From Oscillospiraceae bacterium (GTDB taxonomy: Bacteria; Bacillota; Clostridia; Oscillospirales; Oscillospiraceae), in assembly GCA_017448455.1 (NCBI GenBank), contig JAFSLL010000284.1, forward strand, positions 1-36,192: 36,192 nucleotides of DNA, given 5' to 3'. The notes under the pieces were generated by a model, which was given only the letters and a program-made list of their open reading frames with translations, ran no database searches and was not told the DNA's origin. Both the position numbers and the translations under genes were made by a program. Of this stretch, positions 1 through 36,192 are shown piece after piece. The number at the start of each line of letters is the position of its first letter. Position 1 is the first letter of the stretch.

Positions 1-1833
1 GGTCTTGCCGATGAGCTGTTCCGGTTCATAATATGCGTGAATTCCGCTTAAAATGGTGCGATCTGTGCCGGTTCCGTCGTCCAGCGTGAACTGCAGCAGC
101 TTCTTGCTCTTCGGAACGGCAACGCAGTCCTTGACCTTAACGGCACGGAAATCGGACTTGCTGAAGGTCTCAAAGTCAACAAGATCCTCAAACAGCGGCT
201 CGATCACGAGGCTGTTAAACTCAGGCTTCTTCGCATCAAAGATCGGCATGGAAGGATCGTTCGCATTCACCGCCGGAGTCTCTTCAGACGCCGTTTCAAC
301 TGTTGCAGCATCCTCAGATTTCTGTACACCATTCTTGTCCTTTGGTGTATCTAAGGGCTTCATTGTCGGGAAGAGCAGAACATCGCGGATGGCTGGAGAA
401 TCCGTTAACAGCATACAGAGACGGTCAATTCCATAGCCGATTCCGCCGGTAGGCGGCATCCCGATTTCAAGCGCATTGAGGAAATCCTCATCCGTTGTAT
501 TCGCTTCTTCATCTCCCTTGGCCAGCTGTTCTTCCTGCGCCTTGAAGCGCTCACGCTGATCGATGGGATCATTGAGTTCCGAGTAGGCATTGGCCATCTC
601 CCAGCCGTTGATAAACAGCTCAAAACGCTCCACATGGGCGGGGTCATCTGGTTTGCGCTTGGTGAGAGGAGAAATCTCCACCGGATGCTCGGTCAGGAAG
701 GTCGGCTGAATCAGTTTATCCTCGACGAATTCCTCAAAGAAGAGGTTCAGAATGTCCCCTGTCTGATGGCGTTCCTCGTATTCCACACCGTGCGCCTTCG
801 CCACAGAGCGGGCTTCTTCCAGCGTATGAATCTCTGAGAAATCCACGCCTGCGTACTTTTTCACGGCTTCAGTCATGGTGATCCTGGCGAATGGTTTTCC
901 GAGATCGATTTCTGTCCCCTGATAGGTAAAGGCGGTCGTTCCGAGCACTTCCATCGCAACGTGACGGTATAAGTCCTCCGTCAGATCCATCATCCCGTGG
1001 AAATCTGTATATGCCTGATAGAGTTCCATCAGGGTGAACTCCGGATTATGCCTGGTATCCATTCCTTCATTGCGGAAGACGCGGCCAATCTCATAGACTT
1101 TTTCCAGGCCGCCGACAATCAGCCGTTTCAGATAGAGCTCCAGAGAGATCCGCAGCTTCAGGTCCTGATCCAGCGCGTTGAAATGCGTCAGGAATGGACG
1201 CGCGGCAGCGCCGCCGGCATTCTGAACCAGCATGGGTGTCTCGACTTCAAGAAAGCCGCGTGCATCCAGATAACGACGAATGCTGGAGATAATCCGTGAC
1301 CTGCGAATAAAGGTATCCCGTACCTCCGCATTCATAATCAGATCGGTATAACGCTGGCGATAACGGAGATCGGTGTTTGTCATGCCATGGTATTTCTCCG
1401 GGAGAGGCCGCATCGATTTGGAGAGCAGCACTACCTGCTCGACATGAACTGTAATCTCTCCGGTCTGGGTGCGGAATACATAACCCGAAACACCGATAAT
1501 ATCGCCGATGTCGTACTTCCGGAAATCCGCAAACTCCGTCTCACTGACGGCATCCTTGCGAATGTAGAGCTGAATCTGGCCTTCCCGATCCTGAATGTGG
1601 CAGAATATGGCTTTTCCCATACCGCGCTTGGACATGATCCGCCCAGCCACAGAGACCGTCTGATTCTCAAAGCGCTCGAAATCATTCAGGATTTCCGCGG
1701 AATTCGCCGTGCGGTCAAACCGGGTCTGTTTGAACGGATCACGGCCTGCCTCCTGAAAGGCAGTCAGTTTATCCCGTCGGATCTGAAGCAGTTCACTCAG
1801 TTCCTGTACGGGCGTTCCTGTAACATCACTCAT
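1..1833 (-). CDS. lysS: Lysyl-tRNA synthetase (class II) with a C-terminal EMAP-type tRNA-binding domain, partial at the 3' end
   Basis: Charges tRNA-Lys with lysine in the cytoplasm. The window holds 611 codons and the gene continues beyond base 1. An N-terminal OB-fold anticodon-binding region lies at about residues 55-140. The class II catalytic core follows, with motif 2 (FRNEGMD, about 253-259) and motif 3 (GIGYGIDRL, about 464-472). Bacterial LysRS normally ends soon after motif 3 (total about 490-510 residues). Here a charged linker (about 495-550) leads into a second OB-like module (about 552 to the edge) with the pattern [17 protein letters not shown] and [15 protein letters not shown], typical of the tRNA-binding domain of MetRS, Trbp111 and EMAP II. 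ATG at 1833 is preferred over ATG at 1839 because GAGGA sits 6 nt upstream of it. It lies 9 nt downstream of the greA stop, so the two are probably co-transcribed. Confidence 0.95.
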
Positions 1834-1842
1834 CGGCATTCC

Positions 1843-2334
1843 TCAATCGTTCACAACGGAAATGACCTCGAGATGTGTCTCGCCGAACGGAGTCACAACC
1901 GTCACGGCATCTCCCGCCCGATGCCCGATCAGTCCCTTGCCGACGGGAGAATCATCGGAGATGCGTCCCTCGCGGGGATTGGCCTCCTGGGAACCGACGA
2001 TCTCATATTCCTCTTCAAAATCGTCATCCAGGTCTTTCACAGTGACTTTGCTTCCGAGGGTAACGGCATCTTTCGGCAAGTTATGATCGACATTGTCAAC
2101 AATCTCCGCATGCTCGATCAGATCTTTGTATTCCGCAATTTTGGAATACAGTTTCCCCTGCTCGGTTTTTGCCTCATCATACTCGCTGTTTTCAGAGAGG
2201 TCACCGAAACTGCGAGCCTCTTTAATCTGCTCGGAAACTTCTTTTTCCCGGACCGTTTCCATGTACTGGAGTTCCTTCTTGAGTTCTTCCAGACGCTCCT
2301 GGCTCATTTTGTAACGATTGGAATTGGATGCCAT
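1843..2334 (-). CDS. greA: Transcription elongation factor GreA
   Basis: Binds the RNA polymerase secondary channel and stimulates cleavage of backtracked transcripts. The protein has 163 residues, close to the usual 155-160. The N-terminal coiled coil (about 12-85) carries the acidic tip motif DLSENSEYDEAK (about 45-56), whose acidic residues hold the catalytic Mg. The C-terminal FKBP-like domain includes the SPVGKGLIGHRAGD stretch. A GGGAGAG Shine-Dalgarno precedes ATG at 2334. It sits between the S41-family gene and lysS on the same strand; greA-lysS adjacency is common in Bacillota. No clear promoter was found in the 73 bp upstream, so it may be read through from the ftsEX block. Confidence 0.95.
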   Translation of the reverse strand: MASNSNRYKMSQERLEELKKELQYMETVREKEVSEQIKEARSFGDLSENSEYDEAKTEQGKLYSKIAEYKDLIEHAEIVDNVDHNLPKDAVTLGSKVTVKDLDDDFEEEYEIVGSQEANPREGRISDDSPVGKGLIGHRAGDAVTVVTPFGETHLEVISVVND

Positions 2335-2407
2335 TTTGATTTCTCTCCCTTGTTATATGGTTTCTTACTGTTCTCTATTCTCACACGAAAGGTTTTTTAA
2401 CGATCTA

Positions 2408-3655
2408 TCAGCTCAGATATCGAAGTGCTTCCATCAGCTGCGTATCATCCGATACGCTCGCTGTTCCCTGCTCTCCGCCGGTTGTGCCTTCTGTTGTTCC
2501 GGTCGCGGACGCGTCACGGTTAAAGACGATTAAATCCGGAACGACACCACCGACTGCCGCGATGTCCGTTCCGTTGGCGGAAAGAAGACTGTGCGTAGAA
2601 AGCCTCAAAGCGCTGCCGTCCTGAAGAACAATGGTCTCCTGCGTGCGCGTATTGCCGGTTGTCGGTTCCCCGATTAATGTCGCCCATCGGTAGTCCTTCA
2701 GGACCTGCGCGAACAGTTCCGCTTCACGATAGGTGCCCGTATTGATCAGAACTACCATCGGAAGCTCCAGGCTCATGCTGTCGGATTCCGTAACACGTTC
2801 CGTTCCATCTTTGGTAATATCCGAGAAAAGCCGTCCTGCCGGGAGCAGGTAGTCCAGGAAGACAGCTGCTTCCGTTGTCAGGCCGCCTGCGTTATCACGA
2901 AGGTCAATCACCAGGGAAACCGCCCCCTGTGAGAGCAGTGCTTCTACCGCGTTCACACAGGCTTCACCGCTTCCGGCCTCAAAATTATGGATCTGGACAT
3001 AAGCCGCGCCGGTCTTTTCAAGACGATAGGTAATCGCTTCACTGTTGGCGTTGGTGCAGTCTACCTCAACTGCGCCGACTCCGTTTGCGATCTGGAGCGT
3101 GAACTTTCCATTCATCTTGGAGCGAATGAGCGTTCGAACTTCATCGGTGCTGTAGTCCTGAACATTTTCACTGTCCACGGCCGTAATCACCATTCCAACG
3201 CCGATCCCCGCGTGGGCTGCGGGAGAATCCGGATAGACTGTGACAATCTGAAAACCGCCCGATGCATCCTTTACCAGACTCATACCGATGTCGGCATAAT
3301 CGTTGGAGGAAGACAGCTGATCGGTCCGATACTCATCATCCGTCAGGAAGCTGCTCCAGGCATCTCCCAATCCGGATACCATCGCAGTTGCGGCGGAATA
3401 ACCCATGCTCTTCCGGTCAACCTCTTCGATATAGCGTTCCTCAATGATATCTTTAATCTCGATATAGCGCATTGCTTCTTCGTAGTCATCTGTGCCGCCG
3501 ACAGACTGGATCACCTGATTACGGGTATAGTAGCGGGTCCCAAAAAAGGTTACCAGTAAAAGAAGTAAAACAACTTTCAGACTGATACCGAAGTTAAAAA
3601 AGCGGGAGATCAGGATTCCGACGCTTCCGAAGACTCTGCGGAAAACACCTCTCAT
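2408..3655 (-). CDS. S41-family (C-terminal processing protease-like) membrane protein, predicted catalytically inactive
   Basis: The 415 residues have a membrane anchor (about 25-40), a PDZ domain (about 118-195) and an S41 peptidase fold (about 205-395) with the typical DLRDNAGG strand (251-258). Active CtpA/CtpB enzymes use a Ser-Lys dyad 25 residues apart, plus a Gln four residues after the Lys. Aligning the INTGTYREAE stretch with the family's GSASASE motif puts Arg310 at the catalytic Ser position. Asn335 (in PTTGNTRTQE) falls on the Lys position, exactly 25 residues later, while Gln339 is kept. Both dyad residues are therefore missing, suggesting a pseudoprotease that binds or regulates partners. 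It is the last gene after ftsE, ftsX and the M23 gene, so a structural role in cell-wall hydrolase control is plausible. An unusual alternative active site cannot be excluded. Confidence 0.85.
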   Translation of the reverse strand: MRGVFRRVFGSVGILISRFFNFGISLKVVLLLLLVTFFGTRYYTRNQVIQSVGGTDDYEEAMRYIEIKDIIEERYIEEVDRKSMGYSAATAMVSGLGDAWSSFLTDDEYRTDQLSSSNDYADIGMSLVKDASGGFQIVTVYPDSPAAHAGIGVGMVITAVDSENVQDYSTDEVRTLIRSKMNGKFTLQIANGVGAVEVDCTNANSEAITYRLEKTGAAYVQIHNFEAGSGEACVNAVEALLSQGAVSLVIDLRDNAGGLTTEAAVFLDYLLPAGRLFSDITKDGTERVTESDSMSLELPMVVLINTGTYREAELFAQVLKDYRWATLIGEPTTGNTRTQETIVLQDGSALRLSTHSLLSANGTDIAAVGGVVPDLIVFNRDASATGTTEGTTGGEQGTASVSDDTQLMEALRYLS

Positions 3656-3685
3656 CTTTGTTCCTCTTTTCCATTTACAGAGATT

Positions 3686-3712
3686 GGCGCTCCAGCTGCA
3701 GGCTGAAGCGCC
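3686..3712 (-). other. Intercistronic hairpin between the M23 and S41 genes
   Basis: Two 11-nt arms (3686-3696 and 3702-3712) pair with one G-U and leave a 5-nt loop. No T-tract follows in the direction of transcription. It is more likely an mRNA-stabilising, processing or attenuating element than an intrinsic terminator. Confidence 0.45.
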
Positions 3713-3728
3713 GTTGCGTTCTTACAGG

Positions 3729-5027
3729 TCAGCAATTATAGTAACTCAGGCCGGAGAAGAACTGCGCCGGATCTGTGCGGGATCCGTTTATTAAAACCTC
3801 GAAGTGGCAGTGCGTCCCGGTCGCTCGTCCGGTTGCGCCGAGGTAGCCGATGGTCTGTCCCTGGCTGACGCTTGAGCCCGCGCTAACTGCCAATCCGGAC
3901 ATATGCCCGTAAAGTGTCTGATAACCGTTCCCATGGTCGATAATGACATAATTTCCGTATCCGTCCGACCAGCCGGCTGTTATGACCGTTCCTCCGTCCG
4001 CAGCAATAATGATATTGCCGTCATTGCCGTAGCCGTCAATGTCAATACCGCTGTGGTAACGTTCCTCTCCGGTAAACGGATCGGTTCGATAACCAAATCG
4101 GCTGGTGATCCTTGTGCTGCAGGGAACCGGCCAGATAAAGCTGCCCGTTCCGCTTGCCGCGCCGGGATTCAGTCCCGGAACGGAACTGTCTCCGTCTCCG
4201 CCGCCTCCGGATGCTGCAGCAGCTGCAGCGGCAGCTTTGCGTTCCTCTTCCTCTTTCCGTTTCTGCTCTTCGTATTCTGCGATCAGGTCAAGAACATCCT
4301 GTGCTGCCTTTTCCTCTTCATCCAGAGCTGCTTCATAAGCCGCGACCGCATCCTCGATCTGATCGGCCAGGTCTTCCAGCTCCTGGTTGGTATTCTCGAT
4401 CTCTTTTTCGATCGCTTCCTGCTCCGTACGAAGTTCTTCCTGTTTCTCCTCGCATTCCGCCTTGACCGCTTCAAACTCTTCCTTGACGTCCTCAGCTTCT
4501 TCCCTCGCGGCAATATACTGATCTTCGAGGTCCCGGTCAGAATTCATGATTCCTTCCATGTCGTCAAGAGCGGTCAGAAATTCATTGAAGTTGGAGGATG
4601 CCAGCAAAACAGCCAGAATATTGTATCCTCCGCTCTCCTCCATGGCGCGAATGCGGGTACGGTACTTTTCGAGCTGATTCTCTTCTCTTGTCAGTGCCTC
4701 ATTGAGCTCTTCCGTTTTTTCCTCAATGATATCATCATACATGGCAATCTCTTCCGCGACTAAGGCCAGAGACTCCATGGCGGCCTCATTTTTTGCTTCC
4801 AGAGCGGTTTTCTGATCGAGCACATTCGCCTGCTCGTCCTTCAGAAGTGTTACCCGATCTTCCGCTTCCGCGACTTTGGCAGAAATCTCGTCCTTTTTTT
4901 TCTGCAGCTCATCGATGTCAGCCTGTGTTACCGCGAATGCCGTCGGAAGGACGCTGAGCACCAGCGAGAGCGCCATCAGGACCGCAAGCAGAATCGCAAT
5001 TGCCGAAATAATCTTTTTCCGCTTCAT
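3729..5027 (-). CDS. Secreted coiled-coil M23-family peptidoglycan endopeptidase (EnvC/murein hydrolase activator type)
   Basis: Extracytoplasmic protein of 432 residues. A signal peptide (KRKK then a hydrophobic stretch, cleavage near 32) precedes a long coiled coil (about 35-262). An Ala/Gly/Ser linker (about 264-295) and a LytM/M23 domain (about 298-425) follow. The zinc ligands appear complete: His325 and Asp329 in YHSGIDI, His408 in THCHFE, plus the conserved His375 in LYGHMS, so a catalytically competent endopeptidase is likely. FtsEX in Bacillota and Proteobacteria activates coiled-coil murein hydrolases or their activators through the FtsX ectodomain; this gene begins 3 bp after ftsX and is a strong candidate for the FtsEX partner. 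The architecture resembles EnvC and pneumococcal PcsB in layout, but PcsB has a CHAP domain instead of M23. Confidence 0.93.
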   Translation of the reverse strand: MKRKKIISAIAILLAVLMALSLVLSVLPTAFAVTQADIDELQKKKDEISAKVAEAEDRVTLLKDEQANVLDQKTALEAKNEAAMESLALVAEEIAMYDDIIEEKTEELNEALTREENQLEKYRTRIRAMEESGGYNILAVLLASSNFNEFLTALDDMEGIMNSDRDLEDQYIAAREEAEDVKEEFEAVKAECEEKQEELRTEQEAIEKEIENTNQELEDLADQIEDAVAAYEAALDEEEKAAQDVLDLIAEYEEQKRKEEEERKAAAAAAAASGGGGDGDSSVPGLNPGAASGTGSFIWPVPCSTRITSRFGYRTDPFTGEERYHSGIDIDGYGNDGNIIIAADGGTVITAGWSDGYGNYVIIDHGNGYQTLYGHMSGLAVSAGSSVSQGQTIGYLGATGRATGTHCHFEVLINGSRTDPAQFFSGLSYYNC

Positions 5028-5030
5028 AGC

Positions 5031-5912
5031 TCAGACCTTCAGATAGTTCCGGATGGCATTCACACCGCCAAATGCGCCGATCAGGACGCCAATTCCGATA
5101 TAGGTCAGAAACAGCGGCATCATTACGCGCCGGAAAGGAACGAGGTTCAAGAAGCTTCCCGTGAGGGCATCCATCATGCTGCCGTTCAGGAGCGCATACA
5201 TTCCCCAGGTCGCGAGGAAGCCCAGAAGGCCGCCAAGGATACCGAGGATCAGGCCTTCTATGACAAACGGTGTACGGATAAAGGCATTCGTCGCACCGAC
5301 CATCTTCATAATCGCAATCTCTTCACGGCGTCCGTATGTCGTCAGTTTGATGGTGTTTGTCATAATAAAGAAGGAAACCAGTACCAGAATCGCAGTCAGG
5401 ATCAGCGAGACAATGCTCACAACATTCCGAACACGAACAAAGCGGTCAGCGTATTCAATGTGAGCGTTCACTTTCGCGATACCGGGAACATCTTCCAGCG
5501 CAGCCTTTGTCTCCGACATGCGCGAAATATCTGTCAGATGAACGACAAAGCGGTGGCGGAAGACCGTCTCGTCAATTCCTTCCATCAGGCGATCATCATA
5601 CTTGCTCATGAATGTTTTCATGGCTTCCGCACGGGATACGAAGTCTACAGATTCGATATTGTCTACCGCTAAAAGGCTGGATTCGAGCGCTGCCGCAGCC
5701 TCTTCACCCGGGACTGCGTCATCCACAAGCGCTACAACCTCATTCTGCTGTTCCAGATCCTCAATCAGGGAATCGATATTCAGCGAGAGAAGCGCGATGC
5801 TGCCCATGATGATCAGACAGGCCGTAATAATTGTTACCGAAGCAAAAGACATGAAGCCATGCGTTTTGATGCTGCGGAATCCCTCGCGGATCAGATAAGC
5901 CAGTTTTGTCAT
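5031..5912 (-). CDS. ftsX: Cell-division ABC transporter-like permease FtsX
   Basis: Membrane partner of FtsE; the complex transmits ATP hydrolysis to extracellular cell-wall hydrolases instead of transporting a substrate. The 293 residues have the family layout: a cytoplasmic N-terminus (YLIREGFRSIKTHGFMS), TM1 at about 22-45, an extracellular domain at about 46-160, and three further membrane segments near 165-190, 215-240 and 265-285. Length matches the family. It lies between ftsE (21-nt gap) and the M23 gene (3-nt gap), indicating one transcript. Confidence 0.95.
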   Translation of the reverse strand: MTKLAYLIREGFRSIKTHGFMSFASVTIITACLIIMGSIALLSLNIDSLIEDLEQQNEVVALVDDAVPGEEAAAALESSLLAVDNIESVDFVSRAEAMKTFMSKYDDRLMEGIDETVFRHRFVVHLTDISRMSETKAALEDVPGIAKVNAHIEYADRFVRVRNVVSIVSLILTAILVLVSFFIMTNTIKLTTYGRREEIAIMKMVGATNAFIRTPFVIEGLILGILGGLLGFLATWGMYALLNGSMMDALTGSFLNLVPFRRVMMPLFLTYIGIGVLIGAFGGVNAIRNYLKV

Positions 5913-5933
5913 GCTGTTATCCTCCGTCCGCGA

Positions 5934-6629
5934 TTACTGTTCAAACTCATAGCTGTAATACCCATCCATGCCGTCACTGATCACGTGACCTTCATCGATG
6001 GTAATTACCCGCTTGGAGAACGCGTTTACCAATTCTTTTTCATGCGTCACGACAAGAATGGTCGTGCCCATCTCATTGATTTTTTCGAAGAGAAGCATCA
6101 GTTCCAGACTGCGTACCGGATCCAGGTTGCCGGTAGGCTCGTCGGCAACAATCATACGCGGGTTATTGACAAGCGCACGGGCAATCGCGACACGCTGCTG
6201 TTCACCGCCGGAGAGTTCATTCGGGAAGCGTTTTTCTCTGCCATCCAGACCGACCAGTTCCAGCACATAGGGAACACGTCTGGAAATATTCTTCCCGGAA
6301 GCGCCAACCACGCGCATGGCAAACGCAACATTGTCGTAAACCGTCATGTTTTCAATCAGGCGGTAATCCTGAAAGATTACGCCGAGAGTACGCCGAACCT
6401 TGGGAAGCTTCCGGCGTTTGATACTCATCATGTCAAAGTCATTGACAATAATTTCACCGGCAGTCGCACGGACCTCGCCGGTAATAAGCTTCATAAGAGT
6501 CGTCTTTCCGGAACCGGAAGGGCCAACCAGAAAGACAAACTCTCCTTCGTTGATCGTCAGGTCGATTCCGTCCAGCGCAACAGTTCCGCTGCTGTCGTAA
6601 ATCTTCGTGACGTCTGTCATTTGAACCAT
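5934..6629 (-). CDS. ftsE: Cell-division ATP-binding protein FtsE
   Basis: Cytoplasmic ABC ATPase that drives FtsX. Walker A GPSGSGKT is at 36-43, the Q-loop is in IFQDYR, the signature LSGGEQQR at 139-146, and Walker B MIVADEP is followed by TGNLD (to 170); the H-loop VVTHE is also present. The length of 231 residues is normal. ATG at 6629 has GGAGG 9 nt upstream, which favours it over the Met at codon 4. The gene follows a CdaR/PucR-like regulator gene with a 45-bp gap and no separate promoter was recognised between them. Confidence 0.96.
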   Translation of the reverse strand: MVQMTDVTKIYDSSGTVALDGIDLTINEGEFVFLVGPSGSGKTTLMKLITGEVRATAGEIIVNDFDMMSIKRRKLPKVRRTLGVIFQDYRLIENMTVYDNVAFAMRVVGASGKNISRRVPYVLELVGLDGREKRFPNELSGGEQQRVAIARALVNNPRMIVADEPTGNLDPVRSLELMLLFEKINEMGTTILVVTHEKELVNAFSKRVITIDEGHVISDGMDGYYSYEFEQ

Positions 6630-6674
6630 AGGGATAAACCTCCAGTGGAGTTAAGGCTCAGCAGATTCCCCTTC

Positions 6675-7769
6675 TCAATATCTGGTGCTGTTCAGGGAGT
6701 CAAGATACTGCTTCACCATCATTGCGACCTTAAACACAATTGCATGATCGAATTCACGCAGATCGAGGCCGGTTATTTTCTTAATCTTTTCCAGGCGATA
6801 TACTAAAGTATTTCTGTGAACATACAGTTTACGCGATGTTTCCGAAACGTTAAGATTGTTCTCGAAGAAACGGTTGATGGTCTCGAGCGTATCTTCATCC
6901 AGCGTCTCAATCGGGTTCTTCTTAAAGACTTCGTTCAGGAACATCTCACAGAGAGTCGTAGGAAGCTGGTAGATAATACGACCGAGGCCAAGGCTCTCAT
7001 AGTGCACAATGGTTTTGTCACTTTCGAAAACACGGCCTACATCGATTGCAACCTGTGCTTCTTTATAACGGTCTGCAAGCTCGCGCAGATGCCGCGCTTC
7101 CGTGCTGATGCCGATCACGCAGCGAATCCCCAAATGCTCAAACAGCGCTTTTTCCGTCATAGCGGCAATTTCGTGAATAGCGTCGCGGTCCATATCGGGC
7201 TGCAGCGTTTTTACCACCACAATATCGCTTTCATTAATATTGAGCACAAAATCATGCTGCCGACCCGGGAAGAGTTTGCTGATCAGCTCAGCCGCTGCGA
7301 CATCCTGGTTCTCCGTCTGCCGAATCAGAAAAACACAGCGCGGCTCATCGGTGACAAAGTGGAGCTCCTTGGCGCGTACATAAACATCTCCGGGCAAAAT
7401 ATTGTCCGAAATAATGTTCTTGATAAATGCGGCGCGGTTATGCTTTTCTTCGTAATTGGCAAGTGCTTCATCAAAGGCTACTGCGGAGATCGCGCAGACT
7501 GTTTTCGCCACCGAGTCCGTTCCCTCGACAAAAGCGGCGTAGCCCAGCTGTCCGTTTTCAGAGCTTAAGAGAACAAACGTTCTGGAGGCTGTTACAAGCT
7601 CATGGGAATCCGGATTCACAAGGCTGAGACGGAAATCTTCCAGCCTCGATCCGATAATCGCCAGCTCACTGCAGGCAATCACATAACCCTGGTCATCCAC
7701 GACACCAACTGATCTGTCGATAGAGTCCTTCATTTGAATAATGACATTCTGAAAAATTCTGCTTGGCAT
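6675..7769 (-). CDS. CdaR/PucR-family transcriptional regulator
   Basis: Putative DNA-binding regulator of 364 residues. The N-terminal part (MPSRIFQNVIIQMKD... VGVVDDQGYVIACS) resembles the diacid-recognition-type sensory region of CdaR proteins. The middle region is variable, and the C-terminal 60-70 residues carry the family's helix-turn-helix (ETSRKLYVHRNTLVYRLEKI). An upstream in-frame ATG at 7805 exists, but ATG at 7769 has GGAGA 7 nt upstream and is preferred. CdaR and PucR proteins usually act next to sugar-diacid or purine catabolism genes; here the gene is first in the ftsEX block behind a strong promoter. The ligand cannot be told from sequence, and autoregulation or control of the wall-hydrolase genes is inference. 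Confidence 0.85.
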   Translation of the reverse strand: MPSRIFQNVIIQMKDSIDRSVGVVDDQGYVIACSELAIIGSRLEDFRLSLVNPDSHELVTASRTFVLLSSENGQLGYAAFVEGTDSVAKTVCAISAVAFDEALANYEEKHNRAAFIKNIISDNILPGDVYVRAKELHFVTDEPRCVFLIRQTENQDVAAAELISKLFPGRQHDFVLNINESDIVVVKTLQPDMDRDAIHEIAAMTEKALFEHLGIRCVIGISTEARHLRELADRYKEAQVAIDVGRVFESDKTIVHYESLGLGRIIYQLPTTLCEMFLNEVFKKNPIETLDEDTLETINRFFENNLNVSETSRKLYVHRNTLVYRLEKIKKITGLDLREFDHAIVFKVAMMVKQYLDSLNSTRY

Positions 7770-7897
7770 ACTGCATTCTCCGTTCTGCCAGTGATCTGGC
7801 TCCATAATTCCGGCTTTTCAGCGCGGGCAGAGGATACGGATGACCCGTTTGGTCAAAATGCGAAAGAAATCCGCAGTCTCAAAAAGCGTTGTATCTT

Positions 7898-7926
7898 ATA
7901 ATAACTCTATTTTGAGTAATTTTCAA
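7898..7926 (-). promoter_or_regulatory. Sigma-A-like promoter for the regulator-ftsE-ftsX-M23-S41 block
   Basis: On the minus strand, TTGAAA (7921-7926) and TATTAT (7898-7903) are separated by exactly 17 bp in an AT-rich intergenic region. The predicted start near 7890 leaves a leader of about 120 nt before the ATG at 7769. Confidence 0.75.
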
Positions 7927-8012
7927 TAGATTTGCCTGCGAATTTTTGTGAATTTTTTCAAATAAATTTCCTATCCGATCAAAAACCAGGTTAAATTCTT
8001 TGATTTTTTTGA

Positions 8013-8732
8013 CTATTTTTCCAATAGAGAACCGTTGAACAGGATGCACAAATCATTTTCCGTCAATTCTCTGAAATGCCCTGCTTTGGTATCTGAATCC
8101 AGGCACAGTCCGCCAATGGAAATTCTGCGGAGGGTCAAAACCGTTTTCCCGCATGCGGCAAGCATTCTTCGAACCTGATGATACTTTCCTTCCTGAACCG
8201 TGATCCGTGCAAGAGATGGATTTATGATCTCCAACTCCGCGGGAAGACACCGCAGTCCGTCCCGAAGAACCAGGCCATTTGCAAAGGCACAGACATCATC
8301 CTGCGTCAGCTTGCCTTCCACCTGCGCCAGATAGACCTTTTTGATTCCGCTCTTCGGCGAGATGACGCGATGCGCAAAATCGCCGTCATCTGTCAGCAGC
8401 AGCAGGCCGCTGGTATCCTTATCCAGTCTTCCGACCGGAAACAGTCCCTGTCTTCGAATCTCCGCCGGAAACAGATCCAGAACGGTTGGCTGTGTTCTGT
8501 CCTCTGTCGCGGTCAGCACCCCTGTTGGTTTATCCAAAAGATAATAGCGGTGCCTGCGATAAACACAGACACTCCCATCCAAGGTGACCCGGTCTGCCTG
8601 TTCATCCAGTTTTTGGTCCGGTTTCCGAACCGCGATTGCATTGACCGTTACGCGGCCGGCGCGAACCGCCTTCCCCGCCTGTGAACGGGTCAGCCCAGCA
8701 GTCTCACATAGATATCGGTCAAGTCGCATCAT
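8013..8732 (-). CDS. RsuA/RluB/RluE-family rRNA pseudouridine synthase
   Basis: Isomerises a specific uridine in rRNA to pseudouridine. The 239 residues have an N-terminal S4 RNA-binding domain (about 1-48: MMRLDRYLCETAGLTRSQ). The catalytic domain carries the motif GRLDKDTSGLLLLT, where Asp104 is the nucleophile, followed by the family motif YHQVRRM. ATG at 8732 overlaps the engB stop by 4 nt (ATGA), a sign of translational coupling. The target (16S position as for RsuA, or 23S) cannot be assigned from sequence alone. It is the last gene of the tig-lon operon; no clear terminator was seen in the AT-rich stretch after it. Confidence 0.9.
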   Translation of the reverse strand: MMRLDRYLCETAGLTRSQAGKAVRAGRVTVNAIAVRKPDQKLDEQADRVTLDGSVCVYRRHRYYLLDKPTGVLTATEDRTQPTVLDLFPAEIRRQGLFPVGRLDKDTSGLLLLTDDGDFAHRVISPKSGIKKVYLAQVEGKLTQDDVCAFANGLVLRDGLRCLPAELEIINPSLARITVQEGKYHQVRRMLAACGKTVLTLRRISIGGLCLDSDTKAGHFRELTENDLCILFNGSLLEK

Positions 8733-9319
8733 AGATATTGCGTCAGTTCTCGAATAAGAAGATCCCGCCCGTCCCCTTTTTCCGCAGAAAACGGAACCAG
8801 CGTTATCTTCTCCCCCAGTTTCAGCGTTTCCCGAATTTGAAGGAGATTCCCGCTTATCTCAGACTTTTTCAGCTTATCCAGCTTATTGGCTACGACCAGA
8901 AAAGGCTTATCGGACCCTCGGAAATATTCCGCCATCTGGCAGTCTTCTCCTGTCGGTTTATGTCTCGCGTCGACAATCAGAATCCCCACATCATAAGCCA
9001 TGCTGTCGCCAAAGAAGCTCTCCATCAGTTTTGCCCAGCGAATCCGCTCTACCTCGGAGACTTTCGCAAAACCGTAGCCGGGCAAATCAACAAAATAGAT
9101 TCTGTCGTCAATCCGAAAATAATTGACGTGGACTGTTTTTCCGGGTGTCGCACCGACGCGGGCAAACTGTCTGCGGTTCAGCAGACGGTTGATCACAGAG
9201 GACTTTCCGACATTGGACCTGCCCGCAAAAGCGAACTTCGGAAGTGAGTTGTGGAGAAACTGAGCGGGAGATGCGGCAGAGCGATCGAACTCGGCCCGAT
9301 TCAGATTCACGGCCGGCAT
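8729..9319 (-). CDS. engB: Ribosome biogenesis GTP-binding protein EngB (YsxC/YihA)
   Basis: Essential GTPase in late 50S subunit assembly in many bacteria. The 196 residues contain G1 GRSNVGKS (33-40), the TPGKT switch region, G3 DLPGYG and G4 NKLDK in the right order for the TrmE-Era-EngA-EngB group. The gene begins 2 bp after lon and overlaps the following pseudouridine synthase gene. The clpX-lon-engB order is common in Bacillota. Confidence 0.95.
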   Translation of the reverse strand: MPAVNLNRAEFDRSAASPAQFLHNSLPKFAFAGRSNVGKSSVINRLLNRRQFARVGATPGKTVHVNYFRIDDRIYFVDLPGYGFAKVSEVERIRWAKLMESFFGDSMAYDVGILIVDARHKPTGEDCQMAEYFRGSDKPFLVVANKLDKLKKSEISGNLLQIRETLKLGEKITLVPFSAEKGDGRDLLIRELTQYL

Positions 9320-9321
9320 CG

Positions 9322-11724
9322 TTACTGCCTCACAGCCGCCGCGACAGAAGCACGCGGATTCGGCTTCACACGGGGCGCCGGCTCAGCAGTGTCTTTGGGA
9401 AACACGATTTCCAGTACCTGATCGGCGTGATCGACTGCGACAAAATGAAGCTGCTTTCGGACGAGCTGATCAATTTCTTCCAAATCCGATTCGTTGTCTT
9501 TCGGGATAATGACAGTGTTCACACCGACACGAAGCGCCGCCATCGTCTTTTCTCTCAGACCGCCGATCGGAAGCACCCGGCCGCGCAGGCTGATCTCGCC
9601 CGTCATGGCAATATCTCCGCGAACAGGCTTTCCGCTCAGCGCGGAGATCAGCGCAATACACATGGTGATCCCCGCAGACGGACCGTCTTTCGGAACGGCT
9701 GCTTCCGGGAAATGCACATGAATATCCTTTGTCTTGTAGAAATCCGGATCAATCCCAAGCTGCTCCGCTCTGCTGCGAATATAGGTAATGGCCGCCTGCG
9801 CGGATTCTTTCATCACATTGCCCAGGTTTCCGGTCAGTTCTACTTTTCCGCTGCCGTTCACAACCGCCGTTTCGACATCCAATACTTCTCCGCCGGCAGA
9901 TGTGTATGCAAGCCCGCGCACAAGACCAACCGCATCAAAACTGCGTTTTTCGTCCGGCTTGAAACGTACCGGTCCCAGGAGTTTTTCCAGTTTTTCCGGT
10001 TTTACTGTCAAGGTCCGGAATTTTTCTTCTGCAATACCGGAAGCTGCTTTCCTGCAGAGAGCAGCAAGCTCGCGCTCCAGCAGTCGGACACCGGATTCAC
10101 GGGTGTAGCCGCGGATGATCGCACGAACGGCATCATCCCCCACCCGAAGCTGCGTTCCTTTTAAGCCGTGTTTTTTCCTCTGCTTTGGGAGAAGATGCGT
10201 TTTCGCAATCTGGAGTTTTTCCTCGTCGGTATAACTGGACAGCTCAATCACTTCCATGCGGTCCAGAAGCGCGCGCGGAATGGTGTCCGTTGTATTGGCT
10301 GTGGTAATAAAGAAAACCTCAGAAAGATCAAACGGAATCTCAAGGAAGTGATCGCGGAAGGTTTTATTCTGTTCCGGATCCAATGCTTCCAGAAGAGCAG
10401 CTGACGGATCGCCCCGGTAATCGGAGCCCAATTTGTCAATCTCATCCAGAACCATCACCGGATTACAGCTTTTCGCCTGCGCAATTCCTGTCATGATTCT
10501 GCCCGGCATGGATCCGATATAGGTCTTCCGATGTCCGCGAATCTCTGCCTCATCGTGAATACCGCCCAGGGAAACGCGCACCAGCGCTCTCCCCGTAGCC
10601 CGGGAAATGCTCATGGCAATGCTGGTTTTCCCGGTGCCGGGAGGTCCCACAAGGCAGAGCATGCCACCCTTCACATCGGGCGCAAGCGTGCGTACTGCCA
10701 GATATTCCAGCACACGTTCTTTTACCTTCTCCAGACCGTAATGATCTTCATCCAGTATTTTCCTTGCCAGCGACAAGTCAGAAATCTCTTCGTTTTTCTT
10801 CCCCCAGGGGAGTTCCAGACAGATATCAAGGTAATTGCGCAGTACCGCCGCTTCCGAAGAGCCGAACGCCTGTTTCCGAAGCCGGCTCAGCTCCTTCTCC
10901 AGCTTCTCCCGGACCTCATCCGTACATTCGAGCTTTTTGATCTTATCGGCGTACTCCGAAAAATCGTCCAGCTGGTCGTCTTCCCCCAGTTCTGCCTGGA
11001 TGGCGCGTAATTCTTCCCTCAGGAAGTATTCCCGCTGGTTTTCCATCATCTGTTCCTGCGCCTGAGTCGAAAGTTCCTGTTCGATCTTCAGGACCTGAAC
11101 TTCATTTTTCAGCAGCCTGTTCAGCATGACAAAACGGCGCATCGGATAGTCACAGTTGAGAACCTCCTGTTTGTCATCCGGATTGATCTGAACATTCTGC
11201 GCAATAAACCACGCGATATAATCCGTGTTCGGGTGGGACAGAATCGGAAGAATCTGCGCGGAGGGCATCTCCCGCGTGAGCTCCAGATACTCCTGGAAAG
11301 AGCTCAGGCAGCTTCGGACGGTAGCCTCACGTCGGACTTCACTGATCCGCTCCTTTTTATCCTCCCGTGCTGTCACACTGGCAAAAAAAGCGCCGCTGCT
11401 GTCATCTACAGAGACGGCCTCTGCCCGATAAAGCCCTTCTACAATCAGGCGGCTGTATCCGTTGTGGGCCTGACGAAGCATCTGCCGGATCCGGCACACG
11501 GTTCCGATGGTATGCAGATCTTCTTTCCCGGGCTCGTCATCCTCCAGATTCTTCTGCATACAGAGGAAAATCAGATGATCTCCGCCGGCAGCTGCCTCTG
11601 CAGCCTGGACGGAGGTTTTCCTCTCGATGTCAAAAGAGATCGACATCTGCGGAAACACAATCAGGCCTCTCATGGCAATCATGGGGAGGCTTGTAACCGT
11701 GATCTGTTCAATATCGTTACTCAT
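9322..11724 (-). CDS. lon: ATP-dependent protease Lon (LonA)
   Basis: Cytoplasmic quality-control protease. The 800 residues match LonA: an N-terminal substrate-recognition domain (about 10-205), a coiled region (about 210-300), an AAA+ module and a C-terminal serine peptidase domain. The AAA+ module has Walker A GPPGTGKT at 360-367 and Walker [10 protein letters not shown]. The catalytic dyad is intact: Ser683 in KDGPSAG and Lys726 in GGLREK. It lies downstream of clpX across a 64-bp gap that contains a strong hairpin. No CtsR or CIRCE-like operator was recognised upstream. Confidence 0.97.
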
Positions 11725-11748
11725 TGGCTGTTCCTTTATACTGTGATA

Positions 11749-11779
11749 CCGGTTTCCCCTTTCATTGTGGAGAAACCGG
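11749..11779 (-). other. Intercistronic hairpin between clpX and lon
   Basis: Arms 11749-11759 and 11769-11779 form 8 GC/AT pairs (CCGGTTTC/GAAACCGG) extended by a G-U and two further pairs in the minus-strand RNA, with a 9-nt loop. There is no T-tract after it, so it probably tunes mRNA stability or partial attenuation; readthrough into lon is expected. Confidence 0.5.
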
Positions 11780-11788
11780 CTTCTGTTC

Positions 11789-13048
11789 CTAACCAGCTAG
11801 ATCTTTGGCGCGCTCTATACGCGGGGCTTCTTCGCCTTCGACCGTTTCTCTGGTAATCGTGATCTTCAGAATCCCTGTGTCGGATGGGACTGTGTACATG
11901 ATATCGGTCATAACGGATTCGACAATGCTGCGAAGGCCGCGGGCACCGATCTTCTTTGAAATCGCGCGATCGGCAATTGCTTCCAGCGCATCCGGTTCGA
12001 AAACCAGTTCCACACCGTCCATCCGCATCAGCGCCTGATACTGTTTAATCATGGCGTTTTTCGGTTCTGTCAGAATGCGCACCAGATCCTCACGCTTGAG
12101 CGTGTCCAGTGTGGCCACAACCGGCAGACGGCCGATCAGCTCCGGAATGATACCGAACTTGAGAAGGTCTGACTGCTGAACCTGTTCAAACAGTACGCCA
12201 AGATCCTTTTCTTCCCCGCTGGAAATATCCGCGCCGAACCCCATGCTTTTTTTTGCAGTACGACGCTCGATAATCTTATCTAGCCCGTCAAACGCGCCGC
12301 CGCAGATGAAAAGAATGTTGGTCGTGTCGACCTGGATGAATTCCTGATGCGGGTGCTTGCGTCCCCCCTGCGGCGGGATGTTGGCTACCGTACCTTCAAG
12401 GAGCTTCAGAAGCGCCTGCTGAACGCCTTCGCCGGAAACATCGCGTGTAATGGAGGTGTTCTCGCTCTTTCGCGCAATCTTGTCAATTTCATCGACATAG
12501 ATTATCCCACGCTGCGCGCGTTCCACGTCGTAGTCGGCCGCCTGGAGAAGCTTGACAATCACATTCTCAACATCTTCTCCCACATAACCGGCCTCCGTCA
12601 GCGTTGTGGCGTCCGCGATCGCGAACGGCACATCCAGCATCTTCGCCATCGTCTGGGCAAACAGCGTCTTACCGCTGCCAGTCGGCCCGATCATCAGAAT
12701 ATTACTCTTCTGGAGCTCCACATCATCCTGATGGCTGTACAGGATCCGCTTATAATGATTATAGACCGCAACCGCGAGCACCTTTTTTGCCCGGTCCTGA
12801 CCGATCACATACTGATCCAGATTTGCCTTGATCTGAATCGGCTTCGGGAGACGGTCAAACACCAGAGGGAGTCCGTCATAACCGGTCATCGGCTCTTCCT
12901 GGTGCAGGTCTCCGATGATGCTCATGCACATCCGCACGCAGTCATCGCAGATGTAGCTGCCGTTGCCGGCGATCAGACGGTTCACCTGACTTTGCGGTTT
13001 TCCACAGAACGAGCAGCGCAGGCTGCGTCTGTCCTCACTTCTTGCCAT
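11789..13048 (-). CDS. clpX: ATP-dependent Clp protease ATP-binding subunit ClpX
   Basis: AAA+ unfoldase that feeds substrates to ClpP. The 419 residues begin with the C4 zinc-binding domain (Cys12, Cys15, Cys34, Cys37), followed by Walker A GPTGSGKT (121-128), Walker [10 protein letters not shown], and the sensor-2 region near GARGLRSI. The IGF-type ClpP-docking loop appears as [13 protein letters not shown]. It follows clpP with a 69-bp gap holding a very stable hairpin. Confidence 0.97.
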
Positions 13049-13075
13049 ACGTTTTCTCCTGTTATGTATAGTTCA

Positions 13076-13108
13076 ATATGGGGGAGCACCTGTCGTGTTC
13101 CCCCATAT
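13076..13108 (-). other. Very stable intercistronic hairpin between clpP and clpX
   Basis: A perfect 10-bp outer stem (13076-13085 with 13099-13108, ATATGGGGGA/TCCCCCATAT) is extended by a G-U and three more pairs, closing a 5-nt loop (13090-13094). No U-tract follows on the minus strand. An mRNA processing, stability or partial-termination element that sets clpP:clpX stoichiometry is the likeliest role. Confidence 0.55.
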
Positions 13109-13117
13109 GGCTATCTT

Positions 13118-13699
13118 TCAGCGTTTCACAATCACCTGATCGATCAGGCCGTAGTCCTTCGCTTCTTCGGCGGTCATGAAGTAATCTCTCTCACAATCCC
13201 GCTCGATCTCTTCAACCGTTTTGCCGGTATTGCCCGCAAGAATCCTGTTCAGGCGCTGCTTCACTTTCAGAATCTGCTCCGCCTGAATCTGGATATCCGT
13301 GCACTGACCTCTGCTGCCGCCAGAAGGCTGGTGAATCATAATTTCACTGTTCGGCAGCGCAATACGTTTTCCCTTCGCGCCGGATGAAAGGAGAAAAGCT
13401 CCCATCGATGCGGCCAGGCCGATGCAGATGGTACAGACGTCCGGTTTAATATACTGCATGGTGTCATAAATCGCGAGGCCTGCTGACACGCTGCCGCCGG
13501 GACTGTTGATATAAAACTGAATATCCTTGTCGGGATCCTGCGCTTCCAGATAAAGAAGCTGGGCCACAATCAGGCTGGCTGTTGTGTCGTTCACTTCCTC
13601 TGAAAGGAGGATGATACGGTCGTTCAGTAGCCGGGAGAAGATATCATAAGATCGCTCTCCCCGACTGGTCTGCTCGACAACATAAGGGATAAAACTCAT
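13118..13699 (-). CDS. clpP: ATP-dependent Clp protease proteolytic subunit ClpP
   Basis: Tetradecameric serine peptidase that partners with ClpX. The 193 residues carry the complete catalytic triad Ser98 (GLAASMG), His123 (IMIHQPSGG) and Asp172 (ERDYFMT). The start ATG at 13699 overlaps the tig stop by 4 nt, so translation is probably coupled to trigger factor. Confidence 0.97.
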
Positions 13700-15045
13700 T
13701 CCGCAGTCTCCTCAGAGGCTTCCGCAGGCGCTTCGGCTGCTTCTTCCGCTTTCAGCTCTTCCTCAGAGACAACAAGCGCATTCTCCGTAATCAGATTCAT
13801 GGCCTGCTCACGCAGCAGCTCATTCTTCAGGAAGGTCTCCCCAAAGTAGCGCTTGACATCCGCGACTTCCGCACCGACGCTTTCGGCGGTCTTTTTGCAG
13901 TATGCTTCGAATTCTTCGTCAGTCGGTTCCAGATTCTCCGCCTTGATGACAGCATCCAGAAGCAGTTCGGTACGCACCTGTGCCTCAGCACCGGGACGGA
14001 TGGAGAACTTCACCACATCCTCGCTCAGGCCAAGCAGCTTCAGCATTTCAGCGCGGGTCATGTCCGGCTCACCCATACCGTACTGAGAGACATAATTACG
14101 CAGGAACTCGTCAACCTTCTCTTCAAACATGACTTCCGGAATTTCAACTGTCATGTTCTCCCCAGCCTTGCGGATTACCTCATCCTTGAAAGCGGTCTCG
14201 GCACGGTCATCCGCGCGCTTCTGCAGGTTGCTGCGAACATCCGCTTTGTATTCCTCAAAGGTATCGAACTCGGAAACATCCTTGGCAAACTCGTCATCGA
14301 GTTCGGGATACTCCGGAGAACTGACCTCGTTCATCACAATGTGGAAAACAACCGCTTTGCCTGCCAGATTCTCCGTATAATTTTCGGGGAAGGTAATATC
14401 AATATCCTTCTCGTCTCCGGCATTCATGCCAACAAGCTGCTCCTCGAAACCGGGAACAAAAGAGTTGGAGCCAAGCTCCAGAGAGTATCCTTCCGAAGTG
14501 CCGCCGTCAAAGGGAACACCATCAAGTGTTCCGGCAAAGTCGATATTCACCGTGTCGCCCATTTCCGCGGCGCGGTCGACATTGATCATACGGGCATTGC
14601 GTTTCTGAACGGAAGCGATCTCCGCATCGACAGCTTCATCCGTCACGGTTTCCGAGGTTTTCGCAGCTTTCACGCCCTTATACTCACCCAGTGTGACTTC
14701 CGGATAGAGCGTTACATCAAAGCCAAACTCACAGCCCTTGTCCTCTGTGACGTTTACAGCGGAAATGCGGGGCTGACCGACAATACGAAGTCCGCCTTCC
14801 GTGAGGCCGAACTGAAAAGCTTCCGGAGCGATATCATCCATGGCGTCCTGATAGAAGACTTCATGACCGTACATGCCCTCCACGATCTGGCGCGGGGCCT
14901 TGCCCTTCCGGAAACCGGGAATATAAATATCTTTCTTACTTCTCAAATAGACAGCGTTGACAGCCTTCTCAAATTCACCCGGCTCCGCCGCTACGGTAAA
15001 GACAGCATTATTGTGTTCTTTTTTCTCCAGATTTTTCAGAATCAT
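13696..15045 (-). CDS. tig: Trigger factor, ribosome-associated chaperone and peptidyl-prolyl isomerase
   Basis: Binds L23 at the ribosomal exit tunnel and folds nascent chains. The 449 residues have the N-terminal ribosome-binding domain with the signature [10 protein letters not shown] (about 44-53). An FKBP-type PPIase domain (about 150-245, [10 protein letters not shown]... GFEEQLVGM) and the C-terminal chaperone arms follow, ending in an acidic Ala/Glu-rich tail (about 430-449). An AGGAGG Shine-Dalgarno stands 8 nt before ATG. It is the first gene of the tig-clpP-clpX-lon-engB operon. Confidence 0.96.
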
Positions 15046-15078
15046 GACTATTTCCTCCTAATTCGCACATGCTGTGGT

Positions 15079-15107
15079 ATCATAACAGATTTCCTATATA
15101 AAATCAA
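15079..15107 (-). promoter_or_regulatory. Sigma-A-like promoter for tig-clpP-clpX-lon-engB
   Basis: TTGATT (15102-15107) and TATGAT (15079-15084) on the minus strand are 17 bp apart. The -35 box directly abuts the stop codon of the upstream metallophosphoesterase gene, so some transcription may also read through from that block. Confidence 0.65.
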
Positions 15108-15824
15108 TCATAAAATCTCGTTTTCCGTGTCTTTTTCGGGGATAATCCGCAATGGATGAAAACGGAGATGATCTGCGCTGACCAGTCGGAATTCCGTACA
15201 CCCGATCCATCCGTTATATGCCAGCGCACAACCGCGTCCGTGAATGTGTCCGTAAAAACAGCGCCGCACTTTATATGTCTGCAGAAGCTGCAGGATCTCC
15301 TCGCAGCGGTAATTCTGGAATACAGGCGGGTAGTGCAGGAAGACAATTTTTTCCCTGTCTCCGCCCGCTTTCAGAGAGGCCTCCAGCCGGGAAATCTCCC
15401 TCTGCATCAGCTTGCGGTCATGTTCTGTCCCCTGGTCTTCTTCGTAGAACCAGCCTCTTGTACCGCAGAGCGCGTAGTTTTCATATACGAAAGCGTTATT
15501 ATGAAGAATCTCCATTGTGTGGAAGTTGTTTTCTTCAAAAAAGCGATACGCCTTTGTTGCCGTGCTCCACCAGAAATCGTGGTTTCCCTTCAGAAGCAGC
15601 TTCCGCCCCGGAAGACGGTCGATGAAAGCAAAGTCCTCCTTTGCTCCTTCCAGACTCAGCGCCCAGCTCAGATCCCCGCACAATACCGTGAGATCGTCTT
15701 CCCGGACAGCCCGGAAGCCTTCCAGCAGTTTCTGCGGGTGATTCTTCCAGATTTCACCAAACACGTCCATCGGTTTATCTTCGGAAAAAGAGAGGTGCAG
15801 GTCGCCAATTGTAAACAGTGCCAT
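15108..15824 (-). CDS. Metallophosphoesterase family protein
   Basis: Predicted calcineurin-like phosphohydrolase of 238 residues. The dimetal motifs are present in order: GDLHLSF (about 7-13), LCGDLSWA (about 48-55), GNHDFWWS (about 79-86), FLHYPP (about 165-170) and YGHIHGRG (about 189-196). This matches the compact cytoplasmic phosphoesterase group found in many Clostridia and Bacilli; the substrate is unknown. It is the last gene of the uppP-ftsK block, 9 bp after the yraN-like gene. Confidence 0.88.
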   Translation of the reverse strand: MALFTIGDLHLSFSEDKPMDVFGEIWKNHPQKLLEGFRAVREDDLTVLCGDLSWALSLEGAKEDFAFIDRLPGRKLLLKGNHDFWWSTATKAYRFFEENNFHTMEILHNNAFVYENYALCGTRGWFYEEDQGTEHDRKLMQREISRLEASLKAGGDREKIVFLHYPPVFQNYRCEEILQLLQTYKVRRCFYGHIHGRGCALAYNGWIGCTEFRLVSADHLRFHPLRIIPEKDTENEIL

Positions 15825-15833
15825 GATACTCCT

Positions 15834-16199
15834 CTATTCAAAGGCATTTTCCCAGTGTCGAACACTGACCGGCCCCTCTGCTCCGGCAGGAGCGTAGATC
15901 TCTATGACATCAAAACGAGGCTGCAGTTCCTGCGCCCAGGCATGGGAGGCGAGGAAAGCCGCAGCCGTCAGGCGAATCTTCTGCTGCTTGGCAGGTGTAA
16001 CATATTCCCTTGCCTCGCCGAAGTCCGCGTTCTTACGGAGCTTTACTTCGACTACGGCAAGAATGGATCCTTTTCGCGCAACGATGTCGAGTTCACCAAA
16101 TCTGCCGCGATAATTACGTGCCGCGATCCGATAGCCTTTCTTCAGCAGTTCTCTGCAGGCGGTCTCCTCACCCCAGACGCCCAAAGCCGTCTTCTTCAT
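15834..16199 (-). CDS. YraN/UPF0102-family endonuclease-like protein
   Basis: Small protein of 121 residues with the UPF0102 pattern: GEETACRELLKKGY near the N-terminus, then RNYRGRFGELDIVA and VVEVKLRKN. These give the E-xn-D-x-ExK arrangement of a Holliday-junction-resolvase-like nuclease fold. Its biological function is not established. It overlaps the rnhB stop by 4 nt, and rnhB-yraN adjacency is common in bacteria. Confidence 0.9.
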   Translation of the reverse strand: MKKTALGVWGEETACRELLKKGYRIAARNYRGRFGELDIVARKGSILAVVEVKLRKNADFGEAREYVTPAKQQKIRLTAAAFLASHAWAQELQPRFDVIEIYAPAGAEGPVSVRHWENAFE

Positions 16200-16837
16200 G
16201 GCTGCATGCTCCGCAGGAAACTCAGCCGGTGGATCGGGCAGGGTCCGTATTTACGTATGGCATCATAATGTGCTTTTGTTCCGTAGCCCTTGTGTTTTTC
16301 AAACCCGTATTCGGGATACTGCTCCGAAAGGGAGAGCATCAGCCGGTCTCTTGTCACCTTGGCAAGGATGGAAGCAGCCGCTATGGAAGCGACTTTGCCA
16401 TCACCGCCGATGACGCATCTGCTGGGAACCTTGATATCCCTGTTCCGATTTCCGTCGATCAGTGCAAGATCCGGAGTTTGCTTCAGCCGGTCGATTGCAC
16501 GGTTCATGGCAAGGAATGTCGCCCGCAGAATGTTCATGGTCTCAATCTCTTCCACAGTAGCGAAAGCAATGCCGTAATCCAACGCATGTTCCTCAATCTG
16601 CGGGAATAGAAGCTCTCTCTTTTTTTCGGAGAGCTTTTTGGAATCATTCAGATCCTCCGGGCACCAGCCCTGCGGAAGAATCACCGCGGCGGCACAGACC
16701 GGACCGGCAAGGGGGCCGCGCCCAGCTTCGTCTACCCCGCAGATCAGGGAATAGCCTTCGGTACGGAGTGTGTTTTCAAGCTCCCAGAGACGGAGCCCCG
16801 GCTTTTCCCCGGATTCGGTTTCGCGGATGCGTTTCAT
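16196..16837 (-). CDS. rnhB: Ribonuclease HII
   Basis: Cleaves RNA in RNA-DNA hybrids and removes misincorporated ribonucleotides. From the preferred start the protein has 213 residues. It shows the DEAGRG motif with the first two catalytic acidic residues, DSKKLSEKKR, and the later ASILAKVTRDR motif. A longer reading begins at a TTG (16888) inside rbgA; ATG at 16837 is preferred because GGGAG lies 9 nt upstream and the added residues (MRLRRVENSQTERERSR) do not look like family sequence. It ends overlapping yraN by 4 nt. Confidence 0.95.
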   Translation of the reverse strand: MKRIRETESGEKPGLRLWELENTLRTEGYSLICGVDEAGRGPLAGPVCAAAVILPQGWCPEDLNDSKKLSEKKRELLFPQIEEHALDYGIAFATVEEIETMNILRATFLAMNRAIDRLKQTPDLALIDGNRNRDIKVPSRCVIGGDGKVASIAAASILAKVTRDRLMLSLSEQYPEYGFEKHKGYGTKAHYDAIRKYGPCPIHRLSFLRSMQP

Positions 16838-16862
16838 TCTGCTGCGCTCCCTTTCCGTCTGA

Positions 16863-17735
16863 CTATTCTCCACCCGGCGCAATCTCAAGCGTCAGCCTGC
16901 CGAGCTTGCCAGAATGGTACTCGGTCAAAAGTGTGTTTGCCATGCGCTCGAGATCCACGTCTCCGCCGGAGATGCGCATGCCGCGCTTTTTTCCGGCTTC
17001 TTCCAGCAGTTCATACCCGTTCAGGGTGGGATCCGGTTCCAGCTTATAGCGCTCCTTCAAAGCATCCGGGTACAGGTCGCGCAGGCGGAGCATAAAGTTC
17101 GCCGCCAGCGTCTCCCGGTCTACCACCTCTGCCTTAATCGCATTGGTCACGGCGAGGAGCTCGCCAACCTGCGGATCTTCAAACTTTGGCCAGAGAATGC
17201 CCGGCGTGTCGAGCAGCTCAAGCCTGTCATCTACCGCAATCCACTGCCTGCCGCGTGTGACACCGGGTTTGTCGCCGGCAGCAGCAGCTCTCCGGCCGGC
17301 GACACTGTTAATAAAGGTGGACTTTCCGACGTTAGGGATGCCGGCAATCATGACGCGCAGCTTTCTGCCGATCTGTCCCTTTTCTTCCCACGCCTGAAGG
17401 CGGTCGGCAAGCAGGGTGCGCACGGCAGAAGAAAAGGCCGCTGTCCTTTTCCCGCTTCTGGCATCGCAGTCCATGACAGAAAAGCCCAGCGCCTTATAAT
17501 ATTCCTTCCATTGCTCGGTTCGCACGGGATCTGCAAGATCTGCACGGTTCAGGATGATCAGGCGGGGTTTCCCCTGCGCCATCGCGTCGATTTCCGGGTT
17601 TCGGCTTGCCGCGGGAATCCGCGCATCGAGAATCTCACAGAGAGCATCGACCATGCCGAGGCTCTCCTGCATCATGCGTCGGGCTTTGGTCATGTGGCCG
17701 GGAAACCATTGGATATTCATCTGTTGTGTATTCAT
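16863..17735 (-). CDS. rbgA: Ribosome biogenesis GTPase RbgA/YlqF
   Basis: Circularly permuted GTPase needed for late 50S assembly in Bacillota. The 290 residues start with WFPGHMTKARR (about 10-20) and show G4 NRADL (63-67) before G1 GIPNVGKST (132-140) and G3 DTPG (176-179), the hallmark permuted order. The C-terminal ANTAR-like RNA-binding region follows. It overlaps lepB by 4 nt; the lepB-rbgA-rnhB order is widely conserved in Bacillota. Confidence 0.96.
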   Translation of the reverse strand: MNTQQMNIQWFPGHMTKARRMMQESLGMVDALCEILDARIPAASRNPEIDAMAQGKPRLIILNRADLADPVRTEQWKEYYKALGFSVMDCDARSGKRTAAFSSAVRTLLADRLQAWEEKGQIGRKLRVMIAGIPNVGKSTFINSVAGRRAAAAGDKPGVTRGRQWIAVDDRLELLDTPGILWPKFEDPQVGELLAVTNAIKAEVVDRETLAANFMLRLRDLYPDALKERYKLEPDPTLNGYELLEEAGKKRGMRISGGDVDLERMANTLLTEYHSGKLGRLTLEIAPGGE

Positions 17736-18316
17736 GAGATCCAGCCTGTTTCACTGAACGGAAAAACCACATAATACGCGCGGCCGAGAATCATCCTCGT
17801 ATCCACCATACCGATCTCCTTTTTTCTGCTGTCGGTGGAGGCGTTGCGGTTATCTCCCATGACAAACACACAGCCTTCCGGAACTGTCTGCGGTCCGATA
17901 AAGTCCAGCTTGGTTTTGGTCAGTTCCGCGATATAGTCTTCCTGGACAGGAGAACCGTCGATATAAACAACGCCGCGGTCAAAGTCGATGCTGACCTCCT
18001 GACCTTCAATCGCGATTACCCGCTTCACCAGCGCCTTGTCCGGGTCATAGCTGTCTGTCTTAAACACAACGATGTCTCCCTGTTTCGGCGTGAAGAACAG
18101 GTTGGACACCAGCATTTTATCTCCGTCTACCAAAGTGGGAAACATAGAAGACCCGCTGACATCAATGACGCGAATTACCAGGAGAAAGAGCGCGATACAG
18201 ATAATCAGCGCCGTCATCAGAGACTGAATCCAGTCATAGAGATCCCTGCGCATCGCCAGCTCACGCGGAACTTCTTCCTCTGCTTTTTTCTTTTTTTCTG
18301 CTTCGTTTCTGCTCAT
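17732..18316 (-). CDS. lepB: Type I signal peptidase
   Basis: Membrane-anchored Ser-Lys protease that removes signal peptides from secreted proteins. The 194 residues have a charged cytoplasmic N-terminus, one membrane segment (about 31-50), box B with nucleophile Ser57 (SGSSMFPT), box D with general base Lys98 (ALVKRVIA) and box E (GDNRNASTDSR). This is the short Gram-positive form. It lies 4 bp after the glycosyltransferase gene. Confidence 0.95.
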   Translation of the reverse strand: MSRNEAEKKKKAEEEVPRELAMRRDLYDWIQSLMTALIICIALFLLVIRVIDVSGSSMFPTLVDGDKMLVSNLFFTPKQGDIVVFKTDSYDPDKALVKRVIAIEGQEVSIDFDRGVVYIDGSPVQEDYIAELTKTKLDFIGPQTVPEGCVFVMGDNRNASTDSRKKEIGMVDTRMILGRAYYVVFPFSETGWIS

Positions 18317-18320
18317 ATCA

Positions 18321-19304
18321 TCAGCGGCCTTTCACTTTCTTATTCATTGTCATCAGCATGTGGACTCCGCGCCAGCGTCTGTGCTCAATCAGGCCGGCCA
18401 ACAGGCGGTATTTCGCAGGAGCGCCGCGAAAATACGGATTCGACCGATAATGTGGAAATTCCCTCAGATAATCGTCACGCAGCTCTTCCTGTACCGGGCT
18501 CTTCGGGTCGATCAGATTCACCCGGGTCACGGACGTCAGGAACTCGTGATAAAAACACAGGTATTCCAATTCAGCGGAATACTGTGTCAAGCTGTCCTTC
18601 TCCCGGAAATAGTCCAACACGCCATGGACAACCGTAATCATTTCCCTGTTGCGTTCCGCATTTGTCGCGTTTGTGATCGAGCCCTGCCGTTGGAGATAAA
18701 GGTACCACGGTTTATGGACGGGAAGAATCTTTTCCGCATGCAAAAGCAGTTTCGGCGATGTTGCCAGATCCTCAAACCAGAGGCGATCCGGAAAAGCAAT
18801 TCCGTTATCCAAAAACAGGCTCTTTCTCCAAATCTTATTGCAGGCATTCATCGGTGCATGCAAAAATGAAGGACGCTCCTGAAGAGAAAAAGAACTGTTC
18901 TCCTCACAGCCGGAAAAGCGCGCCAGTTTCTGACCTTTCTCATCCACATGGACAAAATCAAAAACGGCGATGTCAAAGCGCTGCTCCGTGAGTGTGAGAA
19001 TCTCTTCCAGGGCACCATCCGCCAGCGTGTCGTCACTGTCTACAAAAAGAACATATTCTCCTCTGGCAAGAGCCAGCCCGACATTCCGAGCGTGTCCGAG
19101 CCCTCCGTTTGGCGTATCCACCGGATGCAGCAATGTCGGAAAGCGCCTGTTCCAATCATGGATGATTTCGGGGGACTGATCCGTAGAGCCGTCATTGACA
19201 ACGATCACTTCATAATCCCGCAGATCAGGATTCAAGATGGACGCAAAGCATCCCGCAAGGTACCGGGCGGTGTTGTATACCGGAACGATCACACTCAGTT
19301 TCAT
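18321..19304 (-). CDS. Family 2 (GT-A) glycosyltransferase
   Basis: Predicted inverting glycosyltransferase of 327 residues that uses a nucleotide-sugar donor. The N-terminal GT-A fold has SVIVPVYNTARYL (about 4-16), VVNDGSTD (about 35-42) and the metal-binding DSDDTLADGAL (about 93-103). The acceptor-binding half is not diagnostic, so substrate and product are unknown. No membrane segment is evident. It lies inside a housekeeping operon 2 bp after rqcH and 4 bp before lepB, which suggests a cell-surface or cell-wall glycan but does not prove it. Confidence 0.85.
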   Translation of the reverse strand: MKLSVIVPVYNTARYLAGCFASILNPDLRDYEVIVVNDGSTDQSPEIIHDWNRRFPTLLHPVDTPNGGLGHARNVGLALARGEYVLFVDSDDTLADGALEEILTLTEQRFDIAVFDFVHVDEKGQKLARFSGCEENSSFSLQERPSFLHAPMNACNKIWRKSLFLDNGIAFPDRLWFEDLATSPKLLLHAEKILPVHKPWYLYLQRQGSITNATNAERNREMITVVHGVLDYFREKDSLTQYSAELEYLCFYHEFLTSVTRVNLIDPKSPVQEELRDDYLREFPHYRSNPYFRGAPAKYRLLAGLIEHRRWRGVHMLMTMNKKVKGR

Positions 19305-19306
19305 GG

Positions 19307-20749
19307 TTACTCGCTCTCCACGATGACAGTTTTATACTCCTGATAGAAAACCTTGCCCGGAAGCGTCCCAGACGGTTTCTTTACATTCCGAACCATGGTA
19401 TAATCCACTGCCACATGCCCGCTTCCCTTCGCCTCCGAGTGTTCCGCAGCCAGCTCCGCCGCGTACTGAAGCGCAGCGGGAGACGGCGTTTCTCCCTCGC
19501 AGCACAGGATAACATGGCTCCCATGCATATTTCTGACATGCAGCCAATAATCCGTTCGCCGCGCCAGTTTTGTGGTCAGCTCATCATTTTGAACGTTGTT
19601 TCTGCCTACCAGAACTGTCAGGCCGTCCGGGGAAACATAGCGCAGAGGTTCTGCCGTTCGGGATTTCTGTTTTCTCCCGTTGGACTTGCGGCTTTTTTTG
19701 ATCCAGCCGGTTAATTCCAGCTCCTGGCGTATCTCGTGGAGCTCCCGCTCGCTCTCCGCACGCATAAGTTCGTCAATCACACTGTTCAGATAGTCAAGCT
19801 GTTTCTCCCCTTCTGAGATCAGAACATTGAGATGTTCCTTCGCTCCTCGGGCTTTTTTATAGGCCTTATACCGTGCTGTGAGATTCTGCTGCGGTGTTTT
19901 CAGCGGATCCAGTTCAATTTCGACCAGCGGATAGTCCTCTTCAAAATAATCTTCACATTCCAGCCGGCGGTCTCCCTTTTTGACCCGGTAGAGATTCGCC
20001 TGGAGAAGTTCCGCGTTTCTCCGGAGTCTTTCCATATTTTCGGTTCTCTGCAGCTCTTCTCTTTGCACGGCCAGCTTGCGCTGCTGTCTGTCACGGGCAC
20101 GTCGGACGGATTTCAGCAGCTCCTGCGCGCGTCGCCGCTGAAGTTCCTGCTGTTCCAGCAAGCCATAACGCTCGTCCAGCACTTCACTGACACCGGGTTC
20201 ATACGTTGTGGGCTGAGCTGCGTTCTCCTGTTTCTGACAGTACGAATCCGGAAGCTCCGGGAGTTCATACCGAAGTCCCGGGAGAAGAGCCCTTCCCCCA
20301 TGGTCAGATAAAGGGATTCTTCTGAGACAGTCAAGAATTCTTCCTTCCGCATCGACCAAAACTACATTGGCGGCTCTCCCCATCAACTCCGCTACAAGAC
20401 GGAGGTCTGTCCGGTCGCCCAGTTCATTTCGACTCTCGCAGGAAAACAGCAGAATTCTGTCTCCATTGGGCTGCTCAACAGACCTGATCCGGGCAGCACC
20501 CAGATATTTGCGCAGCAGCATGCAGAACATCGGCGCTTCGGCAGGGTTTTCAAAGCTTCGCTTTGTAAGATGCGCGCGCGCGTTCGGCCCCGACGCCCGG
20601 ATCAGCAGGCGGTAGTTTGTGCCGGAAGAACGGATTGTAAGAAGCAGCAGGTCCTTCTCGGGCTGCTGGATTTTCTCAATTCTGCCATCTGTCAGCTTAT
20701 CAGAAAGCTCCTGCGCCAGAGCGGCGATCGTTTCCGCATTAAGCGCCAT
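19307..20749 (-). CDS. rqcH: NFACT/Rqc2 homologue (RqcH), shortened form lacking most of the HhH region
   Basis: RqcH binds 50S subunits stalled with peptidyl-tRNA and recruits tRNA-Ala to add C-terminal alanine tails. This protein has 480 residues versus about 560-590 in typical Bacillota homologues. NFACT-N (1-163) keeps Asp97-Arg98 in NGDRIL, which corresponds to the residues needed for tailing in B. subtilis RqcH. Only about 25 residues (164-188) separate it from the coiled-coil middle part (about 189-350), so the usual helix-hairpin-helix segment appears missing. NFACT-R (about 375-480) has YWLHVRNMHGSHVIL. It overlaps mrnC by 11 nt. Confidence 0.9.
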   Translation of the reverse strand: MALNAETIAALAQELSDKLTDGRIEKIQQPEKDLLLLTIRSSGTNYRLLIRASGPNARAHLTKRSFENPAEAPMFCMLLRKYLGAARIRSVEQPNGDRILLFSCESRNELGDRTDLRLVAELMGRAANVVLVDAEGRILDCLRRIPLSDHGGRALLPGLRYELPELPDSYCQKQENAAQPTTYEPGVSEVLDERYGLLEQQELQRRRAQELLKSVRRARDRQQRKLAVQREELQRTENMERLRRNAELLQANLYRVKKGDRRLECEDYFEEDYPLVEIELDPLKTPQQNLTARYKAYKKARGAKEHLNVLISEGEKQLDYLNSVIDELMRAESERELHEIRQELELTGWIKKSRKSNGRKQKSRTAEPLRYVSPDGLTVLVGRNNVQNDELTTKLARRTDYWLHVRNMHGSHVILCCEGETPSPAALQYAAELAAEHSEAKGSGHVAVDYTMVRNVKKPSGTLPGKVFYQEYKTVIVESE

Positions 20750-21143
20750 CTCTCATTGCCTCCGTAATGGCAGTGAACAGCTCCCGAATCCTGTCTGTTT
20801 TCCCCTGCAGATAAAGCCAGCCAAACAGAGCTTCCAGCCCTGTCGCGCTGTGGTACTCTCCCGGATTGGCGTGCTGCGGAATGCCGTGAACCTTACTGTT
20901 TCTGCCCCGTCGGTAAACTGCTTCTTCCTCCTCCGTCAGAAGAGGCCGCAGATTCTGAGCCACGGCAGCCTGTGCTTCCGCGCGCACCCACGCAACCGTC
21001 CTCCTGTGAAGCTCCTGCATGCCGCTCGGCGCTTCTGAGGCAAGCATGCTGCGGACAAGCAGCTCATAGACCGCGTCTCCCACCTGGGCCAGCGCCAGCA
21101 TGCTGAGACTGTTCAGCTGTGTAAGGCTGAGCGGTTCATTCAT
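20739..21143 (-). CDS. mrnC: Mini-ribonuclease III
   Basis: Dimeric RNase III-like enzyme without a dsRNA-binding domain that matures 23S rRNA ends in Bacillota. The protein has about 134 residues. The catalytic acidic residues are in ALAQVGDAVYE and GLEALFGWLY, and the RRGRNSK motif is present. In-frame ATGs at 21143 and 21149 both fall within the ftsK end; the exact start is uncertain because no good Shine-Dalgarno separates them, and translational coupling with ftsK is likely. Confidence 0.93.
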   Translation of the reverse strand: MNEPLSLTQLNSLSMLALAQVGDAVYELLVRSMLASEAPSGMQELHRRTVAWVRAEAQAAVAQNLRPLLTEEEEAVYRRGRNSKVHGIPQHANPGEYHSATGLEALFGWLYLQGKTDRIRELFTAITEAMRDGA

Positions 21144-23838
21144 TTTCATCATCGAGATCGTCAACCTCATCTCCCATTTCCGGAAGTTCTGTCAGGGCAT
21201 CGGCCGGGAGATAGCCGAGTTTTACCTGAAGTGCCTGCCAGCCGGCTTTGTCAATGGTGACGCTTCTGGGTTTCGCACCCTCATAGGGGCCGACTATCCC
21301 CAGTTCTTCCAGCTGATCAACAATTCTCGCTGCGCGGGCATAGCCAAGTTTAATGCGGCGCTGCAGCATGGAAACAGAACAGGATCCCATTTCAATGACC
21401 ACTTCTGCCGCCTGCGGCAGCATCTCATCATAATCTCCGGCAGGGCTGTCAGTGTCCGCACTGCCTTTCTCGGATTCCGCGTTCTTCTCTTTTGTCGCGC
21501 GCACCATGTAATCTTCCAGTTCGCTGTTTTGCTGCGTTTCCAGATTATTATGCTGTTTGATGAAGTTGATGACATCTTCCCGCTCTTCATCTGTCACGAA
21601 GGATCCCTGGATGCGTGTCGGCTTCCCGCTGCCAAGAGGCGCATAGAGCATATCGCCGAAGCCAATCAGTTTTTCCGCACCGCTTTGGTCAAGAATAATC
21701 CTGCTCTCCAGGGCGGACGAGACAGCAAACGCGATACGGGACGGGATATTCGCCTTCATCAGTCCGGTAATGACATCCGCTGAGGGACGCTGTGTGGCGA
21801 TCACCAGGTGCATACCGGCAGCTCGTCCCATCTGTGCGACACGGCAGATGCTCTCTTCCACGTCTTTGGAAGCAACCAGCATCAGGTCGGCGAGCTCGTC
21901 AATCACGATGACGACGCGTGGAAGCGTACTCTCTCCCCGGTCCTTTTGAATGCGGTTGTACGCGTCCAGATCCCGGACGCCGCTCTCTGAGAAAGCGCGG
22001 TAACGTTTCAGCATCTCCACTACAGACCACTGCAGCGCTCCGGCAGCCTTCTTCGGATCGGTAACGACAGGCACATAGAGATGCGGAATGCCATTATAGA
22101 TTCCCAGCTCCACCATCTTGGGGTCAATCATGATCAGCTTGACCTCATCCGGTCTCGCCTTATAGAGGAGACTCAGAATCAGGGAGTTCATGCAAACCGA
22201 TTTACCGGAGCCGGTCGTACCGGCAATGAGCAAATGCGGGAGTTTGGAGATATTCCCGACAATACAGTTGCCGCCGATATCCTTTCCAAGCGCGAAGCTG
22301 AGTTTGGATTTGGCGCTTGAGAAGTTGCCGGAATCCAGAATATCACGCAGGAAAACCGTACTGATCGTTTTATTCGGCACCTCGATCCCTACGGTCGAAA
22401 TCTTCTCCGGAATCGGAGCAATACGTACATTGACAACGCCAAGAGACAGCGCAAGATCCCCGGCAAGGTTGGTAATACGGGCAAGCTTCACGCCGCGGTC
22501 CAGTTCCAGGTCATAGCGTGTCACGGTAGGTCCTCGAATCACACCAACCACCGACGCGCTGATTCCGAAGCTCTGGATGGCTTCCTCCAGGCGGTGTCTG
22601 TTCAACGCTACTTCATCTGATGCGTCCGCCTCAATGCCGCTGCTTGCGCGAAGAAGTGAGAGCGGCGGAAAGACATAGTCCTCCGGTGTGTTTACGCCCG
22701 CAATCGCCTGTTCGATTTCTTCCCGTTCCCTGCTGATCTCGTCCGGACGCGCGGCAGTACCTGTCTCTGTCGTTTTGGTTCTGCGGCCGGTCTGCCTGAC
22801 CGTCTTTACCGGTGTAGACTGTGTCTGTTTCGGCACTACAGGATCCGCTGCTGCCGCCGCTGCTGCCGCCTCCAGCGCTTCCAGTCCGTGTGCTCCTGTT
22901 GCGCCGACACTGCCGGTCATGGAAGTTGTCTGGACGCTTTCCTTTTGTTTTCCGAACAGATCGTCCTCTTCCAGCGGGATATCACGAATAATCTCCGGGG
23001 TCTTCTTCCTCGGCCTGGCAGGTGTTTTCTTCACCTGCCCTGCGCCCTGAACTTCCAGAGCCTCTCCCTCGTCACCAAGCGGGATATCCACACCGAACGT
23101 GCTACGCCGGTCGCCCTGGACAATTTTCGGCTGCTGGCGGACTCTGGCATCGGCGCGCGGAGCATGCTGAAGCTTTTCAATTTTCTTGTTTTCCCGCTCA
23201 TACTCCACATAGGCGTTGTGAGACTGTGTAATCTTCGCGAGCAGTCCACGCAGGCTGCCCCAGAAGCAGACGCAGAAACAGTACAGAAACGCGAGCATCA
23301 GCAGCGGCAGGGCGCCATACATGCTGAGTGTTTTCTTCAGACCGTTGGCTATTAAACCGCCAATTACACCGCCTGACTTGAGTACCTGTCCGTCCAGGAA
23401 AAGATCCTCCACTGCTACCGCTATCGCAGTCCCTTCCCGAATTGGGGTGTTCAGAAGCAGCTCCGACAGTGCTGCAAGCAAAACCGGCAGCATTACCGTA
23501 GCAAAAACGCGGCTGCCAACCGGACGGTTCCCACAGGCAAACAGCTGCAGCGCAGCAAGCGCGAACGCGGGCGCAGCAAGATAAAAACCCCATCCCAGAA
23601 GTCCCTTCAGCCAATCCGAGAAGAATTGAACAAAGCTTCCCTCTGTGTTAAAGAAGCTGATAGCCGAACAGATCGCCAGAACCAGAAAAATCAGGCCGCC
23701 GACAATATTGGTTCCGTTGACTGCCGACTCGGTTCCCGTTTCCTGCGCGGATCTGCTCTTCTTCTGAGGAGGAGGGGGCGCTCCGCGGGTGCTTCTGTTC
23801 GATGTGGTTTTCTTTTTTGTTGTTGCTTTTCTTGCCAT
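21136..23838 (-). CDS. ftsK: DNA translocase FtsK/SpoIIIE
   Basis: Septum-located DNA pump that clears chromosomal DNA during division or sporulation. The 900 residues include a basic N-terminus and four or so membrane segments between about 44 and 198. An acidic/Ala/Pro linker (about 210-380) precedes the motor: alpha domain (about 385-520), RecA-like beta domain with Walker A GTTGSGKS (540-547) and Walker B VVIVIDELADL. The C-terminal winged-helix gamma domain (about 830-880) would recognise KOPS/SRS-type polar motifs. It follows uppP with a 22-bp gap. FtsK and SpoIIIE cannot be separated by sequence inspection alone. Confidence 0.96.
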   Translation of the reverse strand: MARKATTKKKTTSNRSTRGAPPPPQKKSRSAQETGTESAVNGTNIVGGLIFLVLAICSAISFFNTEGSFVQFFSDWLKGLLGWGFYLAAPAFALAALQLFACGNRPVGSRVFATVMLPVLLAALSELLLNTPIREGTAIAVAVEDLFLDGQVLKSGGVIGGLIANGLKKTLSMYGALPLLMLAFLYCFCVCFWGSLRGLLAKITQSHNAYVEYERENKKIEKLQHAPRADARVRQQPKIVQGDRRSTFGVDIPLGDEGEALEVQGAGQVKKTPARPRKKTPEIIRDIPLEEDDLFGKQKESVQTTSMTGSVGATGAHGLEALEAAAAAAAADPVVPKQTQSTPVKTVRQTGRRTKTTETGTAARPDEISREREEIEQAIAGVNTPEDYVFPPLSLLRASSGIEADASDEVALNRHRLEEAIQSFGISASVVGVIRGPTVTRYDLELDRGVKLARITNLAGDLALSLGVVNVRIAPIPEKISTVGIEVPNKTISTVFLRDILDSGNFSSAKSKLSFALGKDIGGNCIVGNISKLPHLLIAGTTGSGKSVCMNSLILSLLYKARPDEVKLIMIDPKMVELGIYNGIPHLYVPVVTDPKKAAGALQWSVVEMLKRYRAFSESGVRDLDAYNRIQKDRGESTLPRVVIVIDELADLMLVASKDVEESICRVAQMGRAAGMHLVIATQRPSADVITGLMKANIPSRIAFAVSSALESRIILDQSGAEKLIGFGDMLYAPLGSGKPTRIQGSFVTDEEREDVINFIKQHNNLETQQNSELEDYMVRATKEKNAESEKGSADTDSPAGDYDEMLPQAAEVVIEMGSCSVSMLQRRIKLGYARAARIVDQLEELGIVGPYEGAKPRSVTIDKAGWQALQVKLGYLPADALTELPEMGDEVDDLDDENE

Positions 23839-23860
23839 GAATATAAATCCTGTCCCGTAA

Positions 23861-24691
23861 TCAGAAAATCAATGTCAGGATGATCGACAGAACACCGATC
23901 ACCAGACTGTAGTATGCCAGGCCGCCATACCCGCGCTTCCGAACGATCCGCCTGAAAAGGAAGACGGAAAAGAAGCCCGTCACAAAAGCCGCAAGCGCGC
24001 CAAAGAGATAAGCAGTCAGATAGTAGCTCTCTATTCCAAGTCCCGCGGCATCCGCCAATGTCAGAATGGATGAGCCAAACAGTGCGGGGATCGCCATCAG
24101 AAGGCCAAAACGGATGGCGTAATCTTTCTGGAAATTCTCTGCCTGCAGCGCCCCGATCGTCAGGGCCAGACGCGAGAGGCCCGGAATCACCGCCACCGCC
24201 TGGCAGATTCCCACAATCAGCGCGTCAGGAATCGTCATGCGGCCAAGCCCCTTTTTGCCGGGGATCATTCTCTCACAGATATAGAGGACTGCGCCGTTTA
24301 AAAGAAACATCACGCCGACAAAAGTGGTATTCCCCCAGAGTCCAAAATAGGCTTTGCGAAACGGCAGCATGATCAGCAGCGGCAGCGTTGCCATCACCAA
24401 CATGAAAAGCTGACGCGCCGCCGGAAATCTGCCTCCTTTTCCTGTCGGGCGCGGTCCAAAGCCAGTCAGACCAGCGGTGTCGCGGATCATCTCTCCAATC
24501 TCCTTGCGGCGGGCAACAATCAGTGCAATCATAACGGCAAGTTCGACAGCCGCCTTGAACAACAGGTTCATCGACGTCAGGCGCAGATCGAAAAACGCGT
24601 TAAGCACAGAAAGATGGCCGGAGCCGGACAGTGCCAGAACTTCCGTAAGCGCGTAGATGATTCCCGCTGTAATGGCATTCCCGACAGACAT
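23861..24691 (-). CDS. Undecaprenyl-diphosphatase family (BacA/UppP) protein, divergent active site
   Basis: BacA/UppP proteins dephosphorylate undecaprenyl diphosphate to recycle the cell-wall lipid carrier. This 276-residue polytopic protein has the family fold and keeps Glu17 (TEVL), His26 (SGSGHL) and Arg174 (PGLSR). The position equal to E. coli Glu17 is Tyr13 and that of Ser27 is Gly23. The usual PVSS and SRSG motifs read ALSG and SRLA. It may be a weakly active or repurposed paralogue, so no symbol is assigned. ATG at 24691 is chosen over ATG at 24709 because AGGAG stands 8 nt upstream. It is the first gene of the uppP-ftsK block. Confidence 0.85.
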   Translation of the reverse strand: MSVGNAITAGIIYALTEVLALSGSGHLSVLNAFFDLRLTSMNLLFKAAVELAVMIALIVARRKEIGEMIRDTAGLTGFGPRPTGKGGRFPAARQLFMLVMATLPLLIMLPFRKAYFGLWGNTTFVGVMFLLNGAVLYICERMIPGKKGLGRMTIPDALIVGICQAVAVIPGLSRLALTIGALQAENFQKDYAIRFGLLMAIPALFGSSILTLADAAGLGIESYYLTAYLFGALAAFVTGFFSVFLFRRIVRKRGYGGLAYYSLVIGVLSIILTLIF

Positions 24692-24736
24692 GTCCCCATC
24701 TCCTTTCATCCTGCTTCAAGCGAAGTTTTTCAGAGT

Positions 24737-24765
24737 ATTGTAGCATAATCCCGAGTGAAATACAA
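24737..24765 (-). promoter_or_regulatory. Sigma-A-like promoter for the uppP-ftsK-rqcH-lepB-rnhB block
   Basis: TTGTAT (24760-24765) and TACAAT (24737-24742) on the minus strand are 17 bp apart. The start would lie near 24730, about 40 nt upstream of the ATG at 24691. All downstream genes are overlapping or separated by 22 bp or less. Confidence 0.7.
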
Positions 24766-24801
24766 GAGTACACCTACAGGTGCAAAATGAAAGCAAAAAC
24801 A

Positions 24802-24830
24802 AAGCGCCGGGCATTTTCTGCTCAGCGCTT
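24802..24830 (-). terminator. Rho-independent terminator after the TIR-TPR gene
   Basis: A 12-bp stem with one mismatch (24819-24830 with 24802-24813; AAGCGC/GCGCTT at the base) and a 5-nt loop is followed in the minus-strand RNA by UGUUUUUGCUUUC. It separates the TIR operon from the uppP block. Confidence 0.8.
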
Positions 24831-24884
24831 CCCGATTCCAGCCGTCTAAGTATTATAACTGACTATCCGCCAGACGACGTTATG

Positions 24885-26987
24885 TTACTTTCCAACCTGC
24901 GCGATTATCTCGCGGATTTCGGCGAAATGCGGAGAACTGAGTCCTCCCCGTTCCTGGGACTCCAGATCACGAAGGATCATCTCCGCCTGCCCTCCTCCGA
25001 GGGAAGCAACCGCGGTCAGCAGCGCATCGGCATCCTCATCGTATCCGGAGTACAGGCAGGCATAGCCGAGAATCTGGTTAACGAGGGGATTGTCCGGCTG
25101 CAGCTCATGAGCAGCAAGCGCTGCCTCCAGAGAGGCCCGGTAGTCTTTTTCATGGATCAGAAGATAGTATGAACGCCAGGCTTCATACTGCGAACGGTCA
25201 AAATCGCCCAGCCTGTCCAGCATCGACTCATAAAGCGCAAGTCCTTCTTCAAAGTATCTCCGGGAACGGCTATCGTCCGCGAGCTTATAGGCGTTCTCCC
25301 CGCAGTTGATATTCAGCATGGCGGCCATGGTTCTGTCCGCGTCGGCATCCGTTTTCTCAATGATTTGTGTATAAATACCAACTGCTCGCACATAAAGAGG
25401 ATCCGCCGCCCCGTAATCGCCGCGCATATTGAGCATCATCGCCTGATTGCTGCAGAGAACTGCCAGATTCCGCCGGTATTCCGTGTTTTCCCCATCTTCT
25501 GCCAGATTCTCAGAAATCTCAAGGGCATCGATATATGTACGGTCTGCCTCGTCAAAATCTCCCTGATCTGTCAGGGCAGCTGCCAAAACGTTTAAATACT
25601 GAACATGCTTTGCCCTGTTCTGAAGAGAGTCAACCTGCTTCAGTAAACGCCTGTGAAAGCCGCATGCCGTTCGCAAATGCTCTTCTGCCGCGATATACTC
25701 ACCCATGCGATAGAGCACCGTGCCGTAATGGAAGTGAGTCTCCGCAAAAGTCTGAAGGCTATCCGGATCCTCATCCTTCTCCAGGCCTGAAAGTGAAAGG
25801 AGCCCCTGATCGAAGCATGAAAGCGCCCGGGAATCATCACCGATGTCGATTGCATTTGCGCCTGCATTTATAAATGTCCGGGCAAACTGGAGCTGTTTCT
25901 CCTTCGTTGGCTGCTCCAGGCTGACTCCAGACAGAAGATCAAGCGCCTTATCGAAGGCCTGGGCCGCCTCTGTATAACGTCCCGAGCTGTTAAGGATACT
26001 CCCCCGGTTATTCCAGGCGGAGGCGAGCTTCAGCTCACCCCCCTCCGTCCCCTGATCAGCCAATGCCTGAAGACGGTCGATGGCAATCTGCTCCGCGTCC
26101 AGCGCTTCCTCATACTTCCCGAGCACCGCGTTTGCATTTGCCAGCTTTTCATAGTTGGCTGCGGCCTCAAAGGCAGCGTCAACCTGATCAGAGGACAGCT
26201 GAAGAACAGCTTCAATATCCACCGTGTTCCGCCGCAGGATATCGGCAATGCGGCTGTAAGCGCCCGGAACGTTTGTCAGATGATCCGGAAGGCTGTAAGT
26301 CAGTTCATTCAAAATGCGCATGGAAGCGTCTTTCTGCCTCTCCTGCGTCTCACGGTAGCCTTCGGCAAGCCTCATCAAGCCGAGCGATACGGCGGCGATC
26401 ACGGCAAAGACGGCAGCCGCAGCAACGGCACGTGACGCTGTCTGTGTGTTTTTGCGCAGCTTGTGCTCCCGGAGCAGCTCCGACTCTCTGCAGCCGGTCA
26501 CGCCCGCAATAACACGCAGGAGCTCCATCTCCTCCCGGGCCATCATCTTCTTTACGCTGCCATCCCCGGCGCGGATATCCATTACGCGGTCCATGATATC
26601 CGGGACCAGCTTCAGCGAGGGCGGGAAGGAGCGCTCCGGATCCCCGCTGATCAGCAGCGGATAGATATGATCGGCCCTTCCGATTTCAATGAATGTCGCC
26701 ACCTCGCGGTCAATCCACTCTGACGACGGTGTATCCGTCGAACAGACCACCACCAGACAGTTGGTGGAACGCAGAGCCTTGTCGATGGTATCCGTAAGGA
26801 CACGGCTGACGGGCAGTTCTTCCGTATCGCGGAACGCACGACGGACATCCCGAAAGCCCCGCCTGCGGAGAGCCTGCGGAATGCGGTAGCTCTCCACGGC
26901 GTTAAATGTTTTCTGTGTGATTTCAGCATCCAGCGATTTGTGACGATAGCTGAAAAACACATCGTAATCAAACACCGGTTCTGCCAT
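24885..26987 (-). CDS. TIR domain protein with one membrane segment and C-terminal TPR array (receptor-like)
   Basis: This 700-residue protein starts with a TIR-like domain (about 6-165): DYDVFFSYRHK, then AFRDTEELPVS and CLVVVCSTDTPSSEWIDREV. Glu95 in WIDRE sits where NAD-cleaving TIR domains carry their catalytic Glu. A basic stretch (REHKLRKN) and one hydrophobic segment (about 184-205) follow. After these come about nine TPR-like helical hairpins (about 275-665), with the WNNRGSILNSSGRYTEAAQAFDKAL pattern at 325-349 as the clearest. The positive-inside rule suggests the TIR is cytoplasmic and the TPR array extracellular. It lies 12 bp after a secreted repeat-protein gene in a two-gene operon. 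Bacterial TIR domains act in anti-phage defence as NADases or as scaffolds; which applies here is unknown. Confidence 0.85.
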   Translation of the reverse strand: MAEPVFDYDVFFSYRHKSLDAEITQKTFNAVESYRIPQALRRRGFRDVRRAFRDTEELPVSRVLTDTIDKALRSTNCLVVVCSTDTPSSEWIDREVATFIEIGRADHIYPLLISGDPERSFPPSLKLVPDIMDRVMDIRAGDGSVKKMMAREEMELLRVIAGVTGCRESELLREHKLRKNTQTASRAVAAAAVFAVIAAVSLGLMRLAEGYRETQERQKDASMRILNELTYSLPDHLTNVPGAYSRIADILRRNTVDIEAVLQLSSDQVDAAFEAAANYEKLANANAVLGKYEEALDAEQIAIDRLQALADQGTEGGELKLASAWNNRGSILNSSGRYTEAAQAFDKALDLLSGVSLEQPTKEKQLQFARTFINAGANAIDIGDDSRALSCFDQGLLSLSGLEKDEDPDSLQTFAETHFHYGTVLYRMGEYIAAEEHLRTACGFHRRLLKQVDSLQNRAKHVQYLNVLAAALTDQGDFDEADRTYIDALEISENLAEDGENTEYRRNLAVLCSNQAMMLNMRGDYGAADPLYVRAVGIYTQIIEKTDADADRTMAAMLNINCGENAYKLADDSRSRRYFEEGLALYESMLDRLGDFDRSQYEAWRSYYLLIHEKDYRASLEAALAAHELQPDNPLVNQILGYACLYSGYDEDADALLTAVASLGGGQAEMILRDLESQERGGLSSPHFAEIREIIAQVGK

Positions 26988-26999
26988 CTGATCTCCCTC

Positions 27000-29900
27000 T
27001 TATTTCCGTGCGGCAATCTCCGGGCACTCCGCCAATGCCGCGTAGAAGGCTTCTGAGAACTCCTCCCCGTCAAAGTCGAAGGCAACTACAACAAAAGCGC
27101 CCAACCATTCTGCTTTGAAATGTAACTTCCCGGTGACGGGATCATATTGGGCCCGGAAGGCATGCAGTCTGCCGTCTGCCCCGATGAAAACCGCATAAAG
27201 GCTCTTCCCGACGCTCTGTACCGAAGGCGTATACTCCATATAGACGTCGACTGCGGTCGGCAGCACAGACAGCTCTTCTCCGTTGCGAGAGGCATGAAGC
27301 ACATAGGCACTGCCGGAAGTCTCGATCCATATCTCGATGCGGACTTCCGCTTCGGTCTCCTGTCCCCTGTCATCGTCGGGGTCTGTGGGGTCAGTCGGGT
27401 CGGTTGGGTCAGTCGGATCGGTCGGATCGGTCGGATCAGTCGGGTCGGTCGGGTCAGTCGGGTCAGTCGGGTCAGTCGGATCGGTCGGATCAGTCGGGTC
27501 GGTCGGGTCGGTCGGGTCGGTCGGGTCAGAATATGTTTTCCCCAGATTCACCGAGCCCGCTCCGGAACCGCCGAGAATCCCGCTGCCGGTAAAGCTCATA
27601 CTGGTCAACACCGCGGGTCCGACCGGTTCGACATAGGCGACGCCTGTGGAGAAGGAAATCCGAACCAGGCAGAGATCGTCAGCTCTGACATCACCCCCCA
27701 GGTCCTCTTCATAGTCGTAGTAGTCCGCTGTAATGACAGTCTGCGTGCCGCTCTGCGTTTTGTAAACCAGCTCTATTACGATATACCAGTATTCGTCTGT
27801 ATCCACCCCGCTGTTTTTTATGATGTCCGCCAGATCTTCCAAGGGCAGAAGCAGTCCGCCTTTTTCCAATACCGCTTCAACCTGCGTGTCGGATAAATTT
27901 TCCACAATTTCAATCCGCTGTCCCTTGTTTTTTCGTGTCTGCTGCTCAATTGTGGTGCAGGTAACGGGAATAACCGCGCCGTTCTCGGTATCGCTTCTCT
28001 CCGGGAGATTCTCCGGCTGCATGTGCAGAGGGCTCCAGGAAGTATCCAGGATTCCCGCATAATCATATACAATTCCGTCGACGTCTGTGGAGACCGATAC
28101 GCCATCCATCGTTGTTCCCGGTACCACCTCAAAAAGGCCGGATTCCAGGCAAAGGGTGCCGTTCCCGCTGATTGTTCCGCTGATTTTGATCGGGCTGTGA
28201 TTATTATAGCTTGCGGAATAGATCCAGTTTGTTCCCAGCGCCAGGGTGCCGTCGATAGAGGCAATTTTCAGCTCGGAAGCATCCGGGAGCACAACACTGC
28301 AATCACCGGAACTGACCAGCCCTGTGACCGTCTTCTGACCGGTTTCGCCGGATAGGGTAAGCCCGTTGATCCTGACATTGCTTTCTTCGTCGTTCAGAAA
28401 AACCGTGGTATCCTGGATCTTCAGAAGCTCGATATTTCCTTCCCCATAGATCCTCAGCACACCGGAAGCAAACGTTACTTCCGAGCCGGCAATACAGGCA
28501 GGCTCCGCAATCTCCGTCTGATAGGCGCTGACACTGCCGCTGCCAGTAAGAGCAGAAGTTTTATCTTCGATTGTGACCAATCCGTCACCTTCGACACTGC
28601 CATCGACGATCAGCTGTCCGCCGGCTTTTACCGTAAGTTCCGGATGCTGAAGAAAGTCACCGGTAGGCGTATGCCCGAGGCTGGAGAGGTCCTGCATCTC
28701 CAGCACAGCGCCATTTTCGATCTCCAGTGAGGCATTTGCGCCGATTGTGACCTTACCGATGGATTCGACGACATTATCTCTGCTGACCGCCTTATAGTCG
28801 TGGTCAACGCCATGGTAATAGCCTACACTGCCGTCCTCAAGTGCCTCCGCTCCGGTGCCGCAGAGAAGAAGCATTGTTCCATCAGGCATGACAAGCTCGC
28901 AGTCTTCCAGCACGTATTCCTCATCCAGGATCCCCGGAACCGAGCCGTTTACGAGCACATACCTGTCACCGTCCTGCTGTTTGACAAAGACCGCGACACT
29001 GCCCTCGTCATAGATATCCGTGAAGGTCAGCAGCTCCAGATCGCCTTCGAGGCTGTCTAAAAGCAGAATCCCTGTTCCGGCAATCCGGACTTTACCGCTT
29101 CCGGTAATCGAGGTAAGCCGGTTGAGCCCTGCCGCCAGAACAGTAATGTCACCGTCCGCACACAACTCTTCCGTGCCGCTGTGATTGACCATCACATAGC
29201 TCCCGTCCTCCAGTTGACTGAAGACGGTGTCCGCTTCGTCTTCTTCGCTGCCGGGCTGCTCGTCGTTCTCCTCAGTACCGCCGGACGCCTGCATCTTTGC
29301 TTCTTCGGCAGAAGAGTCGGCTGCTTCTGTATTCTCGATCATCGCATAAGCAGCTTCCATCTCAGGAGTGACCGCGCCTTCTTCTTTCTCGTCCGGCTTT
29401 TCAGATGCTCCTTCTTCTGCAGATTCCTCTGTGTTAGGAACAGACTCCGCCGCTTCATCCACAGCGGGATCCACAGCCTGCTCGACCGCGTCAACCGCAT
29501 CTTCCTCCGCTTTCGGGCTCTCTCCTTCAGAAGGACCGATGGAGGAATCCACGTCTGCCGGTTCTATCTCAGCTTCTTCCTCCTTCGAAGAAGACGGCTC
29601 ATCAAGCGGCAACTCCTCACCTGGGGCACTGAGCAACGTTGTGTCAGTGTCCGAAGGAACGGCTGTCGATGTTTCCGCACTGACAGGAAGCTCAACACCC
29701 GGCGCAGGAGCCTGCTCCACGCTGACGGCCACCGGGATATATTCCACCGACGAAGTTGCCTCAGGCACCGTGCCGGGTACTTCTGTCGCCGCTGACGGAG
29801 ATCCCCCAGAAGATGGAGCTGCATCCGAAGTTTCCGAGTAAAGCACCGGATCTGCGTTCATTTCGGCAGCTGGTTCGATAATCTGCGTAAGAGGTTCATC

Positions 29901-30005
29901 GGGGGGTGTCTGTTCATCCGTGTCAGCATAAGCCTTCCCGTGGAGCGCAAAGGCAAGCAGTGAAGCGAACACAACGCCGCCCAGTTTTCTAAGCCACTTT
30001 TTCAT
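27000..30005 (-). CDS. Large secreted acidic protein with 16 Asp-Pro-Thr repeats
   Basis: Exported protein of 1001 residues, not recognised as a known family. The signal peptide (KKWLRKLGG then a hydrophobic stretch, AYA-type end near 28) is followed by about 200 residues rich in Glu, Ser, Ala and Pro. A beta-rich region (about 240-820) with Gly/Asp turns and repeated valine/leucine strands resembles a surface beta-helix or carbohydrate-binding module in character. The 16 tandem Asp-Pro-Thr units come next, then a compact C-terminal domain of about 120 residues. No LPXTG motif, membrane anchor or SLH domain was seen, so attachment to the surface, if any, is by another route. ATG at 30005 has GAGGG 8 nt upstream and precedes the signal peptide; an earlier in-frame ATG at 30047 is less likely. 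It shares a transcript with the TIR-TPR gene. Confidence 0.85.
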   Translation of the reverse strand: MKKWLRKLGGVVFASLLAFALHGKAYADTDEQTPPDEPLTQIIEPAAEMNADPVLYSETSDAAPSSGGSPSAATEVPGTVPEATSSVEYIPVAVSVEQAPAPGVELPVSAETSTAVPSDTDTTLLSAPGEELPLDEPSSSKEEEAEIEPADVDSSIGPSEGESPKAEEDAVDAVEQAVDPAVDEAAESVPNTEESAEEGASEKPDEKEEGAVTPEMEAAYAMIENTEAADSSAEEAKMQASGGTEENDEQPGSEEDEADTVFSQLEDGSYVMVNHSGTEELCADGDITVLAAGLNRLTSITGSGKVRIAGTGILLLDSLEGDLELLTFTDIYDEGSVAVFVKQQDGDRYVLVNGSVPGILDEEYVLEDCELVMPDGTMLLLCGTGAEALEDGSVGYYHGVDHDYKAVSRDNVVESIGKVTIGANASLEIENGAVLEMQDLSSLGHTPTGDFLQHPELTVKAGGQLIVDGSVEGDGLVTIEDKTSALTGSGSVSAYQTEIAEPACIAGSEVTFASGVLRIYGEGNIELLKIQDTTVFLNDEESNVRINGLTLSGETGQKTVTGLVSSGDCSVVLPDASELKIASIDGTLALGTNWIYSASYNNHSPIKISGTISGNGTLCLESGLFEVVPGTTMDGVSVSTDVDGIVYDYAGILDTSWSPLHMQPENLPERSDTENGAVIPVTCTTIEQQTRKNKGQRIEIVENLSDTQVEAVLEKGGLLLPLEDLADIIKNSGVDTDEYWYIVIELVYKTQSGTQTVITADYYDYEEDLGGDVRADDLCLVRISFSTGVAYVEPVGPAVLTSMSFTGSGILGGSGAGSVNLGKTYSDPTDPTDPTDPTDPTDPTDPTDPTDPTDPTDPTDPTDPTDPTDPTDPTDPDDDRGQETEAEVRIEIWIETSGSAYVLHASRNGEELSVLPTAVDVYMEYTPSVQSVGKSLYAVFIGADGRLHAFRAQYDPVTGKLHFKAEWLGAFVVVAFDFDGEEFSEAFYAALAECPEIAARK
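27384..27527 (-). repeat. Sixteen 9-bp tandem units encoding Asp-Pro-Thr
   Basis: The units read gac-cc(g/a/c)-ac(c/t/a) in the coding direction, with variation at third positions. This is an in-frame spacer inside the secreted protein gene, expected to be extended and proline-rich. Near-identical 9-bp units can change number by slippage without a frameshift. Confidence 0.95.
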
Positions 30006-30108
30006 GCGTGTTTCCCTCTCTGAATTGAAAGACCGTTGGCATAGCACAGGAATACACTGTCTCCGCCAAAACTGCCAAATATGTCTTTTTGTATAAACGT
30101 TATGAGAT

Positions 30109-30138
30109 ATTATATCATATACTTGTTACGAATGACAA
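30109..30138 (-). promoter_or_regulatory. Promoter for the secreted-protein/TIR-TPR operon
   Basis: TTGTCA (30133-30138) and a perfect TATAAT (30109-30114) on the minus strand are separated by 18 bp. The predicted leader is about 95 nt. It lies divergently to the flavodoxin operon promoter, about 110 bp away. Confidence 0.72.
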
Positions 30139-30221
30139 TGCCTTTCGGGACAATTCATTGCGAAAATGATCCATTGCATGCGCTTCTGCAAGCCAATCCC
30201 ACAATCTATGGCCACCTGTAG

Positions 30222-30235
30222 TTAGAATTGTCTAA
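30222..30235. promoter_or_regulatory. Upstream TTAGA-N4-TCTAA dyad, possible operator
   Basis: A perfect 5-bp inverted repeat lies just upstream of the -35 box of the DUF2325 promoter. It shares TTAG/CTAA half-sites with the dyad at 30277-30287. DtxR-type iron regulators use TTAGG/CCTAA-like half-sites, which motivates but does not prove that assignment. Confidence 0.45.
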
Positions 30236-30243
30236 TTTTCTTG

Positions 30244-30272
30244 TTGACTTTTCCATTTTCCTGTGGTAAGCT
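30244..30272 (+). promoter_or_regulatory. Promoter for DUF2325-DUF3793-flavodoxin, weak -10
   Basis: TTGACT (30244-30249) has a good match to the -35 consensus. TAAGCT (30267-30272), 17 bp downstream, is a weak -10, as often seen at activated or tightly regulated promoters. Confidence 0.5.
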
Positions 30273-30276
30273 TTGA

Positions 30277-30287
30277 CTAACCGTTAG
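30277..30287. promoter_or_regulatory. CTAAC-N-GTTAG dyad at the predicted transcription start
   Basis: A perfect 11-bp inverted repeat lies about 5 bp after the -10 hexamer, where bound protein would block transcription. It pairs with the similar dyad at 30222-30235. Confidence 0.5.
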
Positions 30288-30325
30288 ATTCATTTAACCG
30301 CCAGGCAGGAAGGGAGGACTCCAAA

Positions 30326-30607
30326 ATGAGCGTCGTGATCATGGGGGGCAATGAGTGCATGGAGCGCAGGTATAAGGACCTGTGTGAGTCATACAACTGT
30401 TCCGCAAAGGTGTTTACCAAGCTCCGCGGCGGTCTTCAGGCCAAGGTAGGAAGTCCGGATCTGATGATCTTCTTTACAGATACGCTGTCCCACAAAATGC
30501 TCAATGGCGCAATGAGTGCGCTGCGGGGGCAGAGCACGATTATCGAGCACAGCAGAAGCAGTTCCCTTTCCGCACTCCGTACCATACTGGAAAAGCATAC
30601 TGCCTGA
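30326..30607 (+). CDS. DUF2325 domain-containing protein
   Basis: Small protein of 93 residues matching the DUF2325 pattern: MSVVIMGGNECMERRY, then GSPDLMIFFTDTLSHKM and a C-terminal SSSLSALRTIL. The fold is expected to be a short Rossmann-like alpha/beta unit; no enzymatic role is known to me. GGGAGG lies 8 nt before ATG. It leads an operon with DUF3793 and flavodoxin genes, an association that fits a response to iron or redox state, but its own role is inference. Confidence 0.88.
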   Translation: MSVVIMGGNECMERRYKDLCESYNCSAKVFTKLRGGLQAKVGSPDLMIFFTDTLSHKMLNGAMSALRGQSTIIEHSRSSSLSALRTILEKHTA

Positions 30608-30615
30608 GCCGAAAA

Positions 30616-31167
30616 ATGTCAGAAGAGTTGTTTGTAAGATGCTGTGCGCCGACGCTTGCCGGTCTGAAAACAGGGAGCATGTTCTCCTGCGCCTACCGAA
30701 AAAAGGAAGATCTGTTTCGGGACATCCGAAGTCTGAATCGGACACTCTCCTGCAGAGGGCTTCGCCTTCTTCCCCTCCGGTATCGTAACGGGAAAGCGCT
30801 ACTCTATGTATACCGTCCCGCGTCTCTCCAGAGCGACCTGAGCAGAAAAGAGGTACAGGACCTTCTGCAGGATGCAGGCTATACAGGGCTGTGCGGTGAT
30901 CAGTGCGTCCTTCAGCTGATCCGGCGAATGAGAAATTCCGAAGGATTTCCCCATGAGGTCGGGCTCTTTCTGAGCTATCCACCGGAAGATGTCCGCGGTT
31001 TTATCGAAAATCACGCGCAGAACTATAAGCTGATCGGGTATTGGAAAGTATACGGCGACGAAAAAAAAGCCAGAAAAACCTTTGAGACATACAGAAAATG
31101 TACAGATTCTTACTGCAAGTTTCTGAAGCAGGGTCATTCTCTTACCGAGCTGACAGTTGCAGTATGA
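30616..31167 (+). CDS. DUF3793 family protein
   Basis: Protein of 183 residues resembling DUF3793: an N-terminal CCAPTLAGLKTGSMFSC, a central HEVGLFLSYPPEDVRGFIEN and the following YKLIGYWKVYGDEKKA motif. Several conserved cysteines (two adjacent near residue 9, another near 25, more near 93-97 and 165-171) could bind metal or a cofactor, but no function is established. It starts 8 bp after the DUF2325 stop with a weak Shine-Dalgarno, so its expression probably depends on the upstream gene. It ends 25 bp before the flavodoxin gene. Confidence 0.85.
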   Translation: MSEELFVRCCAPTLAGLKTGSMFSCAYRKKEDLFRDIRSLNRTLSCRGLRLLPLRYRNGKALLYVYRPASLQSDLSRKEVQDLLQDAGYTGLCGDQCVLQLIRRMRNSEGFPHEVGLFLSYPPEDVRGFIENHAQNYKLIGYWKVYGDEKKARKTFETYRKCTDSYCKFLKQGHSLTELTVAV

Positions 31168-31192
31168 AAAATAGAAAGGAAGTAACAGCAAC

Positions 31193-31615
31193 ATGAAAAA
31201 AGTAGCAGTAGTATTCTGGAGCGGCACCGGAAACACCGAGGCCATGGCGGACGCGGTGGTAAAGGGAGCACAGGCAGCAGGCGCAGGCGTCACGAAAATC
31301 ACCGCTTCGGACTTTGGACCGGGCGATGTGAGCAAGTATGATGCCATCGCGTTCGGATGCCCGGCGATGGGGAGCGAGCAGCTGGAAGATGGCGAATTTG
31401 AGCCTATGTTCGACTCCGTGAAGGCAGCGCTCTCCGGCAAAAACATCGCTCTGTTCGGTTCCTATGGCTGGGGTGACTGTGAGTGGATGCGCAACTGGGA
31501 AGACGACTGCAAAGCCGTCGGAGCAGTACTGGCCTGCAACAGCGTCACCGCCAACGAAGCACCGGATGACGAAGCCGTCGCTGCCTGCAAAGCACTGGGT
31601 GCCGCTCTCGCTTGA
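31193..31615 (+). CDS. Flavodoxin
   Basis: Short-chain flavodoxin of 140 residues that carries FMN and transfers low-potential electrons in place of ferredoxin. The FMN phosphate loop SGTGNT is at 10-15, and FGSYGWGDCEW (about 89-99) supplies the isoalloxazine-facing loop. Flavodoxins commonly replace iron-sulfur ferredoxins when iron is short, which fits the candidate operator sites upstream of this operon. AAGGAAG precedes ATG and a strong hairpin follows the stop. Confidence 0.95.
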   Translation: MKKVAVVFWSGTGNTEAMADAVVKGAQAAGAGVTKITASDFGPGDVSKYDAIAFGCPAMGSEQLEDGEFEPMFDSVKAALSGKNIALFGSYGWGDCEWMRNWEDDCKAVGAVLACNSVTANEAPDDEAVAACKALGAALA

Positions 31616-31644
31616 TTTTCTGAAAGATACATAAAACTGTTTCT

Positions 31645-31686
31645 TGAAAAATGCATGTCTCTTACCCATGAGGCATGCATTTTTCA
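31645..31686 (+). terminator. Strong hairpin terminator after the flavodoxin gene
   Basis: Perfect 13-bp arms (31645-31657 with 31674-31686) are extended inward by a G-U and three more pairs, leaving an 8-nt loop. The A-rich and T-rich arm ends (GAAAAA/TTTTTC) make it a possible bidirectional terminator. Confidence 0.75.
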
Positions 31687-31824
31687 GCTTGCTGCGGCAC
31701 AGATTCTCTCTATCGAAACTGCTGTAGATTCCGGGAGAAAACATCGAATCTGCTCCCCGTCTGACGCTCTTGTCTCATCCCCGCGATTTCAGTTTCTGAA
31801 TCATTTGCTTACCGAAATTCATAC

Positions 31825-31853
31825 TTGCATCACTGAACTTTTTATAATACAAT
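31825..31853 (+). promoter_or_regulatory. Promoter for the GtrA-like gene
   Basis: TTGCAT (31825-31830) and TACAAT (31848-31853) are 17 bp apart. The leader to ATG at 31930 is about 70 nt. Confidence 0.6.
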
Positions 31854-31929
31854 ACGAACACTCAGCAGTTGCGAAGGAAAACCGATTATGGATTTCTTCG
31901 CAACAATCAGCGATACGGAGGTCGAGCAT

Positions 31930-32487
31930 ATGAACAAATTTGCAGAAAAACACCCGAAAGCCGCGCAGTGGATCCGGGAAGGTGGTCTGTTCCTGATCTT
32001 CAGTTATGTCGTCACATTTCTGAAATGGGGCCTGCTGACATTTCTCCCTGCCCTGTTTCAGAAAATGGTCGGAGATGTGGCCTGGGCATGGCCGGGCATT
32101 GAAGTTACCGTATTTGGTGTCCCGCTTACGCTTGCCGTAATTGGAAACAGTCTCGCCGACGGCGGCCTCGCCTTTACGCTGGCAAACTTCACATCGATTA
32201 TCATTGGCGAATGCATCAACTTCCCGCTACAGAGAAACGTCACCTTCCGGAGCAAAGGCCCTGTGATCCCCCAGATTCTCTGCCACTTTGCCGGAGCACT
32301 GGGCGTATTCTTCATCATGAATCTCTTCACCTGCATCTGGAATCCCGTAACGGCCGCTTTTCATGTGCCGGATGGGATCAGGAATATTGTTACGACCGTC
32401 GTAACCGGCGGTGTATCCATGATTATTATTTTTGCCATTGACAAAACGATTTTCTCTCCAGGGTTTGGCCGGAAAAAGGAAGGATAA
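31930..32487 (+). CDS. GtrA-like polytopic membrane protein
   Basis: This 185-residue protein has about four membrane segments (near 18-42, 70-105, 120-142 and 156-174). The stretch INFPLQRNVTFRSKG between the second and third matches the loop of GtrA proteins (typically NFxxNRxWTF), small membrane proteins linked to lipid-linked sugar translocation or cell-surface glycan modification. No glycosyltransferase neighbours it here. ATG at 31930 has GGAGG 8 nt upstream and is preferred over ATG at 31888. The family call rests on this motif and topology only. Confidence 0.6.
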   Translation: MNKFAEKHPKAAQWIREGGLFLIFSYVVTFLKWGLLTFLPALFQKMVGDVAWAWPGIEVTVFGVPLTLAVIGNSLADGGLAFTLANFTSIIIGECINFPLQRNVTFRSKGPVIPQILCHFAGALGVFFIMNLFTCIWNPVTAAFHVPDGIRNIVTTVVTGGVSMIIIFAIDKTIFSPGFGRKKEG

Positions 32488-32560
32488 TCGGAAAGATTCC
32501 ATCAAGCTTCCCGCATTGATCCACAGCAAATGAGATTTTCTTTCCGGCAGTAAAAAGCAC

Positions 32561-32579
32561 GCCCCTTTTAGGCAGGGGC
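32561..32579 (-). terminator. Possible terminator downstream of the recombinase remnant
   Basis: A short GCCCCT/AGGGGC stem with a 7-nt loop is followed on the minus strand by GTGCTTTTTA. It may be what remains of the terminator of the degraded recombinase gene. Confidence 0.4.
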
Positions 32580-32603
32580 CGATAAGACAATTTTTAATTT
32601 TTG

Positions 32604-32631
32604 AATGGCATGATCTTCGGGTCATGCCATT
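32604..32631. other. 12-bp hairpin closing a UUCG tetraloop
   Basis: Arms 32604-32615 and 32620-32631 pair (one G-U) around TTCG when read on the plus strand, an exceptionally stable RNA loop. The stem overlaps the stop codon of the recombinase remnant (32622-32624). Only a weak T-stretch follows on the plus strand, so whether it ends the GtrA-like transcript is uncertain. Confidence 0.5.
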
Positions 32632-33041
32632 TCCTGTTTCATCAGTTCATTCAGCGGGATGAATCCAATCAGATCATAGCAGATATGGATGCTCCGACAG
32701 CGCTTTCCGCTGCTTTTGTCAGGAGTCCCGACATAGATTGCTTGTATCAGCTCGTGGGCCGTATAAGACGATAATTCGGTCATTTCCGCGTATTTTCTGA
32801 CCTTCTGAATGAATTGTTCCTGATTCTGGTTCTGTTATTCCTGTGTTTCAATTTCCTGCTGTAAGACTTCTACATCAGCCTTCAGATTACGCTGCTCGTC
32901 CTCGTACCCCTGGCTTATCATGGTAAAACGATCGTCATTGACTTTGCTGGAAATATTGCCCTCATTCAAACGTATGAACAATTTATCCAATTCTTGAATA
33001 CGCTTCTCTATAATGTGACCGGACTCGTCAATTCTTGTTTC
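32622..33041 (-). pseudogene. Degraded C-terminal end of a large serine recombinase (DUF4368-like)
   Basis: Conceptual translation gives RIDESGHIIEKRIQELDKLF, a coiled-coil stretch with KVNDDRFTMISQGYEDEQ, then FIQKVRKYAEMTEL, AHELIQAIYVGTPDKSSGKR and a terminal IGFIPLNELM. This order is that of the C-terminus of Tn4451/Tn5397-type site-specific recombinases with a DUF4368 tail. An in-frame TAA lies at 32835-32837 and another stop at 33042-33044; the catalytic N-terminal resolvase and recombinase domains are absent. It marks a past integrated element, now mostly lost. Confidence 0.8.
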
Positions 33042-33044
33042 TCA

Positions 33045-33359
33045 CATTTTGGCTGTTTTCCTTTTTTTATTTCTCCGGACAAAAAGTGCCGGGTCACATA
33101 GAAACGCACCGATAGACGAACCCAAAGAGTCCGCCTTGATCGATATTGCTGTTGTTCTATATCTTCTCAGAAAACCATGGTCAGCTCTTATCTCAAAGCA
33201 CTCTCAAACCCTTCCGCGGAATAGCCAAACATGTGGTCCTCGTCTTTCCCATTCCTTCTGCTCCATCTATACTGTTGTTGACAAGAACTGAACAAATATT
33301 ACGAATCGCCTTCAAAAAGTTTCGAAATCGAAAATTTAATTTTTGAACAGCAAAAGTTT
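33045..33359. other. Intergenic stretch with no recognisable gene
   Basis: Frames on both strands are interrupted and no family pattern was found. The stretch may be decayed mobile-element DNA next to the recombinase remnant. A small TTTCG-N4-CGAAA dyad lies at 33320-33333. Confidence 0.4.
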
Positions 33360-33376
33360 CTTGCGAATTTCGCAAG
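33360..33376. promoter_or_regulatory. 17-bp palindromic operator candidate upstream of the deacylase promoter
   Basis: CTTGCGAA-N-TTCGCAAG is a perfect dyad with 8-bp arms. It ends 6 bp before the -35 box, a position usual for an activator or for a repressor that bends DNA. Confidence 0.55.
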
Positions 33377-33382
33377 GATCGG

Positions 33383-33411
33383 TTGACATCAAAAAAGTGA
33401 TGATATAAAAT
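33383..33411 (+). promoter_or_regulatory. Near-consensus promoter for the N-acyl-D-amino-acid deacylase operon
   Basis: A perfect TTGACA (33383-33388), a 17-bp spacer and TAAAAT (33406-33411). The predicted leader to ATG at 33581 is about 160 nt. This is the best promoter match in the window. Confidence 0.8.
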
Positions 33412-33580
33412 AATATATAGTAAATACTCATAAGGTTTCTTTACGACTATTGAAAACCAAGAGAGTATTTTCTGGCCGCACGTTGCCCGGACGGCGGCAC
33501 GGAGGACATTCGCTTCGGCGATGTATCCGTACACAGCACGTTGGTGGAAGCCTGCGGACAGAAAGGCAAAGGATGGTCCT

Positions 33581-35170
33581 ATGTTTGATACCATAATCAA
33601 AGGAGCACAGATCATAGATGGCACAGGCGCACCGTCGTTTCCCGCCGATCTTGCCATTCGGGACGGAAAGCTGACACTTCTCCCCGGCGGCAGCGAAGGG
33701 CTGGAGGCCACCACAGTCATTGATGCTGTAGGCTTGTGTGTCTGTCCGGGTTTCATTGACGCCCATTCCCACGGCGATATTCTCGTCGGTACGGACTACA
33801 GCCGCCTTTGCAAGAGTTCACAGGGGATAACCACGGAGGTCTGTGGACAGTGCGGCAGCACCTACTTCCCCATAACGCCGGATTCGGATCTTTATGGAGA
33901 GGATCTGTCCACATATCCGGGCCTCGGCAGCATCGCTCCGGAGTTGACCCGGAACTTTGCCGGCTACCGCCGCTATCTGGAAAGCCGCCCCAAGACGGCA
34001 AATGTCAAACAGCTGGTCGGGCATAACATGCTTCGACGCTCTGTCATGGGGTTGGCAGACCGCAGACCGACTGCCGCAGAGCTAGACAGAATGAAAGGCC
34101 TGCTTCGGGAATGCATGGAAGAAGGGGCTATGGGCTTTTCCACGGGACTGGTCTACCCGCCCAGCGGTTATGCGGACGAGTATGAGGTCACGGAGCTTTG
34201 CAAGGTACTCGAACCGTTTCACGGTATTTACACCACCCATATGCGCAATGAGGGCAACCAAGTGGTAGAGGCAGTCGCCGAGGCGATCCGGACGGCCCGC
34301 AATGCCGGCGTAAGGTTGGACATTTCCCACCACAAGATCAGCGGTAAAAGCAACTGGGGTAAGTCACAGCAGACGCTTGCGCTGATCGACGAGGCGATAG
34401 CCAGTGGGCAGGAGGTAGCCCTGGACGTCTATCCCTATACGGCTTCTCAGACCGACCTTTCCATCTGTCTGCCGCTGGAGGAACTCCAGTATCCGCTGGA
34501 GAAGCGGATGGCCCGGCTGCGTGATAAGGATGTCCGCGCCGATATAGAGGCGAAGATGAAGGTGTCCGACGGGTATTACACCCGATTAGGCGGACTTGGC
34601 AGCATCCTGCTGCCCACTTGTCCGGTGACTTCCTGGTATGATGGCAAAACCATCGGCGAGATCGCGGAAGCGTCCGGGAAACGGGAATTCGACGTGTTTT
34701 TCGATCTGCTGCTGGAAAACCGCTTTATGATCCGGGCGCTCTTTTTCAGTATGTGCGAAGAGGATCTCTGCCGCATTTTCATGCATGAGCACGCCATGGT
34801 GGGATCGGACGGCGTGGTCACGGGACTTGATCAGCCCACGCACCCCAGGGGCTTTGGTACCTTCCCGCGCGCTATCCACTATTTTGTGCGAGAAAAGAAG
34901 CTCCTTACTCTGGAGAAAGCCATCCGCAAAATGACCTCCTTCACCGCCGATTGGCTCATGCTGGACGGTAAAGGCGTCATCCGGGACGGATATGATGCGG
35001 ATCTTGTGCTCTTTGACCCGGAAACCATCGCCGAGGGAAACAGCTATCTGGATTCGCTCAAAACCGCCGTTGGTATCTGCAGCGTGTTTGTGGACGGGAA
35101 AATTGTATATCAGGACGGCACACTCACGGGGGTGTGCCCGGGGCGTGTGGTCCTCCACAGAAATGCCTGA
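33581..35170 (+). CDS. N-acyl-D-amino-acid deacylase (amidohydrolase superfamily)
   Basis: Hydrolyses N-acyl-D-amino acids to D-amino acid and carboxylate. The 529 residues have the expected metal site: His62 and His64 in FIDAHSHGD, bridging Cys91 in GQCG, His220 in THMRNEG, His250 in ISHHKISGKSNWGKS and Asp410 in MVGSDG. His220 and His250 fall at the numbers known for Alcaligenes D-aminoacylase. ATG at 33581 has AAAGGA about 8 nt upstream; an in-frame ATG at 33521 adds a non-homologous MYPYTARWW extension and is rejected. Neighbours are DUF1847 and HAD genes. A role in salvage of D-amino acids from peptidoglycan or peptides is inference; the preferred acyl and side chain cannot be told. No signal peptide is evident. 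Confidence 0.9.
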   Translation: MFDTIIKGAQIIDGTGAPSFPADLAIRDGKLTLLPGGSEGLEATTVIDAVGLCVCPGFIDAHSHGDILVGTDYSRLCKSSQGITTEVCGQCGSTYFPITPDSDLYGEDLSTYPGLGSIAPELTRNFAGYRRYLESRPKTANVKQLVGHNMLRRSVMGLADRRPTAAELDRMKGLLRECMEEGAMGFSTGLVYPPSGYADEYEVTELCKVLEPFHGIYTTHMRNEGNQVVEAVAEAIRTARNAGVRLDISHHKISGKSNWGKSQQTLALIDEAIASGQEVALDVYPYTASQTDLSICLPLEELQYPLEKRMARLRDKDVRADIEAKMKVSDGYYTRLGGLGSILLPTCPVTSWYDGKTIGEIAEASGKREFDVFFDLLLENRFMIRALFFSMCEEDLCRIFMHEHAMVGSDGVVTGLDQPTHPRGFGTFPRAIHYFVREKKLLTLEKAIRKMTSFTADWLMLDGKGVIRDGYDADLVLFDPETIAEGNSYLDSLKTAVGICSVFVDGKIVYQDGTLTGVCPGRVVLHRNA

Positions 35171-35234
35171 TCGTGATATCGACAGTTCCGGGCTCTTCAT
35201 CACAATTACAGTATATTATAGTGCAAGTACTTAT

Positions 35235-35265
35235 CGCGCGGTATTTTTCAGGAAAATGCCGCGCG
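35235..35265. other. 13-bp hairpin in the deacylase-DUF1847 gap
   Basis: Arms 35235-35247 and 35253-35265 (GCGCGG...CCGCGC at the base, AT-rich top, one G-U) close a 5-nt loop about 30 nt upstream of the DUF1847 ATG. No T-tract follows in the plus direction. An attenuator, mRNA-stability or operator function are all possible. Confidence 0.5.
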
Positions 35266-35296
35266 CAGCAATATAGATTATAAATGAGGTGACATC

Positions 35297-35941
35297 ATGG
35301 CAAACTGTGCCGACTGCAAAGGAAAGCCCTGCTCAAGAGGCGTGACGGCGGGCCGCCTGCCTGATTGCCCCTGCGGGGAGTATTCAAAGGAAGAGATGCT
35401 GGGCCTGTACTCCGAAGAGGATATGCGCATGGCAACGGAATCCGCAAAGGTCGAAGCGGAGGGTTACGGGAAAAATACTCGTGTGGAAGAGATCATGGAC
35501 TACGCCTGGAAGCTCGGCTACAAAAAGATCGGCGTGGCTTTCTGCGTGGGGCTTTCCGCGGAAGCCGCGACTTTCGCCGCCATCCTTCGCTCCAACGGTT
35601 TTGAAGTGTGTTCAGCCTGCTGCAAGAACTGTTCCATCCCCAAACAGGAGATCGGTATTACACAGGAACAATTCGCGCATCCGCAGTTCGACTTCGAAGC
35701 TATGTGCAACCCAGTCGGTCAGGCAAAGATTCTCGATGACGAGAACTGCGATCTTGTTGTGCTTCTCGGCCTCTGCGTAGGGCATGACACACTTTTCATT
35801 CGTCATATCAAGGCGCCCTGCACGGTTCTTGCGGTTAAGGATCGGGTTCTCGCGCACAATCCCATCGGTGCACTCTACACTGCGAACACCTTCTTGAACA
35901 GAGTGTACAGCTTCATAAAGAATAAATATGGAAAAGTATAA
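35297..35941 (+). CDS. DUF1847 cysteine-rich putative metal-binding protein
   Basis: Protein of 214 residues with an N-terminal cysteine cluster (Cys4, Cys7, Cys12, Cys24, Cys26: NCADCKGKPC and DCPCG) followed by an alpha/beta domain. The latter has GYKKIGVAFCVGLS, a second cysteine group (CSACCKNCSIPKQEIG) and LLGLCVGHDTLF, matching DUF1847. The cysteines suggest an iron-sulfur cluster or zinc, not demonstrated. AGGTGACATC precedes ATG. The stop lies 14 bp inside the following HAD gene, so the two are translationally coupled. Confidence 0.88.
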   Translation: MANCADCKGKPCSRGVTAGRLPDCPCGEYSKEEMLGLYSEEDMRMATESAKVEAEGYGKNTRVEEIMDYAWKLGYKKIGVAFCVGLSAEAATFAAILRSNGFEVCSACCKNCSIPKQEIGITQEQFAHPQFDFEAMCNPVGQAKILDDENCDLVVLLGLCVGHDTLFIRHIKAPCTVLAVKDRVLAHNPIGALYTANTFLNRVYSFIKNKYGKV

Positions 35942-36192
35942 GCTCATCACATTTGATATGTATTCAGCGCTCCTTGATATTTCCGGGAGCGCCGTCCCTC
36001 TGATCAGAGAAGCGGCAGACCTGCCCGACGGCGTGTGTGTAGAGCTGTTCAGCCTCTGGCGCAGCAGGCAGTGGACCTGCATGCTGCTCAACGGGTGCAC
36101 CGGGAAGGAATTCGTTTCTTATTCCGAGATCACCCGCCAGACGCTTGATCAGGCAGACGAACTGCTCGGTCTCGAGCTGCCCGATGAAACAA
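35928..36192 (+). CDS. HAD-superfamily hydrolase (haloacid dehalogenase-like), N-terminal part cut by the window end
   Basis: The visible 88 codons begin MEKYKLITFDMYSALLDISG. FDMYSALLD corresponds to HAD motif I of the haloacid dehalogenase type II subgroup (usually FDxYGTLxD), with Asp10 as predicted nucleophile. A helical cap region (REAADLPDGVCVELFSLWRSRQW) follows; motifs II-IV lie beyond the window. It overlaps the DUF1847 gene by 14 nt. The substrate is unknown. Confidence 0.75.
   Translation, partial: MEKYKLITFDMYSALLDISGSAVPLIREAADLPDGVCVELFSLWRSRQWTCMLLNGCTGKEFVSYSEITRQTLDQADELLGLELPDET

Follow-up and report, generated by a model that had tools for sequence, protein, structure and literature searches.

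Gene organization of the locus

The window analysed in this study, a stretch of 36,192 nucleotides, carries two minus-strand genes separated by 12 bp, as the initial annotation had described: the SecP gene (27000..30005, ATG start), which encodes 1001 residues, and the TIR-TM-TPR gene (24885..26987), which encodes 700 residues. The single promoter proposed for the pair (TTGTCA-N18-TATAAT with a TG, 30109..30138, minus strand) agrees with the consensus at 11 of 12 positions, although such promoter-like sites are no commoner in the region than in shuffles (3 observed, mean 3.6). The proposed strong terminator is a hairpin followed by a T-run (24799..24833, minus strand); for the stretch 24795-24840 the predicted folding energy is -18.5 kcal/mol (z -2.5; matched by 3 of 200 shuffles) and T-rich sequence follows, although the hairpin is absent from the output of a simple terminator scan, and we call it terminator-like. 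The window itself contains none of the short TIR, X and Y genes described below.

The TIR-TM-TPR protein

The TIR domain occupies residues 1 to about 140 (26568..26987, minus strand), where the Pfam models ThsB_TIR (2.3e-7; PF08937, 31.6 bits against a cut-off of 21.2) and TIR_2 (8.3e-7; PF13676, 30.0 bits against 28) match, together with profiles of solved TIR structures (E 6e-4). Glu95 (codon 26703..26705, minus strand), put forward earlier as a candidate catalytic residue, lies in a WIDRE motif of the WxxxE-type helix and is Glu in 22/22 long TIRs; by this residue the long TIR is predicted to be of the catalytic, NAD-cleaving class. A single membrane-spanning segment was placed at residues 187-205 (26373..26429, minus strand) by hydropathy and charge count only, an alternative call being a 21-residue window from 188. 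It is followed by an array of about nine or more TPR units (24987..26267, minus strand): nine were counted by a home-made scan, several Pfam TPR models match (e.g. TPR_12, 2.7e-16), and an AlphaFold2 model shows an extended solenoid of helices, with a mean pLDDT of mostly 80-95 for residues 280-640, that resembles solved TPR domains (8chy, E 7.7e-9; LGN, 5a7d_C, TM 0.77 by target length). Tandem TPR helical hairpins are supported by Pfam, the model and its fold matches. The TIR part of this model is of low confidence, its alignment holding only two sequences.

Charge placement had been taken to put the TIR inside and the TPR outside. In 22/22 long proteins K and R are more numerous next to the membrane segment on its TIR side than on its TPR side, as expected for this orientation. 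However, the K/R ratio of the TPR part is 0.44, against 1.05 in nine exported controls and 0.80 in eight soluble window proteins, a value more like that of a cytosolic than of an exported protein; its Cys content is 1.06%, against 0.90% and 1.56%, respectively. The TPR is therefore only predicted to lie outside the cell.

The exported protein SecP

SecP has no match in Pfam, NCBIfam or PADLOC; by its sequence it is a putatively exported and fast-evolving protein, in agreement with the initial annotation as to export. Its signal peptide (MKKWLRKLGG...KAYA, 29925..30005, minus strand) follows a pattern common to its relatives, and in our own pattern test this pattern fits 20 of 21 SecP starts, the present one included (two L242 rows in this set repeat L118). 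Further on, and likewise on the minus strand, lie a conserved N-terminal beta domain (28866..29171; alignment of 18 sequences), a 9-bp tandem repeat of 16.6 copies encoding an Asp-Pro-Thr linker (27379..27527) and a conserved C-terminal domain (27003..27359; alignment of 19 sequences and genus search). A structure model of poor quality, with pLDDT 47.7 and E 0.018 for the closest fold, predicts a beta-rich protein. SecP copies occur in tandem, one to three per locus, and between loci L056 and L057 SecP shares 36.5% identity, against 70-75% for X, Y and the short and long TIR proteins.

Co-inheritance with a short pseudo-TIR protein

Among 102 genomes of the genus, own genome included, full-length TIR-TM-TPR was found in 16, and all of these, but none of the others, also carry a short TIR-TM protein (Fisher 5e-19). 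The SecP C-terminal domain occurs in 14 of these 16 and in 0 of the 86 others (2e-15), G112 being counted as positive from a weak match (3.5e-6); since the genomes are related, these P values, and those given below for X and Y, overstate the significance. The counts rule out chance neighbours. In 18 of 23 loci the long TIR has SecP as its neighbour; these include L101 and L121, near-copies counted apart, for which the SecP matches are weak and partial. Three of the remaining five end at a contig edge, and L060 and L119 carry a long TIR without SecP beside it although sequence is available; L062 lacks the SecP C-terminal domain because its contig ends. In the own genome the short TIR-TM gene lies on another contig than the window. 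This assembly is 7.3% contaminated, so that what lies on its other contigs may be of foreign origin.

At position 95 the short TIRs carry Arg (9) or Lys (9) in 18 of 18 cases, while the long TIRs carry Glu throughout (L123, a C-terminal half that is perhaps the other half of the L122 gene, was left out of the residue counts), and on this evidence the two constitute a putatively catalytic TIR with a pseudo-TIR partner. All long TIRs group in a single clade, as do all short TIRs (support 100/99 and 100/100, respectively), and the distances of the two correlate (r 0.93 over 15 loci; 0 of 5000 permutations). By genome comparison, SecP, the short TIR*-TM protein and TIR-TM-TPR are shown to be inherited together.

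A predicted RyR-domain potassium channel beside the cluster

Two further genes, Y, predicted to encode a K+ channel ending in a RyR domain, and X, its TrkA-like neighbour, adjoin the clusters of several relatives and the second copy of the own genome, and gene maps show that X-Y are often encoded beside the SecP/TIR cluster. They are in line with SecP in L056, L057, L112 and L113, with Y alone in line in L115, and are divergent from SecP in L063, L241 and L242; in L226, L249 and L251 a different TIR-TM protein is encoded immediately after X or X-Y. In L056, one further full locus obtained from the search of genome contigs, the gaps of the five-gene cluster are -13, 15, 39 and -4 bp. The self-contained two-gene unit proposed at the outset was accordingly rejected because of the third component, the short TIR of the same 16 genomes, and of X-Y.

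Y was found in 14 of 16 system genomes and 10 of 86 others (3e-9), with G081 taken as positive from fragments; partial matches in G082, G122 and G124 (E 2e-32 to 7e-28) were left out, and with them the count in the others is 13 of 86. X was found in 14 of 16 and 11 of 86 (7e-9). The system genomes without X and without Y, G009 and G072, are 65% and 87% complete. Since X and Y also occur without the receptor, and 11 of the 12 Y loci listed have no TIR gene nearby, the link is only partial.

The channel assignment comes from two TM segments, a TVGYGD-type filter in 22 of 24 Y (L243 is cut at its start and L226 varies) and Ion_trans_2 above cut-off in five of five Y scanned (9e-15 in L056). The RyR domain (PF02026) exceeds its cut-off of 27.4 bits in L056 (32.2 bits; 1.3e-7) and L057 (30.0) of these five, falls below it in L063 of the own genome (22.3) and L226 (24.3), and is unreported in L115. 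The C-terminal end of the L056 Y matches a solved ryanodine receptor (6.6e-16). According to a 2026 preprint (PMC13232231), RyR-domain proteins bind TIR-made cyclic ADP-ribose signals, and the phage protein RyDEP holds its ligand through H, W, H and D and hydrolyses it. These four residues (H, H+3 W, H+25 H, H+42 D) recur at equal spacing in 23 of 24 Y, L115 being degenerate. As RyDEP hydrolyses its ligand, the RyR domain of the channel might degrade the messenger rather than sense it.

Distribution and genomic setting

Outside the genus, full-length TIR-TM-TPR was not found at E 1e-30 in samples of 394 order and 398 phylum genomes, both including the own genome; only TIR-part matches were obtained, and a broad family was rejected on these samples. 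A plasmid search gave nine records with partial TIR or TPR matches, and for Y one partial RyR match, while a phage search for TIR-TM-TPR gave no match. The UppP-FtsK order is kept in the eight genomes with the most similar UppP, and the operon and the window genes upstream of it are unmatched in the 4-9 kb taken at UppP-FtsK in those genomes, a pattern that fits a putative accessory gene set. Mobile insertion was also considered; the comparison showed no element ends. In titles and abstract starts of mainly open-access papers, we found neither a TIR-TM-TPR/exported pair nor a RyR-domain K+ channel tied to TIR; passages of PMC9503650 do not mention RyR.

Discussion

In staphylococcal Thoeris (PMC11312562), the active site of ThsB2 is needed, that of ThsB1 is dispensable and the effector is separate. 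The present system is similar in its two TIR proteins with divided labour, but differs in that both are membrane-anchored, the second has lost the glutamate altogether and an exported partner is present. Pfam reports no SIR2, SLOG or Macro domain in the five cluster proteins, and no ThsA-type effector is seen among them. PADLOC gave weak partial ThsB matches to the window protein (E 0.0032 and 0.0048) and SAVED_TIR to the L056 protein (7.9e-7), all confined to the TIR or TPR parts. Y shares with RyDEP the PF02026 domain and the spacing of ligand residues; however, RyDEP is a stand-alone phage protein that counters Thoeris as an enzyme or a sponge, whereas the RyR domain of Y is the terminal part of a K+ channel in bacteria. 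Other TIR-TM-repeat proteins of the genus (propeller-like, Sel1-like) share the TIR family, a similar position of the membrane segment and repeats after it, but differ in repeat type (PQQ_2 above cut-off in L066 and L249, the rest by eye or below cut-off), and the stretches inspected contain neither SecP nor a short TIR.

Animal Toll-like receptors also have their TIR inside, repeats outside and one membrane segment. The likeness is one of layout only, with the TPR predicted outside here: the domain order is opposite, the repeats are LRR instead of TPR, and the animal TIRs act as adaptors.

We propose, at about even chances, that the two genes belong to a TIR signalling system which resides in the membrane and has an exported partner, and in which a surface TIR receptor would make a cADPR-type messenger that a RyR channel would read where present. 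TIR-TM-TPR and the short pseudo-TIR would form a membrane hetero-oligomer with the TIRs inside, the pseudo-TIR putatively having the regulatory role that ThsB1 has towards ThsB2 in the staphylococcal system, and SecP at the cell surface would bind or cover the TPR array. Something outside the cell, such as a phage, a rival bacterium or the loss of SecP, might disturb this contact, whereupon the catalytic TIR would turn NAD+ into a messenger of the ADP-ribose type; in genomes with Y, the RyR domain of the channel would read the messenger and open or shut K+ flow, and the cell or the infection would be stopped. The full chain, with a TPR ectodomain sensing the exported protein, catalytic TIR and pseudo-TIR making the cyclic messenger and the K+ channel gated by it, is a tentative possibility, on balance doubtful. 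The initial annotation had the TIR domain either signal or deplete NAD; given the RyR channel, we favour signalling to a separate effector over depletion alone.

It is nevertheless conceivable, if unlikely, that there is such a receptor but that the channel does not act as its effector, the clustered TIR depleting NAD+ as a direct abortive NADase and X-Y being an independent ion homeostasis module nearby in some genomes. The Y loci without a nearby TIR gene, the ten genomes with Y but no system and the absence of both genes from the window suit such independence, whereas the enrichment of X and Y in system genomes, the four co-directional runs and the position of X or X-Y before other TIR-TM receptors argue for a connection. 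Rather improbable, in our view, is a protein with TIR and TPR both cytoplasmic, in which the hydrophobic stretch is an anchor only, a phage or host protein is detected by the TPR within the cell, and another surface role falls to SecP under common regulation: while the cytosol-like K/R ratio and the Cys-rich (2.0%) repeat parts of ten sister TIR-TM proteins point this way, the TIR-side charge excess with a full-length hydrophobic segment, and the co-occurrence with an exported protein absent from all other genus genomes, point outward. Kin or self recognition instead of defence, with SecP as a polymorphic self signal read by the receptor, seems very improbable; the divergence of SecP between L056 and L057 and its tandem copies would be in keeping with it, but no toxin partner was noticed among the named cluster genes, and fast change equally suits an exposed shield or decoy.

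To our knowledge, the bacterial TIR systems known so far sense trouble inside the cell. The proposed membrane signalling system would instead provide a candidate outward-looking TIR receptor, with a pseudo-TIR partner in 16/16 genomes and the SecP C-domain in 14/16, and as the TIR family is also joined to other repeat domains, this layout may be general in the genus. The matched "dead" TIR partner and the frequent RyR-domain K+ channel in relatives suggest a previously uncharacterised TIR-to-ion-channel signalling system. With a RyR channel beside several copies, it becomes testable whether ion channels are gated through RyR domains by the cyclic ADP-ribose signals that TIRs make; if true, the pathway would be the prokaryotic equivalent of the proposed animal link from cADPR to the ryanodine receptor.

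The gene pair and its exported product

Judged from comparative sequence evidence, the gene pair in the window would make up one half of a membrane TIR system whose members, among them an exported protein and a pseudo-TIR protein, are inherited together. Both genes lie on the minus strand, and the spacing of 12 bp reported in the initial annotation stands: the gene for the exported 1001-residue protein (SecP) occupies 30005-27000, and that for the 700-residue protein with a TIR domain, one membrane segment and a TPR array (TIR-TM-TPR, the long TIR) occupies 26987-24885. Pfam matches the TIR and TPR domains that had been assigned to the second gene (ThsB_TIR 2.3e-7, TIR_2 8.3e-7, plus TPR models); its TPR part gives a good structure model matching solved TPR domains, and the model of its TIR part is poor, with a TIR-like order of strands and helices. 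SecP has no Pfam match, neither protein has an NCBIfam match above that library's cut-offs, and PADLOC returned weak, partial matches only for the two. The proposed terminator was recovered as a hairpin with a T-run 3' of the TIR-TM-TPR gene, while the proposed promoter scores 11/12 as a site, but such sites are not commoner than in shuffled DNA. The 8 genomes whose UppP is closest to that of the window retain the UppP-FtsK order found at 21136-24709, and at that site they gave no match to the operon or to the genes lying past it, thus the operon appears to be an accessory set there.

Export of the first gene product agrees with our own pattern test, which 20 of 21 SecP starts fit, the window SecP included; the start of the one misfitting frame is uncertain, and two of the 21 rows duplicate others. 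The tested SecP set showed neither a sorting motif nor a membrane tail. SecP has two conserved domains, near either end, with low-complexity linkers between them, and in the window the linker is a 9-bp repeat encoding Asp-Pro-Thr (27379-27527), which, being in frame, could allow length variation among strains without switching the gene off. Sequence identity between loci L056 and L057 is 36.5% for SecP versus 70-75% for the other four cluster proteins, indicating that SecP evolves faster than its cluster neighbours.

Distribution and the short pseudo-TIR partner

Of the 102 genomes in the genus set, 16 have a full-length TIR-TM-TPR, that of the window included, and 22/102 have any match at 1e-30, those beyond the 16 being TIR parts. 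The window's genome carries a second SecP/TIR-TM-TPR pair on contig C180, whose TIR-TM-TPR is 47% identical. In neighbourhood gene models derived from alignments, the usual order is SecP (one to three copies), a short TIR-TM protein of about 280 residues, and TIR-TM-TPR. The two window genes do co-occur elsewhere, with SecP in the cluster of the long TIR gene at 18/23 loci (17 from the neighbourhood models, L101 and L121 among them as weak partial matches, and L086 added from a genus search with the SecP C-terminal domain). SecP is downstream rather than in its usual position at L062 and L114; among loci lacking it, L061, L120 and L123 stop at a contig edge, and L060 and L119 are without SecP. 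The C-terminal domain occurs in 14/102 genomes, every one among the 16; as for the remaining two, the contig of genome G014 stops after the first domain and before the second, and in G028 the cluster begins at the contig end.

The pair had been regarded as a self-contained unit, a view contradicted by the short TIR, a third part found at E < 1e-100 in 16/102 genomes, the same 16 that have the long protein (at 1e-20, 26/102, the weaker matches being other TIR proteins). Its gene adjoins the long one in 17/23 loci, and is not adjoining in the window, L063, L114 and L119, nor in L120 and L123, which stop at contig edges. In the window's genome it lies on contig C78 (L064), apart from both pairs; the genomes are drafts, and since this one is 7.3% contaminated (91.9% complete), C78 and C180 might come from another organism. 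The candidate catalytic Glu95 is upheld as Glu in 22/22 long TIRs, versus Arg (9) or Lys (9) in 18/18 short ones. Long and short TIRs form separate, well-supported clades in a tree that carried a long-branch warning from the tool, and their pairwise distances correlate over 15 loci (r 0.93, 0/5000 permutations). Residues, clades and agreeing distances together give the pattern expected if an active and an inactive TIR had long been partners. G081:C60 (L101) and G112:C7 (L121), from two different species, share identical long TIR domains and nearly identical short TIRs, which suggests recent transfer between species or mixed bins.

A similar division of labour between two TIR proteins is described in a report on staphylococcal Thoeris, where ThsB1 binds a phage capsid protein and the ThsB2 active site performs the chemistry (PMC11312562). 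The system described here would resemble two-TIR Thoeris in outline, and identity with it is not implied.

Membrane topology

The TIR domain had been placed inside the membrane and the TPR array outside. This is favoured by the K/R excess on the TIR-side flank in 22/22 long and 18/18 short proteins, but the K/R of the TPR part (0.44) resembles that of the TIR domains (0.49), the values for eight soluble window proteins and nine exported controls being 0.80 and 1.05, and composition thus speaks weakly against an outward TPR. The Cys content of the TPR part (1.06%) is close to that of exported proteins (0.90%). We consider that the TPR array probably faces outward.

An adjoining RyR-domain channel

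A TrkA-like gene (X) and a K+ channel gene (Y) recur as a pair in flanks compared across 18 loci. Y crosses the membrane twice, carries a TVGYGD filter and ends in an RyR domain (L056: Ion_trans_2 9e-15, RyR 1.3e-7); among five Y proteins scanned, those of L056 and L057 exceed the Pfam cut-off for RyR, those of L063 and L226 fall short of it, and for L115 no RyR score was reported. The Y end matches animal ryanodine receptors (6.6e-16) and also bacterial RyR structures, for example 3nrt (1.7e-4). X has membrane segments and weak TrkA_N or NAD-binding matches; its end is RyR-like by eye, and Pfam reports no RyR in it.

X-Y stands in line with SecP and the short and long TIR genes at L056, L057, L112 and L113 (X of L113 completed by a later search), as does Y without X at L115. 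The pair is divergent from SecP at L063 (window's genome), L242 and L241 (TIR genes of L241 on a different contig), and at L122 a divergent X lies at the contig edge. Against a link between the two, no TIR gene was near Y in 11/12 of a listed set of Y loci. Y occurs in 24/102 genomes, comprising 14/16 with the system and 10/86 others (G081 included by fragments, three partial hits excluded), and X in 25/102 (14/16 and 11/86); Fisher values on such presence and absence ignore kinship. The TIR system plausibly feeds the RyR-domain channel.

At L226, L249 and L251, X or X-Y lies directly 5' of a different TIR-TM protein, and these proteins, with other ectodomains, perhaps represent a second receptor type tied to X or X-Y. 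Further TIR-TM proteins of the genus have propeller-like repeats after the membrane segment (L066, L067, L068, L070, L071, L073) or Sel1-like repeats (L069, L074), types read from sequence; of those scanned, L066 and L249 alone exceed the cut-off of Pfam PQQ_2. A signal-peptide protein at 6667-8184 of L069, divergent from and adjoining the TIR-TM-Sel1-like gene, is perhaps another exported partner.

A 2026 preprint shows binding of TIR-made cyclic ADP-ribose signals by RyR-domain proteins and names four ligand residues in the phage protein RyDEP (PMC13232231). Their arrangement, an H followed by W at +3, H at +25 and D at +42, is found in 23/24 Y proteins; at L115 (12661-14154) the RyR end of Y is degenerate and the pore filter is retained. 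The preprint names cADPR and animal RyR as a subject for future study (PMC13232231). A bacterial TIR receptor adjoining an RyR channel would offer a direct test bed for the cADPR/RyR link.
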